DNA of 64,000 bases, from assembly GCF_016765775.1 (NCBI RefSeq), contig NZ_JAESVN010000006.1, positions 1 to 64,000 on the forward strand, read 5' to 3'. The stretch is from Szabonella alba. GTDB taxonomy: Bacteria > Pseudomonadota > Alphaproteobacteria > Rhodobacterales > Rhodobacteraceae. The notes beneath the pieces were generated by a model. It saw nothing but the letters and a program-made list of their open reading frames with translations. It was not told the origin of the DNA and made no database searches. The position numbers were made by a program, and so were the translations under genes. This document shows, one piece after another, positions 1-64,000 of the stretch (the first letter of the stretch is position 1; every line of letters starts with the position of its first letter).

Positions 1-144
1 CAGTGCCATCCGTCGGATCGGTGCCATCGGTCGGATCAGTGCCATCCGTCGGATCGGTGCCATCCGTCGGATCCGTGCCGTCGGTCGGATCGGTGCCATC
101 CGTCGGATCAGTGCCATCCGTCGGATCGGTGCCGTCCGTCGGAT
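1..144 (-). repeat. 18-bp tandem repeat, 8 copies, encoding DPTDGT
   Basis: Eight contiguous 18-bp units (plus strand cagtgccatccgtcggat with variation at two or three positions) fill bases 1-144 and continue to the edge. They are in frame with the adhesin gene and encode an acidic Thr/Pro-rich linker. Such arrays change length by slippage in whole units, so the stalk could vary without frameshift. The total copy number is unknown because the window cuts the array. Confidence 0.9.
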
Positions 145-478
145 CAGCATCATCGTCGTCGCTGCCAAAGGCTATCAGGCCCGCGCCCAGACCTGCGGCG
201 CCAAGGGCGATCATCTCATCAGTGTTGAGCATCCCGGTCCCCGCCCCTTCAGGGTCTTCCCCGGGGACGGGATTGATGACCGTGCCATCCCCCAGAACCA
301 GCAGATGTGGTTCACCATTGGCGGCGGGCTGGTAGAAGCCATTGATCCGGATCGCTTCCCCGCTTTTCAACTCCACCACAAGATCGTCGCCGGATTTGGC
401 ATACTGCTGAATATCTGCCCTCAGGGCGTGAATCGGCACATCCTTGATCGTGCCTGCCTGAATTACGTTTTGTGCCAT
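1..478 (-). CDS. N-terminal part of a large BapA/RTX-type repeat adhesin (cut by window edge)
   Basis: The gene starts at an ATG at 478-476 and reads leftwards off the window, so only about 159 residues are visible. A GGAG sits 8 bases before the start. The first ~90 residues (MAQNVIQAGTIKDVPIHALR at the start, then a short beta-rich stretch with ELKSGEAIRINGFY) look like the prefix domain of BapA/LapF-type biofilm adhesins. A Gly/Ala-rich hydrophobic stretch (residues ~92-106) and an acidic SDDDDAD stretch follow, and then eight perfectly in-frame DPTDGT units run to the edge. Family members are usually thousands of residues long, surface exposed and exported by type I secretion. The repeated linker suggests a stalk. 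The function is inferred from the prefix architecture only; the diagnostic C-terminus lies outside. Confidence 0.72.
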   Translation of the reverse strand, partial: MAQNVIQAGTIKDVPIHALRADIQQYAKSGDDLVVELKSGEAIRINGFYQPAANGEPHLLVLGDGTVINPVPGEDPEGAGTGMLNTDEMIALGAAGLGAGLIAFGSDDDDADPTDGTDPTDGTDPTDGTDPTDGTDPTDGTDPTDGTDPTDGTDPTDGT

Positions 479-540
479 TGCGCGCTCCAGTATTTGGTCC
501 CCTCGGGGAAGGTCCGAATGATGGGGCCTGCGGCCAACAA

Positions 541-579
541 CATCCAATAGTATGCATGCTATATACATACTATTGGATG
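541..579. promoter_or_regulatory. Perfect 14-bp inverted repeat upstream of the adhesin gene
   Basis: CATCCAATAGTATG (541-554) and its exact complement CATACTATTGGATG (566-579) flank an 11-base AT-rich spacer. The element lies 63 bases upstream of the adhesin start codon and is markedly AT-rich against its surroundings. No T-run follows in either direction, so a terminator is unlikely. An operator for a dimeric regulator or a mobile-element end are the two plausible readings. Confidence 0.55.
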
Positions 580-861
580 TGTCAACTGAGTCGCAGGCCA
601 CGCCGCCTGCTGCCGCCGATCCGCGTGCAGGGTTGCGTCGAAGGGCGCGCGGAGGGTTTTGGCGGAAATCAACATCCATTGCAGGACGGCCAGATAATGA
701 CGCCAGTCGTAAATCGACTTTGGTGGCAGCTTGTGACTGCGTTCGATCACGCGCGTATGTTCGCGCAGGATGTTGCCCTCGGCCGCAACGACCAGCCGGT
801 CGGGATGCCAGAGCTTGAACTGGTCACAAAGATCTTGGGGCTGCTCTATCGACAGGCTCAA
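559..861 (-). pseudogene. IS21-family transposase (IstA) C-terminal remnant
   Basis: The minus-strand frame contains DRLVVAAEGNILREHTRVI and then LPPKSIYDWRHYLAVLQ, which resembles the C-terminal part of IS21-type IstA transposases, where YDWRHYL is normally followed by a KPGALRNGAPF motif. Here that motif is degenerate (ISAKTLRAPF). There is no catalytic DDE core, no IstB partner and no intact end, so this is a decayed fragment. The assignment to IS21 is from pattern memory and is moderate. Confidence 0.45.
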
Positions 862-884
862 ATCTACAGTCGTCAGGGTGTGGC

Positions 885-1204
885 CTTGACCGTTCGAACC
901 TCACCGATTGGGTCGGTCGGGCCGCCTTCGAACTCCGCACCGTTTATACCGCGCTGATGGCCGATCTGAAGTGGCCACAGAACTGTTCATGGATGTGACC
1001 CGTGCCCCCAGTCCTTGACCCCGGGGGTAGAAAGACCAAGTCGGGATACTTCTGGGCCTTGGCCCGCGATGACCGGCCCTGGGGTGGCACGGCACCGCCG
1101 AGCGTGCCCTTCACCTATGCCTTTGGCCGGGGCGGGCAGCATGCCGAGCGCATCTTGCAAGGCTTCGGCGGCATCCTGCACGTCGATGGCTATGCCGGTT
1201 ACAA
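885..1204 (+). pseudogene. IS66-family transposase (TnpC) internal fragment with frame shifts
   Basis: The plus strand encodes NLTDWVGRAAFELRTVYTAL and, after two compensating indels around 975-1004, APVLDPGGRKTKSGYFWALA followed by DDRPWGG, a Gly-rich GRGGQHAERIL and HVDGYAGYN. These are hallmark stretches of the IS66 TnpC DDE domain. Both the start and the end of the gene are missing, and a stop lies between the two halves. The fragment ends abruptly against the integrase remnant, which suggests the IS inserted into the integrase and then decayed. Confidence 0.8.
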
Positions 1205-1614
1205 CTTGCAGGTCGGACAGGTAAGCCTTGTCGACTGCATCCTTGAAGAGAAGGCTCTTGCTGCGCGCGAGGATCAATGCCGTCCGTGCCGCCTTACGCT
1301 CTTCAGCCGGGTCAATTCCTTGACGAATGCTGTCTTTGGCTTCACGAGCGCGCTCCCGTGCCATCGCGAGAGACTTCCGGGAATGCGCCCAACCCGATCT
1401 CTCTGCGGCGCCCACCAACCAAGACCCCAAGCATCCAGTTTCGGGCACCAGTGGGGGTGATCTGCAGGGCCAGACCTGAAACGCCACCGACCGGAAACAG
1501 GACGTTACGCCCGCGCCCGGGATGCACCAGACGTTTCACTTCGAGCGCCGAAAGTTCCTTGGCAATCCATGGCAAAATTCTTCCCCACATTAAGGGTACG
1601 AGCATATGCGACAT
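1205..1614 (-). pseudogene. P4-type tyrosine integrase, truncated and frameshifted
   Basis: Reading leftwards, the first part gives LSALEVKRLVHPGRG, NVLFPVGGVSGLALQITPTG and RREIGLGAFPEV, and after a frame change near 1370-1390 continues as SLAMARERAREAKDSIRQGI DPAEERKAARTALI. This is the N-terminal Arm-type DNA-binding domain (DUF4102) of P4-like integrases. The catalytic C-terminal domain with the R-H-R-Y residues is absent because the gene stops where the IS66 fragment begins. It marks a former genomic island; no tRNA gene or obvious attachment repeat is visible nearby. Confidence 0.75.
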
Positions 1615-1980
1615 GTGGCAACGGCCTACGACGCGCGGGATCTCAAATATCTATAAAAACTAAGTATTTGTCTACTAGATGCGACAGGACGCAATGGAAA
1701 ATTGGCTGCCTCCGGGTTCCGCCATTTCTCCCTCAGTCCCTTGCAGACGGTCGTCTGGAATTCTCCGGATTGGCAACGCCTATGGGCTTTCCGCCATGGA
1801 CATGTTCCGGGATTTTGGTGGAAGGCACGCAATGTGCACAAGCTGACGCAGGAAGATGAATCCTGAAGGTCAGGCTGCGGCTTCAGTCCCTTATAGCGAT
1901 GACTATATCGCAGTGCCTGACCCACAGCGCCAGGTCTTCATCGCGATCAGAGGATAAGGGCCTGCCCTGCCCCCTCCCGA
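1615..1980. other. Gap without a recognisable gene
   Basis: This 366-base stretch separates the integrase remnant from the end of selD. Both strands carry short open frames, but none has a recognisable family, a good ribosome binding site or sensible codon use. It is probably decayed island DNA. No tRNA, hairpin terminator or repeat was recognised. Confidence 0.5.
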
Positions 1981-3015
1981 TCAGACAAGCGTCAGACCCG
2001 CCCCCTCGACCGTCTCACCGATCACCGAGGCTTGGGCGAACCCGTGGCGGTGGAACGTGTCGCGCACGGCGTCAAGGCTTTCGGGTGCGCAGGCCACCAG
2101 CAATCCGCCGCTGGTCTGCGGGTCGCTCAGCAAGGCGCGGTCGGTTCCGGTCAGACCGTTCAGATCGACCTCATCGCCATAGCTGGCCCAGTTCCGCCCC
2201 GAGGCGCCGGTGACATGGCCCGCTTCGGCCAGCGCCCGCACCCCGGGCAGCAGCGGAACGGCGGCCCAGTCCAGCCGCATTGCGCAACCCGATCCGCGTG
2301 CCATTTCAAGTGCATGGCCCGCCAGACCGAAGCCGGTCACATCCGTCATCGCATGGACACCGTCGATCCGGGCAAGTTCAGGGCCGGGCGTGTTCAGCCG
2401 CGTCGTGCTGTCGATCATCGCGCGATAGCCCTCCGCATCCAGCAGCCCCTTTTTCAGGGCCGAGGAATAGATGCCGATGCCCAGAGGCTTGCCCAGCACC
2501 ACCACATCGCCGGGCCGCGCGCTGCGGTTGCGCTTGACCTGTGCGGGATCGACCAGACCCAGCGCGACAAGGCCGTAAATCGGTTCAACAGAATCGATGG
2601 TATGCCCGCCCGCGATGGGAATGCCCGCCGCACGACAGGCCTCGGCCCCGCCATCCAGCACCGCGCGGATCGTTGCGGGCGACAGCACATTGACCGGCAT
2701 CCCGACCAGCGCCAGCGCGAAAATCGGTGTCGCCCCCATCGCATAGACATCAGAAATTGCATTGGTCGCCGCGATCCGCCCGAAATCGCGCGGATCATCG
2801 ACCACCGGCATGAAAAAATCCGTTGTCGCCACCACGGCCTGCCGGTCGTTCAGCTGCCAGACAGCGGCATCATCTGATGTCTCGATGCCGACAAGCAGCT
2901 CTGCCGGGACCGGCAGTGCTGCCGACCCGCGAAGGATCTCTTCCAGAACGCCGGGGGCGATCTTGCAGCCACAGCCGCCGCCATGGGCAAGCGAGGTCAG
3001 GCGCGGTTCGGTCAT
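1981..3015 (-). CDS. selD: Selenide, water dikinase (selenophosphate synthetase)
   Basis: The 344-residue protein makes selenophosphate from selenide and ATP, the activated selenium donor for selenocysteine and 2-selenouridine. The glycine-rich N-terminal active site GGGCGCK is intact; C15 corresponds to the essential Cys17 of E. coli SelD and K18 to Lys20, so this is a cysteine, not selenocysteine, version. An AIR-synthase-like fold is indicated by TTDFFMPVVDDP, AGGHTID and MTDVTGFGLAGHALEMA. The start ATG has GGAGA seven bases upstream, and the gene lies 12 bases after selU on the same strand, so the two form an operon. Next to selU the likely role is tRNA selenation; nothing in the window shows a selenoprotein. 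Confidence 0.95.
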   Translation of the reverse strand: MTEPRLTSLAHGGGCGCKIAPGVLEEILRGSAALPVPAELLVGIETSDDAAVWQLNDRQAVVATTDFFMPVVDDPRDFGRIAATNAISDVYAMGATPIFALALVGMPVNVLSPATIRAVLDGGAEACRAAGIPIAGGHTIDSVEPIYGLVALGLVDPAQVKRNRSARPGDVVVLGKPLGIGIYSSALKKGLLDAEGYRAMIDSTTRLNTPGPELARIDGVHAMTDVTGFGLAGHALEMARGSGCAMRLDWAAVPLLPGVRALAEAGHVTGASGRNWASYGDEVDLNGLTGTDRALLSDPQTSGGLLVACAPESLDAVRDTFHRHGFAQASVIGETVEGAGLTLV

Positions 3016-3027
3016 GGCATCTCTCCG

Positions 3028-4083
3028 TCAGGGTTTCGAAAGCGCCGCGATGTCGCGGACAAGGGTTGCGGCAAGCCCCTTCAGGGCCTCGGGGTCCAGC
3101 GCGGCCGCTTCGACCCGGATCGCATCACCGTCAATCCGCTTGCGGCTGCGCGCATAGGCCGGATCGTAATGCCATGTCATGAGGTCTGCGGCGAGTGTTT
3201 CAAAATCGCCTGCGGCGATCAGGCCATGCCAGCCCTCGATCCGCGTTGCGGGCTGATAGGGGCGCAACCGGTCCACGGCCCGGGCCAGAAGCGCGGAATC
3301 GGCCGTCATATCGGCATAGCTGCGCGCGAGATAGCGCGCGCGGGTGCGGCGTTCCGCCATGATCTCGATACGCGGCGCATGGCGCATGGCCTGCAGCAGC
3401 GGACCGGGCAATTTGATCCGCCCGATCATGCCGCTTTCGGCCTCGATCACCACGGGGCGGGCCGGGTCAAGCACATCACAGGCCATGGCAAGCTGCCCCT
3501 CAAACCCGGTCTGGCAGGGCTGCACCCCCATGGAACCGAAGATCGACCCGCGATGGTTCGCCAGCGCCTCAAGATCCAGCACCTGTGTGCTCATGCCGCG
3601 CAGCAGATGCAGAAGTTCGGTCTTGCCGCTGCCGGTATTGCCGTCCAGCAGAACGACCGGCGTTGCAAAGGGCCGTTCATACAGCGCCCCCAGCACCAGA
3701 CGGCGCCACGCCTTGTAGCCGCCGCTGATGGTTTCGGCCCGCCAGCCGATCTGCCCGAGGATCGTCGCAAACGACCCCGACCGTTGCCCGCCGCGCCAGC
3801 AGTAAACCAAGGGTCGCCAGCCCCCGGGCCGGTCGATCAGCACCTCTTCGATATGGCGCGCGGCATTGCGCGCGACCAGCGCCGCCCCGATCTTACGGGC
3901 ATCGAAGGGGGAAACCTGTTTGTAGATGGTGCCGACCCGCGCACGTTCCTCATCATCCAGAACCGGCAGGCTGATTGCCCCGGGAAGATGGTCCTGCGCA
4001 TATTCTGACGGGGAACGGACGTCGATCACGTCATCGAAGCCAAGCTGACGCAGGTCAGAAAGAGCGGTGAGTGTGACTGGCAT
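3028..4083 (-). CDS. selU: tRNA 2-selenouridine synthase
   Basis: SelU (MnmH) replaces the sulfur of 2-thiouridine at the wobble position of Lys, Glu and Gln tRNAs with selenium, going through a geranylated intermediate. The 351-residue protein has the rhodanese domain first (DVIDVRSPSEYAQDH; catalytic C95 in YCWRGGQRS, equivalent to E. coli Cys97) and then a P-loop GNTGSGKT at 148-155. Length and order match the family. It is the first gene of the selU-selD pair and uses the selenophosphate made by SelD. The start is the ATG at 4083; upstream the DNA is the shared region with the divergent gdx unit. Confidence 0.95.
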   Translation of the reverse strand: MPVTLTALSDLRQLGFDDVIDVRSPSEYAQDHLPGAISLPVLDDEERARVGTIYKQVSPFDARKIGAALVARNAARHIEEVLIDRPGGWRPLVYCWRGGQRSGSFATILGQIGWRAETISGGYKAWRRLVLGALYERPFATPVVLLDGNTGSGKTELLHLLRGMSTQVLDLEALANHRGSIFGSMGVQPCQTGFEGQLAMACDVLDPARPVVIEAESGMIGRIKLPGPLLQAMRHAPRIEIMAERRTRARYLARSYADMTADSALLARAVDRLRPYQPATRIEGWHGLIAAGDFETLAADLMTWHYDPAYARSRKRIDGDAIRVEAAALDPEALKGLAATLVRDIAALSKP

Positions 4084-4336
4084 GCGTGGGGCGATCCGAT
4101 CTATGGGGCAGTCCTAGCCCAGCGGATCACAGCTCGCCAGCGAAAACACCGATGCGTAAAGCGTGCAGATCAATGCGGCGGGACCGCATGGTTCATGCGG
4201 ATCCTGGCCTGTGATCCCGGGCTGCGATCCCGCCCCATTCTCGCCCCATCCCGGCCCCGTCACCGAAAAGGCGCATCCCCGCCCTTCCCATCCGACCGCC
4301 GGTTGCCAATGCGCGCGGGATTTCCTATTTTCCGGG
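4084..4336. promoter_or_regulatory. Divergent promoter region between selU and gdx
   Basis: The gap between the selU start and the riboswitch must hold the promoters for both transcription units. No convincing -35/-10 pair can be named by eye and no other hairpin stands out. Proline- and arginine-rich open frames cross it but lack any family resemblance. Confidence 0.4.
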
Positions 4337-4382
4337 CCGAGGACGACCTCACCATCATGGTCATCATTCGGGACGGCCCGGT
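4337..4382 (+). ncRNA. Guanidine-II (mini-ykkC) riboswitch
   Basis: Two small hairpins with ACGR tetraloops stand in tandem: GAGG-ACGA-CCTC at 4339-4350 and CGGG-ACGG-CCCG at 4369-4380, separated by 18 bases. Two stem-loops with ACGR loops are the defining feature of the guanidine-II class. A GTATC linker leads directly into an AGGAG at 4386-4390 and the start codon of an Gdx-type exporter at 4399, the classical target of this class. In known examples guanidinium binding pairs the two loops and frees the ribosome binding site, so translational control is inferred. A longer open frame starting at 4195 runs through the element but does not look like protein. Confidence 0.87.
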
Positions 4383-4398
4383 ATCAGGAGATCAGCCT

Positions 4399-4719
4399 AT
4401 GGCCTGGATCTTTCTTTTCGCCGCCGGGATCCTTGAAATCGTCTGGGCCTATTCGATGAAGCGCTCGGACGGCTTCACGCTTCCCACCCCGACCGTCATC
4501 ACCATCGTCACGATGATTGCCAGTTTCGCACTGCTGTCCGTGGCGATGAAAACGCTGCCGCTGGGCACGGCCTATACGATCTGGACGGGCATTGGCGCAG
4601 TGGGGGCCTTCGTCGTCGGAATCACCGTTCTGGGAGAGGCCGTCACCCCCGCCCGGATCATCGCGGCCCTTCTGATCGTCAGCGGCATCGTGTTGATGAA
4701 GCTGGCCAGCCCGCATTGA
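4399..4719 (+). CDS. gdx: Guanidinium exporter, SMR family (Gdx/SugE type)
   Basis: This 106-residue protein has four transmembrane segments and is a small multidrug resistance family member that, as a dual-topology dimer, exchanges guanidinium for protons across the inner membrane. The essential Glu13 is present (GILEIVWAYSMKRSDGFT), and the WAYSMK signature places it with the Gdx/SugE branch rather than EmrE. The start ATG at 4399 follows AGGAG by 8 bases; an upstream in-frame start at 4195 would add a non-membrane Pro/Arg-rich extension and would translate through the riboswitch, so it is rejected. The guanidine-II element immediately upstream supports the guanidinium substrate independently. 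Confidence 0.93.
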   Translation: MAWIFLFAAGILEIVWAYSMKRSDGFTLPTPTVITIVTMIASFALLSVAMKTLPLGTAYTIWTGIGAVGAFVVGITVLGEAVTPARIIAALLIVSGIVLMKLASPH

Positions 4720-4837
4720 ACCGTCATCGCGGAAAGGGCCGACCGGGCATCCCGCGCGGGGTCCGGTCCGCCCCTGACGCCGTGATGACGGTCAAATTCA
4801 TTTGACGCGCCACTTGCGCGGTTTCAGACTCTGCGCC

Positions 4838-6454
4838 ATGCGGTGCCGGTTGCTCTTCCTTTTTCTGCTCTGCCTTCCTCTGCCTGTCCGGGCCGGGACG
4901 GCACAGGATCTGCTGGCGGAAACCTTCCTGCTGGCCCAGACCGCGATGAGCAGCGCCGCCGGGCAGGCGCTGTCCCAGATCGGGCAGCGTGCCGCCGCGG
5001 GCGACGGGGTTCTGGCCGATCTCTTGCGCGACCGGCAGGCGGTGGAAAAGCAGCTTGCCGATACCGAAACCGCGCTGACCGATCCCGCTGCGGACCCTGT
5101 TCATCTGACCGGTGAGGCCGAGGCCCTTGCCGCAAGGATCCGTGAGATCGACACAAGGATCGGCACGGAATTCCCGCGTTTTGCCGATCTGACCCGCCCA
5201 CGCCCCGCCCCACTGACCGAGGTGCAGGCGCTTCTGGATGCCGATGAGGCGCTGATCCTGATGTTTTCCGGCGCAGAAAAGACCTTTGTCTGGGCCGTCA
5301 CAGCCAAGGCCGCCGCATGGCATGCAGTCAGCACCGACCCCGCGACACTGGCAGATGTGGTGGCCCGCCTGCGCGAAACGCTGGATCCGGCCTCGGCCCC
5401 GGTCCGGGCGGCGGCGGCACTGGATAGCGGATTCGCGCCCTCTGCCGCTGCCTTTCCGCGCGATCTGGCCTGGCGGCTGCATGCCTTTCTGCTGGCCCCG
5501 CTGATGCCGGTTTTCGGCACGGCACGGCATGTCTATATCGTGCCGGACGGCCCGCTTTCCGCGATCCCTTTTGCGCTTTTGCCCACAGAACCGCCCGAGG
5601 GCGCGGATGACGACCCGGCCGCCATGCGTGCCACACCCTGGATGATCCGCCAGCATGCGCTGACGGTGCTGCCCGCCGTTGACAGCCTGCGGGTGATCCG
5701 CGACCTGCCGCCGCCCGATGCGGGCAGACGGGCCTTCATGGGCTTTGGCGATCCCGATTTCGGCGGCACGATGCAGGTGGCCGGTCTGACGCAGGATCTG
5801 GCACAGGGGCCGGGTGTGATGCGCGGCGGGCTGGCCGATCCCGACCAGTTGCGCGCGCTGGCCCCACTGCCCCAGACCCGTCGTGAACTGCGCGCCATTG
5901 CGGCAACGCTGGGGGCAGCGCGTGAGGATGTGGTGCTGGGAATGGCGGCCACGGAACGCGCGGTGAAAAGTGCCACCCTGTCGGATCGCCGGGTGCTGGC
6001 CTTCGCGACCCATGGCCTGCTTTCGGGGGAAATCCGGGGGCTGGATGAACCGGCACTGGTCCTTTCCCCCCCCGACCGCCCGGATGCGGCGGATGACGGG
6101 CTGCTGACCGCCTCGGAAATCGCGGACCTGAACCTTGATGCGGATTGGGTCATCCTGTCGGCCTGCAACACCGCCGGAGGGGAGTCACCGGGGGCCGAGG
6201 GGCTTTCAGGACTGGCGCGGGCCTTTCTGTTTGCCGGGGCGCGCGCGGTGCTGGTTTCGCACTGGCCAGTGCGCGACGATGCCGCAGCACGGCTGACGAC
6301 CGAGGCTTTCGCGCGACTGGCCTCGGGCCGGGCGACGGGCAAGGCCGAGGCGCTGCGCCAGTCGATGCTGGCGCTGATGGAAGATGACAGCGACCCGACA
6401 CTGGCGCACCCGGCGGCATGGGCGCCCTTCATCCTTGTCGGAGACGGGCGATGA
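4838..6454 (+). CDS. Exported CHAT-domain protein (caspase-like fold)
   Basis: A 538-residue protein with an N-terminal signal sequence (MRCRLLFLFLLCLPLPVRAG), a helical region with predicted coiled coil to about residue 100, and a C-terminal CHAT domain. The CHAT caspase-type dyad is visible as H392 in FATHGLLSGEI and C443 in VILSACNTAGGES, followed by LARAFLFAGARAVLVSHWPV. CHAT proteins are often proteases, some activated by partner proteins. The ATG at 4838 gives a clean signal peptide; an in-frame TTG at 4802 would hide it. It overlaps the next gene by ATGA, so the two are translationally coupled. Substrate and trigger are unknown; the predicted export is unusual compared with cytoplasmic CHAT effectors. 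Confidence 0.8.
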   Translation: MRCRLLFLFLLCLPLPVRAGTAQDLLAETFLLAQTAMSSAAGQALSQIGQRAAAGDGVLADLLRDRQAVEKQLADTETALTDPAADPVHLTGEAEALAARIREIDTRIGTEFPRFADLTRPRPAPLTEVQALLDADEALILMFSGAEKTFVWAVTAKAAAWHAVSTDPATLADVVARLRETLDPASAPVRAAAALDSGFAPSAAAFPRDLAWRLHAFLLAPLMPVFGTARHVYIVPDGPLSAIPFALLPTEPPEGADDDPAAMRATPWMIRQHALTVLPAVDSLRVIRDLPPPDAGRRAFMGFGDPDFGGTMQVAGLTQDLAQGPGVMRGGLADPDQLRALAPLPQTRRELRAIAATLGAAREDVVLGMAATERAVKSATLSDRRVLAFATHGLLSGEIRGLDEPALVLSPPDRPDAADDGLLTASEIADLNLDADWVILSACNTAGGESPGAEGLSGLARAFLFAGARAVLVSHWPVRDDAAARLTTEAFARLASGRATGKAEALRQSMLALMEDDSDPTLAHPAAWAPFILVGDGR

Positions 6455-7959
6455 TGGGACCACCCGCGATGACTCGAAAACGGGCGATGACCGCCGTTCT
6501 GCCCCGCTGTCTGCCGCTGCTGCTGGCGCTCTGGCTGGCCTCGGTCCCGGGCGGCAACGGGCGGGCCGATGCGCAGACAATGGCCATGCCCGACCCCTAT
6601 GCGGTCATTGACGGGCTGTCGCCCTTTATGGAGACGGGCGACATGGAAGGCGCATGGCGCTATCTGGACCGGTCCATCCGTGAGGCGCGGCGGTTGGGGC
6701 CGCTGTCGCCCGATTGGGCGCTGGTCTTTGCGATGCTGGCCGACAGTATCCGCAATATCGGTGAAAACCCCGCCTATGCGCTGCAGATCACCGATCAGGG
6801 GCTGGATCTTGCCCGTCTGGGCGGCGCGGATTACGCCAATGAGGCGGCAGCATTGGAAGTATCGCGTGCCTATGCGCTGGCCGATCTGGGCCGCATGGCC
6901 GAGGCGGTGGAAACCGCCACGCTGGCCCTGCCCGCGCTGCGCGCAACCTTTGGCGATCAGGCAGCGGATGATCTGGAAAGCTATGCACGCGACTGGGCGC
7001 AGGGCGATCTGACGATCTTCAACACATCGGCGCTGGTGCTGGCTCGCCGCGCGCTGGACGGGGCCGAGGCCGCCTTTGACCGCGGCGACCATATCGCCGC
7101 CCTGACCGCCGCCGCCCGCGCCGATCTGCCCGAGGGCGCGGGCTTCGATCCTGGGGAAACCGCGCTGTTGCGGGCCGAGGCGCTGGCGCTGTCGGGGCGC
7201 GCGCTGTTTCTGATGGGACGCCTGCCCGAGGCCAGCGCCACGCTGGACGAGGCGGCGGCGCAGGTGCTGCATCCCGGCTGGCAGACGGGCGATGTCCGCT
7301 GGCGCCAACCGCCGCCGCAGGATCCCGCATCACGCGCCCGCCTGACCGAACTTTTCTTCTGGCATGCGCGCGGATCAATTGCCGCCGGACAAACCGATGC
7401 GGCGGACCCCGCGCTGCGGATTGCCGGAACGCTGAACGACCGCGCCGCATGGCGGGTGACGCTGCTGCTGCCGCAGGTCCAGATCGCACAGGCCAAGGGC
7501 GATGCCGGTGCCGCCGACCGCCTGCTGGCCCGCGCCGAAGCCGAGGCAAAGGCGCAGGGGGACGCCGACTATGCCACGCTGATGCGGTTTTACCGCGCCA
7601 ACAATCAGGCCGCGATGGCCCCGACCTGGGAAGCGGTCGACCTTGCGGGTCTGGAACGGGCGACCGAGGCGGCACTGATCGCCGCCGCCGCCGGGCCGTC
7701 CTCGATCAGTCCCGATTTCATCCGCACCGAGGCGGCCGGGTTCCTTGCGGGCGCGGGTGCGCATGAAAAGGCCCTGCATCTGTTGCGCGGCATCGACAGC
7801 ACTGCCCCCGCCCGCACGCAACAGGACCGGCAGGAACGCAGGCAGCAGGCCGAGATCCACCTGGGATCGGCCCATGCCATTGCCAGCCGCGACCCGGACG
7901 CCTTCTGCCCGGATGTCGAGGGGCTGGGCTGCGTGATCTACAGCCGCGCCCGCGACTGA
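6451..7959 (+). CDS. Exported helical-repeat (TPR-like) partner of the CHAT protein
   Basis: The 502-residue product starts with a charged stretch and a hydrophobic segment (LPLLLALWLASVPGGNGRAD AQ), so it is probably exported. The rest is Ala/Leu-rich and alternates helices with TPR-like spacing (for example AAALEVSRAYALADLGRMAE and ALRAEALALSGRALFLMGRL), but no repeat is textbook. The ATG at 6451 overlaps the CHAT stop codon as ATGA and has GGAG seven bases upstream; ATGs at 6469 and 6487 are alternatives. The coupling suggests a stoichiometric partner that binds or controls the CHAT protein in the periplasm. This role is inferred from position and shape, not from a known family. Confidence 0.6.
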   Translation: MMGPPAMTRKRAMTAVLPRCLPLLLALWLASVPGGNGRADAQTMAMPDPYAVIDGLSPFMETGDMEGAWRYLDRSIREARRLGPLSPDWALVFAMLADSIRNIGENPAYALQITDQGLDLARLGGADYANEAAALEVSRAYALADLGRMAEAVETATLALPALRATFGDQAADDLESYARDWAQGDLTIFNTSALVLARRALDGAEAAFDRGDHIAALTAAARADLPEGAGFDPGETALLRAEALALSGRALFLMGRLPEASATLDEAAAQVLHPGWQTGDVRWRQPPPQDPASRARLTELFFWHARGSIAAGQTDAADPALRIAGTLNDRAAWRVTLLLPQVQIAQAKGDAGAADRLLARAEAEAKAQGDADYATLMRFYRANNQAAMAPTWEAVDLAGLERATEAALIAAAAGPSSISPDFIRTEAAGFLAGAGAHEKALHLLRGIDSTAPARTQQDRQERRQQAEIHLGSAHAIASRDPDAFCPDVEGLGCVIYSRARD

Positions 7960-7982
7960 CCGGCCCCCGGGCGCGCAGGTGC

Positions 7983-9680
7983 CTAACCGGGGATGATCTC
8001 GAATTTCACCACATCGACCATGCCGCGATCGGTGATCTTCAGCGCCGGGATCACTGGCAGCGCCAGAAAGGCCAGTTGCAGGAAAGGTTCCTCCAGCGTG
8101 ACCCCAAGGCCGCGCGCGGCGGCGCGCAGATCGACCAGCCGTTCGCGCACGACCTCAAACGGGTCAAGGCTCATCAGCCCTGCGACCGGCAGCGCCAGTT
8201 CCGCCAGCACCCGCCCCCCGGCGGCGACGACAAAACCGCCCTCGATTTCCGAAAGCCGGTTCGCGGCCAGCGCCATATCGGCGTAATCCACCCCCACCAC
8301 CGCGATATTGTGATGGTCATGGCAGACGGTCGAGGCGATGGCCCCGGCCTGCAATCCGAAGCCGCGCACGAAACCATTGGCGATATTGCCGTTCCTGCCG
8401 TGACGTTCGATCACCGAAATGCGGATCAGGTCGCGGGCCGGATCGGGGCGCTTGTCGCCGCCCTCGGGTTCGATGTCTTCGCGCAGATGATCGGTGATGA
8501 TCTTGCCTTCGACGATCCCGATCACATCGGTCGCGCTGCGGTTGCCGGGGCTGCGGAAATCCTGCGCTGTCACCCGCGGCGCGCGCACCGAATTGCGCCC
8601 GACCGGCGCAAGGGCGGGCCGCGCGGCAAAGGCCGCCGCATCCACCACCCGCCCGCCCGCCAGCACCAGCCGCGCATCGCAGGCGGCCAGATCCGCCACA
8701 GCCACGATATCGGCCCGCTTGCCCGGCGCGATCTGGCCGCGATCCTTCAGCCCGAACGCCTCGGCCGCCGAAAGGCTGGCCGCGCGATAGGCGGCCAGTG
8801 GCGGAGTGCCCAGCGCGATCAGCCGCCGGATCATGTAATCCAGATGGCCATGTTCGCCGATATCCAGCGGATTGCGGTCATCGGTGCACAGGCACAGATA
8901 GGCCGATGTCGCCTCGGTCAGCACCGGCTGCAGCGCCTCCAGATCCTTGGAAACCGATCCTTCGCGGATCAGCACCCGCATCCCCTTTTGCAGCTTTTCC
9001 AGTGCTTCGGCCGCCGTTGTCGCCTCATGTTCGGTGCGGATACCGGCGGCGATATAGGCGTTCAGGTCACGCCCCGTCAGTTGCGGGCAATGGCCGTCGA
9101 TATGACCGCCCGCAAACAGGCGCAGCTTGTCCATGGCGCCCGGATCACGATGGATGACGCCGGGATAATTCATGAATTCCGCAAGGCCGATGGCCGAGGG
9201 ATGCCCCATCAGCCCCGCGATATCCGACGCCCCAATCTCGGCCCCGGCGGTTTCCATATCGGTCGAAGGCACGCAGGAGGACAGTTGCACCCGCAGATCC
9301 ATCAGCAGATGGTGGCTGGCCTCCTGAAACCAGCGGATGCCGTCCACTCCGATGACATTCGCAATCTCATGCGGATCGCAGATCGCGGTGGTGACGCCGC
9401 GCGGGGTCACGCAGCGATCAAATTCATGCGGGGTGACAAGCGAGGATTCGACATGCAGATGCGTGTCGATAAAGCCCGGCACCAGCGTCAGGCCGGAAAC
9501 GTCGATCACCCGCGCGGCCTCATATCCCGCACCGATGCCCACGATCACCGCGCCGCAGATCGCGACATCGCCCGGGATCATCGCGCCTGTCACAAGGTCG
9601 AAAACCTGCCCGCCGCGCAGCACCAGATCGGCCGGCACATCGCCCCGCCCTGCCGCGATCCGCCGTTCGAGTTCATCCAT
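7983..9680 (-). CDS. ade: Adenine deaminase
   Basis: The enzyme hydrolyses adenine to hypoxanthine and ammonia in purine salvage. The 565-residue product belongs to the amidohydrolase superfamily: [15 protein letters not shown] carries the metal-binding H74 and H76, and [20 protein letters not shown] and [10 protein letters not shown] supply further active-site residues; a C-terminal adenine-deaminase domain ends VVKFEIIPG. The ATG at 9680 is chosen because GGAG lies nine bases upstream; an ATG at 9695 has its only purine-rich stretch directly abutting the codon, and longer upstream frames are noncoding. It faces the helical-repeat gene and is divergent from selO. Confidence 0.93.
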
Positions 9681-9869
9681 CGCCAAGGTCTCCATCCTTT
9701 GCGCCAGCAAAGCAGGAAAACGGGCCGAAGGTCCAGCCCGGGCAAAGCAGGGGGGCCAGCCCCCCTGACCCCCCGGGATATTTCCGGACAGAAAAAGGGG
9801 GGCGGGCGGCGCATTGCTTGCCCTTGCGCGCTTGCGACCCCAGTATAAGGAGCCAAGACCGGAGAAATC

Positions 9870-11333
9870 ATGTCTGCCCCCTTTGTCTTCGACAACAGCT
9901 ATGCCCGCGATCTTGAAGGATTCTATACGCTCTGGCCCGGGGCAGTCGCGCCTGCGCCGCGCATCCTGCGGCTGAACACCGAACTTGCGCAGGAACTGGG
10001 TCTGGACCCTGCGGCGCTGGATGCCGAGGTTCTGACCGGCAGCCGCGCGCCCGAAGGGGCCCAGCCCCTTGCCATGGCCTATGCGGGCCATCAGTTCGGC
10101 GGGTTTTCCCCGCAGCTGGGCGATGGGCGCGCGATCCTGCTGGGCGAGGTGATCGACAGCAAGGGCGCGCGGCGCGACATCCATCTGAAGGGTTCGGGCC
10201 GCACGCCGTTTTCGCGGGGCGGCGACGGCAAGGCGGTGCTGGGGCCGGTCCTGCGCGAATATCTGATCGGTGAGGCGATGCAGGGCCTTGGCATCCCCAC
10301 AACCCGGGCGCTGGCCGCCTGCACCACCGGCGAACAGGTGCTGCGCCAGAACGGGCCGGAACCGGGCGCGGTGCTGGCACGCGTCGCCGCCTCACATCTG
10401 CGGGTCGGAACGTTCCAGTTCTTTGCCGCACGGCGTGAGGTGGACCGGGTGGCGCAATTGCTGGATTATGCGATTGCTCGCCATGACCCCGATCTTGCTG
10501 GAAAAACCGCCAGCATTTCGGACAGGGCCTTGGCCTTTCTGGGCCGGGTCACGGCACGGCAGGCCGACCTGATCGCGGCCTGGATGTCGGTGGGGTTTGT
10601 CCATGGCGTGATGAACACCGACAATATGACGATTTCCGGTGAGACCATCGACTATGGCCCCTGCGCCTTTCTGGATGCCCATCACCCCGAGGCGGTGTTT
10701 TCCTCCATCGACACGCAGGGGCGCTATGCCTTCGGCAATCAGCCGGGGATCGCGCAATGGAATCTTGCGCGGCTGGCTGAAACCCTGCTGTCGGTGATTG
10801 CACCCGGGGATGCGGAACAGGCCATTGCCCCGGTGACGGCGGTGCTGGAAGGCTTCCCCGATCTTTACCGCGATGCGTGGTTGCGCCGGATGCGGGCGAA
10901 ACTGGGGCTTGAACGCGCGATGGCGGGGGATGAAGCGCTGATCACCGGCCTCCTTGACCTGCTGACCGCCCATGGTGCCGATTTCACCCGGTCCTTCCGG
11001 GCCCTGTCCGGGGATCGGGCGGTTCTGACCGCGATGATCAGTGACCGGCCCGCGCTGGAGGACTGGCTGGGCCGCTGGCAGCAGCGCGCCGCGCAGGAGG
11101 AGGCCCCCCCCGAGGCGCAGGCCGCCCGGATGCGTGCCGCGAACCCGGTCTATATCCCACGCAACCACAAGGTCGAAGAGGCGCTGACCGCCGCCGGTCA
11201 GGGCGACATGGCCCCGTTTGAGCGGCTGTTGTCGCTGGTCTCGGCCCCTTTCGATGCGGTGCCCGGGGCCGAGGGCCATGCCCTGCCCGCGCCTGCCGGG
11301 TTCGGCCCCTATCGCACCTTCTGCGGGACCTGA
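9870..11333 (+). CDS. selO: Protein adenylyltransferase SelO (YdiU family)
   Basis: SelO is a pseudokinase-fold enzyme that transfers AMP to Ser, Thr or Tyr of client proteins during redox stress. The 487-residue length, the motifs [44 protein letters not shown] and [20 protein letters not shown] and the C-terminal YRTFCGT fit the family. The ATG at 9870 follows a GGAG (9861-9864). The stop is TGA directly after FCGT, which is ordinary for bacterial members. selD lies 7 kb away but is not linked by operon. Confidence 0.94.
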
Positions 11334-11354
11334 TCCCGCAATCCGGACCGCGTG

Positions 11355-12005
11355 TCAGCGCCCGGATTTGTCACGCCAGCTGTCGATCCAGCGGCCGAAC
11401 CGGCCCCGCGCCGCGCCGGCCCGGTCCTCGACCGCGTCGATACGGTCGCCGATCCGGTCCATGGTCGGGTCGATCGTGCGTTCGCGGAACTGCGCCCACA
11501 TCCGCCAGAACAGCACAAGGAATCCCGCCACTGTGGTCAGGATCACGATATTGATCCATGGAAAGACCCGCGCATCCGGGCCTTCGACCGGCCAGACCGA
11601 AACCGCATTGGGAAAGATCGTGAAAAACTCGTTGCGCCAGCCATAATGCCGGACTGCCACCCATTGCGGGGTCGCATTGGTGGAAATCAGGTTCGTCGCC
11701 TGCGCCTGCAGGTTGAAGCTGTTGATCTTGAAATAGGGCGGCCAGCCCCATCCGGTATCCTGATTGCGGTAAACCATCGGCCGGTCATTGGCGCGGAAGG
11801 TCTGAATGAAGAAAACATCGTAATTCTGGCCGCTGGAACTGCCCACCTCGGGCGGTGACCAAAAAAATGAGTTTTCGCCGAAATCAATGCGCCGCGTCTC
11901 GGTGCCGACGATCCGCACAATATCAACCTGCGGCAAAGTGTAGTGGAAGAACGACAGGACCAGTGTCGCAATCACCGTCAGCAGGGTCCATTTCACATAG
12001 CGCAT
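11355..12005 (-). CDS. DUF1523 family membrane protein
   Basis: A 216-residue protein of the uncharacterised DUF1523 family. An N-terminal hydrophobic segment (residues ~7-25) is followed by an extracytoplasmic part containing IVRIVGTETRRIDFGENSFF and YRNQDTGWGWPPYFKINSFN, a second transmembrane segment (~146-166), and a positively charged, helical C-terminal tail. It is the last gene of the AAA+ operon, ten bases after the small membrane protein. Its membrane placement suggests an anchor or sensor for the operon, but no function is known. Confidence 0.8.
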   Translation of the reverse strand: MRYVKWTLLTVIATLVLSFFHYTLPQVDIVRIVGTETRRIDFGENSFFWSPPEVGSSSGQNYDVFFIQTFRANDRPMVYRNQDTGWGWPPYFKINSFNLQAQATNLISTNATPQWVAVRHYGWRNEFFTIFPNAVSVWPVEGPDARVFPWINIVILTTVAGFLVLFWRMWAQFRERTIDPTMDRIGDRIDAVEDRAGAARGRFGRWIDSWRDKSGR

Positions 12006-12015
12006 CGGGCCATCC

Positions 12016-12282
12016 TCAGCCGAAATTCAGAACATAGAGCAACACCAGAAAGACCAGCGTCGGAATGATATAGACCAGCCACAGGAGCTTGCGCCGCAAA
12101 CCGCCCTGATAGGCGGTCATGCCGGCCTCGATATAGGCATCCCGCTCTCCGGGGCCCTGCGCCGCATCCCATTCCTTTTCAAGTTCCTCACGCCGCAGGG
12201 AGCGGGCATAGATCGACAGCAGCACATAAAGCACCGTCATGACGACGAAGCCGATAATTGCCAGACGCACCATCGCAACCAT
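12016..12282 (-). CDS. Small two-helix membrane protein
   Basis: The 88-residue product has two transmembrane segments (about residues 5-24 and 66-86) joined by a charged helix RREELEKEWDAAQGPGERDA with a YIEAGMTAYQGGLRRKL tail. It begins exactly where the DUF6638 gene ends and lies ten bases before DUF1523, so it belongs to the same transcript. I do not recognise a named family. The charged loop would face the cytoplasm or periplasm in a hairpin topology. Confidence 0.75.
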   Translation of the reverse strand: MVAMVRLAIIGFVVMTVLYVLLSIYARSLRREELEKEWDAAQGPGERDAYIEAGMTAYQGGLRRKLLWLVYIIPTLVFLVLLYVLNFG

Positions 12283-13640
12283 CAGGACCGCTTTCGCAAG
12301 GCGCCCCAGGGGCCGACAAGATCGACCATCGTGGGGCTGGGTTTGGGTTCGGGGCGCTCGGCCTCATCCATCCCCGGTTCGGGGCCGAACAGCGCCGCGC
12401 GCGCGCCTGCCTTGTCTACCTGATACTCCCGCGCAAGGAAATCCGCGACATAGCCGCGCTTGCGATCCGACCATGTGGCATAGCTGGCGTAGAACAGTTC
12501 CTTATGCGTGATGAACATCTGCCGCACATCCAGCGGGGCCAACTGGCTGAGCAGCATGTTCACCAGATCGCGGTCGGCATGGGGGCGCGAGCGCAGCGTG
12601 TAGAAATAGGCCGGATGTTCCGAGGTGATGCGCGGCCAGTCGCCCCCCCCTTCAACCCAGGACAGAAGCCGCGCAAGGCCCTTGAATTCATCCGGCAGTG
12701 CCGCCCCCAGCCGATGCGCGATCTTGCGCAGATCGGTGCGGGTGGCATTGCCCAGATCAAGCTCCAGCGCCTCGGCGGCATCGACAAGGATGAAATCCAT
12801 CTTCTGGCGCAGGACGGCCGCACTGTCCATGCCGCGCGCCTTGACGATGGGTTCAACCAGCCCGTTGCGTTCCAGCCAGTCGGCAACCATGTTGCGCATC
12901 GACAGATCCATGACCTGACCGACGGGCATTTCGCCAAGGTCTTGAACCGGCCCGACCGAAATCACCGCCGGAGCCTTCACCGTGCGGAAAACATAAAGCC
13001 CGCCGAAATGCGAGGTCCAGAAATTCGGCTGCTCAAAACCCATGGCGGGCAGTGAAATCGGCACGCGGGTGACATCGCCGGTGCGCTTGGCCAGACCGAT
13101 CATCTCGGCGATCAGCAGATCATTGCGCCAGCCATCGGGGGTGCTGCGAAAACGGTCGATCAACTGGCCCAGTTTGGCCGCATCGGCAACATGGCCGCCA
13201 ATCGTATCGGCCTCGATGGTGATGCGGCGGATATCCAGCAGGCGCGCGGGCGTGTTCATCTCATAGACGGAATTCGCAAGCTCCCCCGCCACGGCATCGC
13301 GGGCGGTCAGGGCAAATAACTGCGCCTCATTGGCCTCATAGAACTGGCGCAGAATGCCGCGCGAGGTGGAAAATTTGGCATTCAGCAAGGGCGCGGCCTT
13401 CTGCGCCGTGGTCAGCAGGATGAACTGCCGGTTGCAGCCATTGGGGTTGAGATAGATGTCATTGCCCAGCTCATCGCCGATTTCCGGCGAATAGCCGGAA
13501 ATGTCGATGTGGAAATCGGTCAGTTGCGTCGTCTTGCCGGTCAGGTGTTTCAGCGCACGATTGTAGCGTTCGATGAGGGCGGGGGAGGAGATTTCGACAA
13601 GATTGCCGAACATCAGGCCATGCTGGATGAGGCGTTTCAT
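12282..13640 (-). CDS. DUF6638 family protein of the AAA+ operon
   Basis: A 452-residue soluble protein starting MKRLIQHGLMFGNLVEISSP. The sequence matches what I remember of the DUF6638 family of Rhodobacterales (DFHIDISGYSPEIGDE, NRQFILLTTAQKAAPLLNAK FSTSRGIL, RQKMDFILVDAAEALELDLG). No catalytic motif is evident. Its ATG overlaps the stop of the preceding AT-rich gene as ATGA and its end touches the next start, so it is translated within a coupled block. The constant presence beside an AAA+ ATPase suggests a client or adaptor; that is inference. Confidence 0.75.
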   Translation of the reverse strand: MKRLIQHGLMFGNLVEISSPALIERYNRALKHLTGKTTQLTDFHIDISGYSPEIGDELGNDIYLNPNGCNRQFILLTTAQKAAPLLNAKFSTSRGILRQFYEANEAQLFALTARDAVAGELANSVYEMNTPARLLDIRRITIEADTIGGHVADAAKLGQLIDRFRSTPDGWRNDLLIAEMIGLAKRTGDVTRVPISLPAMGFEQPNFWTSHFGGLYVFRTVKAPAVISVGPVQDLGEMPVGQVMDLSMRNMVADWLERNGLVEPIVKARGMDSAAVLRQKMDFILVDAAEALELDLGNATRTDLRKIAHRLGAALPDEFKGLARLLSWVEGGGDWPRITSEHPAYFYTLRSRPHADRDLVNMLLSQLAPLDVRQMFITHKELFYASYATWSDRKRGYVADFLAREYQVDKAGARAALFGPEPGMDEAERPEPKPSPTMVDLVGPWGALRKRS

Positions 13641-14182
13641 GGGGCCAGCCCATTATTTGCATCCACTTCCATTCGAGCGATTACCCTCTGACAAATCTGG
13701 AAAAAATGGTCATCAATTGACGCGAATTCAGCACTATTTTCTTTTTTTGATAAGGCTTCCACCTTCAAATCCAACGCAGAATCCAGCTTCCCAGCCTCAG
13801 GATCAGATGAATTGATAAGCAATAAGATCTCAAGTCGTAAAGAAATTAACTGCTCAAGCGCAACTTTTGCACTTTCCCTTGTTATTTGATCCTTGTGACC
13901 GCTACTTAACCCAAACGTTAAATCCGCACTAAGTTGGAGTTGAATTGCAGCATAACGGCGCACGGCAGATCGAAACTGCTCAATCTTGACTTTTTTATCA
14001 TCGAATATCCGAATTTGACGCTGTAGTTCTCTGCTCCTTGCCTGTGACTGGAGATTTGCACGATTAGTGAAATATGCAACCACTCCAGAGGCTATAGCAG
14101 TAAGAACCGGCAGACCAACAGCAACTACGATGGCTTGATGCTCAACAACCCAGCTATTTGCGGTCGACCAAAAATCACTCAC
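13637..14182 (-). CDS. AT-rich membrane-anchored coiled-coil protein, probable acquired gene
   Basis: The 181-residue product has one N-terminal transmembrane segment (AIVVAVGLPVLTAIASGVVA) followed by a charged helical region (NRANLQSQARSRELQRQIRI onward) and an acidic C-terminus. No family is recognised. Base composition is very different from the neighbours: the row 13801-13860 has 21 G/C in 60 bases, while the row 14221-14280 in the ATPase gene has 35. The GTG start at 14182 overlaps the ATPase stop as GTGA with GGAGGGG upstream, and its TGA overlaps the DUF6638 ATG, so a foreign gene is seated between two coupled genes without breaking them. A GTG at 14200 is possible but lies inside the ATPase gene. 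Confidence 0.7.
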   Translation of the reverse strand: MSDFWSTANSWVVEHQAIVVAVGLPVLTAIASGVVAYFTNRANLQSQARSRELQRQIRIFDDKKVKIEQFRSAVRRYAAIQLQLSADLTFGLSSGHKDQITRESAKVALEQLISLRLEILLLINSSDPEAGKLDSALDLKVEALSKKENSAEFASIDDHFFQICQRVIARMEVDANNGLAP

Positions 14183-16116
14183 CCCTTCCCCTCCAGCCAC
14201 CGCCGCTTGGCCTCTTCCTGCCGTCCGAAATCGCGCACCATGTTCGAAATCGCCACCTCATCCGACTTGTCGGCATAGCGGAATTCCGAATCTGCGTATC
14301 GGTTGATCTCCTGAATCACCATTTCCACCGTGATCTTCGTGGTCATGCCCCGGATCATCGCCAGCTTCTCGTCATAGGGTTTGAACAGGAACAGATCGGG
14401 GTTTTCCATCCATTCGTCGGGAAGTTCAAAATCCATCGCGCGGACCTTCACCGCATCGGTGATGTTCTTGATCGCGCGGCCGGTAAAGCGCGGATCGGCC
14501 TCCTGGATCGCCTTCAGATAGCTGCCGATCTTGGCAATCGTGTCCAGGGGGCCCAGATCGCGGGAAACCCGTTCCCAGACCGCGATCAACCCTTCCTCAT
14601 GCGGGCGGGAATGGGATTCAAAACTGGCCGACACCGCGCGCTTGATTTCCTGTGCGGCGAACAGCTCATGCGCGCCCAGCGGAATGTCGTGGTTCCGGCC
14701 CATCAGCAGCGACAGGATGTCGATGTAATCCTCCCGCGTCTGGGGGCCGTCTACCAGAAATCGCGCCCCTGCCCGCTGGCGCAGGGCGTCATCCACATTC
14801 TCGGGGAAGTTCGAAAACATCCCGAAGGTGCAATTGCCGCGCACGACAGTATTCGCCCCGGCAAAAGCCTCCATGAAAACTGCCGTCACCTCCTGCTGGC
14901 CCGCGCTGGATTGCCGGTCGCCGCGCTTGCCCGCGATCTGGTCGATATCGTCGATGGTGCCGAAGCCGATCACGGCGGAGTCAAGCACATTGGTGATGAA
15001 GGCTTTGGCATTCTGCCCCGATTTGCCCTGATAGCTGTCGATCTGGTCGATGCTGAAATTCTGATAGCGGAACGGATAGCCCGCGACCTTGCAATAGTCA
15101 TTCAGCAGCCCCGCCATCATCTGGATCAGCGTGGTCTTGCCCGTCCCCGGCGCGCCATCCCCCATGAATGTGAAGATGAATCCGCCCATTTCCGCGAACG
15201 GGTTCATCTTGCGGTCGAAATCATAGGCCATCAGCATCTTCGAGAGCCGCAGCGCCTGATATTTGGCGATATGGTTGCCCACCACCTCATGCGGTTTCTT
15301 GAAGGTCATGGTCAGCGCCGTGCCGCGCGCCGCGCGGGCAGGCTTGAACCCCGCAATGGTCAGGCCATCGGCCTCAATCCGCCAGCTTGCCCCGACAAAG
15401 CCCGCCAGCCGCGCCGCCGTTTCGGCCCGTTGGGCGACCGAGGCCATCAGAAGTTCCGCATAGGCCAGAACGGTTGCCACAAGGCTGCCATCGTCGCTGG
15501 CATGGGTGGCGATCATCTGGTCCAGTTCCCAGATCGCGCCATGCAGGGCCAGCGGCGCATTGTCGGTCAGCACCTCATCCACCGTGCCCAGATCGACGGC
15601 GCGTTCGCTGGCCTGCGCGGACAGAAGGAAAGCCGCCGCATTGGCAAAGGTGTAAAGCACCGCCAGCGCCTCGGCGGCGAGAAGCTCGGTGAATTCGGCC
15701 TTGCGGTCGGCGGCCAGCCGGTTTTCCAGATTGGCCTTCTTCAATTCGGTCAGTGGCGTGGTGCGGGCAAATTCCGCGCCAACGGCCAGCGCGATGGCCA
15801 GCGCACGGCGCAGACCCTGCCCGACAGCGGCCTGCACGGGGGAGGTCAGCGGATCATCCTCATCCTTTCCGGCAATCCGGTCCATCAGGCGCACGCCCTC
15901 GGCCCGCGCGGTGGAGCGCGTGACCAGCCCCGGCGTGGTGGAGCGGAAGCGCCGCCCCATCGCCGCCACCCCGGGGGAGCGTTCGGGCGCTGTGGCCGCC
16001 TGACGCGGGCTGGCGATGCGGGGCGTATGGTCCAGCCCGATCAGCATTTCGGTCGCGGCAGGGTAATGCGCGCGGATATCCTCTTCGCGCAGTTCCATCG
16101 TGTCACGCGTCGCCAT
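14179..16116 (-). CDS. AAA+ ATPase, core of an uncharacterised Rhodobacterales operon
   Basis: A 645-residue protein whose C-terminal half is an AAA+ module: Walker A GDGAPGTGKTT with K327, a Walker B-like GFGTIDDIDQIAG, and a sensor-like RGNCTFGMFSNFPENVDDAL with a following RQRAG arginine stretch. The N-terminal half is helical and unassigned. The chosen ATG at 16116 (MATRDTMELREEDI) has a strong GGAGG seven bases upstream; the longer frame starting at 16191 lacks this. The operon order and overlaps imply it acts with the coiled-coil protein and the 379-residue protein encoded upstream and with DUF6638 downstream. It is a remodelling ATPase by fold; the client is unknown. Confidence 0.82.
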   Translation of the reverse strand: MATRDTMELREEDIRAHYPAATEMLIGLDHTPRIASPRQAATAPERSPGVAAMGRRFRSTTPGLVTRSTARAEGVRLMDRIAGKDEDDPLTSPVQAAVGQGLRRALAIALAVGAEFARTTPLTELKKANLENRLAADRKAEFTELLAAEALAVLYTFANAAAFLLSAQASERAVDLGTVDEVLTDNAPLALHGAIWELDQMIATHASDDGSLVATVLAYAELLMASVAQRAETAARLAGFVGASWRIEADGLTIAGFKPARAARGTALTMTFKKPHEVVGNHIAKYQALRLSKMLMAYDFDRKMNPFAEMGGFIFTFMGDGAPGTGKTTLIQMMAGLLNDYCKVAGYPFRYQNFSIDQIDSYQGKSGQNAKAFITNVLDSAVIGFGTIDDIDQIAGKRGDRQSSAGQQEVTAVFMEAFAGANTVVRGNCTFGMFSNFPENVDDALRQRAGARFLVDGPQTREDYIDILSLLMGRNHDIPLGAHELFAAQEIKRAVSASFESHSRPHEEGLIAVWERVSRDLGPLDTIAKIGSYLKAIQEADPRFTGRAIKNITDAVKVRAMDFELPDEWMENPDLFLFKPYDEKLAMIRGMTTKITVEMVIQEINRYADSEFRYADKSDEVAISNMVRDFGRQEEAKRRWLEGKG

Positions 16117-16138
16117 CGTTACCTCCTGCCGTTGCGGG

Positions 16139-17278
16139 CTACCGTTGCGGGATGATGCGCCCGCCCGCCCCCACCACGAATTTCCGCACATCCCGGAACC
16201 CCGGGGGGTTAAGCTCTGCCAGCGCCTGATAGGGCCGTTCGGGCAGCACGATCATGCGCTCCAGTTTCGTGGCGCCGATATCCTCAAGCCCCTGACCCGC
16301 GAAAGGGCTTGAGGCAAAGACCTGACGTTCGGCCGATGAGAACCAGCCGGTCTTGACCGTTTCCACCCGGTCGGACAGCAGATCCTCCACCGTCCAGACC
16401 AGCGCCCAGTCCTGCCCCGTGGCAGCCCCGGCATGGGTCAGCACATCCGAGACCGGCCCCGATTGCAGGGTGAAGCCGGACGAATGCATCGGCCCCAAAT
16501 GGATCCGGCGCAGGCGGCGGGGATGCAGATCGTCGAAATCCTCGTCAAACCCCTTGGCGATGGTCAGCAGCTTCAGCCCGCCCAGCGATTGCGCCATCAG
16601 ATGCGACTGCACCTGCGGCCAGCGCCGGTTGTCCTTGGGCAGCGATGTGCGGCCACTGTCCTGCACATTCATCAGGTAAATCACCGGCAAGTTGGTCTGG
16701 CTGTCATAGACCGCCCAATGGACCATCCAGCTGCGCCGATCGGGCGTTTCGCCCAGCCATTGCAGATCGGGATCGTTGCGCGCCCAGAACAGATCCCGGT
16801 CGCGCAGCGTTTCATAGTAAAGCCGCTGTGACAGCGCGAATTGCAGCCGGGTCGGAATGGTCAGATCACCGACGATCTGGCGCACCATCGCGTCCTTCAG
16901 TTCGGCCTCGGTCTCCATCCCGGCCAGATGGCGCGTGGCCTGCTGGGCATCATTCGCCATGACCAGCAGTTCCTGCGCGACCGGAAAGCCGCTTTCATGC
17001 CGGTCAAAGCTAAGCTTGCCGGGAAGCGGCCCGTCCAGACGCCCTGACATCAGGTATTTATGCGACAGCGCCGTGAAACTGGCGCTGAGCCGCAGGATAT
17101 AGCTGCCGATGATCCGCGCCTCCAGCCGGGTCAGGCTGCCCTCGGATTCAAGCTCGGCCGCGACCCGGGCCAGATGGCCGGTGATCGCCTCGAATTTGGC
17201 GAAATAGCGGCGCGTGACCAGCGTGTCATGCAGTTCCGCATGGTCGTCGGTCAGTGCGGTTTTCGGACCTTGCGCCAC
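16139..17278 (-). CDS. Unknown protein of the AAA+ operon
   Basis: A 379-residue soluble protein that begins with GTG at 17278 directly after the TAA of the coiled-coil gene. The N-terminal ~120 residues are helical (RRYFAKFEAITGHLARVAAE); the C-terminal part is mixed and contains WMVHWAVYDSQTNLPVIYLM and RRIHLGPMHSSGFTLQSGPV. I recognise no domain, signal peptide or membrane segment. Codon use and GC content match the surrounding genes, so it is an old member of the block. Its function can only be guessed from association with the ATPase. Confidence 0.7.
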   Translation of the reverse strand: MAQGPKTALTDDHAELHDTLVTRRYFAKFEAITGHLARVAAELESEGSLTRLEARIIGSYILRLSASFTALSHKYLMSGRLDGPLPGKLSFDRHESGFPVAQELLVMANDAQQATRHLAGMETEAELKDAMVRQIVGDLTIPTRLQFALSQRLYYETLRDRDLFWARNDPDLQWLGETPDRRSWMVHWAVYDSQTNLPVIYLMNVQDSGRTSLPKDNRRWPQVQSHLMAQSLGGLKLLTIAKGFDEDFDDLHPRRLRRIHLGPMHSSGFTLQSGPVSDVLTHAGAATGQDWALVWTVEDLLSDRVETVKTGWFSSAERQVFASSPFAGQGLEDIGATKLERMIVLPERPYQALAELNPPGFRDVRKFVVGAGGRIIPQR

Positions 17279-18352
17279 TTACCCGCCATACTGGTTCTTG
17301 TCGTGTTTCTCGACGATGGCGGCAAAGCGGCGGGCAAAGCGTTCATCCGCCTTGGCCTTCTGCTCAAGGATCTTGCGGGCAAAGACCATGTGATCCTCAT
17401 GGGCTTCCATCATCTCGGCCATGCGGGAATTGGTGGCGGTGCCGATGGCGGCCATGGCGGCCTGCGCTTCCTGATCGGTCTTGACACCGATTTCATTGAT
17501 CTGATGCGCCACATCCTGCTGCTGCGCGGTTTTCAGACTGGCGGTCAGCGCATCATAAAGCACCACGCGCTGCTTGGTATCGGTCTGCAGCTTGTTGATC
17601 AGCACCATCTGCGTCGCGGCCTGATTCTGCAGGCTGTCCACCCAGGTCTTGCCCTTTTCGATATAGCGTTCCAGCGTCTGCGATTTCGCCAGATGCACCT
17701 GTTCGTCCTGCACCATCGCATTATAGCGGGTGTTCAGTTCGGCAAGTTCGGTTTCCAGCCGCGTGCGCGCCGCCGCATCCTGTTCGACGCTGATGCGGTT
17801 CTCAAGCTCGATGATCCGGGGATCCATCCCGGCGATCTGGGCGCGCAGCGCCTCCAGCGCGGCCACAGTCGCCTCGCGTTCATCCAGCGTGCCGGTCAGA
17901 TTGGCCTCGACGCTGGCCTTCTGCCCGTTCAGCATGTCCAGCTGCCCCTGCAGCAGTTTCACGATCACATCGGATTTCGAGATCAGATCCTGCAGCTTGT
18001 CGTCGATCGAGGCCGTGCGCAGGCGTTCCTGCCGCATGGATTCGGCCTTGCCGCGCGAAAAGATGCCGATGAAGCTTTCCATCCCCGACTTGTTGCGCAT
18101 CTCGTCGAAGTCACGCGAAAAGCCCGCCGTCACATCGTCCAGCCCCATGATCAGCTCGGCGATATTGGCGTTCATCAGGTCGGTATGCTTGTGCACATCC
18201 TCAAGCGAGGCATTCTCGACATCAATCGCCGCCTCGCCTGCCGCAATCTTGGCACGGGCGGCCTCGATCCGGCTGGTGACTTCGGCTATCTTGCCCTGTG
18301 CGGCGGCGACCTCGGTCTGACTTTTGCGGATCTGCGCGTCGAAATCGGCCAT
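17279..18352 (-). CDS. Long coiled-coil protein, first gene of the AAA+ operon
   Basis: The 357-residue product is almost entirely heptad-like helix with repeated Glu, Lys, Gln and Ala (for example QTEVAAAQGKIAEVTSRIEA and ENRISVEQDAAARTRLETEL). The C-terminal third (YIEKGKTWVDSLQNQAATQM) is reminiscent in layout of TelA/toxic-anion-resistance proteins, but the match is too loose to name it. The ATG at 18352 is preferred over one at 18367 because GGGGGAGG sits six bases upstream. The gene leads the operon; a palindromic candidate operator lies just before it. Confidence 0.72.
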   Translation of the reverse strand: MADFDAQIRKSQTEVAAAQGKIAEVTSRIEAARAKIAAGEAAIDVENASLEDVHKHTDLMNANIAELIMGLDDVTAGFSRDFDEMRNKSGMESFIGIFSRGKAESMRQERLRTASIDDKLQDLISKSDVIVKLLQGQLDMLNGQKASVEANLTGTLDEREATVAALEALRAQIAGMDPRIIELENRISVEQDAAARTRLETELAELNTRYNAMVQDEQVHLAKSQTLERYIEKGKTWVDSLQNQAATQMVLINKLQTDTKQRVVLYDALTASLKTAQQQDVAHQINEIGVKTDQEAQAAMAAIGTATNSRMAEMMEAHEDHMVFARKILEQKAKADERFARRFAAIVEKHDKNQYGG

Positions 18353-18365
18353 TGCGACCTCCCCC

Positions 18366-18384
18366 ATGTAAATTCTGTTTACAT
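18366..18384. promoter_or_regulatory. Palindromic operator candidate for the AAA+ operon
   Basis: ATGTAAA-TTCTG-TTTACAT is a perfect 7-bp inverted repeat with a 5-base centre. It stands 14 bases before the coiled-coil start codon and overlaps an AT-rich stretch (TATATG on the minus strand) that could be the -10 box. A repressor bound here would block the whole operon. The regulator is not encoded next to it. Confidence 0.5.
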
Positions 18385-18455
18385 ATACGGGCCAGCCGAA
18401 ACCGTTACCAGTGGCACCCGCAAGAAAAACGCCGGGGCAAACCCCGTCGCGTTTC

Positions 18456-18487
18456 AAATTGCAGGAGGGGCGGCCCGATTGCAATTT
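18456..18487. promoter_or_regulatory. Inverted repeat in the divergent promoter region
   Basis: AAATTGC at 18456-18462 is repeated in inverted form as GCAATTT at 18481-18487, with an 18-base spacer. It lies between the AAA+ operon and the divergent peptidase gene starting at 18553. It could serve either promoter or be chance. Confidence 0.3.
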
Positions 18488-18552
18488 CATTCTTTGCCCT
18501 GCTGCCCGGCCCGGGCTTGCGGTGCCGAAGGCGGGGTTGCTAGGCTGCGCCC

Positions 18553-19827
18553 ATGTTGACCGATACCGCCATTGCCAAGGCCATTGACGCCCGCCGCGAC
18601 GATCTTGTGCGCCTGACGCAGGATCTGATCCGTATTCCCACGCTGAACCCGCCGGGGCGCTGTTACCGCGAGATCTGCGACTATCTGGCGGCGCGGCTGG
18701 ACAACGCGGGGTTTGCAACCGAACTGCTGCGCGCCCATGGCACGCCGGGCGACAGCGACGCGCATCCGCGCTGGAACATGGTGGCGCGACGCCGTGGCGC
18801 CCGGCCCGGCGAATGCCTGCATTTCAACAGCCATCACGATGTGGTCGAGGTGGGGCACGGCTGGACGCGCGATCCGTTTGCGGGCGAAGTCGAGGGCGAC
18901 CGCCTCTATGGGCGTGGTGCGTGCGACATGAAGGGCGGGCTTGCGGCCTCCATCATCGCCGCCGAGGCCTTCCTGTCGCTGGCCCCGGATTTCGCCGGAA
19001 GCCTTGAAATCTCGGCCACAGCGGATGAGGAATCGGGCGGTTTCGGCGGCGTCGCCTGGCTGGCCGAACAGGGCCATTACGCCCATGTCGATCACGTCAT
19101 CATCCCCGAACCGCTGCACAAGGACCGCATCTGCCTTGGCCATCGCGGTGTCTGGTGGGCCGAGGTGGAAACCCATGGCCGCATCGCCCATGGGTCAATG
19201 CCGTTCCTTGGCGACAGCGCGATCCGGCATATGGGCGCGGTGCTGGCGGAAATCGAGGAGCGGCTTTACCCGCTTCTGGCCACCAAGCGCACCGAAATGC
19301 CGGTGGTGCCCGAGGGCGCGCGGCAATCAACGCTGAATATCAATTCGATCCATGGGGGTGAGGCCGAGCCCGAACCCGGCTATGACGGCCTGCCCGCCCC
19401 TTGTGTGGCCGACCGCTGCCGCATCATCCTTGACCGCCGCTTCCTGATCGAGGAAAGCATCGCGGAGGTGAAGGCCGAAATCACGGCGGTGATGGAGCGG
19501 GTCAAGGCCGCCCGCCCCGGTTTCAGCTATGAAATCCGCGATCTGTTCGAGGTGCAGCCCAGCATGGCCGACCGCGACGCCCCGGTGGTGCGCAGCACTG
19601 CCGCCGCCATCGAACGCGTGCTGGCGCGGCAACCCGATTTCGTCGTCTCCCCCGGCACCTATGACCAGAAACATATCGACCGGATCGGGCGGCTGAAGAA
19701 CTGCATCGCTTACGGCCCCGGCCTGCTGCATCTGGCGCATCAGCCGGATGAATGGGTGGGGATCGGGGATATGGCCGACAGCGCGAAGGTGATGGCGGGG
19801 GTGATGGCGGATCTGTTGGGGGGATAG
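18553..19827 (+). CDS. M20-family amidohydrolase (ArgE/DapE type deacylase)
   Basis: A 424-residue zinc-dependent hydrolase of the acetylornithine deacetylase/succinyl-diaminopimelate desuccinylase family. Metal ligands are visible in HFNSHHDVVEVGHGW, YGRGACDMKGG, TADEESGG and IIPEPLHKD, and a dimerisation domain is inserted in the middle. The substrate cannot be read from sequence; genes of this type in Rhodobacteraceae act on N-acyl amino acids or formyl-aminopyrimidines. The ATG at 18553 has no good ribosome binding site. A 10-bp inverted repeat follows the stop codon. Confidence 0.85.
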   Translation: MLTDTAIAKAIDARRDDLVRLTQDLIRIPTLNPPGRCYREICDYLAARLDNAGFATELLRAHGTPGDSDAHPRWNMVARRRGARPGECLHFNSHHDVVEVGHGWTRDPFAGEVEGDRLYGRGACDMKGGLAASIIAAEAFLSLAPDFAGSLEISATADEESGGFGGVAWLAEQGHYAHVDHVIIPEPLHKDRICLGHRGVWWAEVETHGRIAHGSMPFLGDSAIRHMGAVLAEIEERLYPLLATKRTEMPVVPEGARQSTLNINSIHGGEAEPEPGYDGLPAPCVADRCRIILDRRFLIEESIAEVKAEITAVMERVKAARPGFSYEIRDLFEVQPSMADRDAPVVRSTAAAIERVLARQPDFVVSPGTYDQKHIDRIGRLKNCIAYGPGLLHLAHQPDEWVGIGDMADSAKVMAGVMADLLGG

Positions 19828-19831
19828 GTTT

Positions 19832-19870
19832 CGCCTTTCGCTGGCCCGATTGACAGACCCGCGAAAGGCG
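19832..19870. terminator. Hairpin between convergent genes
   Basis: CGCCTTTCGC (19832-19841) pairs perfectly with GCGAAAGGCG (19861-19870) across a 19-base loop. It sits between the convergent M20 and VOC genes, where it could end transcription from both sides, although no strong T-run follows. Confidence 0.5.
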
Positions 19871-19880
19871 GCAGGATGCC

Positions 19881-20306
19881 TCAATCCTCTGCAGGAATCA
19901 GGTCAGGGTTCCAGACAATCTCCCACAGGTGACCATCAGGATCGCGGAAATAGCCGGCATAGCCACCATAGAACGTATCCTGCGCAGGCTTGACGATCTC
20001 GGCACCCGCCCGGGCCGCAGCCTCAAGGTTCCGGTCGACCTCCTCCCGGCCTGCCACGTTGTGCCCGATGGTCAGGGCGGTCGGACTGACCGGCTGCGGG
20101 ACAAGCCCGGTATCATGGGCAATGTCGGACTGGGACCACAGTGCAAGCTTCAGCCCGCCGGACAGGTCGAAAAACACCACTGCACCATGGTCGAACTCCT
20201 GCCCGATGATGCCTCTTGTCGGCAGCCCGAGCCCGTCACGGTAGAAAACCAGCGATATTTCAAGATCGGCAACGCCGAGTGTCAGAACGGAGATTCTGGG
20301 TTTCAT
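19881..20306 (-). CDS. VOC (glyoxalase/bleomycin resistance) superfamily protein
   Basis: The 141-residue product shows the paired beta-alpha-beta modules of the VOC fold, starting VLTLGVADLEISLVFYRDGL and ending GYFRDPDGHLWEIVWNPDL. The conserved His and Glu of the second module (DGHLWEI) are present, so metal binding is plausible. The substrate is unknown. It stands alone, facing the M20 gene. Confidence 0.85.
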   Translation of the reverse strand: MKPRISVLTLGVADLEISLVFYRDGLGLPTRGIIGQEFDHGAVVFFDLSGGLKLALWSQSDIAHDTGLVPQPVSPTALTIGHNVAGREEVDRNLEAAARAGAEIVKPAQDTFYGGYAGYFRDPDGHLWEIVWNPDLIPAED

Positions 20307-20551
20307 GTCATGCCCTTTCTATCGGCCTCTGCACCACGCAGAAACCCTGATAGTCCTGGGCCGCCGAATTTCAGCGGAAGGACCCGCAAATTGCGGGGGG
20401 CGGGCCAACCTTCCCGAGCCTAACCTGTTTCAGACCCCTGAACCGTAACTCCACGCGTCAGAGGGGTCAACGGCACCCCCTTGCACCCCTCCCCGAAAAC
20501 CCCCAAGACAGGCCCCGCAATCGCGCGACAGCGCGACCGGGGGGAAGTGCG
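20307..20551. promoter_or_regulatory. Divergent promoter gap between the VOC and MFS genes
   Basis: This 245-base stretch separates two divergent genes. No hairpin, repeat or RNA gene was recognised. Promoters for both genes must lie here but cannot be pinned by eye. Confidence 0.35.
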
Positions 20552-21724
20552 ATGAAAGCGGGAATCGTCTGTCTGGTGCTGGCCTATGTGCTCAGCCAGT
20601 TCTACCGTGCTTTCCTTGCTGTTCTGACCCCGGTTCTGGGGGCGGATCTGGGTGTGACGGCCGAGGATCTGGCCGCCGCCTCGGGCCTGTGGTTCCTGAC
20701 CTTCGCCGCGTTCCAGATCCCGGTCGGCATCGCGCTGGACCGGATCGGCCCGCGACTGACCACGGCGCTGATCTTCGCGGCCGGCGGGGGCGGCGGGGCG
20801 CTGCTTTTTGCCTTCGCGCAGGGCCCCGGCACGATCAAGCTGGCGATGGCGCTGATCGGGATCGGCTGTTCGCCGGTGCTGATGGCGGCCTATTACATCT
20901 TTGCGCGGCTTTATGCGCCCGCCGTCTTCGGCACGCTGGCGGGCGCGCTGGTGGGCTTTGGTAATTTCGGCAATATCGCCAGTTCCCTGCCGCTGGCGCT
21001 GGCCGTGGATATGATGGGCTGGCGCGTGACGATGCTGCTGCTGGCCGCGATTACACTGGCCATCGCCCTTGCCACGGCGCTGTTACTGCGCGACCCGCCC
21101 CGGCTGGAGGGCAATATCCGCGGCTCCTTGATGGATCTGCTGCGCTTGCCCGCCCTGTGGTTCATCATTCCGATGATCATGGTCTGCTACTTCCCTTCGG
21201 CGGCCCTTCGGGGGCTGTGGGTTGGCCCCTTCTATACCGATGTCTATGGCGCGGATGCGACGATGATCGGCTCGGTCACGCTGGCCATGGGCATCGCGAT
21301 GATCCTTGGCAATTTCGCCTATGGCCCGCTGGACCGCCTGTTGGGCACTCGCAAATGGGTGATCTTCGGCGGCAATGTCGCGGCACTGGCCTGCCTTGCC
21401 GCCCTTTGGACCTTTCCGCTGTCAGGGCCGGTCACGATTGCGCTGCTGCTGGCTGCACTTGGTTTCTTCGGCGCCTCTTTCCCGATGATGATGGCCCATG
21501 GCCGGGCCTTCTTTCCGCCGCATCTTGTGGGGCGCGGGGTCACTCTGCTCAATCTCTTCAGCCTTGGGGCGACGGGGCTTGCGCAATATGCATCGGGCTG
21601 GATCCATGCCGGGGCGGCCCGCAACCCGGCCGAGGCCGCCTTTACCCCGATTTTCGCCGCTTTTGCGCTGGCATTGGTGGTCGGACTTGCGATCTATGCC
21701 TTTTCCGAGGACCGCACGGACTGA
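20552..21724 (+). CDS. Major facilitator superfamily transporter
   Basis: A 390-residue inner-membrane protein with about twelve hydrophobic segments and the MFS loop motif GIALDRIGPRLTT between segments 2 and 3. A GGGGGAAG precedes the ATG. The family moves small solutes with protons; the substrate cannot be deduced. It ends 62 bases before asd on the same strand. Confidence 0.88.
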   Translation: MKAGIVCLVLAYVLSQFYRAFLAVLTPVLGADLGVTAEDLAAASGLWFLTFAAFQIPVGIALDRIGPRLTTALIFAAGGGGGALLFAFAQGPGTIKLAMALIGIGCSPVLMAAYYIFARLYAPAVFGTLAGALVGFGNFGNIASSLPLALAVDMMGWRVTMLLLAAITLAIALATALLLRDPPRLEGNIRGSLMDLLRLPALWFIIPMIMVCYFPSAALRGLWVGPFYTDVYGADATMIGSVTLAMGIAMILGNFAYGPLDRLLGTRKWVIFGGNVAALACLAALWTFPLSGPVTIALLLAALGFFGASFPMMMAHGRAFFPPHLVGRGVTLLNLFSLGATGLAQYASGWIHAGAARNPAEAAFTPIFAAFALALVVGLAIYAFSEDRTD

Positions 21725-21786
21725 CGCCCCCTTTCGCCTCCTCAACCCTTGCGTTAAACGGGCCGCATAGGAAACAGGAGGCCATG

Positions 21787-22809
21787 ATGGGCTATAAGGT
21801 CGTCGTCGTTGGCGCGACGGGAAATGTGGGCAAGGAAATGCTCAACATCCTCGCCGAGCGCGAATTCCCCGTGGATGAGATTGCAGCACTCGCGTCGCGC
21901 AAATCCATGGGAACCGAGGTCAGCTTCGGTGACAAGACCCTGAAGACCAAGGACCTTGACACCTTTGACTTCACGGGCTGGGATATCGCGCTGTTTGCCA
22001 TCGGATCGGATGCAACCAAGATCTATGCGCCCAAGGCCGCCGCCTCGGGCTGTGTCGTGATCGATAATTCCTCGCTCTACCGCTACGACCCGGATGTGCC
22101 GCTGGTCGTGCCGGAAGTGAATGCCGACGCGGTGATGGGCTACAAGAAGAAGATGATCATCGCCAACCCCAACTGTTCCACCGCGCAGATGGTCGTGGCG
22201 CTGAAACCGCTGCATGACCGCGCGAAGATCACGCGTGTCGTGGTCTCGACCTATCAATCCGTGTCCGGCACCGGCAAGGAAGCGATGGATGAGCTGTGGA
22301 ACCAGACCAAGGGCATTTTCGTCCCCGGTCAGGAGGTTGCGCCCTCGGTCTACCCCAAGCAGATCGCCTTCAACGTGATCCCGCATATCGACGTTTTCCT
22401 TGATTCCGGCGATACCAAGGAAGAATGGAAAATGGTGGCCGAAACAAAGAAGATCCTCGATCCCAAGATCAAGGTCACCGCGACCTGCGTGCGCGTGCCG
22501 GTCTTTGTCGGCCATTCCGAGTCGATCAATATCGAGACCGAGGAATTCCTCGACTGGGAAGAGGCGACCGATATCCTGCGTGAGGCGCCGGGCATTCTGG
22601 TCGTCGATAAGCGTGAGGCGGGGGGCTATATCACGCCCATCGACTGCGTCGGCGAATATGCCACCTATATCAGCCGCATCCGGCAGGACAGCACCATCGA
22701 GAACGGGCTGAACCTGTGGTGTGTGTCGGACAACCTGCGCAAGGGTGCCGCCCTGAACGCGGTTCAGATCGCCGAAGTGCTGGGCCAGCGCTGCCTCAAA
22801 AAGGGCTGA
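21787..22809 (+). CDS. asd: Aspartate-semialdehyde dehydrogenase
   Basis: This enzyme reduces aspartyl-phosphate to aspartate semialdehyde with NADPH, feeding lysine/diaminopimelate, threonine and methionine synthesis. The 340-residue protein has the Rossmann GATGNVG near the N-terminus and the catalytic C130 in ANPNCSTAQM. Two adjacent ATGs exist (21784 and 21787); the second lies five bases after AGGAGG and gives the usual MGYKVVVVGATGNVG start. A hairpin terminator follows. lysA for the end of the same pathway is found at 31.7 kb. Confidence 0.96.
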   Translation: MGYKVVVVGATGNVGKEMLNILAEREFPVDEIAALASRKSMGTEVSFGDKTLKTKDLDTFDFTGWDIALFAIGSDATKIYAPKAAASGCVVIDNSSLYRYDPDVPLVVPEVNADAVMGYKKKMIIANPNCSTAQMVVALKPLHDRAKITRVVVSTYQSVSGTGKEAMDELWNQTKGIFVPGQEVAPSVYPKQIAFNVIPHIDVFLDSGDTKEEWKMVAETKKILDPKIKVTATCVRVPVFVGHSESINIETEEFLDWEEATDILREAPGILVVDKREAGGYITPIDCVGEYATYISRIRQDSTIENGLNLWCVSDNLRKGAALNAVQIAEVLGQRCLKKG

Positions 22810-22830
22810 CCGGATCAGCCGGACCTGCGG

Positions 22831-22864
22831 AAAGCGCGGCCCCCTGACAGGAGGCCGCGCTTTT
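22831..22864 (+). terminator. Rho-independent terminator after asd
   Basis: AAAGCGCGGCC and GGCCGCGCTTTT form an 11-bp stem around a short loop, ending in four Ts, 21 bases after the asd stop codon. Confidence 0.85.
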
Positions 22865-22897
22865 CATTGAACGGCAAGCAGCGGACAGGGGTGTGGC

Positions 22898-23263
22898 ATG
22901 ATCGTCGACAGGTCCAGCACGGAACATTACCTTTGGGGGCAGGATTGCGACGGATGGCTGCTGCTGCCCGGCGACGATCTGCTGGTGATTGAGGAACGCA
23001 TGCCCCCCGGCACAGCCGAGACCCGCCATTTTCACAACAGGGCGCGGCAGTTCTTCTATGTCCTGTCCGGCACCCTGACGATGGAACTGGACGGTAAGGT
23101 GTATCAGGTCAGCGCGCGCCGGGGCATCGCGGTGCCGCCCGGTCAGCCGCATCAGGCCCGCAACGACACGGCAGAGGATGTGTTTTTCCTTGTCATATCG
23201 TCGCCCACATCGCGCGGTGACCGCCAGCCCGTGCCCCAAGGTCTACAGGTCAACGCGCCCTGA
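22898..23263 (+). CDS. Small cupin-domain protein
   Basis: The 121-residue product is a single cupin barrel. Motif 1 is visible as TRHFHNRARQFFYVLSG and motif 2 as VPPGQPHQARN, with the His and Glu-type ligands partly altered (Gln at the usual Glu position). Such proteins bind metal and may be small enzymes or sugar/acid binders. It stands alone after the asd terminator. Confidence 0.8.
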   Translation: MIVDRSSTEHYLWGQDCDGWLLLPGDDLLVIEERMPPGTAETRHFHNRARQFFYVLSGTLTMELDGKVYQVSARRGIAVPPGQPHQARNDTAEDVFFLVISSPTSRGDRQPVPQGLQVNAP

Positions 23264-23327
23264 AGGAACTCCGTCGCCCTTTTCATGGTGCGGGACAGGC
23301 CCAGAACCCGGGAGCGAGACCGCGACC

Positions 23328-23365
23328 GGGACTGGGACTGGGACTGGGACTGGGACTGGGACTGG
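23328..23365 (+). repeat. Hexanucleotide GGGACT tandem repeat
   Basis: Six perfect copies of GGGACT plus GG run from 23328 to 23365, downstream of the cupin gene. In one frame they read as alternating Asp-Trp, but no ribosome binding site or stable gene surrounds them. A simple repeat of this kind is prone to slippage. Confidence 0.85.
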
Positions 23366-23424
23366 CCAAAAACTGCCAGAATGCAGCCGGATGGGAAGAA
23401 ACCCGGCCTGAAAAACGTCAGGGC

Positions 23425-23446
23425 AAGGCCCAGACTGGGCCTTTTT
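23425..23446 (+). terminator. Rho-independent terminator downstream of the cupin gene
   Basis: AAGGCCC and GGGCCTT pair around a five-base AGACT loop and are followed by a run of five Ts. It ends the transcript of the cupin gene about 160 bases after its stop codon, so the hexamer repeat lies in the 3' untranslated part. Confidence 0.8.
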
Positions 23447-23632
23447 GCGATGCGGGATGATTTTTTTGCCGCAATCCTATCTGATTAAGATATTGATTTA
23501 ATTTTATTTTTCCAAAAATCTCCTTCCTGCCTCTCTTTTTTGAACGAAATTATTCACATTTGGTGAAACTCGGGCGGAAAACCGCCCGTATCTCTGGACG
23601 TGGCGGGCACCACCTGAGCGGGACGAACCAGA
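23447..23632 (+). promoter_or_regulatory. AT-rich promoter/leader of the small-protein cluster
   Basis: The stretch after the terminator drops to a very AT-rich island (about 23460-23565, with long T and A runs), which is unusual for this genome. It is followed by a perfect 7-bp hairpin with an AAAA loop, CGGGCGG-AAAA-CCGCCCG, at 23571-23588. This looks like a strong promoter and a structured 5' leader for the small ORFs that start at 23633. Confidence 0.45.
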
Positions 23633-23875
23633 ATGACGCTGCTTGACCAACTTCGCACCCTGTGCGCGCTGGCCATCAAGGACCAGACCCGGCCCCTTTC
23701 ATCCAGAATTCCCTCAACCAGTACTCCCCTGACGGCACAGCCGATTGCATCCTTCCGGGATGCCGATTGCGCGGACCTGCGGCGCGCTGGACCAACCGGA
23801 GAACGCCGCCGCGTCACTCGTTTGGAAATCGAGCGGGATCTGGCGCGTCAGCTGGGCTGCTCCCGCCAGATCTGA
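23633..23875 (+). CDS. Small hypothetical protein
   Basis: An 80-residue open frame beginning MTLLDQLRTLCALAIKDQ and ending with a charged segment EIERDLARQLGCSRQI. The tail vaguely recalls the LGxSRxxI ending of DUF1127 proteins, but the Arg-rich core is missing. Third-position base use is GC-rich and consistent with translation. The ribosome binding site is weak. It is the first of three small frames on this strand. Confidence 0.4.
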   Translation: MTLLDQLRTLCALAIKDQTRPLSSRIPSTSTPLTAQPIASFRDADCADLRRAGPTGERRRVTRLEIERDLARQLGCSRQI

Positions 23876-23960
23876 TCGTCGACCCTTTCCATCAAAACCC
23901 AGTTCCAGAACCGGTAGCGGCCTTGGCCGAAGGATGCCGGCCATCCGAAAGGACAAGACA

Positions 23961-24095
23961 ATGTCGAATACCGCATCGAATACCGCCCAGACCCTGATCC
24001 AGCGCGCCCGTCAGAACCGTCTTGCAGCACTGGCCGCCCGTCAGGCCGCAGGAAATTCCGGCTGCGACGCGCAGTGCAACGCCAGCGCGGCCTGA
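23961..24095 (+). CDS. ARQNRL-motif small protein 1
   Basis: A 44-residue protein with AAAGGA seven bases before its ATG. It starts Ser/Thr/Asn-rich, then has TLIQRARQNRLAALAARQAA and ends with a short Gly/Cys/Asn part (GNSGCDAQCNASAA). The central block matches the gene at 24168 (TLIARARQNRLQALAHRREA). No family is recognised. The amphipathic basic helix followed by a short Cys-containing tail suggests a leader-core layout or a small regulatory protein. A longer frame from 23745 is unlikely because the ribosome site belongs to this ATG. Confidence 0.6.
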   Translation: MSNTASNTAQTLIQRARQNRLAALAARQAAGNSGCDAQCNASAA

Positions 24096-24167
24096 TCGCC
24101 CCGACCCGTTCAATCTGATTCCGGACCACAAGATCCGACCATCAACACAACACGAAGGACCACCGAC

Positions 24168-24368
24168 ATGATCTCTGCTGAAACCCTCATCGCCCGTGCC
24201 CGTCAGAACCGCCTGCAGGCGCTGGCCCATCGCCGCGAGGCAACTGCGGCAGCACCTGCCGGAACCGCCGCCACGGGCTGCGCGAATATCAACGCCGCCC
24301 CGCGTGATCCGCAGCCGACGGTGATCTTTACCAGCCGCCGCCGCGAGATGCTGGCACTGGCGTCGTGA
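24168..24368 (+). CDS. ARQNRL-motif small protein 2
   Basis: A 66-residue tandem paralogue of the previous gene, 72 bases downstream, with AAGGA upstream of its ATG. The TLIxRARQNRLxALAxRxxA block occupies residues ~5-24. The tail is longer, has a single Cys (TGCANINAAP) and ends with a basic RRREMLALAS stretch. The repeated block in two neighbouring genes shows that they are real and arose by duplication. Function unknown. Confidence 0.6.
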   Translation: MISAETLIARARQNRLQALAHRREATAAAPAGTAATGCANINAAPRDPQPTVIFTSRRREMLALAS

Positions 24369-24392
24369 CGGGCAACCGGACGGGACAGCCCG

Positions 24393-25040
24393 TCAGACGG
24401 GCAGGAATTCCCCTCTGACCGGGTCGAACTGTTCCAGCCCGCCTTCACCCACATCGGTCCAGAGCCCGTGCAGCGTCAGGCTTTCTTCTTCCACCGCCTT
24501 GGCGACAAAGGGAAAGGTCATCAGATTGTCGATACTGACCAGAACCGACTGCTTTTCCAGCGCCCGCGCCCGGAAGGCCGCATCGACATCCTTCACCCGC
24601 TCATAACCGGGGCGCAGGATATCCATCCAGCGACCGACAAAACTGGAGGTTTCCAGAAGTTCCGGCGCCTCACCCGAACACATGTCGAGGCAGCCCTTGA
24701 CCCCACCGCAATTGGAATGGCCCAGCACCACGATATGCGCGACGCCCAGACTGGTCACCGCATATTCCACCGCGGCAGAGGTGCCATGCGTCTGCCCGTC
24801 GGGCGTATAGGGCGGCACCAGATTGGCGACATTGCGATGGATAAAGAATTCGCCTTCATCCGCCCCGAAGATCGAGGTCACATGCACACGGCTGTCGCAG
24901 CAGGAAATCACCATGGCACGCGGATGCTGGCCCGAGGCGGCAAGGCGGCGATACCACGACTTGTTGTCCTGATAGGTCGTGGCCTTCCAGCCATGATAAC
25001 GCTGAACAAGATAGGCGGGCAGAAGGCGGGCCTGTGGCAT
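24393..25040 (-). CDS. Beta-class carbonic anhydrase
   Basis: The enzyme interconverts CO2 and bicarbonate. The 215-residue protein has the zinc-site motif CxDSR (C47, D49, R51) and HSNC (H108, C111) with GGVKGC after it, the signature of the beta class. Length fits the bacterial group. It is a single gene converging on the small-protein cluster. Confidence 0.94.
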   Translation of the reverse strand: MPQARLLPAYLVQRYHGWKATTYQDNKSWYRRLAASGQHPRAMVISCCDSRVHVTSIFGADEGEFFIHRNVANLVPPYTPDGQTHGTSAAVEYAVTSLGVAHIVVLGHSNCGGVKGCLDMCSGEAPELLETSSFVGRWMDILRPGYERVKDVDAAFRARALEKQSVLVSIDNLMTFPFVAKAVEEESLTLHGLWTDVGEGGLEQFDPVRGEFLPV

Positions 25041-25192
25041 GATCGGACATCCTTTCGGGCAGGCGGGTCTTGCGGTCCTGTAACTAGGACGGAACTGCCG
25101 AAAATTCGAGAGGCTTCCTGCATCCCCGGCAACCTTTTCTTCAGCACAAGGCGCCAGACTGATCCGGGGTGTGCAAAGGAACGGGACGCGAA

Positions 25193-25591
25193 ATGACCGC
25201 GCATGTGATGGCCTTCAGGCCAAAGGAACGAGTACAACAGGATGCCGGACCCATCGCGCTGCTTTACCGGACCATGGGAACGCAGGCGGCCGAAGAGGTG
25301 GTGACGCGGGCGCTTGGCGAGGTGATGATGACGATTGCAGGTCTGGCCGGTGCAGGTCTGGGCGGCCAATCGCAGGGCGCTGCCATTGCCGATCTGTCCC
25401 GCCCGCTCCGCCGCCTGCAGCGCATGTCGGAACAACTGGGGCTGGTCAGTCTGGGGCTTGTCGCGGGCGATGCGCGCGACTGTCTGGACCATGGCGACCG
25501 GATCAGCTTTGCGGCGGTCCTGGCGCGGTTGATCCGGGTTGCAGAAATCTCATTGGCCCCGGAACCGGGACTGCTCGACCACTCCCGCTAG
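25193..25591 (+). CDS. Hypothetical helical protein
   Basis: A 132-residue, mostly helical soluble protein (MTAHVMAFRPKERVQQDAGP at the start; LYRTMGTQAAEEVVTRALGE; SFAAVLARLIRVAEISLAPE). I recognise no family. The ATG at 25193 is chosen because the sequence upstream is not protein-like; a GTG at 25169 is possible. A good terminator hairpin follows at 25687. It is a single-gene unit divergent from the carbonic anhydrase. Confidence 0.65.
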   Translation: MTAHVMAFRPKERVQQDAGPIALLYRTMGTQAAEEVVTRALGEVMMTIAGLAGAGLGGQSQGAAIADLSRPLRRLQRMSEQLGLVSLGLVAGDARDCLDHGDRISFAAVLARLIRVAEISLAPEPGLLDHSR

Positions 25592-25686
25592 GGAGCACGG
25601 GAAGCGACCGGTCGGGCAGGAGCGCCGCATCAGAAGGGGGTTTGTGTGGCGGTATGCGCGCTGCGGCTACCCCGTTGGGGAAGGAC

Positions 25687-25713
25687 GGCGCGGCAAGCCT
25701 GCGCCCCTTTTTT
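25687..25713 (+). terminator. Rho-independent terminator
   Basis: GGCGC(GGC-AA-GCC)TGCGCC forms a stable hairpin with six Ts directly after it. It is positioned to end the transcript of the hypothetical gene ending at 25591. Confidence 0.75.
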
Positions 25714-26213
25714 GCACATGCATCGCCGGGCGCACCTTCCTTTGATGGTTTCGCCGCACATGACTGGCCCGGATTTGCGTGGACAGCGTGCATATAAGGG
25801 AATCGCTTCTCAGCCGCACAGCATCGGTGCAAGCGCATGACCGGCAGAGGCAGATTGTCAGAACCCTGCGCGCGCAGCAGCGTCCGGATGCGGAACACCG
25901 GGGACTTTGGCAATTCATGGGCAGGCGGCACGAGCAGCAAGGCTGCATGCATAGATTTCCGATACACGCGGATCAACCGGAGCGATAAGCGGTCATTTGG
26001 CCCGCGATTGGGTCACGATGGCGGGATCGGAAGCCGCTTGACGGACTTCCTGACCGACAAAACGGATCGAGGGGAGGCAACGCCATCCCCCCGCCAGATG
26101 ACCGCTTGCAGGGGCGGGGGGATCGGATAGGGTCAGGCAAAACAGACGCGCAGTCCGGATCGCCCCCGTCAGGGGCAGGGATCCGCCGCCACCCCGCAGC
26201 CGGAGCCTTTCGC
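25714..26213. other. 500-base gap without a supported gene
   Basis: Several short frames cross this gap on both strands but none has a recognisable product or ribosome binding site. A 10-bp inverted pair, AAGCGGTCAT (about 25987) and ATGACCGCTT (about 26098), is too widely spaced to be convincing. The promoter for the aminopeptidase operon must be near the right end. Confidence 0.4.
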
Positions 26214-27611
26214 ATGTCCCCCCGTTTCGCCCCTGACACTGCCAACGCCCTGCCGCTTCACCTGCTGGATCCCGGGGCGCTGACGGGGCCGGACAGCCCC
26301 CTGTCCGCCGCCGCGCAGGGCTGGCTGCAGGCCTCGGGCTTTGCCGCCGGGCTGGGTGAAACCACGCTGCTGCCCGATGCCGAGGGCGGCATCGCGGGCG
26401 CAGTGGTCGGCCTTGGCACATCCGAGGCCCGCCGCCGCACCCGGTTCGGCCTTGCCCGCTCTGTCGCCGCACTGCCCGCAGGCTCGGTCTGGCGGCTGGC
26501 ATCGGCCACCGACCCCGCCCTGCGCGACGAACTGGCCCTTGGCTGGCTGCTGGCGCAATACCGGTTCGACCGCTACCGCCCCGCCGCCAAACCCGCCAAT
26601 CCCGCCACTCTGGTCGCGCCCGATGGGCTGGATGCCCCAAGGATCGAGGCGATTGCGGCGGGCGAATGGCTGACGCGCGACCTGATCAATACGCCCGCCT
26701 CCGATATGGGCCCGGATGAACTTGAGGTCGCTTTCCGCGCGCTGGCCGACCGGTTCGGCGCTGCGGTTTCGGTCATCCGGGGCGATGATCTGCTGACGCG
26801 CAACCTGCCGATGATCCATGCGGTCGGCCGCGCTTCGGCCCGCGCGCCGCGCCTTTTGGACATGCGATGGGGCAATGACGGTCCGCAACTGGTGCTCGTC
26901 GGCAAGGGCGTCTGTTTCGACACCGGGGGGCTGGATATCAAGCCTTCGTCCGGCATGCTGCTGATGAAGAAGGATATGGGCGGGGCGGCGACCGTCATGG
27001 GCCTTGCGCAGACGATCATGGCCCTTGGCCTGCCGATCCGGCTGCGCGTGCTGGTTCCGGCGGTAGAGAATGCAATCTCCGGTTCTGCGATGCGGCCCCG
27101 CGATATCCTGACCTCCCGCAAAGGACTGACGGTCGAGATCAACAACACCGATGCCGAGGGGCGGCTGGTGCTGGCTGATGCGCTGGCCCTCGCGGATGAG
27201 GAAGAGGCCACAGCGATTGTCTCGATGGCCACGCTGACCGGGGCTGCGCGCGTTGCCGTGGGGCCGGAGCTTGCCCCCTATTTCACCGACGATGACACAA
27301 TCGCCGCCGCATTGGAAAGCGGCGCGCGGGCGGTGCGGGATCCGGTCTGGCGCCTGCCGCTCTGGCCCGGCTATGAAACGATGATCGAACCGGGCATCGC
27401 CGATCTGGACAACGCGCCCTCGGGCGGTTTTGCGGGTTCCATCACGGCGGCCCTGTTCCTGCGCCGTTTCGTCAGCAATCCGCGCTATCTGCATTTCGAC
27501 ATTTACGGCCACAACCCCGCCGATGCCTCGGCGCGGCCCAAGGGGGGTGCGGGACAGGGCGCGCGGGCGCTGCTGGAGGCCCTGCCCGCCCTTCTGGAGG
27601 TGCCGAAATGA
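26214..27611 (+). CDS. M17-family leucyl aminopeptidase
   Basis: A 465-residue dizinc/manganese exopeptidase of the M17 family. The metal and catalytic residues lie in LVGKGVCFDTGGLDIKPSSG, MLLMKKDMGGAA and NTDAEGRLVLADALALAD. The N-terminal domain is shorter and more divergent than in PepA, as in the PepB-like branch. The ATG at 26214 is the first that gives this start; a longer frame from 26106 is noncoding. It overlaps the NlpC/P60 gene by ATGA, suggesting joint peptide/cell-wall turnover. Confidence 0.92.
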   Translation: MSPRFAPDTANALPLHLLDPGALTGPDSPLSAAAQGWLQASGFAAGLGETTLLPDAEGGIAGAVVGLGTSEARRRTRFGLARSVAALPAGSVWRLASATDPALRDELALGWLLAQYRFDRYRPAAKPANPATLVAPDGLDAPRIEAIAAGEWLTRDLINTPASDMGPDELEVAFRALADRFGAAVSVIRGDDLLTRNLPMIHAVGRASARAPRLLDMRWGNDGPQLVLVGKGVCFDTGGLDIKPSSGMLLMKKDMGGAATVMGLAQTIMALGLPIRLRVLVPAVENAISGSAMRPRDILTSRKGLTVEINNTDAEGRLVLADALALADEEEATAIVSMATLTGAARVAVGPELAPYFTDDDTIAAALESGARAVRDPVWRLPLWPGYETMIEPGIADLDNAPSGGFAGSITAALFLRRFVSNPRYLHFDIYGHNPADASARPKGGAGQGARALLEALPALLEVPK

Positions 27612-28429
27612 CCGACCGCCGCCTGACACTTGCCAATGACCGCGTGGCGCATCTGTCGCTGGAAGGCCAGATTGCCGCCCCCCGCTATGCCGAGACAGAG
27701 GCCGCCGAGATTGCCCTGCCCGTCATCGATCTGCTGGCCGCCCCGGAAGGTGCCCGTGAAAGGCAGCTTTTGCTGGGGGAACGCTTCGATGTGCTGGAAC
27801 GGCATGAGGGGTTTGCCTATGGCCGTGCCGCGCGGGACGGCTATTGCGGCTATGTGCCCGAGGATGCGCTTTGCATCCCGACCGGGATCAGCCATTGGGT
27901 CTGCGTTCCCGCCAGCCATCTTTACAGCGAACCCCGCGCACAGGCGCCGCGTCATCTGTGGGTCAGTTTCGGCACCAAGCTGCGCGTGTTGCGGCAAGAA
28001 GGGGTCTGGGCCGAAACCCCGCATGGCTTCATCCATGCCGGGCATCTGTCAAGCCTTGGCAAATGGCACAACGACCCGGTTGAGGTTGCAGGCCTGTTTC
28101 TGGGCACGCCTTACCTGTGGGGGGGGAATTCGCAGGGCGGGATCGACTGTTCCGGGCTGGTGCAGATGGCATGGCTGGCCTGCGGACGCGCCTGCCCCGG
28201 CGACAGCGACCTGCAACGCAGCCTTGGGCAGCCGCTGCCCGACGGTACCGCGCTGCAACGGGGCGACCTGATCTTCTGGAAGGGCCATGTTGCGATGATG
28301 GTCGATGCCGATCTGATGATCCATGCGACCGGGCATTTCATGGCGACCGTGATCGAACCCGCCGCCGAGGCGCTGGCCCGGATCCGGCAGCAGACCGGGC
28401 TTGACCCGCTGATGCTCCGCCGCGCCTGA
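27608..28429 (+). CDS. NlpC/P60 cell-wall peptidase (C40 family) with SH3-like domain
   Basis: The 273-residue protein has an SH3-like region (residues ~45-150) and a C-terminal NlpC/P60 domain with C181 in GGIDCSGLVQMAWL, H227 in KGHVAMMV and H239. These are the catalytic Cys-His-His. No signal peptide is present, so it may cleave imported muropeptides in the cytoplasm, which fits the coupled aminopeptidase gene. The start overlaps the aminopeptidase stop codon. Confidence 0.9.
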   Translation: MTDRRLTLANDRVAHLSLEGQIAAPRYAETEAAEIALPVIDLLAAPEGARERQLLLGERFDVLERHEGFAYGRAARDGYCGYVPEDALCIPTGISHWVCVPASHLYSEPRAQAPRHLWVSFGTKLRVLRQEGVWAETPHGFIHAGHLSSLGKWHNDPVEVAGLFLGTPYLWGGNSQGGIDCSGLVQMAWLACGRACPGDSDLQRSLGQPLPDGTALQRGDLIFWKGHVAMMVDADLMIHATGHFMATVIEPAAEALARIRQQTGLDPLMLRRA

Positions 28430-28458
28430 TACGCGGCGAAACCGTCAGTCCAGGGGCG

Positions 28459-29199
28459 TCAGATCGTGCGCCCGCCATCCACCATCAGCGCCGCCCCGGT
28501 CACAAGTCCTGATTCGTCCGAACACAGATAGACGGCGGCATGGGCGACATCCTCGGGCGTGGAAAACCGGCCCAGCGGGATCGAGGCCATGAAGCCCGCC
28601 CGCAATTCCGCACTGTCGCCCCCCATGAATTGCGACAGCATCGGCGTATCGCCGGAAACCGGGTTGATGATGTTGACGCGGATGCCATGCGGGGCAAGTT
28701 CCAGTGCCATCGATTTCGTAGCAATGTTCATCCAGCCCTTTGAGCTGTTATACCATGCCAGCCGGGGACGCGGCGACACCCCCGCGCCTGATCCGATATT
28801 CAGGATCACGCCCTTGCCTGCCGCCTTCATCGCGGGCACGACATGGCGCGCCATCAGATAGACCGATTTCGCGTTGATGCGGAACACGCGGTCGAACTCG
28901 GCCTCTTCCACCTCTTCCAGCGGGCCGGGCGGATGGGTGACGCCGGCATTGTTTACCAACACGTCGATCCGTCCGAACCGGTCCAGCACCGCGCGGGCCA
29001 TGTCCGCGACCGACGCGCCCTGCCCCACATCGACGGTCAGCGCCATGCCGTCGATTTCACGAGCCACCTCTTCTGCGGCCGCGGGGCGGATATCGGCTAT
29101 CACGACCTGCGCACCCTCGGCCGCGAATTTCCGCGCGATCCCCGCACCATAGCCCGAGCCGCCGCCCGTCACCACCGCCACCTTGCCTTGCATCCGCAT
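28459..29199 (-). CDS. Short-chain dehydrogenase/reductase
   Basis: A 246-residue classical SDR: cofactor motif TGGGSGYGAGIA near the N-terminus, NNAG, catalytic Ser in LNIGSGAG and YNSSKGW for the Tyr/Lys pair. It uses NAD(H) or NADP(H); the substrate is not deducible. The ATG at 29199 follows GGAGG by seven bases; ATGs upstream (29229) and downstream (29193) are less good. Divergent from the creatinase gene. Confidence 0.88.
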   Translation of the reverse strand: MRMQGKVAVVTGGGSGYGAGIARKFAAEGAQVVIADIRPAAAEEVAREIDGMALTVDVGQGASVADMARAVLDRFGRIDVLVNNAGVTHPPGPLEEVEEAEFDRVFRINAKSVYLMARHVVPAMKAAGKGVILNIGSGAGVSPRPRLAWYNSSKGWMNIATKSMALELAPHGIRVNIINPVSGDTPMLSQFMGGDSAELRAGFMASIPLGRFSTPEDVAHAAVYLCSDESGLVTGAALMVDGGRTI

Positions 29200-29457
29200 C
29201 CGGTTTCCTCCGCTTTGACGGGCGGACAATGCACCACCTGGTTAATTGATGCAAACCCCCTTCACGACCGTTCCCGTTTGCACGGGACAGATTGCACAGG
29301 TCTGATTGCACGCCCCCCCGCTTGCATGGCCGCCGCCCGCCCGGCATAAGGGGGCGTGGCGATGGCGTCGCCACGGGCATCGCGCCACCCCCTCCACCGT
29401 CCTGAACGCCGGGACCTTTCGGGGTCTGCCGCAGGCCCCGTATCCCGAGGTCTGACC

Positions 29458-30666
29458 ATGACATCCCGTCCCGAACAATACCGCTTCCACAATGGCGCCA
29501 AGGCCGCCCTGCCCTTTGATCCCGCCGAATATGATGACCGGCTGGCCGGTCTGCGCGATCTGATGGAGATGCATTCCCTCGACGCCGTTCTGCTGACCTC
29601 GATGCAAAATGTCGCCTATTATTCCGGCTTTCTCTATTGTGCATTCGGGCGGCCCTATGCCTGCGTGGTGACGAAAACCGATTGCATCACCGTTTCGGCG
29701 GGCATTGACGGCGGGCAGCCCTGGCGCCGCGGCCATGGCGACAGCATCACCTATACCGACTGGACGCGCGACAATTTCTGGCGCGTCGTGGCCGGGATTA
29801 CCGGCACGGGGAAAGCCGTGGGATGTGAGGCCGATCACCTGACCTTGTTGCAGGCGGAAAAGTTCAACCATTTCCTGAAACCGGCGCGCGGCATGGATAT
29901 TTCCCCCGCGACGATGCAGCAGCGCATGGTGAAGTCCCCGGCGGAACTGGACCTGATCCGTCAGGGCGCGCAGGTGGCCGATCATGGCGGTCATGCGATC
30001 CGGGCAGCACTGCGCGACGGCGCGACCGAGCTTGAAATCGCCATGGCAGGCCGAGACGCGATGGAGGCCGAGATTGCCCGGCGTTTTCCCGATGCCGAAT
30101 ACCGCGATACATGGGTCTGGTTCCAGTCGGGGCTGAATACCGATGGCGCGCATAACCCGGTCACGAATCGCAGGCTGCGGCGTGGGGATATCCTGTCGAT
30201 GAACTGTTTTCCGATGATCTCGGGCTATTACACCGCGCTGGAACGCACGATGTTTCTGGGGGAATGCGATGCGGCCAGCCTGGCCGTCTGGCAGTCCAAT
30301 ATCGCGGCGCATGAGTTCGGAATGGGCCTTTTGCGACCCGGGGCGACCTGTGCCGGGGTGACGGAACAGATCAATGCCTTTCTGGCCGAACGCGACCTGC
30401 TGCAATACCGCAGCTTCGGCTATGGCCATTCCTTCGGGATCCTGTCGCATTATTACGGGCGTGAGGCCGGGCTGGAACTGCGTGAGGATATCGACACCGC
30501 GCTGGAGCCCGGCATGGTGATTTCCATGGAGCCGATGCTGACCATCCCCGAAGGCCAGCCCGGGGCGGGCGGATACCGCGAACATGACATCCTGATCATC
30601 ACCGAGGAAGGGGCCGAGACCATCACCGGCTATCCCTACGGGCCTGCGACCAATATCGCCGGATAG
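29458..30666 (+). CDS. Creatinase (creatine amidinohydrolase)
   Basis: The enzyme hydrolyses creatine to sarcosine and urea. The 402-residue protein follows the Pseudomonas creatinase layout so closely that the catalytic residues fall at the same numbers: H232 in NTDGAHNPVT, E262 in ALERT and E358 in SMEPM. Shared long stretches include GRPYA, NIDGGQPWRR-like and LSHYYGREAGLELREDIDT. It belongs to the M24 fold but is metal-independent. The ATG at 29458 has GAGG seven bases upstream. No creatininase or sarcosine oxidase is nearby. Confidence 0.92.
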   Translation: MTSRPEQYRFHNGAKAALPFDPAEYDDRLAGLRDLMEMHSLDAVLLTSMQNVAYYSGFLYCAFGRPYACVVTKTDCITVSAGIDGGQPWRRGHGDSITYTDWTRDNFWRVVAGITGTGKAVGCEADHLTLLQAEKFNHFLKPARGMDISPATMQQRMVKSPAELDLIRQGAQVADHGGHAIRAALRDGATELEIAMAGRDAMEAEIARRFPDAEYRDTWVWFQSGLNTDGAHNPVTNRRLRRGDILSMNCFPMISGYYTALERTMFLGECDAASLAVWQSNIAAHEFGMGLLRPGATCAGVTEQINAFLAERDLLQYRSFGYGHSFGILSHYYGREAGLELREDIDTALEPGMVISMEPMLTIPEGQPGAGGYREHDILIITEEGAETITGYPYGPATNIAG

Positions 30667-30692
30667 GCAACCGCCTGCCGAAACCCGGGCCC

Positions 30693-30754
30693 ATTGCGTC
30701 ACAGGACACAGAACCCTCGCCCCGAAAGCAACGCCCGGTGCAATTGTGTCACAG
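30693..30754. promoter_or_regulatory. Paired direct repeats ATTGYGTCACAG
   Basis: ATTGCGTCACAG at 30693-30704 and ATTGTGTCACAG at 30743-30754 are spaced 50 bases apart, roughly five helical turns. They lie before the L,D-transpeptidase gene. The second copy extends into the palindrome GTCACAGTGAC. They look like sites for one regulator. Confidence 0.45.
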
Positions 30755-30828
30755 TGACGTTGCGCAGGGGTTGACGCCATGGGTCTGCCGGGTCGGAATA
30801 GCGCAAAACCATTCAAAGTGAGTCTGCC

Positions 30829-31527
30829 GTGAAAATTATGCTTCCGCGCCTAGCTGCCATCCTGTTGCTGCCGCTGCTGGCAGCCTGCGCAGCCGCCCCC
30901 GTTGTCGAGGAAACGCCGCCCGAATATGCCGCTGTCGAGGATGGCGGCTTTCTGATCCCGGCGGTTGATCCGCTGCATCTGACCGACCTGAACCGGCGGA
31001 CGGATGTTGTCTATAACGGTCCCGAAGGCCCGGGCACGATTGTCGTCGATACCCATTCCCGCCGACTTTACCATGTGAAAGAGGGCGGCATGGCGACCCG
31101 CTATGCCATCGCCGTCGGGCGCGATGGTCTGACCCTGCGCAGCACCACCACCGTGGGCCGCAAGGTGGAATGGCCCAGCTGGACGCCCACCGCCAACATG
31201 ATCCGCACCATGCCCGAGACCTATGCCGAATTCGCGGGCGGTCTGCCGGGTGGTCTGGAAAATCCGCTGGGCGCGCGCGCGCTGTATCTCTATCGCGGCA
31301 GCCGCGACAGCTATTACCGGATCCATGGCACGATCGACAATGCCTCGATCGGGCGGGCCACCTCGGCCGGCTGTATCCGTCTGTTCAATCAGGATGCGAT
31401 CCATCTGTTCAACGAGGTCGAACTGGGCACTACGGTCCGCATCCGCAGCCGCGAGGAATCGCTGGAGCTTGAGGGCCTGTGGGAAGATGACGAATACGGC
31501 CGCATCCAGCCTGCCATGCAGGGCTGA
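30829..31527 (+). CDS. L,D-transpeptidase lipoprotein (YkuD domain)
   Basis: A 232-residue lipoprotein: signal peptide with lipobox LLAAC (C20 is the lipidated residue) followed by a Pro/Glu linker and a YkuD domain. The catalytic motif is complete, with H166 in RIHGT and C182 in SAGCIRL. It cross-links diaminopimelate residues of peptidoglycan or attaches envelope proteins to it. The start is the GTG at 30829; an internal ATG follows four codons later but the lipobox position fits either. Confidence 0.92.
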   Translation: MKIMLPRLAAILLLPLLAACAAAPVVEETPPEYAAVEDGGFLIPAVDPLHLTDLNRRTDVVYNGPEGPGTIVVDTHSRRLYHVKEGGMATRYAIAVGRDGLTLRSTTTVGRKVEWPSWTPTANMIRTMPETYAEFAGGLPGGLENPLGARALYLYRGSRDSYYRIHGTIDNASIGRATSAGCIRLFNQDAIHLFNEVELGTTVRIRSREESLELEGLWEDDEYGRIQPAMQG

Positions 31528-31533
31528 ACGGTC

Positions 31534-31567
31534 CGAGCGGGCGGGGGCCGTGGCCCCCGCTCGCTTT
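31534..31567 (+). terminator. GC-rich hairpin after the L,D-transpeptidase gene
   Basis: GCGGGGGCC and GGCCCCCGC pair around a two-base turn, with an outer CGA/TCG pairing, and are followed by CTTT. A weak intrinsic terminator. Confidence 0.6.
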
Positions 31568-31654
31568 CCCATCCGGCGCGCTGTCACCATCCCGTTTGCG
31601 CGCCCCTTCCCGGCTTGATATAGCGCGGCAAAGTGCCCTTGCGAAAGTCGGACC

Positions 31655-32920
31655 ATGGATCATTTCCTTTATCGCGACGGACAGCTTCATGCCGAGGATG
31701 TGGCGCTTGCCGATATCGCGGCGGCGGTCGGCACGCCCTTCTACTGCTATTCCAGTGCCACGCTGACGCGGCATTACCATCTGTTCACCGAGGCGCTGTC
31801 GCCTTTGCCGCATCTGGTCTGTTTCGCGGTCAAATCCCTGTCCAATCTGGCGGTTTTGCGACTTCTGGGCAGTCTGGGGGCGGGAATGGACGTGGTGTCG
31901 GGCGGTGAATACCGCCGTGCCCGCGCGGCCGGTGTACCGGGCGAACGGATCGTGTTTTCCGGCGTTGGCAAGACGCGGGAGGAAATGCGCCTTGCCCTGA
32001 CCGGCGGCATCCGCCAGTTCAACGTCGAATCCGAACCCGAACTGCGCGCCCTTTCGGCAGTGGCCACCTCGCTGGGCCTGACCGCGCCCATCACGATCCG
32101 CGTCAATCCCGATGTCGATGCCCGCACCCATGCCAAAATCGCGACCGGCAAGAAGGAAAACAAGTTCGGCATCCCCATCGCCCGCGCCCCCGAGGTCTAT
32201 GCCGAGGCCGCGCGCCTGCCGGGGGTCGATGTGGTGGGCATTGACGTCCATATCGGCAGCCAGCTGACCGAGTTGGAGCCGTTCGAACAGGCCTATCTCA
32301 AGGTGGCCGACCTGACCCGCGCCCTGCGCGCCGAAGGCCATGATATTCGCCGCCTTGATCTGGGCGGAGGGCTTGGCATCCCCTATGCGCGCAGCAATTC
32401 CGCCCCGCCGCTGCCCTTGGATTACGGCGCATTGATCAAGCGCACCGTGGGCGATCTGGGCTGTGAGATCGAGATCGAACCGGGCCGTCTGATTTCGGGC
32501 AATGCCGGTGTGCTGGTCTCGCGGGTGATCTATGTGAAAAACGGTGAGGACCGGGATTTCCTGATCCTTGACGCCGCGATGAACGATCTGGTGCGCCCGT
32601 CGATGTATGATGCGCATCACGATATTGTCCCGGTCACCGAACCTGTCCCGGCAGGCCCGGTGCAGCCCTATGATGTGGTCGGCCCGGTCTGTGAAACCGG
32701 CGACACATTCGCCAAGGCGCGCGACCTGCCAATGCTGGCCGAGGGCGATCTGGTCGCCTTCCGTTCCGCCGGGGCCTATGGCGCGGTGATGGCCTCGGAA
32801 TATAACAGCCGCCCGCTGGTGCCCGAGATTCTGGTCAACAAGGATCACTTCGCCGTCATCCGCCGCCGTCCGACATTTGACGAAATGCTGGAACGCGATA
32901 GCATACCCGAATGGCTGTGA
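31655..32920 (+). CDS. lysA: Diaminopimelate decarboxylase
   Basis: The final enzyme of lysine synthesis decarboxylates meso-diaminopimelate using pyridoxal phosphate. In the 421-residue protein K60 (CFAVKSLSN) forms the Schiff base, GGGLGIPY binds the cofactor phosphate, EPGRLISGNAG and ETGDTFAK supply further active-site residues. Length fits the family. The gene ends 25 bases before the DUF4175 gene, so the two may be cotranscribed. Confidence 0.96.
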   Translation: MDHFLYRDGQLHAEDVALADIAAAVGTPFYCYSSATLTRHYHLFTEALSPLPHLVCFAVKSLSNLAVLRLLGSLGAGMDVVSGGEYRRARAAGVPGERIVFSGVGKTREEMRLALTGGIRQFNVESEPELRALSAVATSLGLTAPITIRVNPDVDARTHAKIATGKKENKFGIPIARAPEVYAEAARLPGVDVVGIDVHIGSQLTELEPFEQAYLKVADLTRALRAEGHDIRRLDLGGGLGIPYARSNSAPPLPLDYGALIKRTVGDLGCEIEIEPGRLISGNAGVLVSRVIYVKNGEDRDFLILDAAMNDLVRPSMYDAHHDIVPVTEPVPAGPVQPYDVVGPVCETGDTFAKARDLPMLAEGDLVAFRSAGAYGAVMASEYNSRPLVPEILVNKDHFAVIRRRPTFDEMLERDSIPEWL

Positions 32921-32945
32921 CAGAACGCGGCCTCAGGCAGGCTGC

Positions 32946-35522
32946 ATGACACCCGAAGACCGCCAGACCCTCATCGACAGATTACGCATGCCGCTGCGGC
33001 TGACCTTTGCAGGTTTGTGGGCCGAACGGCTGGCGCGCGGGTTCTGGCCGCTCTGGTCGCTGCTGCTGGCGGTGCTGGCGCTGCTGTCGCTGGGGCTGCA
33101 GGATCATCTGTCGCCGAATGGCCTGCTGGGTCTGCTGGCGCTGATCGGGGTGCTGGCGCTTTGGTCGGTCTGGTATGGCTGGCGCAATTTCCGCCGCCCC
33201 CTGAAGGCCGAGGCGATGGTGCGGCTTGATGCCTCACTGCCCGGACGCCCCCTGTCGGCGCTGGCCGACACGCAGGCGATCGGGGCTGCCGATGCGGCCT
33301 CCCGCGCGGTCTGGCAGGCGCATCTGCGCCGCATGGCCGACCGCGCCGCCAGCGCAAGGCCGGTTGCCCCTGACCTGCGGCTGGCGCGGCGTGATCCTTA
33401 CGGGTTGCGCTATATCGCCTTGACCGCGCTGGTCGTGGCGCTGACCTTCGGGTCGGTCTGGCGGGTGGCCAGCGTGACCGGGCTGGGCCCCGGCCCGGCA
33501 CAGGCGCTGATCGGCGGCCCGACATGGGAGGGCTGGATTCAGCCCCCGCCCTATACCGGCAAACCCACGCTTTACCTGAATGACATCGACCGCGTCACAT
33601 TCTCGGTGCCGGTCGGCAGCCGCGTCCAGATCCGGTTTTATGGTGAGGTGGGTGCGATCAGCCTTGCCGAATCGGTCTCGGGGCGCAGCGGCAGCGATTT
33701 GCCCGCACCAAGCGAACCGGTGCAGGATTTCACCATCGCGCAAAGCGGATCGCTGGGGATCGAAGGACCGGATGACCGGGTCTGGAACATCGTCGCGCTG
33801 CGCGACACCCCGCCCGAAATATCCGCCACGGATGAGGTGACGCGCGAGGCCGACGGTCGGATGAAACTGCAATTCACAGCGAAGGACGATTACGGCGTGA
33901 CCTCGGGCCGCGCGGTGATCGCGCTGGATCTGCCGCAGGTGGACCGCCGCCACGGCCTGACCATCGACCCCGAACCGGTGGAACCTGTGGTGCTGGATCT
34001 GCCGCTGCCGATCACCGGCAACCGCGCGGAATTCACCGAAACGCTGATTGACGATCTGTCGAAACATGTGCTGGCCAATCTGCCGGTGACAGTCGCGCTG
34101 TCGGCCACCGATGCCGCCGGACAGACCGGTGAAGGCGCGGCCCTGCACATCACCCTGCCGGGGAAACGCTTCTTCGATCCGCTGGCCGCCGCCGTGATCG
34201 AGATGCGCCGCGATATCCTGTGGAACCGCGACAATGCCGCGCGCACGGTGCAGATCCTGAAGGCCGTGACTCATGCGCCCGAGGGGTTCGTGCGCAATGA
34301 GCGCGCATGGCTGCGCCTGCGGGTCGCGCTGCGCGACCTTGACACGCGGACCGATGGCCTGACCATCGAGCAGCGCGACGCGATGGCCGAAACGCTGTGG
34401 GACATCGCCCTGATGATCGAAGAGGGTGATCTGGCCTCGGCCCGGGAACGGCTGCGCCGCGCGCAGGACCGGCTGGATGAAGCGATCCGCAACGGCGCCG
34501 ACCCCTCGGAAATCGAGGAGCTGATGCAGGAACTGCGCGAGGCGATGGACGATTATATGCGCCAGCTTGCCGAAGAGGCCGCGCGCAATCCCGACAGTCA
34601 GGCCGGGATGGAACAAGAGGGCATGGAAATGTCCGGCGACCAGTTGCAGCAACTGCTGGAAGAGCTGCAGCAGATGCTGGAAGAGGGCCGCATGGCCGAG
34701 GCCGCCGAACTGATGGAGATGCTGCGCCAGTTGATGGAGAACATGCAGGTTACGCAGGGACAGGGCGGTCAGGGCGGCCCCGGCCAGCAATCCATGCGCG
34801 ATCTGGCAGAAACGCTGCGCGATCAGCAGGGCCTGTCGGATGACAGTTTCTCGGAACTGCAGAACGGTGATGGCCAGCAGGATCAGGGTCAGGACGGGCA
34901 GCAAGGGCAAGAAGGGCAGGATGGCCAGCAAGGGCAGGATGGCCAGCAGGGCGAAGGCCAGAACGGCCAGCAGGGCAATCGCGGTCAGGGTCAGGAAGGC
35001 GTGGGCCGGAACGGGCAGGGTCAGGGCCTTGCCGACCGTCAGCAGGAGTTGCGCAACCGGCTGGGCCAGTTGAACGGATCAAACCTGCCTGGCGCGGGGT
35101 CGCAGCAGGGGGAGGCCGGGCGCCGGTCCCTTGATGAGGCGGGCCGCGCGATGGACGAGGCCGAGCGCGCCTTGCGCGACGGCGATCTGCCCGGCGCGCT
35201 GGACCGGCAGGCCGATGCAATGCGCGCCATGCGTGAAGGGATGCGTTCGCTGGGTGAGGCCATGGCGCAGGACCAGCGCGAGCAGAAAGGCGGCGGTCAG
35301 GGCGAGGCCGTGGGCCGCGCCGATCCGAATTCCGCCCGCGATCCGCTGGGCCGTGAACCCGGCGACGGGGCGCGCATCGGATCGGACCGCAACATGCTGC
35401 AGGATGAGGATGGCGACCGCCGTGCCGGTGAACTGCTGGATGAGATCCGCCGCCGTCAGGGTGACCTGACCCGCCCGGAAAGCGAACGCGACTATCTGGA
35501 ACGGCTGCTGGATATGTTCTGA
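32946..35522 (+). CDS. TIGR02302/DUF4175 family membrane protein
   Basis: An 858-residue protein of the alphaproteobacterial DUF4175 (TIGR02302) group. Two transmembrane segments near the N-terminus (about residues 32-70) and one near residue 160 are followed by an extracytoplasmic Ig-like region, a helical Glu/Met-rich region, and a low-complexity Gln/Gly/Asp tract (residues ~600-705) before a helical C-terminus ending YLERLLDMF. The ATG at 32946 gives the expected start; an in-frame start at 32877 would overlap lysA. Function unknown; the family is envelope associated. Confidence 0.85.
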   Translation: MTPEDRQTLIDRLRMPLRLTFAGLWAERLARGFWPLWSLLLAVLALLSLGLQDHLSPNGLLGLLALIGVLALWSVWYGWRNFRRPLKAEAMVRLDASLPGRPLSALADTQAIGAADAASRAVWQAHLRRMADRAASARPVAPDLRLARRDPYGLRYIALTALVVALTFGSVWRVASVTGLGPGPAQALIGGPTWEGWIQPPPYTGKPTLYLNDIDRVTFSVPVGSRVQIRFYGEVGAISLAESVSGRSGSDLPAPSEPVQDFTIAQSGSLGIEGPDDRVWNIVALRDTPPEISATDEVTREADGRMKLQFTAKDDYGVTSGRAVIALDLPQVDRRHGLTIDPEPVEPVVLDLPLPITGNRAEFTETLIDDLSKHVLANLPVTVALSATDAAGQTGEGAALHITLPGKRFFDPLAAAVIEMRRDILWNRDNAARTVQILKAVTHAPEGFVRNERAWLRLRVALRDLDTRTDGLTIEQRDAMAETLWDIALMIEEGDLASARERLRRAQDRLDEAIRNGADPSEIEELMQELREAMDDYMRQLAEEAARNPDSQAGMEQEGMEMSGDQLQQLLEELQQMLEEGRMAEAAELMEMLRQLMENMQVTQGQGGQGGPGQQSMRDLAETLRDQQGLSDDSFSELQNGDGQQDQGQDGQQGQEGQDGQQGQDGQQGEGQNGQQGNRGQGQEGVGRNGQGQGLADRQQELRNRLGQLNGSNLPGAGSQQGEAGRRSLDEAGRAMDEAERALRDGDLPGALDRQADAMRAMREGMRSLGEAMAQDQREQKGGGQGEAVGRADPNSARDPLGREPGDGARIGSDRNMLQDEDGDRRAGELLDEIRRRQGDLTRPESERDYLERLLDMF
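34750..35040 (+). repeat. Gln/Gly-rich low-complexity coding tract
   Basis: This part of the DUF4175 gene encodes repeated GQQGQ, GQDGQ and GQNGQ units, with DNA built from CAGGGC/CAGGAT-like hexamers. It is a disordered linker expected to vary in length between strains. Confidence 0.8.
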
Positions 35523-35720
35523 GACCTGCAGCACCGGATCACACGCATTGATTGCAGAAAAAGGCGTCATGCACGGGGGGGGGCATGCACGGGGGGAAGT
35601 GATGCGCGGGGGGCTGACGGTGGCCAGCCGCTGCATCCGGTTCGGCAAAGCCCTTGGCGCGGCCAATGCTTCCCGAACGCCCGTTACGCCCCGCGTTCCA
35701 TCATACGCAGTCTCTTGGTG

Positions 35721-36794
35721 TCAGTTGCCGCCCATGGATTGCAGGCTGCCTGTCGCCCGCATCAGCAAACCGTCCAGCCCCGCCCGCAGATGGTTTACGC
35801 CATTGACATAGCGGGTCATCATGTCTTGCGCAGCGGGGAATTGCTCGACGATCCGGGGGGCTGCGACATAGGCCGAAGCGGCCAGAACCGCCAGAAACAC
35901 CATCAGGAAGAATCCGCTGCGAAAACCCGATCCGCCCCGGGCGGCGGTCGTGTCCTGCCGGGGCAAGGGATCGACACCCGGACGGGTTTCGGAACTCGCG
36001 CGCAGGGTGGAATTGATTTCCTCGATATCCGGCAAAAGATCGCGACGCGCGCCCGGCCTTGCGGTGATCTCGGCCTCAGGATCGGTCCGGTCCTCAGGCT
36101 GGGGCTCAAGCTCGGGTTCCGGCGCGCGCAGACGGGCCAGCCGGTTCCGCAATGCGGTGGAACTGCCGGTTTCCTCAAGCCCCAGATCGGTCTGGGTCTC
36201 GATCGGGCGCTGTTGTTCGGCACGGCGCGCCGCGGCCTCCCGCTCGGCCTCTTCCTTCAGCACTGCCAGCAGATTTTCGTCCAGCGACCGGCGCGGCTGC
36301 GCCGTTTCGGGGCCGGGCATCGGCGTCGCCGGTCCTGTCGCGGTCAAGGGCGCGTCAGGCCCGTCATCAGGAGCGGCGGCATCAGGATCGGCGGCATCGG
36401 GATCCGGGGCCGCCGGGGGATCGGTATGCATCTGCGCGGCATGGTCAGACAGCATCGCACTTGCACCTGCGATCGCACCGGCACCTGCGCCCTGCGTGAC
36501 CGGCCCGGCCTCATCCTCCTCGGTATCGTCATTCCAGACGTCGTGCTGACCGTTCGCCCGCGGCGCGGCAAAGGCCGTTTCCTCGGCCGGTTCCGGCTCG
36601 GACATTCCGTGCAGATCCGTCTCGGGACCGACGGAATACTCCGCCCCATCCTCGGCCAGCATACCCGAAGGGCCGACCGGCACCTGATACCATGCGTGAC
36701 CGCAATTTGAGCATTGAACATCGCGTCCGTCATCGGGGATCGCGCTGTCATCAACCTCATACTGTGCGTCGCAATTCGGGCAAATCAGTCGCAT
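35721..36794 (-). CDS. Zinc-ribbon membrane protein (MJ0042-type finger)
   Basis: A 357-residue protein with an N-terminal zinc ribbon (C5, C8, C28 and C31 in CPNC and CSNC), a long acidic Pro/Ala/Glu-rich disordered middle, and one transmembrane segment near residue 280 (GFFLMVFLAVLAASAYVAA). The MJ0042 finger at the very N-terminus is common in alphaproteobacterial proteins encoded next to ftsE. It is divergent from ftsEX and may be a regulator or scaffold of the division site; that role is inferred from location. Confidence 0.82.
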   Translation of the reverse strand: MRLICPNCDAQYEVDDSAIPDDGRDVQCSNCGHAWYQVPVGPSGMLAEDGAEYSVGPETDLHGMSEPEPAEETAFAAPRANGQHDVWNDDTEEDEAGPVTQGAGAGAIAGASAMLSDHAAQMHTDPPAAPDPDAADPDAAAPDDGPDAPLTATGPATPMPGPETAQPRRSLDENLLAVLKEEAEREAAARRAEQQRPIETQTDLGLEETGSSTALRNRLARLRAPEPELEPQPEDRTDPEAEITARPGARRDLLPDIEEINSTLRASSETRPGVDPLPRQDTTAARGGSGFRSGFFLMVFLAVLAASAYVAAPRIVEQFPAAQDMMTRYVNGVNHLRAGLDGLLMRATGSLQSMGGN

Positions 36795-36976
36795 CAGCCC
36801 GTCCCCGCCCTGTTCTTAATTCTGCCTGCGCCTCATTTGTAGCGTTGTTAGCGATCACTTCCAAGCCTTTGTCGCAACGGCCGGAACAATCGCGCATTGA
36901 AACCCCCTGCCCCATCGGCATACTGCCCGCCGGGGCAGGGCAGAACCGCCGCCTGCCCCGCGCAACGGAGCAGCGC

Positions 36977-37648
36977 GTGATCGCATTTGAAAATGTCGCC
37001 TATAATTACGGCGGCGGGGAACTCCTGTCCGAGGTCAGTCTGAAACTGGCCCCGGGATCCTTCCATTTCCTGACCGGGCCTTCGGGCTCGGGCAAATCGA
37101 CCTTTCTGAAACTGTGCTACGGGGAATTGTTGCCAACGGCAGGGCGGCTGACCCTGTTCGACCGTGAGGTGCGCGGCCTGAACCGCGATGAGATTGCCCG
37201 CATCCGGGGGCGCATGGGGATCGTGCATCAGGATTGCCAGTTTCTGGACCATCTGCCGATGGCCGCGAATGTCGCCCTGCCCGCCACCGTGACGGGGCGG
37301 GAGGCCCCGATGCAGGATCTGGCCGATCTGATGGGCTGGGTCGGGCTGGCCGATGTGATGCAGGCGATGCCGCCGCATCTGTCGGGCGGGGAACGGCAGC
37401 GCGCGGCGCTGGCGCGGGCCATCATCATGTCGCCCGAGGTCGTGCTGGCCGATGAACCGACCGGAAATCTGGACTGGGACATGTCGCTGCGGCTGCTTCA
37501 ACTGCTGATTGAACTCAACCGTATGGGCAAGACCATCCTGATCGCGACCCATGACCTGAACCTGATCCGCACGGCCAAGCAACAGGTGGCCGCACGGGTG
37601 CTGCGCATCGCAAAGCGGCGGGTGCAACTGGCCGGGGCGGATCTGTGA
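36977..37648 (+). CDS. ftsE: Cell-division ABC transporter ATP-binding protein FtsE
   Basis: FtsE is the ATPase of the FtsEX complex that controls periplasmic cell-wall hydrolases at the septum. The 223-residue protein has Walker [10 protein letters not shown], signature LSGGERQR, Walker B VVLADEPTGNLD and the switch His in ATHD. The start is GTG at 36977 with GGAG six bases upstream; longer frames run into the divergent promoter. Its TGA overlaps the ftsX ATG. Confidence 0.95.
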   Translation: MIAFENVAYNYGGGELLSEVSLKLAPGSFHFLTGPSGSGKSTFLKLCYGELLPTAGRLTLFDREVRGLNRDEIARIRGRMGIVHQDCQFLDHLPMAANVALPATVTGREAPMQDLADLMGWVGLADVMQAMPPHLSGGERQRAALARAIIMSPEVVLADEPTGNLDWDMSLRLLQLLIELNRMGKTILIATHDLNLIRTAKQQVAARVLRIAKRRVQLAGADL

Positions 37649-38553
37649 TGCGGCGGATCATTGCGCGGCTTCGCCCCTTCCTTGCCGCCGAGGGACATCG
37701 CGACAATGTGGTGCCGCCATCAGGCCATACGGCATGGCTGACCACCTTCACCGCCGGGGCGATGACATTTCTGGCAGTCTTTGCGCTGGCCCTGTCGCTG
37801 GCCGCGTCGCGCATGGCCGACCGCTGGGAGGGGGCGCTGGCCCGCACCGCGACGATCCGCATCTCCGCCCCGCCCGACCAGATCGAGCTGCAGACCCGCG
37901 CCGTGCTGGACCTTCTGGCGACGACGCCCGGCATCGCCTCGGCCCGGCGCATTGAGCGGGCCGAAAGCCTTGCGCTGCTGGAGCCGTGGTTTGGCCCCGA
38001 TCTGCCGCTGGACGCCTTGCCCCTGCCGCAGCTTGTCGAACTGACCGAAACCGAGGCGGGCTATGACACCACCGGCCTGCGGCTGCGCCTGTCGGCCGAG
38101 GCCCCGGGCGCGGTGCTGGACGATCATACCCGCTGGCGCCGTCCGCTGGTGCTGGCGGCCGAACGGCTCAACCTGCTGGGGCTGGTCTCGATCGGGCTGA
38201 TCGCCACCGCGATGGGCGCGATGATCGTGCTGGCGGCCAATGCATCACTGGCGGCCAATGCGCAGGTGATCCGCGTCTTGCGTCTGGTCGGCGCAAGGGA
38301 CAGCTATATCGTGCGCGCCTTCACGCGACGCTTCACGCGGCGGGCCTTTCTGGGCGCGCTGGCCGGGACGGCAGCCGGCATGGCGGGGATCGCATTGCTG
38401 CCTGCGGCCGATGCGGCGGGCGGTTTTCTGACCGGGCTGGGCTTTCAGGGGGCGGGATGGCTTTTGCCGCTGCTGCTGCCTCCCGCCGCCGCCCTTGTCG
38501 CCTTTTTCGCCACCCGCGCCGCCGCTTTCCGCAAGCTCAAGGAACTGACCTGA
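37648..38553 (+). CDS. ftsX: Cell-division protein FtsX
   Basis: The 301-residue permease-like partner of FtsE has one N-terminal transmembrane segment (FTAGAMTFLAVFALALSLAA), a periplasmic domain that recruits hydrolase activators, and three C-terminal segments. The ATG at 37648 overlaps the ftsE stop; a GTG three bases earlier is also possible. The stop overlaps the next ATG, coupling it to plsC. Confidence 0.92.
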   Translation: MRRIIARLRPFLAAEGHRDNVVPPSGHTAWLTTFTAGAMTFLAVFALALSLAASRMADRWEGALARTATIRISAPPDQIELQTRAVLDLLATTPGIASARRIERAESLALLEPWFGPDLPLDALPLPQLVELTETEAGYDTTGLRLRLSAEAPGAVLDDHTRWRRPLVLAAERLNLLGLVSIGLIATAMGAMIVLAANASLAANAQVIRVLRLVGARDSYIVRAFTRRFTRRAFLGALAGTAAGMAGIALLPAADAAGGFLTGLGFQGAGWLLPLLLPPAAALVAFFATRAAAFRKLKELT

Positions 38554-39287
38554 TGCGCAACTCCTTGCAATGGCTGCTTTCGCTTGTTTTCATCCTGCAG
38601 ATGTATCTGGCCATGCTGGTTCTGGGGATCGTCTATTTCCCCTGGGCGCTGATCAGCCGCGATGGCGCGCGCGCCGCCTGTCATGCCTTTTGCCGCTGGG
38701 TGCGTTTCTCGCTGCGCCTTCTGACCGGGCTCAGGACCGAGGTGCGCGGCCCTGTTCCGCAGGGGGAGGTCCTGATTGCCGCCAAGCATCAAAGCTTTCT
38801 CGACATCCTCCTGATCTTCGGCGCGGTCCCGCGCGGCAAGTTCATCATGAAACGCGAACTGATCTGGGCGCCGGTCCTTGGCCTTTATGCGCTGCGCATC
38901 GGCTGCGTGCCGGTGAACCGGGGCAAGCGCGGGCAGGCCATCACCCGGATGATGGCCGATGTGAAATCCGGCGCGCAGGATCCGGGACAGTTGATCATCT
39001 ATCCGCAGGGCACCCGCATCGCCCCGGGCGTCAAGGCCCCCTACAAGGCAGGCACGGCGGCGCTTTACGGCCAGTTGCGGCAGGATTGTGTGCCGGTCGC
39101 AGCCAATGTCGGGCTGTTCTGGCCCAAGCATGGCATCCTGCGCAAGCCGGGGCTGGCCGTGGTGGAATTTCTGCCCGCCATTCCACCCGGCCTGCCCAAT
39201 GCCGAATTCATGGCCCGGATGGAAACCGAGATTGAAACCGCGTCAGACCGGCTGATGGCCGAGGCGGGTTTCCCCGGATTGCGTTAG
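38553..39287 (+). CDS. plsC: 1-acyl-sn-glycerol-3-phosphate acyltransferase
   Basis: The 244-residue enzyme acylates lysophosphatidic acid in phospholipid synthesis. It has an N-terminal membrane helix, the HX4D motif HQSFLD, and the second acyltransferase motif YPQGTRIAPG. The ATG overlaps the ftsX stop (TGATG), so lipid synthesis and division genes are translated from one message. Cytoplasmic face of the inner membrane. Confidence 0.9.
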   Translation: MRNSLQWLLSLVFILQMYLAMLVLGIVYFPWALISRDGARAACHAFCRWVRFSLRLLTGLRTEVRGPVPQGEVLIAAKHQSFLDILLIFGAVPRGKFIMKRELIWAPVLGLYALRIGCVPVNRGKRGQAITRMMADVKSGAQDPGQLIIYPQGTRIAPGVKAPYKAGTAALYGQLRQDCVPVAANVGLFWPKHGILRKPGLAVVEFLPAIPPGLPNAEFMARMETEIETASDRLMAEAGFPGLR

Positions 39288-39295
39288 GAAAAAGC

Positions 39296-39898
39296 ATGGA
39301 TTTCATCACCGATACCGAAAGCCTGCACCGGCTATACGGCACGCCCGGACAGGCAGCTCAGGTCAAGGTCATGCACCGGCTGATCCCGACCTATCGTGCC
39401 TTTCTGGAACGGTCACGCTTTTGCGTGCTGACAACGGTCGGCCCGGATGGCACCGATGGCAGCCCGCGTGGCGATGAAGGGCCGGTCGTCACCGTTCTGG
39501 ATGACCAGACCCTTGCCCTGCCCGACTGGCGCGGCAATGACCGGATCGACAGCCTGACCAATATCGTCGTCGATGGCCGGGTCAGCCTGATCTTTCTCAT
39601 TCCCGGGTCCAGCACCGCGATGCGCGTCAATGGCCGCGCCCGTCTGACCGAGGATGCGGCCCTGCGCGACCGGTTCCGCAAGGGCGATGCGCGGCCCCGC
39701 ACTGTCATCGTGATCGCGATTGACGAGCTCTATCCGCAATGCGCCCGCGCGGTGATGCGCGCAGCGCTCTGGTCCGGCGATCAATCCGCCGGATTGCCCA
39801 GCATCGGCGACATGCTGACGGAAATCACCTCGGGTGGGTTTGACGGCAAGACCTATGATGCCGAATGGCCCGGGCGGGCGGCAAAGACGATGTGGTGA
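39296..39898 (+). CDS. PPOX-type flavin-binding protein
   Basis: A 200-residue protein of the pyridoxamine 5'-phosphate oxidase-like split-barrel family, the FMN-dependent MSMEG_1061 type. Features are a long N-terminal helix, FCVLTTVGPDGTDGSPRGDE and LPDWRGNDRIDSLTNIV. Such proteins reduce small substrates with FMN or F420; the substrate is unknown. It begins nine bases after plsC, so it shares that transcript. Confidence 0.85.
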   Translation: MDFITDTESLHRLYGTPGQAAQVKVMHRLIPTYRAFLERSRFCVLTTVGPDGTDGSPRGDEGPVVTVLDDQTLALPDWRGNDRIDSLTNIVVDGRVSLIFLIPGSSTAMRVNGRARLTEDAALRDRFRKGDARPRTVIVIAIDELYPQCARAVMRAALWSGDQSAGLPSIGDMLTEITSGGFDGKTYDAEWPGRAAKTMW

Positions 39899-39974
39899 CG
39901 GGCGGGGGGGCGTTGCCCCCCTGCCCCGCCGGAAACAGGTGCGACCGGAGGATGGACAGCGCAGGGTGTCCTCT

Positions 39975-40934
39975 TCAGGCCGCCAGCCCGCGCGACCCCA
40001 TCGCGATGTATTTCTGCCGGCGATCCTTGACCAGCGCCTCGGGCGCTTTACCCGCAAGCTCGGCCAGCATGGTTTCCAGCGCCTTGCCGACGGCTGCCAC
40101 GGTTTCCGTGCGGCCCCGCTGCGCGCCCCCCAGCGGCTCGGCGATGATGCGGTCGATCACGCCCAGTTTCTGCAGATCCTGCGCCGTCAGGCGCAGGGCC
40201 TCGGCCGCCTCGCGCATTTTTTCGGCGTCCTTCCACAGGATCGAGGCGCAGCCCTCGGGCGAAATCACCGAATAGACCGAATGTTCCAGCATCGCGACGC
40301 GGTTCGCGGTGGCAAAGGCGACAGCCCCGCCCGATCCACCCTCACCGATGATGACCGAGATCAGCGGCACGCCGATTTCAAGACATTTCTGGGTCGAGCG
40401 CGCAATCGCCTCGGCCTGACCGCGTTCCTCGGCCCCCTTGCCGGGATAGGCACCGGGCGTGTCCACCAGTGTGATGACCGGCAGGCCGAAGCGATGCGCC
40501 ATATCCATCAGGCGGATCGCCTTGCGATAGCCTTCGGGCCGGGCCATGCCGAAATTGCGTTCGATCCGGCTTTTGGTATCGCTGCCCTTTTCATGGCCGA
40601 TCACCATGACCGGCTGATCGCCCAGCCGGGCCAGCCCGCCCATCACCGCATGGTCATCGGCGAAATTCCGGTCCCCCGCCAGCGGGGTGTATTCGGTGAA
40701 CAATGCCTCGATATAGTCGCGGCAATGGGGCCGGTCAGGATGGCGCGCGACAAGGCATTTGCGCCACGGGCTCAGATCCTTGTAAAGATCGCGCAGCAGC
40801 ACTGCGGCCTTGGCGTCCAGCGCCACGGCCTCTTTCTCGATATCCATTTCCTTGTTGGACCGCGCCATCGCGCGCAGTTCCTCGGCCTTGCCTTCAATCT
40901 CTGACAGCGGCTTTTCGAAATCGAGATAGTTCAT
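39975..40934 (-). CDS. accA: Acetyl-CoA carboxylase carboxyltransferase subunit alpha
   Basis: AccA with AccD moves the carboxyl group from biotin to acetyl-CoA, the first step of fatty-acid synthesis. The 319-residue protein starts [14 protein letters not shown] at 40934 and shows [39 protein letters not shown] and [13 protein letters not shown]. Length fits the family. Single gene in this window; accD must be elsewhere. Confidence 0.96.
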
Positions 40935-41060
40935 CCGGCACTCCCTGCGAACGTTCCCGGCATGGAACGACCCAGCGTATATGACGCCGCAGGACCGCAA
41001 ATGCAACTCACAGCGCGGGACCGGCCAGACTGATCATTCGGACAGATCATCCCGGTTGGG

Positions 41061-42362
41061 TCATTCGGACCGGATGAACCCTTCCGCCGCCAGTTCCGCC
41101 ATCAGAAGCGTGCAGTCGGCCTCAAGCCGGTCCTGCCCGATATCAGGAAAGAGCGTCGACAGCGCCTCGGCAAAGTCGCGGGCCGATCCGGGCAGTTCCA
41201 GCATCGCCCAGATCGCGCGGGCCGTCGGGTTAAGCTGCCACAGCATCCCGTCGCCCGGCCACCACAGAAAGGCGCTGTTGCCAAGGACCCGCACCGCCAT
41301 GCCCGGCGCGCGGCGCCAGACCGCATCGGGATCGACAGGGTCGGCGCGGTCCTGCGGCCCGTCCTCTGCCGCCACCGGTGGAAGGGGCGGGCCGATTTCC
41401 AGATCCTTCGGCATAAGGCACGGCCCGCCAAAGGCGCGACGCAACAGCCGCACGGCATCTTCCAGATCCTCATAGACCAGCCGCAGCACCGGCACGCCGT
41501 CAAGAATACGCTCGGCGGTGGCATAGGCCCCGGCGGCATGGGCGAAATCGGTGATGCTCTGCTCGACCAGCAGGCGCAGCGCATCCTCGGGCTCCATGGC
41601 GTGAAACCCCGCCGCACCGGGCCTGCGGTCCAGCATCACGATGGCACCAAGCGGTGCGGCCCGGCCCTTGCGCGCCAGTCCCGGCGCCAGAAGATAGCCG
41701 TAACGGTCATCTGCGGGACCCAGATGCGCCTTAACATGGGCGCGGAATTCCGGCGTGACGGTCGCGGGCAGGGGCAGGCGCAGGCGCGGCGCGATGCCCA
41801 GCGCGCGGCCCGTTCCATCCGCACCCAGTGCCAGAACATCGTCGCAGAAGACCGTGATACCTGTCTCTGCCGTCAGCCGCGAAATCAGCGTGGACTTGCC
41901 CGCCCGATGCGCGCCGGTCAGCGCAATCAGACGCCCCCCGATCTCGAACGCGCCGCAATGCAGGCCGATACCGCCCTTCCCCGCCATCCCGGCCGAGGCC
42001 GCCTGCGCCAGATCGGCAATCACCGCGCAGGCCGCACTGGCCTCGGGCAGATCGTCCAGCGGCGCATCGGTATAGGCGGAATGGACCCGGTACCGTCCGC
42101 CCGGGCGCGGCTCGGCCAGTGACAGGACGGGCCCGCCCTGCGCCGCGCGGATCGGCGCGCGATTGGCAGCCGTCTGCGGATCCCAGCCCGAACGGCGGAC
42201 CCGCCAGCCCCGCAGACAGCGCAGTAACGTCTCCGAGAGCCCCCCTTCGGCCGGCAGGATCACCGGCCGGTACGCGCCCCGCAGATCCAGCCGGATCCAT
42301 GTGTCCGAGGGGCGTGACAGCACGCCCCCCGTGGCTTCCATCTGCAGATCGCGGAACGTCAA
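41061..42362 (-). CDS. HprK-like kinase fused to a PqqD-like domain
   Basis: A 433-residue protein with three parts: an N-terminal region of ~125 residues without a known fold, an HPr-kinase-like P-loop domain (GAHRAGKST at 150-158, FCDDVLALG after it), and a C-terminal PqqD-like domain (NSAFLWWPGDGMLWQLNPTA RAIWAMLE). HprK-like kinases with PqqD partners occur in the so-called HPr-rel-A systems, thought to modify peptides; here both are on one chain. The TTG start at 42362 lies three bases after the GSR-rich gene and has GGAGG seven bases upstream, inside the end of that gene. The adjacent exported protein is the obvious candidate substrate, by position only. Confidence 0.78.
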   Translation of the reverse strand: MTFRDLQMEATGGVLSRPSDTWIRLDLRGAYRPVILPAEGGLSETLLRCLRGWRVRRSGWDPQTAANRAPIRAAQGGPVLSLAEPRPGGRYRVHSAYTDAPLDDLPEASAACAVIADLAQAASAGMAGKGGIGLHCGAFEIGGRLIALTGAHRAGKSTLISRLTAETGITVFCDDVLALGADGTGRALGIAPRLRLPLPATVTPEFRAHVKAHLGPADDRYGYLLAPGLARKGRAAPLGAIVMLDRRPGAAGFHAMEPEDALRLLVEQSITDFAHAAGAYATAERILDGVPVLRLVYEDLEDAVRLLRRAFGGPCLMPKDLEIGPPLPPVAAEDGPQDRADPVDPDAVWRRAPGMAVRVLGNSAFLWWPGDGMLWQLNPTARAIWAMLELPGSARDFAEALSTLFPDIGQDRLEADCTLLMAELAAEGFIRSE

Positions 42363-42365
42363 GGA

Positions 42366-42746
42366 TCAGCCTCCGAAGATCGTGCGGACCCAGCCGGGCG
42401 TATCGGCGCGGAACGACCGGTTCCCCGAGGACCGCGAGGCCCGCCCCGACGGGAAGGACCGTCCCCGGCTGTTGGCACCACGGCGCGACGGACCCGACCG
42501 CCCCCCACGCGAACCACCCCGCGAGGATCCGCGCGACGACCCGCCCCGGGACCCACCGCGCGACCCGCCACCCGAACCGCCCCCACGCGACCCACCGCCG
42601 GAACCACCACCGGAATTGCCGCTGGCATGGGCTGCATTCAGCCCCAGAAGCGCCGGTGCCATATAGGCAGAGCCTGCAACAAGGCCCGCGCGAATCAGCA
42701 GACGGCGGCGCGAGACATCGACAGTGTTATCGGTTTTCTTCGTCAT
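42366..42746 (-). CDS. Tat-exported Gly/Ser/Arg-rich small protein
   Basis: A 126-residue protein with a twin-arginine signal (VSRRRLLIRAG, cleavage likely after AHA near residue 41). The mature part is almost wholly Gly, Ser and Arg in GGGS, GGSR and SSRG units and ends with a small folded-looking tail ADTPGWVRTIFGG. Neither the signal nor the repeat corresponds to a named family I know. It is the first gene of a two-gene unit with the kinase-PqqD fusion, and AGGAAAGGAAACC precedes its ATG. Ser-rich sequence would offer many phosphorylation sites. Its low-complexity DNA is G/C-rich but in keeping with the genome. Confidence 0.75.
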   Translation of the reverse strand: MTKKTDNTVDVSRRRLLIRAGLVAGSAYMAPALLGLNAAHASGNSGGGSGGGSRGGGSGGGSRGGSRGGSSRGSSRGGSRGGRSGPSRRGANSRGRSFPSGRASRSSGNRSFRADTPGWVRTIFGG

Positions 42747-42981
42747 CCGGTTTCCTTTCCTGATCGGTCATGAACCTTCCGAGGTTCTGTGAGGAGAACC
42801 GATGCCAAAGGGGTTTCATTCCGGATCTTTCCGAAGATTTTGGATCAGATCAGACAAGGTACTGAAAATATTTAACAACATACAGGATACGGAACCGTAT
42901 GTCGCAATCCCCTTCTGGTCAGACCGTCCGCAATATCCTCTGCGTCACGTCAACGGCGGGGGGGACAGGCCACAAGCAGCA

Positions 42982-43008
42982 ACGCCCCGGACACGGGGTC
43001 CGGGGCGT
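42982..43008. terminator. Perfect 11-bp GC hairpin without T-run
   Basis: ACGCCCCGGAC and GTCCGGGGCGT form an uninterrupted stem around a five-base loop. No T-run follows on either strand. It lies in the 393-base gap (42747-43139) between the GSR-rich gene's start and the end of mcl1, which otherwise shows an AT-rich candidate promoter near 42850-42900 and no gene. Confidence 0.45.
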
Positions 43009-43139
43009 GCATCCTCCCATAGCGCCGCAGGGCCTCCTCTTCCCATACGCGGCGCGGGCATCTTTCAGTTCCGTCTGAAAAACCGGCAAATCTTAGGTAA
43101 AGCTGACTTCATCCAGAGCGGTTTGTCAACGAATCCCGC

Positions 43140-44096
43140 TCAACCGGCAATCATTTCCGACTGGCGTACGATGACCTCGGCCTGTTTGATCGAGGCGATA
43201 TCGACCAGCCGTCCCTTGTAGACTGTTGCCCCCTCACCGCGCGCCTTTGCGGCCTCCATCGCGGCAAGGATCTCCCGCGCTTCGGCAACCGCGGCCTCGG
43301 ACGGGGTGAAGATCTCATTGGCCAGCGCGACCTGTTTCGGGTGGATCGCCCATTTGCCGACCATGCCCAGCGTCGCCGAACGGCGGGCCTGCGCGCGAAA
43401 GCCCTCATCATCGCCGAAATCGCCGAAAGGCCCGTCCACCGGCAGCACGCCATGGGTACGGCAGGCCGCGACAATGGCCGCCTGCGCCCAGTGCCAGGGG
43501 TCCGACCAGTGCCGCGCGCCATCCTGCAGCATGTAGTAGTTTTCCTGCGTCCCGCCGATGCCGGTGGTCTGCATGCCCATCGAGGCCGCGAAATCGGCGG
43601 CCCCCAGGCTCATGGCCTGCAGGCGCGGGCTGGAGGCGGCGATTTCTTCGACATGGGTAATGCCTGCAGCACTTTCGATGATGACCTCGAACCCGATCGG
43701 GCGGGTGCGCCCCTTGGCCCGTTCAATAGCGGTAACAAGCGCATCCACTGCATAGACATCGGCAGCGCAACCCACTTTCGGGATCATGATCTGATCCAGC
43801 CGGTCCCCCGCCTGTTCCAGCAGATCGACCACATCGCGATACCAGAACGGCGTGTCCAGCCCGTTGATCCGCACCGACAGCGTCTTGCGGCCCCAGTCCA
43901 CTGCATTGATCGCGGCAATAATATTTGCGCGCGCGGTATCCTTGTCGCCGGGGGCGACGGAATCCTCCAGATCCAGATTGATGACATCAGCCGCCGAGGC
44001 AGCCATCTTTTCGAACAGGGCCGGGCGGGAGCCGGGGCCGAACAACTGGCAGCGATTGGGACGGGCCGGGGGGGCGGGTTGGAGACGGAAGCTCAT
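43140..44096 (-). CDS. mcl1: L-malyl-CoA/beta-methylmalyl-CoA lyase
   Basis: The enzyme cleaves L-malyl-CoA to acetyl-CoA and glyoxylate and beta-methylmalyl-CoA to propionyl-CoA and glyoxylate in the ethylmalonyl-CoA pathway for C2 assimilation. The 318-residue protein (MSFRLQPAPPARPNRCQLFG at the start) agrees with the Rhodobacter sphaeroides Mcl1 over most of its length as I recall it, including AADVINLDLEDSVAP, FEVIIESAAGI and the Mg-binding Glu and Asp. The ATG at 44096 is the family start; longer frames upstream are noncoding. Divergent from the aminotransferase. Confidence 0.95.
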   Translation of the reverse strand: MSFRLQPAPPARPNRCQLFGPGSRPALFEKMAASAADVINLDLEDSVAPGDKDTARANIIAAINAVDWGRKTLSVRINGLDTPFWYRDVVDLLEQAGDRLDQIMIPKVGCAADVYAVDALVTAIERAKGRTRPIGFEVIIESAAGITHVEEIAASSPRLQAMSLGAADFAASMGMQTTGIGGTQENYYMLQDGARHWSDPWHWAQAAIVAACRTHGVLPVDGPFGDFGDDEGFRAQARRSATLGMVGKWAIHPKQVALANEIFTPSEAAVAEAREILAAMEAAKARGEGATVYKGRLVDIASIKQAEVIVRQSEMIAG

Positions 44097-44317
44097 CTTC
44101 GGATCCTTCAGTAAGGAAGTTGCCTGACGGTCAATTCCTGCGATATAATGTTGCGCATCAATCCGCAAGACGCCTTTTGCGCCGCAGCAATGCAGATGCG
44201 GCATCCCGTGACTTGCCGGAACGCGGACGAGGAGGCCGCCGCGCAACGCGCCTTCATCGCTTGACCCGCCCGCCACAAGCGCGGATAGAACGGGGGTCCC
44301 GCGCAAAGGAGTGTTCC

Positions 44318-45178
44318 ATGACCCGCATCGTCCATGTCAACGGCCAGTATCTGCCCGAGGCCGAGGCCACCGTCTCGATCTTCGACCGGGGGTTCCTGAT
44401 GGCCGATGGCGTTTATGAGGTGACATCGGTTCTGGGCGGTAAACTGATCGACTTTCCCGGCCATGCGGCACGGCTGGAACGGTCTTTGGCTGAACTGGAC
44501 ATGACCAGCCCGGTCACGACCGACGAATTGCTGGCGATCCACCGCGAACTGGTGGCGCGCAATTCCATCACCGATGGCATGGTCTATCTGCAGATCACGC
44601 GCGGCAATCCCGGTGACCGCGATTTCGCCTATCCCGATCCGCCGGTGACGCCGACCATCGTGCTGTTCACCCAGTCCAAGCCCGGCCTTGCCGACAATCC
44701 GGCGGCAAAGACCGGCATCAAGGTCGTGTCCATCGAGGATATCCGCTGGGGCCGCCGTGACATCAAGACGGTGCAGCTGCTGTATCCGTCGATTGGCAAG
44801 ATGATGGCCAAGAAGGCCGGTGCCGATGATGCCTGGATGGTCGAGGACGGCTTCGTGACCGAAGGCACCTCGAACAATGCCTATATCGTCAAGAACGGGC
44901 GGATCATCACGCGGCAACTGGGCACGGATATCCTGCACGGCATAACCCGCGCCGCCGTGCTGCGCTTTGCCGCCGAGGCGCAGATGGAAATCGAGGAACG
45001 CGCCTTTACCATCGACGAGGCGCTTGCGGCGGATGAGGCTTTCGTGACCTCGGCCTCGGCCTTCGTCATGCCGGTGGTTCAGATCGACGGCGCGGCGGTG
45101 GGGGATGGCCGCCCGGGCCGCGTCGCAACCCGCCTGCGGGAAATCTATCTTGACGAAAGCCGCAAGGCGGCGCTGTAG
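44318..45178 (+). CDS. dat: D-amino-acid aminotransferase (fold type IV)
   Basis: A 286-residue pyridoxal-phosphate enzyme of the branched-chain/D-alanine class. MTRIVHVNGQYLPEAEATVS, FDRGFLMADGVYE, the cofactor-binding Lys in RRDIKTVQLLYPS and the phosphate-binding EGTSNNAYIV are visible. It makes D-alanine and D-glutamate from keto acids. The ATG at 44318 follows AAAGGAG by eight bases. A hairpin follows the stop. Confidence 0.88.
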   Translation: MTRIVHVNGQYLPEAEATVSIFDRGFLMADGVYEVTSVLGGKLIDFPGHAARLERSLAELDMTSPVTTDELLAIHRELVARNSITDGMVYLQITRGNPGDRDFAYPDPPVTPTIVLFTQSKPGLADNPAAKTGIKVVSIEDIRWGRRDIKTVQLLYPSIGKMMAKKAGADDAWMVEDGFVTEGTSNNAYIVKNGRIITRQLGTDILHGITRAAVLRFAAEAQMEIEERAFTIDEALAADEAFVTSASAFVMPVVQIDGAAVGDGRPGRVATRLREIYLDESRKAAL

Positions 45179-45182
45179 GGCG

Positions 45183-45220
45183 CAAGGCGGGGATCGGCTT
45201 CGTGCCGTCGCCCCGCCTTG
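45183..45220 (+). terminator. Hairpin after the aminotransferase gene
   Basis: CAAGGCGGGG (45183-45192) pairs with CCCCGCCTTG (45211-45220) across an 18-base loop that itself can fold (CGGC/GCCG). The stem starts four bases after the stop codon. No long T-run follows, so termination strength is uncertain. Confidence 0.55.
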
Positions 45221-45280
45221 ACAACCGCCAGGCCGGAGCCGGGGGCTACCGCCCCGCCCTCCATCGCCCTTTCGCTGCGG

Positions 45281-46774
45281 TCAGGCCGTGACCATCCCCT
45301 GCTGGACCGGCACCTGCTGACCCTCATTCGTCACAAGCAGCCGATCCACCGGAAAGGACTCCCGGGTGATGCCATCCAGCCGCGCGATGGCAAGACCGTT
45401 GATCATGACAAGCATCCCGTCCGCATCAGGATCATCCTCGACCGTCAGCACCGGTGCATCGAACCCTTCCAGGTCAACGATAAGCTGGTCATCCACGCCA
45501 TTGAAATCGGTGATGATGACCGGGCGGGGGTCTTCCATATCCATTTCTTCCGCAACGCGTTCGATGCCAAAAAAGTCCTCGCCCGCGCCGCCCGCCATCC
45601 GGTCAAGATAATCCCCGACCAGCGTGTCATTACCCTGACCACCGTAAAGCTCGCTTGGCGCGCTTTCAGTTCCCTCACCCAAGGCGAACAGAATGTCGTT
45701 CCCCGCGCCGCCCTCAAGCGTATTGCGCCCTTGCCAATCTGCCAGCACGTCATCTCCGGCGCCGCCGACAAGCAGATCATTCCCGGCCCCGCCGATTAGG
45801 GTGTCGGATCCTGCCCCGCCATAGACCAGATCATCCCCGTCCATCGCTTCGATCAAGTCTGCCCCGCCCAGGCCTTCAATCCGGTCTGCCATTTCGGTGC
45901 CGGTGATCGTGTCCGCCCCTTCCGTGCCTGTCAGAACATTCTGCGCGACATCGAATTCCAGCGCCTCGGACGGTATGTCCCCGGGCGCGACAAGGAAGAT
46001 GCGGGCAAGCTCTGTCCCTGACCGCAGACGGATCAGCGTGCCGTCGATCTCGTCATCCGCAACAAGCTCGACCTCGGACTCGGCATAGCCCGACAATTCC
46101 AGACGGATCCGGTCCTCTGCGGGGTTGAAATCGACGATCGTCAGCGGCTCAAACTGCTGGGCGGCGCCGGTTTCCGCGCTCAGTTGCACAACGAACCGGT
46201 CCCGCCCCTCGGCTCCGGACATTTCATCGCCCCAATCGCCGACAAGCGTGTCATCGCCCGCCCCGCCGAACAATTCATCCTGTCCGGGTTCTTCGGCGCC
46301 ATCCACGGCGTTCAGCAGATCGGCACCATCACCGCCCAACAGATAATCCGTTCCACTGTCATCGGTCAGGACGTCATCGCCGGTCCCGCCGGACAGTTCA
46401 TCCTCTCCGCGGCCACCAAACAGGGTGTCACTGCCCGCCCCGCCCGAAAGGCCGTCGGACCCTGCCCCGCCGTAAAGAAGGTCTTTCCCTGCATCGCCCG
46501 ACAGCGTGTCATTGCCTTCACCGCCGAACAACTGGTCATAGCCGATCCCGCCAGACACCTCATCATCGCCGCCGAATGCATCGACAGTGTCATTGCCGCC
46601 AAGCGCCGAAATCAGGTCATCATCATCGGTGCCGTGCAGCAGATCCGCGTCTTCGCTGGGTTCGGCATCCGGTTCGCGTGCGGGACGATCCTCATCATCG
46701 TCATTGCTGGAACCATCAAGAAGAAGCCCCCCCAACAGCAGCATGGGCAGGGCAAGCAGGGCGAGAATTTCCAT
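45281..46774 (-). CDS. RTX (hemolysin-type calcium-binding repeat) protein
   Basis: A 497-residue acidic protein carrying two blocks of GGxGxD nonapeptide repeats (residues ~55-170 and ~315-385; for example GGEGNDTLSGDAGKDLLYGG) that fold into calcium-bound beta rolls. The N-terminus is hydrophobic (MEILALLALPMLLLGGLLLD) and followed by an acidic stretch SSNDDDEDRP. Between repeats are globular segments with FNPAEDRIRLELSGYAESEV. RTX proteins are normally exported by type I secretion using an uncleaved C-terminal signal. No secretion genes are nearby. The ATG at 46774 has AGAGG upstream. Confidence 0.88.
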   Translation of the reverse strand: MEILALLALPMLLLGGLLLDGSSNDDDEDRPAREPDAEPSEDADLLHGTDDDDLISALGGNDTVDAFGGDDEVSGGIGYDQLFGGEGNDTLSGDAGKDLLYGGAGSDGLSGGAGSDTLFGGRGEDELSGGTGDDVLTDDSGTDYLLGGDGADLLNAVDGAEEPGQDELFGGAGDDTLVGDWGDEMSGAEGRDRFVVQLSAETGAAQQFEPLTIVDFNPAEDRIRLELSGYAESEVELVADDEIDGTLIRLRSGTELARIFLVAPGDIPSEALEFDVAQNVLTGTEGADTITGTEMADRIEGLGGADLIEAMDGDDLVYGGAGSDTLIGGAGNDLLVGGAGDDVLADWQGRNTLEGGAGNDILFALGEGTESAPSELYGGQGNDTLVGDYLDRMAGGAGEDFFGIERVAEEMDMEDPRPVIITDFNGVDDQLIVDLEGFDAPVLTVEDDPDADGMLVMINGLAIARLDGITRESFPVDRLLVTNEGQQVPVQQGMVTA

Positions 46775-46947
46775 GGCAACCTCTAGAAAACACAAAACAC
46801 ACTGGAAACTGCCCTCCTAGGCGCAGGATTCCCTGATTCCGTTTATCGCGACACGAATGGGTCTCCGTCAATTCCTTAACGGAACCTGTTTCTTAGCAAG
46901 GACATATACGACCAGTTTTCAGATACTTGTGCCGATTATGATGGGTA

Positions 46948-47274
46948 TCAGCCGCCCTTTTCGACATTCTCGCGAAATGCCTGCGCGAATCGATCCTGCT
47001 TTGCCGCATCCGCCTCGGTCTGATGGGCCGCGCGCCAATCGTCATAGGGCATCCGGTAGACAATCTCGCGCGCGTCTTCCTTGCTCATCTCCAGACCGCG
47101 CGCATTGGCCGCCTCCTGATACCAGCGCGACAGGCAGTTGCGGCAGAAGCCTGCAAGATTCATCAGGTCGATATTCTGCACGTCGGGGCGCTCGTCCAGC
47201 AGATGATCCATCAGGCGGCGAAAGGCGGCAGCCTCAAGCTCGGTGCGGGTGGCGGCGTCGGGTATTCCAGTCAT
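46948..47274 (-). CDS. DUF1244 family protein
   Basis: The 108-residue product matches the small conserved DUF1244 family: AAFRRLMDHLLDERPDVQNI, DLMNLAGFCRNCLSRWYQEA and EIVYRMPYDDWRAAHQ. A Cys-x-x-Cys (CRNC) is present. The role is unknown. It starts two bases after the N-formylglutamate amidohydrolase gene and is cotranscribed with it. Confidence 0.88.
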   Translation of the reverse strand: MTGIPDAATRTELEAAAFRRLMDHLLDERPDVQNIDLMNLAGFCRNCLSRWYQEAANARGLEMSKEDAREIVYRMPYDDWRAAHQTEADAAKQDRFAQAFRENVEKGG

Positions 47275-47275
47275 G

Positions 47276-48043
47276 TCATTCTCCTTTCGCGGTCACGTCA
47301 TCCAGCGCGGCCCGGATCAGCGGAGCCAGCCGCGCCGCCCAGTCCCGCTGTGCTGCCTCATCGGCGATCAGGTCGTTGCGCAGTTCGATCAGCGTATTGT
47401 GGCGGCCCATCCGCAGCGCATGCCGGTCAATGGCATCGCCGGGCAGATGGCCCGTATAGGGCTCGTTATCGCCGACGCACAGATCCGGCTCGGCCTCCAG
47501 CCGCGCGATCAGTGCCCGCGACAGCCGGTCATCCAGATGAGAATAAAGCACCCCCACCTGCCAGGGCCTCGGCGCACGCCCCCGCAGACAGGGCGTGAAG
47601 GAATGAATCGCGATCACCACCGTATCGGGCCTGCGCGCCGCCAGCGCCGCATAAGCCGCGTGATAGGGACGATAGAGACCGTCCAGCCGTCTTTCGCGTT
47701 CCGCCGCATCGGCCTGCCGGTTGCCCGGAATGATCGTGCCGTCATAAAGTTTCATCAGCAGCGTCGGATCGTCCTCACCCCGGTTGGGATCAATCACAAG
47801 GCGTGAGAAATCCGACAGGATCGCGGGCGCGTCCAGCGTCTCGGCCAGCGCCAGCGTCAGCCCCGCCGCGCCGGGGTCATAGGCGATATGGCGGGCCATA
47901 TCCGCCGGCCCGATGCCCAGATCGCCACCAGACACATCGGCAGGCACCCGGTTGGTTGCATGATCGCAGGTGACCAGAAAGCGCGCAGGACGGTCCGCCC
48001 CGAAAATGCGGTAAGGTTGCGGATCGGGCTGTGTCACCTTCAT
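47276..48043 (-). CDS. N-formylglutamate amidohydrolase family protein
   Basis: A 255-residue hydrolase of the N-formylglutamate deformylase fold (VTCDHATNRVPADV, FSRLVIDPNRGEDDPTLL, IAIHSFTP, NEPYTG). In histidine degradation the family releases formate and glutamate, but the amidohydrolase-like group has other substrates and no hut genes are nearby. It leads the pair with DUF1244. Confidence 0.88.
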   Translation of the reverse strand: MKVTQPDPQPYRIFGADRPARFLVTCDHATNRVPADVSGGDLGIGPADMARHIAYDPGAAGLTLALAETLDAPAILSDFSRLVIDPNRGEDDPTLLMKLYDGTIIPGNRQADAAERERRLDGLYRPYHAAYAALAARRPDTVVIAIHSFTPCLRGRAPRPWQVGVLYSHLDDRLSRALIARLEAEPDLCVGDNEPYTGHLPGDAIDRHALRMGRHNTLIELRNDLIADEAAQRDWAARLAPLIRAALDDVTAKGE

Positions 48044-48241
48044 TCTCCCGTCATGTCAAGCTGCGAGGAAGATCTAACCCTCCCGCCCGGAAAAGGGAAC
48101 CGCAGCCTTGCCCCGCACTGCCCCCTGCCCCCCGGATTTCGCGCCTGATCAGCCGCCCGACCGTTGCCCCCAGGGGGGATTTCGGCCATAAGGCGCTTGG
48201 CCCACCGATAGACCCACTTTGCAACAGGGAACGAAGAACGC

Positions 48242-49690
48242 ATGAGACGCCTTCGCAATGTCAAGGTCGTGGCCACGCTGGGCCCGTCCTCCTCCGATTA
48301 CGACACGATCCGCGCACTGTTTGAGGCAGGAGCCGATGTGTTCCGCCTGAACATGAGCCACGGCACCCATGACGACATCGCCGCGCGCCACCGCATCATC
48401 CGCCAGATCGAAAGCGATACCGGACGTCCGATCTGCATTCTGGCCGATCTTCAGGGCCCGAAACTGCGTGTCGGCACGTTCGCGGCCGAGGGCGGTGAGG
48501 ATTTGGCCCCCGGCGCGGCCTTCCGGATGGATCTGGACCCGACACCGGGCGATGCAAGCCGTGTGCAACTGCCGCATCCCGAGATTTTTGCCGCACTGGA
48601 ACCGGGGGCGACGCTGCTGGTCAATGACGGCAAAATCCGCCTGAAGGTTGAAACCTGCGGCAGCGATTTCGCGGATTGCACCGTGGTGGTGGGCGGCGTT
48701 ATTTCCAACCGCAAGGGCGTGAACGTCCCCGATGTCGTGCTGCCGCTGGCGGCGCTGTCGGAAAAGGACCGCAAGGATCTGGAATTCGCTGCCAATCTGG
48801 GTGTGGACTGGCTGGCCCTGTCCTTCGTGCAGCGTCCCGAGGATGTGCTGGAGGCGCGCGAACTGGCCAAGGGCCGCGCGGCGATCCTGTCCAAGATTGA
48901 GAAACCGGCGGCGGTGAAAGCCTATGACGCGATCCTTGCCGTTTCCGACGGCATCATGGTTGCGCGCGGCGATCTGGGCGTCGAAATGCCTGTTCATGCC
49001 GTGCCGCCGATCCAGAAACGTCTGGTGCGCGGCGCGCGCGCGGCGGCGAAGCCTGTGATCGTGGCCACGCAGATGCTGGAATCCATGATCGAATCCCCGG
49101 TGCCCACCCGGGCCGAGGTTTCGGACGTGGCCACCGCCATCTACGAAGGCGCCGATGCGGTCATGCTGTCGGCGGAATCGGCGGCGGGGCAGTATCCGGT
49201 CGAGGCCGTGCAGACGATGAACAATGTCGCGATCTCGGTCGAAAGCGACAATATCTATCGTGAGGTGATCGAGGCCAGCCGCCGCGCCGAGCGCAAGACC
49301 GTCGCGGATGCCATCGTTTCAGCCGCGCGTGAGATTGCCGAAACGACCGATATCAAGGCGATCTGCTGTTTCACCCAGTCGGGCACCACCGCCACGCTGG
49401 TGGCGCGCGAGCGCCCCCGCGTCCCGATCATCGCGCTGACGCCGCTGATGGGCACGGCGCGCAGGCTGTGCCTGACATGGGGCACGCATTGCGCGATCAC
49501 CGACCGTCAGGACCGCTTCAAGGGCGCCGTCATCGCTGCGGCCAAGGTGGCGCGGCGCGACGGTTTCGCGACCGAACGTGACCAGATCGTGGTGACGGCG
49601 GGCGTGCCGTTCAACGTGCAGGGCACAACGAACATCCTGCGCGTTGCCCCCTGCGACGAGCGATTGATTTTCAACGCGGATCCCGAATAA
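48242..49690 (+). CDS. pyk: Pyruvate kinase
   Basis: The enzyme forms pyruvate and ATP from phosphoenolpyruvate. The 482-residue protein has the substrate and metal motifs [37 protein letters not shown] and ATQMLESMI and a C-terminal regulatory domain. Length fits the family. The next gene, a small membrane protein, follows after 35 bases. Confidence 0.96.
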
Positions 49691-49725
49691 TCTGACCCCG
49701 GGCAATGCTGGGGAATGGTGGCGGG

Positions 49726-49950
49726 ATGGATCCGGATCTTATGCTTGTGATCGGGCTGGTTCTGGCCGTTCTGACCATCCCCTCCATGCTGTCAGCCTAT
49801 GCGGAATCCCGCCCGCCCCGGGCGGCGGCCATCGTGTCGCTGATTGCCGGGGTCCTGATCGCCGTGGCGCTGACAAACAAGGCGGGCGGCTACAGCATCG
49901 CCGAGATCCCCGATGTGTTCTACCGGGTGATCGGGCGCTATCTGAACTGA
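49726..49950 (+). CDS. Small membrane protein
   Basis: A 74-residue protein with two transmembrane segments ([20 protein letters not shown] and [20 protein letters not shown]) and a basic C-terminal tail. The ATG at 49726 ([11 protein letters not shown]) is preferred over 49705. It follows pyk and precedes the rpmI-rplT operon. No family name is known to me; short alphaproteobacterial relatives are usually annotated as hypothetical. Confidence 0.7.
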
Positions 49951-50108
49951 CCGGCGAAACTGCCGGAAATCCACGAAAACACTGCCAAAAACAGGTGTTT
50001 TCTCTTGCACCCCAGGGCGGGCTTGCCTATACGGCCCGCTCTGACCCCGCGCGTCCGGCCAAGAGGCATGCCGAGTCGCGCGATAACCACTCGAAAGAGG
50101 AGATGGAA

Positions 50109-50309
50109 ATGCCCAAGATGAAGACCAAATCCGCGGCCAAGAAGCGTTTCAGCTTCACCGCGACCGGCAAGGTGAAGGCTGGCCCTGCGGGCAAGCGTCA
50201 CGGCATGATCAAACGCTCGACGAAATTCATCCGCGATGTGACGGGGACCATGATCCTGTCCGATGCGGATGCCAAGATCGTCAAGAAATACATGCCCTAT
50301 AACCGGTAA
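50109..50309 (+). CDS. rpmI: 50S ribosomal protein L35
   Basis: The 66-residue basic protein begins [20 protein letters not shown] and ends KKYMPYNR, the family signature. GAGGAG precedes the ATG at 50109; a longer frame from 49995 is not protein-like. It leads rplT by 12 bases. The usual infC is not adjacent. Confidence 0.97.
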
Positions 50310-50321
50310 GGAGAGCCAGAT

Positions 50322-50687
50322 ATGTCCCGCGTCAAATCCGGCGTCGTTACCCACGCCCGCCACCGCAAGGTGATCAAGGCTGCCAAAGGCTATTACGCCG
50401 CGCGCAGCACGAACTTCCGCACCGCCACGCAGGCGGTCGACAAGGCGAACCAGTATGCGACCCGTGACCGCAAGACCCGCAAGCGCAATTTCCGCGCGCT
50501 GTGGATCCAGCGGATCAATGCCGCTGTTCGCCTGTTCGATGCCGAACTGAACTATTCGCGCTTCATCAACGGTCTGGCGCTCGCCGGGATCGAAGTGGAC
50601 CGCAAGGTTCTGGCCGATCTGGCCGTGCATGAGCCCGAGGCGTTCAACGCCATCGCGGCGCAGGCCAAGGCCGCCCTGCCCGCCTGA
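50322..50687 (+). CDS. rplT: 50S ribosomal protein L20
   Basis: A 121-residue 23S rRNA-binding protein needed early in large-subunit assembly ([51 protein letters not shown]). It ends the rpmI-rplT operon and is followed by a strong terminator. L20 often represses this operon through the leader; no such structure was looked at in detail. Confidence 0.97.
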
Positions 50688-50708
50688 TCGGCAGCAGCAC
50701 CCCAAATG

Positions 50709-50737
50709 AAAAAGCCCCGCTTCCGGCGGGGCTTTTT
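50709..50737. terminator. Strong bidirectional terminator between rplT and bztD
   Basis: GCCCCGC and GCGGGGC pair around TTCCG, flanked by AAAAA and TTTTT. It ends rplT on the plus strand and the bzt operon on the minus strand. Confidence 0.93.
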
Positions 50738-50755
50738 GCATTATGGCCTGTGCCG

Positions 50756-51547
50756 TCAGTGCCCGAGGATCTGGCTGAGGAACAGCTTGGTCCGGTCGCT
50801 TTTCGGATTGTTGAAAAACTCCTTCGGCTCGTTCTGCTCGACGATCTGCCCCTGATCCATGAAGATCACCCGGTTCGCCACCGCCTGCGCAAAGCCCATT
50901 TCATGCGTGACACACAGCATTGTCATGCCTTCTTCGGCCAGTTCGATCATCGTGTCGAGCACTTCCTTGATCATCTCGGGGTCCAGCGCCGATGTCGGTT
51001 CATCGAACAACATGATCCGGGGTTTCATGCACAAGGACCGCGCGATGGCGACGCGCTGCTGCTGCCCGCCCGACAGCTGCCCGGGATATTTCAGCGCCTG
51101 TTCGGGGATCTTGACCTTGCGCAGATAATGCATGGCCACTTCCTCGGCCTCTTTCTTGGGCGTCTTGCGCACCCAGATCGGGGCCAGCGTGCAGTTCTCC
51201 AGAATGGTCAGATGCGGGAACAGGTTGAAATGTTGAAACACCATTCCGACCTCGGACCGCACCTTGTCGATATTCTTCAGGTCCGAGGTCAGTTCCGTGC
51301 CATCCACGACGATCTTGCCGGCCTGATGTTCCTCCAGCCGGTTGATGCAGCGGATCAGGGTGGATTTTCCCGACCCCGAGGGGCCACAAATCACGATCCG
51401 CTCCCCCCGGTTGACGGTCATGTTGATGTCGCGCAGCACATGGAAAGTGCCGTACCATTTGTTCATGTCACTGATCTGGATGGCCACCTCATCGGTGACT
51501 TGCATCTGACTGCGGTCGATCTGACGTTCGATTGCGGCTTCGGACAT
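50756..51547 (-). CDS. bztD: Polar amino-acid ABC transporter ATP-binding protein
   Basis: The 263-residue ATPase of the glutamate/glutamine/aspartate/asparagine transporter has Walker [10 protein letters not shown], signature LSGGQQQR, Walker [14 protein letters not shown] and the H-loop VTHEM. It closes the bztABCD operon. It energises uptake through BztB and BztC. Confidence 0.94.
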
Positions 51548-51557
51548 TGCGGGCTCC

Positions 51558-52856
51558 TTAGCGATGGTCTGTCTTCAGCTTGCGCTCCAGATACTGGGAA
51601 TAGCGCGACATGCCGAAGCAGAAGATGAAGAAACAAAGGCCGATAAACCCGAACAGTTCCCAATAGATACCGTTCCAGTCACTGTCGGCCCGAATGGCGT
51701 TCGAAAGCCCGATCGGATCAAGAATGCCGATGAAGACCACCAGCGTGGTATCCTTGAACAGCCCAATGAAGGTGTTGACGATGCCCGGGATCGAGATTTT
51801 CAGGGCTTGCGGCATGATGATCAGCCGCTGCGCCTTCCAGTAATCAAGGCCAAGCGCATCGGCGGCCTCATACTGTCCACGCGGCAGGGCGGCAAGACCG
51901 CCCCGGATCACCTCGGCCATATAGGCCGAAGCAAACAGCGTCACCATGATGATGACCCGCAGGATGATGTCGAAATTCGTCCCCGGCGGCAGGAAGTAGT
52001 TCAAGAGCAGAGACGCCGTGAACAGCAATGTGATCAGCGGCACGCCCCGGATGAACTCGATGAACCCCACCGAAACCGTCTTGATCAGGAACATGTCCGA
52101 CTGTCGCCCCAGCGCCAGCACGATACCGATGGGCAGCGACAGCGCGATCCCGGTGACGCCAATCACGGTCGAGACCATGAAGCCGCCAAAACTGTCGGAA
52201 CGGATCGGCATGATGCCGATGGGCAGAGCCCCGGACAGCATGTTCGAGATCGGCCCCGTCAGATAAAGCCACCACAGGATCGTGGCAAGGACGCCAACGA
52301 TAGTGGCCGCCAGCGTCGACAGTGGAAGCGTCACGCGATAGGCGAGATAGCCGACGGCAAAGCCCGCCATTGCGATGATCGGAAACCAGATCGTCCCCCC
52401 CCAGAGCAGCCAGAAGGCCAGCGCCGGATAGATCGCACTGAACCAGAACAGTTTGCGCGGCGCGCCCGCGAACAGGATCGGTGCCAGCGCCACCAGCATC
52501 AGTACGAAAGCCAGCGTTGGACGCCAATAGGCCGAAGGCGGGTAGAACCCGAAGATCAGCTGATGCCAGCGATCCTTGATGACGCCGAAACAGGCGCCCG
52601 TCGCTCCGTCAAGGATCTGGCGGCATTCGGCAAGGCTTTCCGCATTCCAGACCGCATTCAGAAACCACGGACCGATATGCAGGACGATCCAGATGACCGA
52701 ACTGATGCCCAGCACGGTCAGGATGATGTTGAGCACCCCCGAAAACAGGTTTTCGCGCAGCCAGCGGATCGCGCCGACCTCGGTCAGGGGTGGGGTGGCC
52801 TCGGGCAGCATCGAGTCGCGGACATAGGCCACCGTATTGGAATGGGTATCGCTCAT
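51558..52856 (-). CDS. bztC: Polar amino-acid ABC transporter permease BztC
   Basis: A 432-residue inner-membrane permease with an unusually long N-terminal part for the HisM/AapM type and the EAA-like motif [20 protein letters not shown] near the C-terminus. It starts two bases after the stop of bztB. Forms a heteromeric channel with BztB. Confidence 0.93.
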
Positions 52857-52857
52857 C

Positions 52858-54111
52858 TCAACGCTCCTTCAGCCGGACGCTGTTGTTGTAGATGTTCATA
52901 AGCCCCGAGATCAGCAGACTGATCGCAAGATAGACCAGCATCAGAAGCAGCATCCCCTCCAGCTCACGGCCGGTCTGGTTGATGGTGATGCCCCCGAGGG
53001 TCGAGCGCAGATCCATATAGCCCACCGCGATCCCCAATGAGGTGTTCTTGGTGATGTTCAGATATTGCGAGATCAGCGGCGGGATGATGACCCGCAGCGC
53101 CTGCGGCAGGATCACAAGGTTCATCGTCCAGGACGGGCGCATCCCCAGCGCAAAGGCGGCCTCGGTCTGCCCGCGCGAAACGGCCAGAATGCCCGCCCGC
53201 ACGTTTTCCGCGATAAAGGCGCCGGTATAGAGCGACAGCGCCAGCCACATTGCGATGAACGAGTTGCGCAGGAAGGTGCCATCCTGAAAGTTGAACCCCT
53301 GCAGCGACGGGTAACTCAGATGGAAACCCAGCGCGATAAGGACAACCGTGATCGGCGCAAACAGGATCAGCAGCGATTTCCACCATGTGACCGGGCGGAG
53401 ACCGGTCGCCTCTTGCACCGCCGTCGCGTGGCGGAGCAGCCGGATATTCGCCCAGAGCGAGCCAACAACCACCGCCAGAATAAGCAGGAAATTGATTGAG
53501 ACCGAAATGATCCCCAGATTGATGGCCCCCAGTGACGTGGTGAACAGCGGCCCCGGCACATAAACGCCCCGGTTGGTGATCGCGACCGTGTCGAAGAACA
53601 GCATAGACGAGGTAGCATTCTCACCCCGGAAGGCCGAGGGGGCCGGCATGCTTTCGGTCATCACGGCAAAGATGACGATGATCCACAGCAGCAGCGGCAC
53701 GTTGCGGAAGGCCTCGACATAAAGGCCCATCAGCCGCGAGACGATCCAGTTTTTCGACAGACGCAGCACCCCGGCAATCACCCCGATCACCGTGGCGGTG
53801 ACACAGGACACCAAGGCCAGCAAAAGCGTGTTCAGCAACCCGACCAGCATGGCCCGGCCATGACTGCTGTCATTGGTGTATTCAACAAGGCGCTGGTTGA
53901 TGTCGTAACCGGCACGGACGGACAGGAAGTTGAAATTGAAATCCTTGCCCAAGGCCCGCAGGTTTTCGACCGTGTTGTCGACCAGCCAGGCGAAACCCGC
54001 CATCAGCATGAACATCACCACGATCTGAATCGTCATGGATCGGTAGCGCGTATCATAGAGCAGCATGCTCGGCCGAAACGACGCACCCGAACTTTCGTTC
54101 GTCATTGCCAT
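52858..54111 (-). CDS. bztB: Polar amino-acid ABC transporter permease BztB
   Basis: The 417-residue permease (AapQ/BztB type) has about eight transmembrane segments, a periplasmic loop after the first, and the coupling motif ENVRAGILAVSRGQTEAAFA. The ATG at 54111 follows AGGGGA. A hairpin terminator lies between it and bztA. Confidence 0.93.
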   Translation of the reverse strand: MAMTNESSGASFRPSMLLYDTRYRSMTIQIVVMFMLMAGFAWLVDNTVENLRALGKDFNFNFLSVRAGYDINQRLVEYTNDSSHGRAMLVGLLNTLLLALVSCVTATVIGVIAGVLRLSKNWIVSRLMGLYVEAFRNVPLLLWIIVIFAVMTESMPAPSAFRGENATSSMLFFDTVAITNRGVYVPGPLFTTSLGAINLGIISVSINFLLILAVVVGSLWANIRLLRHATAVQEATGLRPVTWWKSLLILFAPITVVLIALGFHLSYPSLQGFNFQDGTFLRNSFIAMWLALSLYTGAFIAENVRAGILAVSRGQTEAAFALGMRPSWTMNLVILPQALRVIIPPLISQYLNITKNTSLGIAVGYMDLRSTLGGITINQTGRELEGMLLLMLVYLAISLLISGLMNIYNNSVRLKER

Positions 54112-54204
54112 AAAATATCCCCTGTCTCTGAACGGCGCTTTATCGCGCTCTGGACGCCGGGCCGGATCTGTCCGGCGCGTCTGTCAGATTTCGATTGTGG
54201 AGGG

Positions 54205-54233
54205 AAAAAGGGCGCGGTCCAGCCGCGCCCTTT
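54205..54233 (-). terminator. Intra-operon hairpin between bztA and bztB
   Basis: AAAGGGCGCGG and CCGCGCCCTTT pair perfectly around a five-base loop; on the minus strand the stem is followed by more Ts. It sits in the 136-base gap after bztA. Partial termination or stabilised mRNA ends here would give more binding protein than permease. Confidence 0.85.
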
Positions 54234-54247
54234 CTGGTCAGTTCAGA

Positions 54248-55264
54248 TCAACGGAAGGGCGGCGAATAGAGCAGCCCGCCTTGGGTCCATTGCGCGTTCA
54301 GACCGCGCGCCAGACCGATCGGGGTCGATTCACCGATCGTTGCGGCGAAGATCTCGCCATAGTTGCCGCCCGCCATGATGGCGCGCTTGGCCCATTCATT
54401 GTCCAGACCGAACATCGGCCCCAGATCGCCTTCATTGCCAAGCAGGCGGTTGATCTCGGGGTTTTCGGTGCCCTTGGCCAGTTCTTCCAGATTGGCCGAG
54501 GTGACGCCCAGTTCTTCGGCCGCGATCAGCGCGTTCAGCGTCCACATCACGATTTCCGACCATTGGTCATCGCCATGGGCAACCAGCGGGCCCAGCGGCT
54601 CTTTCGAGATGATTTCGGGCAGAAGGATATGGTTTTCCGGATCCGCAAAGGTCGCGCGGGTCGCGGCTAGGCCCGAAGCGTCAGTCGTGTAGACGTCGCA
54701 GGCACCGGCCAGATATTGCTGCTGGGCTTCGGCATTGGTCTCGATCGGGACCGGCTCATAGCTCATGTTGTTGACCTTGAAGTAATCGGCCAGGTTGAGC
54801 TCGGTCGTGGTGCCGGTCTGGATACAGACGGTCGCGCCGTCCAGTTCCTTGGCCGAGGACACGCCCAGGGCCTTGTTCACCATGAAGCCCTGACCGTCAT
54901 AGTAGTTCACGCCTGCGAAGGTGAACTTCAGGTCGACATCGCGCGAGAAGGTCCAGGTCGTGTTACGGGCCAGCACGTCGATCTCACCCGAGGCCAGCGC
55001 GGTAAAGCGGGTCTGGCCGGTGGTGGTGACGAATTTTACCTTCTTGGGGTCGCTCAGAACCGCTGCGGCAACGGCGCGGCACACCGCCACGTCAAAGCCT
55101 TGCCATTCCCCGGCCGAATCCGGCGCGGAGAAGCCGTTGACCCCGGTGGACACGCCACAATTCAGTTCGCCGCGCGCCTTCACGTCATCCAGCTTGGCAG
55201 CCGATGCCGTTCCAGCAATCGCAGCGGCGGCAGCCAGCGTGCCGACGAATACGGTTTTTTTCAT
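54248..55264 (-). CDS. bztA: Periplasmic polar amino-acid binding protein
   Basis: A 338-residue binding protein with a cleavable signal (MKKTVFVGTLAAAAAIAGTASA) and the SBP_bac_3 fold: GVSTGVNGFSAPDSAGEWQG, FDVAVCRAVAAAV, RFTALASGEIDVLARNTTW. It captures glutamate, glutamine, aspartate and asparagine and delivers them to BztBC. First gene of the operon. The paired ATTGCTCCCTC repeats lie upstream. Confidence 0.95.
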   Translation of the reverse strand: MKKTVFVGTLAAAAAIAGTASAAKLDDVKARGELNCGVSTGVNGFSAPDSAGEWQGFDVAVCRAVAAAVLSDPKKVKFVTTTGQTRFTALASGEIDVLARNTTWTFSRDVDLKFTFAGVNYYDGQGFMVNKALGVSSAKELDGATVCIQTGTTTELNLADYFKVNNMSYEPVPIETNAEAQQQYLAGACDVYTTDASGLAATRATFADPENHILLPEIISKEPLGPLVAHGDDQWSEIVMWTLNALIAAEELGVTSANLEELAKGTENPEINRLLGNEGDLGPMFGLDNEWAKRAIMAGGNYGEIFAATIGESTPIGLARGLNAQWTQGGLLYSPPFR

Positions 55265-55304
55265 GTTTACCTCTTCCTGATTGTCCGCATGTTTGCGCGG
55301 AATT

Positions 55305-55356
55305 ATTGCTCCCTCCCCCTTGCGGGGGTTGAACCTGATCGAAGGATTGCTCCCTC
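55305..55356. promoter_or_regulatory. Paired direct repeats upstream of bztA
   Basis: ATTGCTCCCTC occurs at 55305-55315 and again at 55346-55356, a spacing of 41 bases (about four helical turns). They lie within 100 bases of the bztA start codon. Nitrogen regulators or LysR-type proteins bind such pairs, but the identity is unknown. Confidence 0.4.
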
Positions 55357-55495
55357 AGTGCCCGTCAGTTTCGACCGAAGCGGTTTGAAACGTCAAGAGC
55401 AAGCCTTGCCGCGTCGTAAAATTCCGGTTTTTCATTGGCTTGGCAAAGGTCTGCCGCAACTTGCGGCATTGCTGCCTGCAGATTAGGCAAGATTG

Positions 55496-56203
55496 TTACC
55501 CGCACAATCCGAAGAATCGCCCCGCATCGGCAAAGGCTGCCCGTTTCGCCGCCTCGGATTCGAGCGCGAAATCGTCCTGCCCCCAGATCTCAGCCTGCCA
55601 GTGCTCATCAATGCGCGACAGGGCGAAGGCCTCTTCCACCATCAGGCGCGCGCGGATGACCGCAAGCGCCAGCACAAGCGAACCCGAGATCGCGACAAGA
55701 TCATGAAACGCCACCAGCCGGAACGCATCCAGCGCCCTGACCGCATCTGCCAGCCGCCCGGTCGCAGCCCGGTCCTGCGCCACGGGGATCACCCCCGTTG
55801 TCACCGCCAGCCGCGCGCCGAATGTCGCCTCGGCCCAGTCCAGAAGCGGATCCCAGCCCGCCCTCTGCCGCGCAATCAGCGCTTCGGGTCCGGGCGCGCG
55901 GTAGCACAGCAGATCCGAGGCACCGTAAGCCGCAACCACCTCCGTCACCTCGGAAAATTGCAGGCGCACCTTGTCCAGCGCGGAATTGGCCATGCGGGTC
56001 ATCGGCATGGTTTCGGGCTTCACCACCCCCTCCTGCGCCTGCCATTCGGCGCCGATGGCATCAGCCATGTCCTGCGTCGGAAGGATCAGCGACGTCTTGG
56101 CCGGGGTCCGGACCGCGCGCCCGTCCAGCAGCACGGCAAAGCCGCCCTCGACCGCCTCGGTGCGGGCCTCGGTCCAGAACCGTTTCGGAGCCCAGGCTGT
56201 CAT
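55496..56203 (-). CDS. ATP12-family ATP synthase F1 assembly chaperone
   Basis: The 235-residue product matches ATP12, which helps assemble the F1 alpha subunit in mitochondria and alphaproteobacteria. Conserved stretches are FAVLLDGRAVRTPAKTSLIL, EWQAQEGVVKPETMPMTRMANSALDKV and SDLLCYRAPGPEALIARQRA. The ATG at 56203 overlaps the rluC stop by three bases. Alphaproteobacteria commonly keep it beside pseudouridine synthase genes. Confidence 0.9.
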   Translation of the reverse strand: MTAWAPKRFWTEARTEAVEGGFAVLLDGRAVRTPAKTSLILPTQDMADAIGAEWQAQEGVVKPETMPMTRMANSALDKVRLQFSEVTEVVAAYGASDLLCYRAPGPEALIARQRAGWDPLLDWAEATFGARLAVTTGVIPVAQDRAATGRLADAVRALDAFRLVAFHDLVAISGSLVLALAVIRARLMVEEAFALSRIDEHWQAEIWGQDDFALESEAAKRAAFADAGRFFGLCG

Positions 56204-57249
56204 TTGTGCAGTTTCTCGAACGGGTCGGCGGGCACATCGTTCGGGCCCCAGTCCAGCGCCTTCCATGTCCGGTCCATATGGTCGGGCAGCGGCGCGGTGA
56301 AGGTCATCGCAGCCTTGGTGATGGGATGTTCGATGCTCAGGCTGCGGGCGTGCAGATGCAGCTTCTTGCTGACCTCGCCGCCGATGGACGCCCCCCAGCC
56401 ATCGCCAAGGTTTTCCGACCCCGAGCCGCCATATTTGCCGTCGCCCAGAATGGGATGGCCCAGTTCCGCCATATGGGCGCGCAACTGATGGGTGCGCCCC
56501 GTCACCGGCTCCAGCGCCATCCAGGAAAGGCGCGTGCCAAGAAACCAGAGCGTGAAGAAATCGGTATGCGCCCGCTTGGCATCGGGGAAATCGGCCATCT
56601 TGGCGGGATGGATGCAGATCATCTTCTCCCCCTCGCCGCCACGCCCGCGCCCCGGCGCCTTCATCAGCCCGTATTTGACAGACCCCTGACGCGGTGACGG
56701 CACGCCCGCGACCGCCGCCCAATAGATCTTGCGGGTGTTGCGGTGGCGCAAAGCCTCGGACAGCGCGCGCGCCACACGGTCGGTGCGGGCCAGCATCAGG
56801 ACGCCTGATGTGTCCTTGTCCAGCCGGTGCACCAGTTTCGGGCGGTCCTTGTAGCCGAATTTCAGCGCCTCGGTCAGGCCATCCACATGTTTGTCGCCCT
56901 GCCCCGATCCGCCCTGACTGGCCAGACCCGGCGGCTTGTTCAGGATGATCAGATGTTCATCACGGAAGATCACCGCATTCTGGATCATCTTCGCATCCGC
57001 GGCACTTATGCTGTCGGACAGCGGGCGTGACGGCGCATCGCCTTGCGGAATGGGCGGCACGCGGATCACCATGCCGGGCGCGACCCGGTCGGATGCCTTG
57101 GCCCGCCCGCCATCGACGCGCACCTGCCCGGTGCGGCAGTATTTCTCGACAGCACCCTGCGTGATCTGCGGAAAACGCCGTTTCATCCAACGGTCCAGCC
57201 GCTGCTCGCCCTCATCCTCGGACACGGTCAGAAGTTTCACTTCGCTCAT
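56200..57249 (-). CDS. rluC: RluA-family 23S rRNA pseudouridine synthase (RluC type)
   Basis: A 349-residue enzyme with an N-terminal S4 RNA-binding domain (RLDRWMKRRFPQITQGAVEK) and the catalytic Asp in KLVHRLDKDTSGVL. It isomerises uridines in large-subunit rRNA. The ATG at 57249 overlaps the crcB stop (ATGA), and its stop overlaps ATP12, so three genes form a tightly coupled operon. Confidence 0.91.
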   Translation of the reverse strand: MSEVKLLTVSEDEGEQRLDRWMKRRFPQITQGAVEKYCRTGQVRVDGGRAKASDRVAPGMVIRVPPIPQGDAPSRPLSDSISAADAKMIQNAVIFRDEHLIILNKPPGLASQGGSGQGDKHVDGLTEALKFGYKDRPKLVHRLDKDTSGVLMLARTDRVARALSEALRHRNTRKIYWAAVAGVPSPRQGSVKYGLMKAPGRGRGGEGEKMICIHPAKMADFPDAKRAHTDFFTLWFLGTRLSWMALEPVTGRTHQLRAHMAELGHPILGDGKYGGSGSENLGDGWGASIGGEVSKKLHLHARSLSIEHPITKAAMTFTAPLPDHMDRTWKALDWGPNDVPADPFEKLHK

Positions 57250-57620
57250 AGCACCTGCCTCGCAAGGAAAAGCCCCGCCGCGATACCACCCAGCGACAGA
57301 CAGACCGTGGCCGCGACATAACCCAGCGCAAGCCCCGCCTGTCCCCGTTCCCACAGCGTCGCGGCATCAAGGGAAAAGGCTGAAAAAGTCGTGAACCCGC
57401 CCAGAATTCCGCTCATCAGGAACGGTGCATGACGGGTGCCGCCGAATTTCGCCAGAACCACCACCATGACCCCCATCAGAAAGCTGCCAAATGCGTTGAT
57501 CAGCAGAATACCGAACGGGAAGCCATGACCGAAAAGCCGCGCAGCCCCTATATTCGCCAGATGGCGCAGCATAGAGCCGATGGCACCCCCGAGGGCGACT
57601 TGGGAAAGGGTCCAGATCAT
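57246..57620 (-). CDS. crcB: Fluoride exporter CrcB/Fluc
   Basis: The 124-residue protein has four membrane helices and the family motifs GGAIGSMLRH, FGILLINAFGSFLMG and TTFSAFSLDAATL. Dimers form a fluoride-specific channel that lowers cytoplasmic fluoride. First gene of the crcB-rluC-ATP12 operon. No fluoride riboswitch could be seen in the 52-base gap before it. Confidence 0.94.
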   Translation of the reverse strand: MIWTLSQVALGGAIGSMLRHLANIGAARLFGHGFPFGILLINAFGSFLMGVMVVVLAKFGGTRHAPFLMSGILGGFTTFSAFSLDAATLWERGQAGLALGYVAATVCLSLGGIAAGLFLARQVL

Positions 57621-57672
57621 CGCCCTTCCTTCAACCCGACAAGGCGAATTGTCAACCGGAAGGGCCGCAGGG

Positions 57673-58989
57673 TCACTCTCCCTGCCGCTTGGCGCGCAGT
57701 TTCGCGAAATAGTCGATCCGCTTTTTCAACTCCCGTTCAAACCCGCGCTCGGGCGGCGCGTAAAGCACCGGGCGGCGCAGCCCGTCAGGAAAGTAGTTCT
57801 GCCCCGAAAATCCGTCCTCGGCGTTGTGGTCATAGGCATAATCCGCGCCATAGCCGATATCCTTCATCAGCCTGGTCGGCGCGTTCAGGATGTGGGCGGG
57901 CGGCATCTTGCTGCCCGTATCCCGCGCCAGCGCGCGCGCGGCCTTGTAGGCGGTATAGACCCCGTTCGATTTCGGCGCGAGGGCCAGATAGACCACGGCC
58001 TGCGCCAGCGCCAGTTCCCCCTCGGGACTGCCCAGCCGTTCATAGGTTTCCCAGCTTTCCAGACAGACCGATTGCGCCTGCGGATCGGCAAGGCCCACAT
58101 CCTCGACCGCCATCCGGGTCAGGCGACGGGCCAGAAAGCGGGGATCCTCGCCGCCTTCCAGCATCCGCGCGAACCAATACAGGGCGGCATCCGGGTCCGA
58201 TCCGCGCACCGATTTGTGCAGCGCGGAAATCAGGTTGTAATGCTCCTCGCCCGATTTGTCGTATTTCGCGGCGCGGCGCATCAGGCGGGTGGCCAGTGCC
58301 TCACGGGTCTGAGGTGAGTCCACCTTCCATGCCGCCACCTGTTCGATCAGGTTCAGAAGCGCGCGGCCATCGCCATCGGCCATTTCCAGCATCGCCTCGC
58401 GCGCCTCACCCTTCAGGGGCAGCGCGCGGCCCAGTTCCTGCTCGGCCCGCTGCGCCAGCAGTTCCAGATCGGCCAGCGTCAGGCGTTCCAGCACGATGAC
58501 CTGTGCCCGGCTCAGCAATGCCGCATTCAGTTCGAAGGACGGGTTTTCCGTCGTCGCCCCGACCAGAAGGATCGTGCCATCCTCCATATGCGGCAGAAAT
58601 CCGTCCTGCTGCGCCTTGTTGAAACGGTGGATCTCATCAACGAACAGCAAGGTTCCCTGCCCGTTGCGGCGGCGCAGTTTCGCCGCCTCGAATACCTTGC
58701 GCAGATCGGGCACGCCGGTGAAGATCGCGGAAATCTGGACGAAGGCCAAATCGGTCTCATCGGCCAGAAGCCGCGCGATGGTGGTCTTGCCCACCCCGGG
58801 CGGTCCCCAGAGGATCAGCGAGGACAGCGACCCCGCGCCCAGCATCGCTCCCAGCGGCCCTTCGGGCGACAGCACCTTGCTCTGCCCCACCACCTCGGAC
58901 AGGCGGCGCGGCCGCAGGCGATCGGCCAGCGGGCGCGGACCCTCTGCCTTGGGTCCGTCATCGGGGATCTGATCGAAAAGGTCGGCCAT
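57673..58989 (-). CDS. rarA: Replication-associated recombination protein RarA (MgsA)
   Basis: The 438-residue AAA+ ATPase acts at stalled replication forks. Walker A GPPGVGKTT, Walker B LLFVDEIHRFNK, a sensor NPSFELN and the C-terminal tetramerisation domain (DVGLADPQAQ, YLPDGL-like YFPDGLRRPVLY) are visible. Length fits the family. It lies between the Deg protease and the crcB operon on the same strand. Confidence 0.95.
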   Translation of the reverse strand: MADLFDQIPDDGPKAEGPRPLADRLRPRRLSEVVGQSKVLSPEGPLGAMLGAGSLSSLILWGPPGVGKTTIARLLADETDLAFVQISAIFTGVPDLRKVFEAAKLRRRNGQGTLLFVDEIHRFNKAQQDGFLPHMEDGTILLVGATTENPSFELNAALLSRAQVIVLERLTLADLELLAQRAEQELGRALPLKGEAREAMLEMADGDGRALLNLIEQVAAWKVDSPQTREALATRLMRRAAKYDKSGEEHYNLISALHKSVRGSDPDAALYWFARMLEGGEDPRFLARRLTRMAVEDVGLADPQAQSVCLESWETYERLGSPEGELALAQAVVYLALAPKSNGVYTAYKAARALARDTGSKMPPAHILNAPTRLMKDIGYGADYAYDHNAEDGFSGQNYFPDGLRRPVLYAPPERGFERELKKRIDYFAKLRAKRQGE

Positions 58990-59028
58990 CGGATCACGCT
59001 ACGCGCTTCGCCTCACGGGCGGAAGGGG

Positions 59029-60405
59029 TCAGAAACGAAAGCGCAGGCGGACCCGCTGTCCCTGCCGCAGCACATCGAGGGCCCAGTTGCGCGTCTGCTG
59101 TTCCGACAGTTCGGCCAGATCGGCCAGCGTCTCGACTGCGACGCCGTTGATGCCAAGGATGACGTCCCCCGCCGCCAGCCCCGACCGCAGCAAGGGCCCC
59201 TCCAGCCCTGTCACGACAACCCCCTGAGCTGCCAGCGGCAGATCCAGTTCGACAATCGTAGACGGGTCAATTTCGGTGGCGGACAGTCCGGCCAGCGCGC
59301 CTTCTGTAATCGTCAGGGCGGGGCCATCGCCCCCCGGGGCTGCGTCAAGGCGCAGTGTGACCTCGGCCCGTGCGCCGTCGCGGGCATATTCAACGCTGGT
59401 TTCCTGCCCGATCCCGGCCACGGCCAGACGGAACATCACCTCTTGCGGGCTGTTCACCTCGGCCCCGCCAAGGGCAAGGATCACATCACCCGGCTGCAAC
59501 CCTGCCGCCCCAAAGGGGCTTTGCGGATGCAGTTCGGTGATGACGATGCCCCCGGGCCGGTCCAGCCCCAAAGCCTCGGCCATGGCGGCATCCACCTCTT
59601 GCCCGCCAACGCCCGCCCAGGGGCGTTCAAACCGCGTGCCACCCGCCTCGGCCTGACGCAGCACCTCGGCGACCAGATTGGCAGGAATGGCAAAGCCGAT
59701 CCCGTTTGAACCGCCGGATCGCGACAGGATCGCGGTATTCACCCCGATCAGGCGGCCATTCATGTCGATCAGCGCACCACCCGAATTGCCCGGATTGATC
59801 GCGGCATCCGTCTGGATGAAATAGCCCTGCCCCAATGAGGCCGAAGACCGCGCCAGCGCCGAAACGATGCCCGAGGTCACGGTCTGGCCCACACCGAACG
59901 GGTTGCCGATGGCCATGACAAGTTCACCCGCCTCAACCGCATCACTGTCGCGCAGGTCCAGCGCGGGCAGGTCAGATGCCCCCGACAGGCGCAGCACCGC
60001 CAGATCGCTGGCCTCATCGGCCATGATGACCTCGGCCGAATATTCCCGCCGGTCGGTCAGCACGACGCGGATATCGGTGGCGCCGCCGACAACATGGTAG
60101 TTCGAGACGACCAGACCATCCGGCCGCAGGATCACACCGGACCCCAATGAGTTTTCGACACGCGGGCGCACCGGCCCCAGATCGCGGAAGAATTGTTCAA
60201 AGAAGGGATCGCCCGAAAACAGCCCGGACCGCCCCTGCACCACCCGCTGCGCATAGATGTTGACGACGGCGGGGGACGCCTCACGCACCAGCGGGGCAAA
60301 GGACAGCGCGATCTCTTCGCGGCTTTCCGGAACGGTTTGCGCGCCGACGGCCGGAGCAGAGAGGATCAGCGCCAGCGCGGCGCCAAGAACAGGGTGCGGT
60401 TTCAT
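59029..60405 (-). CDS. Periplasmic Deg-family serine protease (two PDZ domains)
   Basis: A 458-residue Do-type protease: cleavable signal (MKPHPVLGAALALILSAPAV), trypsin-like domain with H104, D134 and S208 (GNSGG), PDZ1 (residues ~260-360) and PDZ2 (~370-455). It degrades or refolds damaged envelope proteins. The loop between catalytic residues is shorter than in DegP, as in DegQ-type enzymes. ATG at 60405 with GAGG upstream. Confidence 0.93.
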   Translation of the reverse strand: MKPHPVLGAALALILSAPAVGAQTVPESREEIALSFAPLVREASPAVVNIYAQRVVQGRSGLFSGDPFFEQFFRDLGPVRPRVENSLGSGVILRPDGLVVSNYHVVGGATDIRVVLTDRREYSAEVIMADEASDLAVLRLSGASDLPALDLRDSDAVEAGELVMAIGNPFGVGQTVTSGIVSALARSSASLGQGYFIQTDAAINPGNSGGALIDMNGRLIGVNTAILSRSGGSNGIGFAIPANLVAEVLRQAEAGGTRFERPWAGVGGQEVDAAMAEALGLDRPGGIVITELHPQSPFGAAGLQPGDVILALGGAEVNSPQEVMFRLAVAGIGQETSVEYARDGARAEVTLRLDAAPGGDGPALTITEGALAGLSATEIDPSTIVELDLPLAAQGVVVTGLEGPLLRSGLAAGDVILGINGVAVETLADLAELSEQQTRNWALDVLRQGQRVRLRFRF

Positions 60406-60489
60406 CGTGACCTCGGTTTGCCGCTTTTGCGGATTGCAGCCTTGCCGCCGATATGGGGTATCGGCGGCAAAGCTGCAACAGACACGCCC

Positions 60490-61077
60490 TCAATGCAGTT
60501 TCGAGGCCATGTTGATCGTCACGCAGACGCAGGGCAGACCGTCGAAATCAAGGATCGGCCCGGCGGGTTCACATTCCAGACCGACGCGCCGCCCGATCCG
60601 GCGCGAGGCTTCGGGGATCAGACCCAGAACTGAAGTGGCCCCCAGCCGGCGCGCCGAATTCACCATCTCCTGCCGCAATTGCAACTGCACGCGCAGCCGC
60701 TGATTGGCGGGCACGCAGTCCGATACGAAGACCCGGCTGCTTTCCCAGATATGGTCCGCAATGGGAGCCTCGAAATCCAGAAGATTTGAGGGAATTGTGG
60801 ACAAAAGACCCAATTGCGCATCGCGGATCATATAGGAATAGATGCCGCAGCGATGGGTCGTCGGCGTCAGTCGGATCCCGGCCAGAATGCGGCCGTTTTC
60901 ATGCACCGCGACCCAACGGCTGGCGGGCGTGTCATACTGGTCGAACTCCATGCCATCGGCTTGCGGCAGATCCCATTTGTTCTGCACGATGAAAGCCTGA
61001 TGGCGCGCGCGCAAGAGATTGGCGAAAAGTTCGCCGTGATTGTGCATGTTCTCGAAAGACAGGGTTGTGACTTCCAT
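60490..61077 (-). CDS. Acyl-homoserine-lactone synthase (LuxI family)
   Basis: A 195-residue autoinducer synthase. The conserved N-terminal Arg, Phe, Trp and Asp positions are seen in RARHQAFIVQNKWDLPQADG and EFDQYDTP, and the catalytic C-terminal Arg/Glu region in IWESSRVFV. It joins an acyl-ACP and S-adenosylmethionine. GAAGGAG precedes the ATG. It lies 51 bases downstream of luxR on the same strand. The acyl chain cannot be read from sequence. Confidence 0.92.
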   Translation of the reverse strand: MEVTTLSFENMHNHGELFANLLRARHQAFIVQNKWDLPQADGMEFDQYDTPASRWVAVHENGRILAGIRLTPTTHRCGIYSYMIRDAQLGLLSTIPSNLLDFEAPIADHIWESSRVFVSDCVPANQRLRVQLQLRQEMVNSARRLGATSVLGLIPEASRRIGRRVGLECEPAGPILDFDGLPCVCVTINMASKLH

Positions 61078-61128
61078 TTTCAGTCTCCTTCTGGGGGTTA
61101 AAACCTTGGGAAGGGGACCGTCACATGC

Positions 61129-61734
61129 CTAGAGCAGTCGGTATTCTCGCGCTTTCTTGACCGCCTCCGACGTCGTCCGGGCCTCCAGTCGGACTCGGGC
61201 AGAGGACAGCCGCGCCTTGAAGGCGCTTTCCGATATTCCCAGTTTCGCTGCGGCAGCAGTGTGGCGGTCCCCGTTGGCGATGCATTGCAACGCCTCGATC
61301 TGTGCCTTCGTGAGATCCGAAGGCGGCTTGGCCGCAATATGAAGTCGCGCAGTGATGTCGGCCAGAATCGTCAACTCTTCGTCACTGAACTCCCGGTCCG
61401 AACGGCAGATCCCTGCCATGGAACGGGAGGTAATCGGCCCATAGGACGAGACCACGCCGAAATTCATGTTATGGGCAGCGGCCTTTTTCAGCACCCCGAA
61501 CGGGTCGGGAAGGGGGATCTCGCTCCATCGTGCTGTGCCCGTCGTGCCAATCCCCCAAAACACCAGTGGATCGCGAAGATAGTAGGAATTGGCATTGTAA
61601 TACTCGACCCAGTCAGCCGGATACTTGCTGAAGTAGATCAGCGGATTGGCATAGCGGATATGAAGACCCACCGCATAACCCTCGGGGGCGAGGGCGGCGA
61701 GTTCATCATAGAGCTCGGTGAGGCTTCTGTTCAC
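61129..61734 (-). CDS. LuxR-family quorum-sensing regulator
   Basis: A 201-residue protein with an N-terminal autoinducer-binding domain (YYNANSYYLRDPLVFWGIGT TGTARWSEIPLPDPFG) and a C-terminal helix-turn-helix (AQIEALQCIANGDRHTAAAA KLGISESAFKARL). The start is GTG at 61734 with a weak ribosome site. The paired luxI follows downstream, so the two are likely coregulated; no clear lux box could be identified by eye in the 51-base gap. Confidence 0.9.
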   Translation of the reverse strand: MNRSLTELYDELAALAPEGYAVGLHIRYANPLIYFSKYPADWVEYYNANSYYLRDPLVFWGIGTTGTARWSEIPLPDPFGVLKKAAAHNMNFGVVSSYGPITSRSMAGICRSDREFSDEELTILADITARLHIAAKPPSDLTKAQIEALQCIANGDRHTAAAAKLGISESAFKARLSSARVRLEARTTSEAVKKAREYRLL

Positions 61735-61875
61735 AGTATCAACTTATACAGATTCGGCTGACTCTCCATACAACCCTAGTGGCATAAATTCCGCTCTGCC
61801 AGATATCCTGTTAAGAAACAGTTTACATTGATTGCCAAAAGGTAAGGATTGTTGCCCCAATGACCTAAAATGGCG

Positions 61876-61900
61876 AAAGCCCGCCGACATGGCGGGCTTT
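61876..61900 (-). terminator. Terminator after rplQ
   Basis: AAAGCCCGCC and GGCGGGCTTT form a perfect 10-bp stem around GACAT, 35 bases after the rplQ stop on the minus strand. It ends the ribosomal operon. Confidence 0.85.
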
Positions 61901-61935
61901 CCAGAGGTGTTACCGGTCGGCGACCGGCGCCGGTC

Positions 61936-62355
61936 TCAGGCTTCGGCAGCGTCCTCGGCTTCCAGGCGGGCCTTGTCGGCGGCACCTTTCGCGGCCGGGT
62001 CGCGGTCGACGAATTCGATGATCGCCATCGGCGCCATGTCGCCATAGCGGAAGCCAGCCTTCAGCACACGGACATAGCCGCCCTGACGATCCTTGTAGCG
62101 CGGGCCCAGAATCTCAAAGAGCTTGGCCACGTCCTTGTCTTCCTTCAGCTGCGCACCAGCCTGACGGCGGGCATGCAGGTCACCGCGCTTGGCCAGCGTG
62201 ATCAGCTTTTCGATCACCGGGCGCAGTTCCTTGGCCTTGGGCAGCGTGGTCTTGATCTGCTCATGCTCGATCAGCGAGCCGGCCATGTTGGAAAACAGCG
62301 CCTTGCGGTGCTCATGAGTGCGGTTGAGGCGGCGGTAGCCGCGGGCGTGACGCAT
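61936..62355 (-). CDS. rplQ: 50S ribosomal protein L17
   Basis: The 139-residue protein starts [20 protein letters not shown] and has [20 protein letters not shown], the family motifs, with an alphaproteobacterial C-terminal extension. GGAG precedes the ATG. Last gene of the rpsK-rpoA-rplQ group. Confidence 0.97.
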
Positions 62356-62532
62356 GATGGTCTCCTATCGTCGCGTTATGCTTTGTGTTGCAACCCGTGC
62401 GTTGCGGGCGGCGTCGTTGGGGCGGGATTGCCCATGGATTCCCCGGCAGTCCGGGCATTTTCTTGCAAGGTGGCGCCCCCCCACCCTCTCCCTCCCCCTT
62501 GTGGGGAGGGAATGGGGGAGGGCGGCGCCCCC
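62356..62532. other. rpoA-rplQ spacer with G/C-run hairpin
   Basis: The 177-base spacer is long for this gene pair. It carries CCCTCCCC (62490-62497) and GGGGAGGG (62503-62510) around CTTGT, inside a longer run of C- and G-tracts. This resembles a dispersed intergenic palindrome. No gene fits here. Confidence 0.6.
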
Positions 62533-63549
62533 TCAGAACTGGTCTTCGAAGCGCTTGGCCAGATCCTCGATGTTTTCCGGCGGCCAGTCCTCGACATCCA
62601 TGCCAAGATGCAGGCCCATGCCCGACAGCACTTCCTTGATCTCGTTCAGCGACTTGCGGCCGAAGTTCGGGGTGCGCAGCATCTCGGCTTCGGTTTTCTG
62701 GATCAGATCGCCGATATAGACGATATTGTCGTTCTTCAGGCAGTTCGCCGAACGGACCGACAGTTCCAGCTCATCAACCTTCTTCAGCAGCAGCGGGTTG
62801 AATTCCAACCCGTCATCCACATCCGAACGGCTGGCCGATTCCGGCTCGTCGAAGTTCACGAAGATCGACAGCTGATCCTGCAGGATACGCGCGGCATAGG
62901 CCACGGCATCATCCGGCGTCAGGCTGCCATCGGTTTCGATCTTCATCGTCAGTTTGTCATAATCCAGCACCTGCCCTTCACGGGTGGGCTGAACCTCATA
63001 GCTGACCTTCTTGACCGGCGAATAGATCGCATCAATCGGGATCAGACCGATCGGGGCATCCTCGGGGCGGTTCTTGTCGGCGGCGACATAGCCCTTGCCG
63101 GTATTCACCGTCAGTTCCATGAACACATCCGCGCCGTCATCCAGATGGCAGATCACGTGATCCTTGTTCAGGACCTCGATGCCGTTGGATTCCGAAATAT
63201 CGCCCGCCGTCACGACGCCCGGCCCCTTGGCCGAGATCGACAGGCGCTTGGGGCCCTCGACTTCCATCTTCAGCGCCACACCCTTGAGGTTCAGCACGAT
63301 GTCGGTCACGTCTTCGCGCACCCCGGCAACCGAGGAAAATTCATGCAGCACATTGTCGATCTGCACCGAGGTGATCGCCCCGCCCTGCAGCGAGGACATC
63401 AGAACCCGGCGCAGCGCATTGCCCAGCGTCAGACCAAAGCCGCGCTCCAGCGGTTCGGCGATAACGGTCGCGCTGCGCTGCGCATCGGCACCCGGTTTGA
63501 CAACCAGTTGCGTCGGCTTGATAAGTTCAGCCCAATTTTTGTGGATCAT
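62533..63549 (-). CDS. rpoA: RNA polymerase subunit alpha
   Basis: The 338-residue alpha subunit starts [20 protein letters not shown] at 63549 after GGAG and shows the N-terminal assembly domain ([33 protein letters not shown]) and a C-terminal DNA/activator-binding domain ([20 protein letters not shown]). A longer frame upstream is not coding. Confidence 0.97.
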
Positions 63550-63624
63550 GCGTGTCGCCTCCATACCTGTCTGCTGCCCATGTCCATTAAGCGGCAAACG
63601 CCCGAGGATTCAGAAATGCCGAAA

Positions 63625-63653
63625 CCGGGCCATGCGTCCTCCGCATGGCCCGG
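63625..63653 (-). terminator. 12-bp hairpin between rpsK and rpoA
   Basis: CCGGGCCATGCG and CGCATGGCCCGG form a perfect 12-bp stem with a five-base loop and only a short T-tract on the minus strand. It lies 15 bases after the rpsK stop and could attenuate or process the message between the ribosomal protein and rpoA. Confidence 0.6.
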
Positions 63654-63668
63654 CCTTTGAAACGATTT

Positions 63669-64000
63669 TCAGACGCGGCGACGCTTGGGCGGGCGGCATC
63701 CGTTATGCGCCAGCGGGGTCACGTCGCGGATCGAGGTGATGTTGAGGCCAACGGCGGCCAGCGCGCGAAGCGCCGATTCGCGGCCCGAACCGGGGCCCTG
63801 AACCTCAACCTCAATGGTTTTGACGCCATGATCCTGCGCCTTGCGGGCAGCATCCTCGGCGGCCATCTGGGCGGCATAGGGGGTCGATTTACGCGACCCC
63901 TTGAAGCCCATCGTGCCCGAGGAGGACCAGGAGATCGCATTCCCCTGCACGTCCGAAATCAGGATCTTGGTGTTGTTGAAAGACGAATTCACATGCGCCA
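63669..64000 (-). CDS. rpsK: 30S ribosomal protein S11 (start beyond window)
   Basis: The last ~110 residues of S11 are present: [58 protein letters not shown] and the C-terminus [13 protein letters not shown]. The gene continues past base 64000, so the N-terminus is missing by truncation, not mutation. Upstream of rpoA in the normal order. Confidence 0.96.

Follow-up and report, generated by a model that had tools for sequence, protein, structure and literature searches.

A kinase-PqqD fusion gene paired with the gene for a Tat-signal protein whose leader carries a YxxP motif in Szabonella alba and relatives

Organization of the locus

The window, by which we mean the whole stretch of 64,000 nucleotides analyzed (Szabonella alba, contig NZ_JAESVN010000006.1, positions 1 to 64,000), carries on its minus strand two neighboring open reading frames, a gene for a protein with a Tat signal and then a gene for a kinase-PqqD fusion. 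The features are listed below.

42366..42746, minus strand: gene of the Tat protein, the predicted exported substrate (126 aa plus stop), made up of a leader and a Gly/Ser/Arg-rich core
42624..42746, minus strand: leader, residues 1-41, with SRRR Tat motif, hydrophobic stretch and AHA cleavage site (predicted from sequence)
42654..42665, minus strand: YMAP (Y28xxP31, then L33), that is, YxxPx[hydrophobic], inside the Tat hydrophobic region; candidate motif for binding by a RiPP recognition element (RRE)
42369..42623, minus strand: predicted mature core, 85 aa with 21 Ser, 2 Thr, 30 Gly and 16 Arg; putative phosphorylated part
42370..42374, minus strand: GGAGG, from which the kinase would be translated, within the final codons of the Tat protein gene (ribosome-binding site); sequence ATCTTCGGAGGCTGATCCTTGACG
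41061..42362, minus strand: HprK-type kinase fused to a PqqD-type RRE, 433 aa, TTG start
41958..41960, minus strand: H135 of the His-Lys-Asp-Asp set, in 88/90 homologues
41889..41915, minus strand: P-loop GAHRAGKST with catalytic-site K156; A154-S157 invariant in alignment A1, K in 89/90
41838..41843, minus strand: D174-D175, the HprK-type Asp pair, in 87/90 and 89/90 homologues
41073..41258, minus strand: PqqD/RRE domain, residues 369-430; PF05402 in 21/21 fusions, closest solved chains being the RREs of lasso peptides and of linear polyphosphorylated peptides (LPPs)
41115..41117, minus strand: D416, aligned to LppB D70 (alignment to 9x8z), kept in 77/80

An earlier note on this DNA had placed both the ribosome-binding site and the start codon of the kinase inside the end of the Tat protein gene. 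The GGAGG does lie there, seven bases from the TTG, whereas the TTG itself (42360-42362) falls 3 nt past the TGA stop of that gene. On the same strand, the pair is flanked by an HpcH/HpaI-type lyase gene upstream and accA downstream, neither of which hints at its function. The Tat protein gave no match above cutoff in the family libraries searched, PHROGs and PADLOC returned nothing informative for either protein, the promoter and terminator scan gave nothing useful, and a scan of the named genomes with the single protein gave no confirmed relatives. Also on the minus strand of the window are genes for a protein of 504 aa in which ten matches to RTX-type calcium-binding repeats were found (PF00353; 45281-46795) and for a 108-aa DUF1244 protein (46948-47274).

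The kinase-PqqD fusion

The presence of an HprK-type kinase and a PqqD domain on one chain, as claimed by the earlier note, was borne out by the PF05402 match (E 1.5e-8, residues 369-430), by the P-loop and by profile and fold matches. The single-sequence HMM for HprK identity matched weakly (TIGR04352, 16.7 bits for the window protein against a cutoff of 200). Profile comparison matched the fusion to the HprK of PDB entry 3tqf (E 6.7e-5) and to the lasso RRE TbiB1 (5v1u; E 9.5e-8), and the PqqD domain to LppB (9x8z; E 3.7e-7). The AlphaFold2 model of the 433-aa fusion has a mean pLDDT of 86.6 and a pTM of 0.82, and the closest solved folds are PEP carboxykinase (PEPCK; 1.9e-7) and HprK/P (1kkl; 5e-5), which share one common kinase fold. 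The HprK-type identity is clear by profile and fold.

The essential HprK active-site residues, on which the earlier note had made its proposal depend, are present: H135, K156, D174 and D175 are kept in 87 to 89 of the 90 homologues. Since they are kept so widely, the kinase should be active. The same His-Lys-Asp-Asp set is essential in lasso-peptide kinases (PMC9266682). In the RRE of the LPP systems, Asp70 of LppB holds the leader Tyr and Asn33 holds the kink at Pro (PMC13381572). The first aligns to D416 of the fusion and the second to N378, a position that is Asn in 60/83 and Asp in 22/83 homologues.

Recurrence of the pair

The distribution of the two genes was explored in a family set of 296 genomes, one per genus, using for the leader a profile of 36 positions built on the leader alone (A2). 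The kinase is found in 24 of the 296 genomes and the leader, at E<=1e-8, likewise in 24, with 23 genomes holding both (Fisher test, 5e-32). In the lone leader-only genome the contig breaks off about 300 bases past the leader gene, and this last stretch codes for the N-terminus of the kinase. The remaining genomes of the family gave leader matches of only 1e-5 or weaker. The co-occurrence of the fusion with an RR-signal protein, which the earlier note had suggested looking for, is therefore nearly complete.

Gene order points the same way. A gene with the RR leader lies directly upstream of the fusion and on the same strand in all 20 loci with wide flanks (L027-L046), as well as in two of three further loci, L109 and L110; the third has a truncated kinase, and its contig is 4 kb long. 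The two genes are thus adjacent in every relative with intact sequence, as the earlier note had expected. Moreover, when the leader profile alone was used to search 398 genomes of the phylum, it found five new genomes, four of them outside the class, and all five carry a full-length kinase-PqqD fusion directly downstream of the leader. Because of this co-occurrence, and because the leader-only search found the fusion each time, the pairing is not due to chance: the kinase and the leader are associated.

A Tat signal with an embedded YxxP motif

The protein encoded beside the kinase is, as first described, a Gly/Ser/Arg-rich protein with a Tat signal. It begins with MTKKTDNTVDVSRRRLLIRAGLVAGSAYMAPALLGLNAAHA, followed by the start of the core at SGNSGGGSGGG, and combines a twin-arginine motif (SRRRLL), a hydrophobic region and an AxA site (AHA before S). 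The Tat machinery is present in the genome (TatC, E 9.6e-60), and export by Tat is predicted from sequence.

The leader holds a second conserved element. In the alignment of profile A2, which matches the own-genome leader with E 6e-15, the invariant positions are R, R, Y and P. Tyr-x-x-Pro-x-[hydrophobic] occurs in 76/79 distinct leaders, a count in which the Pro is partly built in because the pattern used to choose the first seeds required Pro, but not Tyr, in this area; in 73 of the 76 it stands exactly 15 residues after the Arg-Arg. Among the 20 general Tat-signal profile matches of the own genome, some of which are spurious frames, YxxPx[hydrophobic] was found in none, and YxxP is not required by general Tat signals. 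The motif matches the published [Y/W]xxPx[L/V/I/A/F/Y], through which the PqqD-type RREs of lasso peptides and LPPs bind their leaders (PMC13381572), and our alignment predates our finding of that motif.

The leader may therefore carry a double code, with the twin arginines addressed to Tat and YxxPx[hydrophobic] to the RRE, and its invariant YxxP, which the earlier note had not noticed, would provide a concrete mechanism of recognition. In an AlphaFold2 model of the natural read-through chain of peptide and kinase, the leader is helical with a pLDDT of about 60 and without a docked strand; the output gives no contacts.

HprK-type kinases classically phosphorylate HPr, and the fusion could in principle act on some other protein, such as a PTS carrier, with the Tat protein being merely a low-complexity secreted protein from the same transcript. 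Certain homologues from other families would suit such a role, as they adjoin a regulator of the RegA type: in L088, L090, L096 and L103 the kinase homologue directly follows what we take, by eye and from the C-terminal sequence, to be a RegA/ActR-type response regulator. However, the near-perfect co-occurrence, the leader-only search that found the fusion each time and the match between YxxP and the RRE leave little room for another target, which we consider highly improbable.

The tail of the Tat protein

The tails of the fused systems have little in common except Ser/Thr. Repeats such as PSRPSRPSR, PTRPSRPTR, SEPSEPSEP, AASAASAAS and SGGGASGGG keep the Ser/Thr while the spacer residues vary (RP, EP, AA, GG). 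Compared with shuffled tails, pairs of Ser/Thr are enriched at spacing 3 (1.98x) and spacing 6 (1.83x), and depleted at other spacings (0.66-0.80x). The tail encoded in the window is rich in Ser and shows no such periodicity, with 4 pairs at spacing 3 against 5.2 expected. Low-complexity tails can expand by slippage. The pattern fits Ser/Thr as the modified residue and is compatible with it rather than proof. Ser-richness is not universal, since the cores of split systems in other families are often short Cys peptides of the form 'P-S/T-x-C', with a Ser or Thr just before the Cys, and not Ser repeats.

Conservation is highest in the leader rather than in the tail, and the tails differ widely between types, as would also be expected if the fusion were a Tat proofreading chaperone, with the PqqD domain holding the signal peptide and the kinase-like domain using ATP for release, while the cargo stays unphosphorylated. 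REMP chaperones are known to bind Tat signals. Nevertheless, all four residues required by phosphotransferring lasso kinases are conserved, an unfolded low-complexity cargo has no need of a folding check, and the nearest characterized kinase-RRE pairs phosphorylate Ser. For these reasons we regard a chaperone as unlikely.

Split forms and other proteins with the leader

Many of the other families in the class have split forms instead, with a kinase of about 300 aa and a PqqD protein of about 90 aa encoded by separate, adjacent genes. The leader peptide adjoins these split systems in L081-L087, L093 and L095, and is otherwise elsewhere in the genome. Of 27 genomes of the class with kinase homologues, most of them with no leader beside the kinase, 17 have the leader, in some cases tens of kb away. 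The ten leaderless genomes have weak or partial kinase matches, with one clear exception (G479), where the match is fairly good. In a tree of the kinase domain, read by its branching order alone, most fusions group together, and the fusion L077 falls among the split forms; fusion or fission has therefore probably occurred more than once.

For several genomes with a leader-kinase spacing of about 40 kb, an intervening photosynthesis cluster was considered. This idea was dropped as unsupported because the genes next to the leader, judged by eye, resemble hldE and mmcB. L159-L190, from genomes in which kinase and PqqD genes are split, also yielded short leader peptides whose core reads 'P-S/T-x-C ... 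C'; some of these genomes have two to three in tandem, and many of the peptides adjoin a gene that we take by eye to be hldE. An orphan leader protein (L144:4420-4929) has a basic region and an SSSGG repeat, and in its motif the Pro is replaced (YVAT).

The leader is also found on larger proteins. The own genome encodes on contig C11 a subtilase (PF00082; L112:7091-8536, the same as L026:1435-2817) that bears the Tat/YxxP leader as well as a linker rich in Gly and Ser; the neighboring gene, on the opposite strand, appears by eye to encode an ECF sigma factor. L027 and L031 likewise have a subtilase with this leader, upstream of the pair. The presence of ECF factors at subtilase loci is indicative only, as the ECF query was in an antisense frame. 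The own-genome subtilase also matched IetS weakly, on account of its S8 domain. In L034, L035, L037, L038, L045 and L109, the kinase is followed by another protein with the leader, this one carrying PepSY at its C terminus, and then by an OmpR-type regulator and a histidine kinase, possibly a sensory version of the system. These subtilase/ECF and PepSY/two-component variants are counted by locus only.

Should docking occur at the leader, these larger proteins would count among the substrates. There might then be a general pathway for secreted phosphoproteins, in which a leader-reading kinase phosphorylates, in the cytoplasm and before Tat export, any protein with the Tat/YxxP leader. Its clients would include, besides small peptides, larger proteins such as the own-genome subtilase and the PepSY proteins that precede two-component systems, with export and phosphorylation specified in one signal. 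We put this forward tentatively, at somewhat less than even chances.

Comparison with known systems

The earlier note had compared the pair with the HPr-rel-A systems (TIGR04352), which also join an HprK-related kinase to a PqqD partner, there separate and here fused. This comparison is not the best one. The equivalog scores of the window protein (given above) and of L038 (39.9 bits) are far below the cutoff of 200, and membership was rejected on that ground; a Tat leader is not known to be part of the family definition. The phosphorylating RiPP pathways are closer, the nearest known being the LPPs of Bacillota and the paeninodin-type lasso kinases.

The LPP systems (LppA, LppK, LppB, LppS; PMC13381572, 2026) likewise have a YxxP leader, an HprK-like kinase and a PqqD-type RRE, and a linear core with no macrolactam cyclase. 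Both the HprK-like kinase with His-Lys-Asp-Asp and the PqqD/lasso-B1-type RRE were found in the fusion. The LPP precursors are 35-200 aa long and vary at the C terminus (PMC13381572), which is a further likeness. Their kinase acts on core Ser (PMC13381572), which we count as a likeness on the assumption, by analogy, that Ser would be phosphorylated here as well. The two differ in that no Tat signal is reported for the LPP leader and that LPP kinase and RRE are separate proteins (PMC13381572). Of the LPP leader consensus YxxPxVLxHQxIxFETxxS, only YxxPx[hydrophobic] is shared, the rest of the leader here being the Tat signal. LPP clusters also hold an SpI-like peptidase, an MsbA-like exporter and an NTP transferase (PMC13381572), none of which was seen to recur here: NTP_transf_5 is absent from the genome, and the peptidase and exporter are absent among the neighbors. 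LPPs are reported as restricted to Bacillota, with phosphates on one Ser (S3) (PMC13381572).

The paeninodin-type kinases (PadeK, ThcoK, SyanK, PsmK), which work with B1 RREs, are likewise of HprK type with His-Lys-Asp-Asp and act on an RRE-guided precursor. They phosphorylate a precursor Ser, a likeness that again presumes the same reaction in the present system. Lasso clusters, however, need a B2 peptidase and a C cyclase, whereas the present system has no lasso core. The B2-type Transglut_core3 (PF13471) had no match in the own genome and no cyclase gene was seen beside the pair; lasso membership was rejected on the lack of the B2 peptidase.

The NTP transferases of paeninodin-type and LPP clusters, and the pairing of Ser/Thr with Cys in split-type cores, would be in keeping with phosphorylation as an intermediate step, the phospho-Ser then being glycosylated, nucleotidylated or eliminated to dehydroalanine to give a different mature modification. 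Against this, the own genome has no NTP_transf_5 or lasso B2 peptidase match, and no lyase or cyclase recurs beside the pair in the neighborhoods examined. We consider such a further step quite improbable.

In the bufferins and other MNIO-modified RiPPs, an export signal also replaces the typical RiPP leader and modification must precede export (PMC12452194). They differ from the present system in using Sec, not Tat, and MNIO plus DUF2063 chemistry, mostly on Cys, with no kinase and no PqqD. Sec signals in RiPP precursors are known but called rare (PMC12452194), and no equivalent with a Tat signal as RiPP leader was found in the open-licence literature searched. The present system looks like an undescribed variant in which the leader is a Tat signal and the kinase is fused to the RRE.

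Proposed mechanism and implications

The earlier proposal, in which the fusion would phosphorylate Ser residues of the neighboring Tat protein before or during export to give a modified surface peptide, is partly supported. The computation establishes the pairing, the leader family, its motif and the conservation of catalytic and pocket residues, and from these the steps of docking, phosphorylation and export are inferred. The two genes probably form an operon that yields an exported phosphoprotein: the PqqD domain would dock the leader, the kinase would phosphorylate the tail and Tat would carry out export. The Tat signal of the small protein would double as a RiPP-type leader, with RR read by Tat and YxxPx[hydrophobic] read by the RRE. 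Binding of this leader by the PqqD domain would take place in the cytoplasm, through Tyr28 and Pro31 and with Asp416 among the residues used, and it may also hide the Tat signal until modification is complete. The HprK-type domain would then use its His-Lys-Asp-Asp set to move phosphate from a nucleotide to Ser/Thr of the flexible tail, perhaps at many sites. Once loaded, the protein would leave the enzyme, pass through Tat and be cleaved behind AHA by an ordinary signal peptidase.

If this is true, a single stretch of 41 residues serves both as export code and as docking motif for the modifying enzyme, which suggests why Tat is used, as the cargo must be modified before export. The chemistry of HprK-type kinases and RREs, known from the LPPs of Bacillota and from lasso peptides, would then also operate in at least 18 families belonging to one class and in one family outside it, and a large set of proteins without a function would gain a likely one. 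The two proteins would also offer a simple handle for making phosphorylated secreted polypeptides. The pair suggests a bacterial route to secreting phosphorylated proteins.
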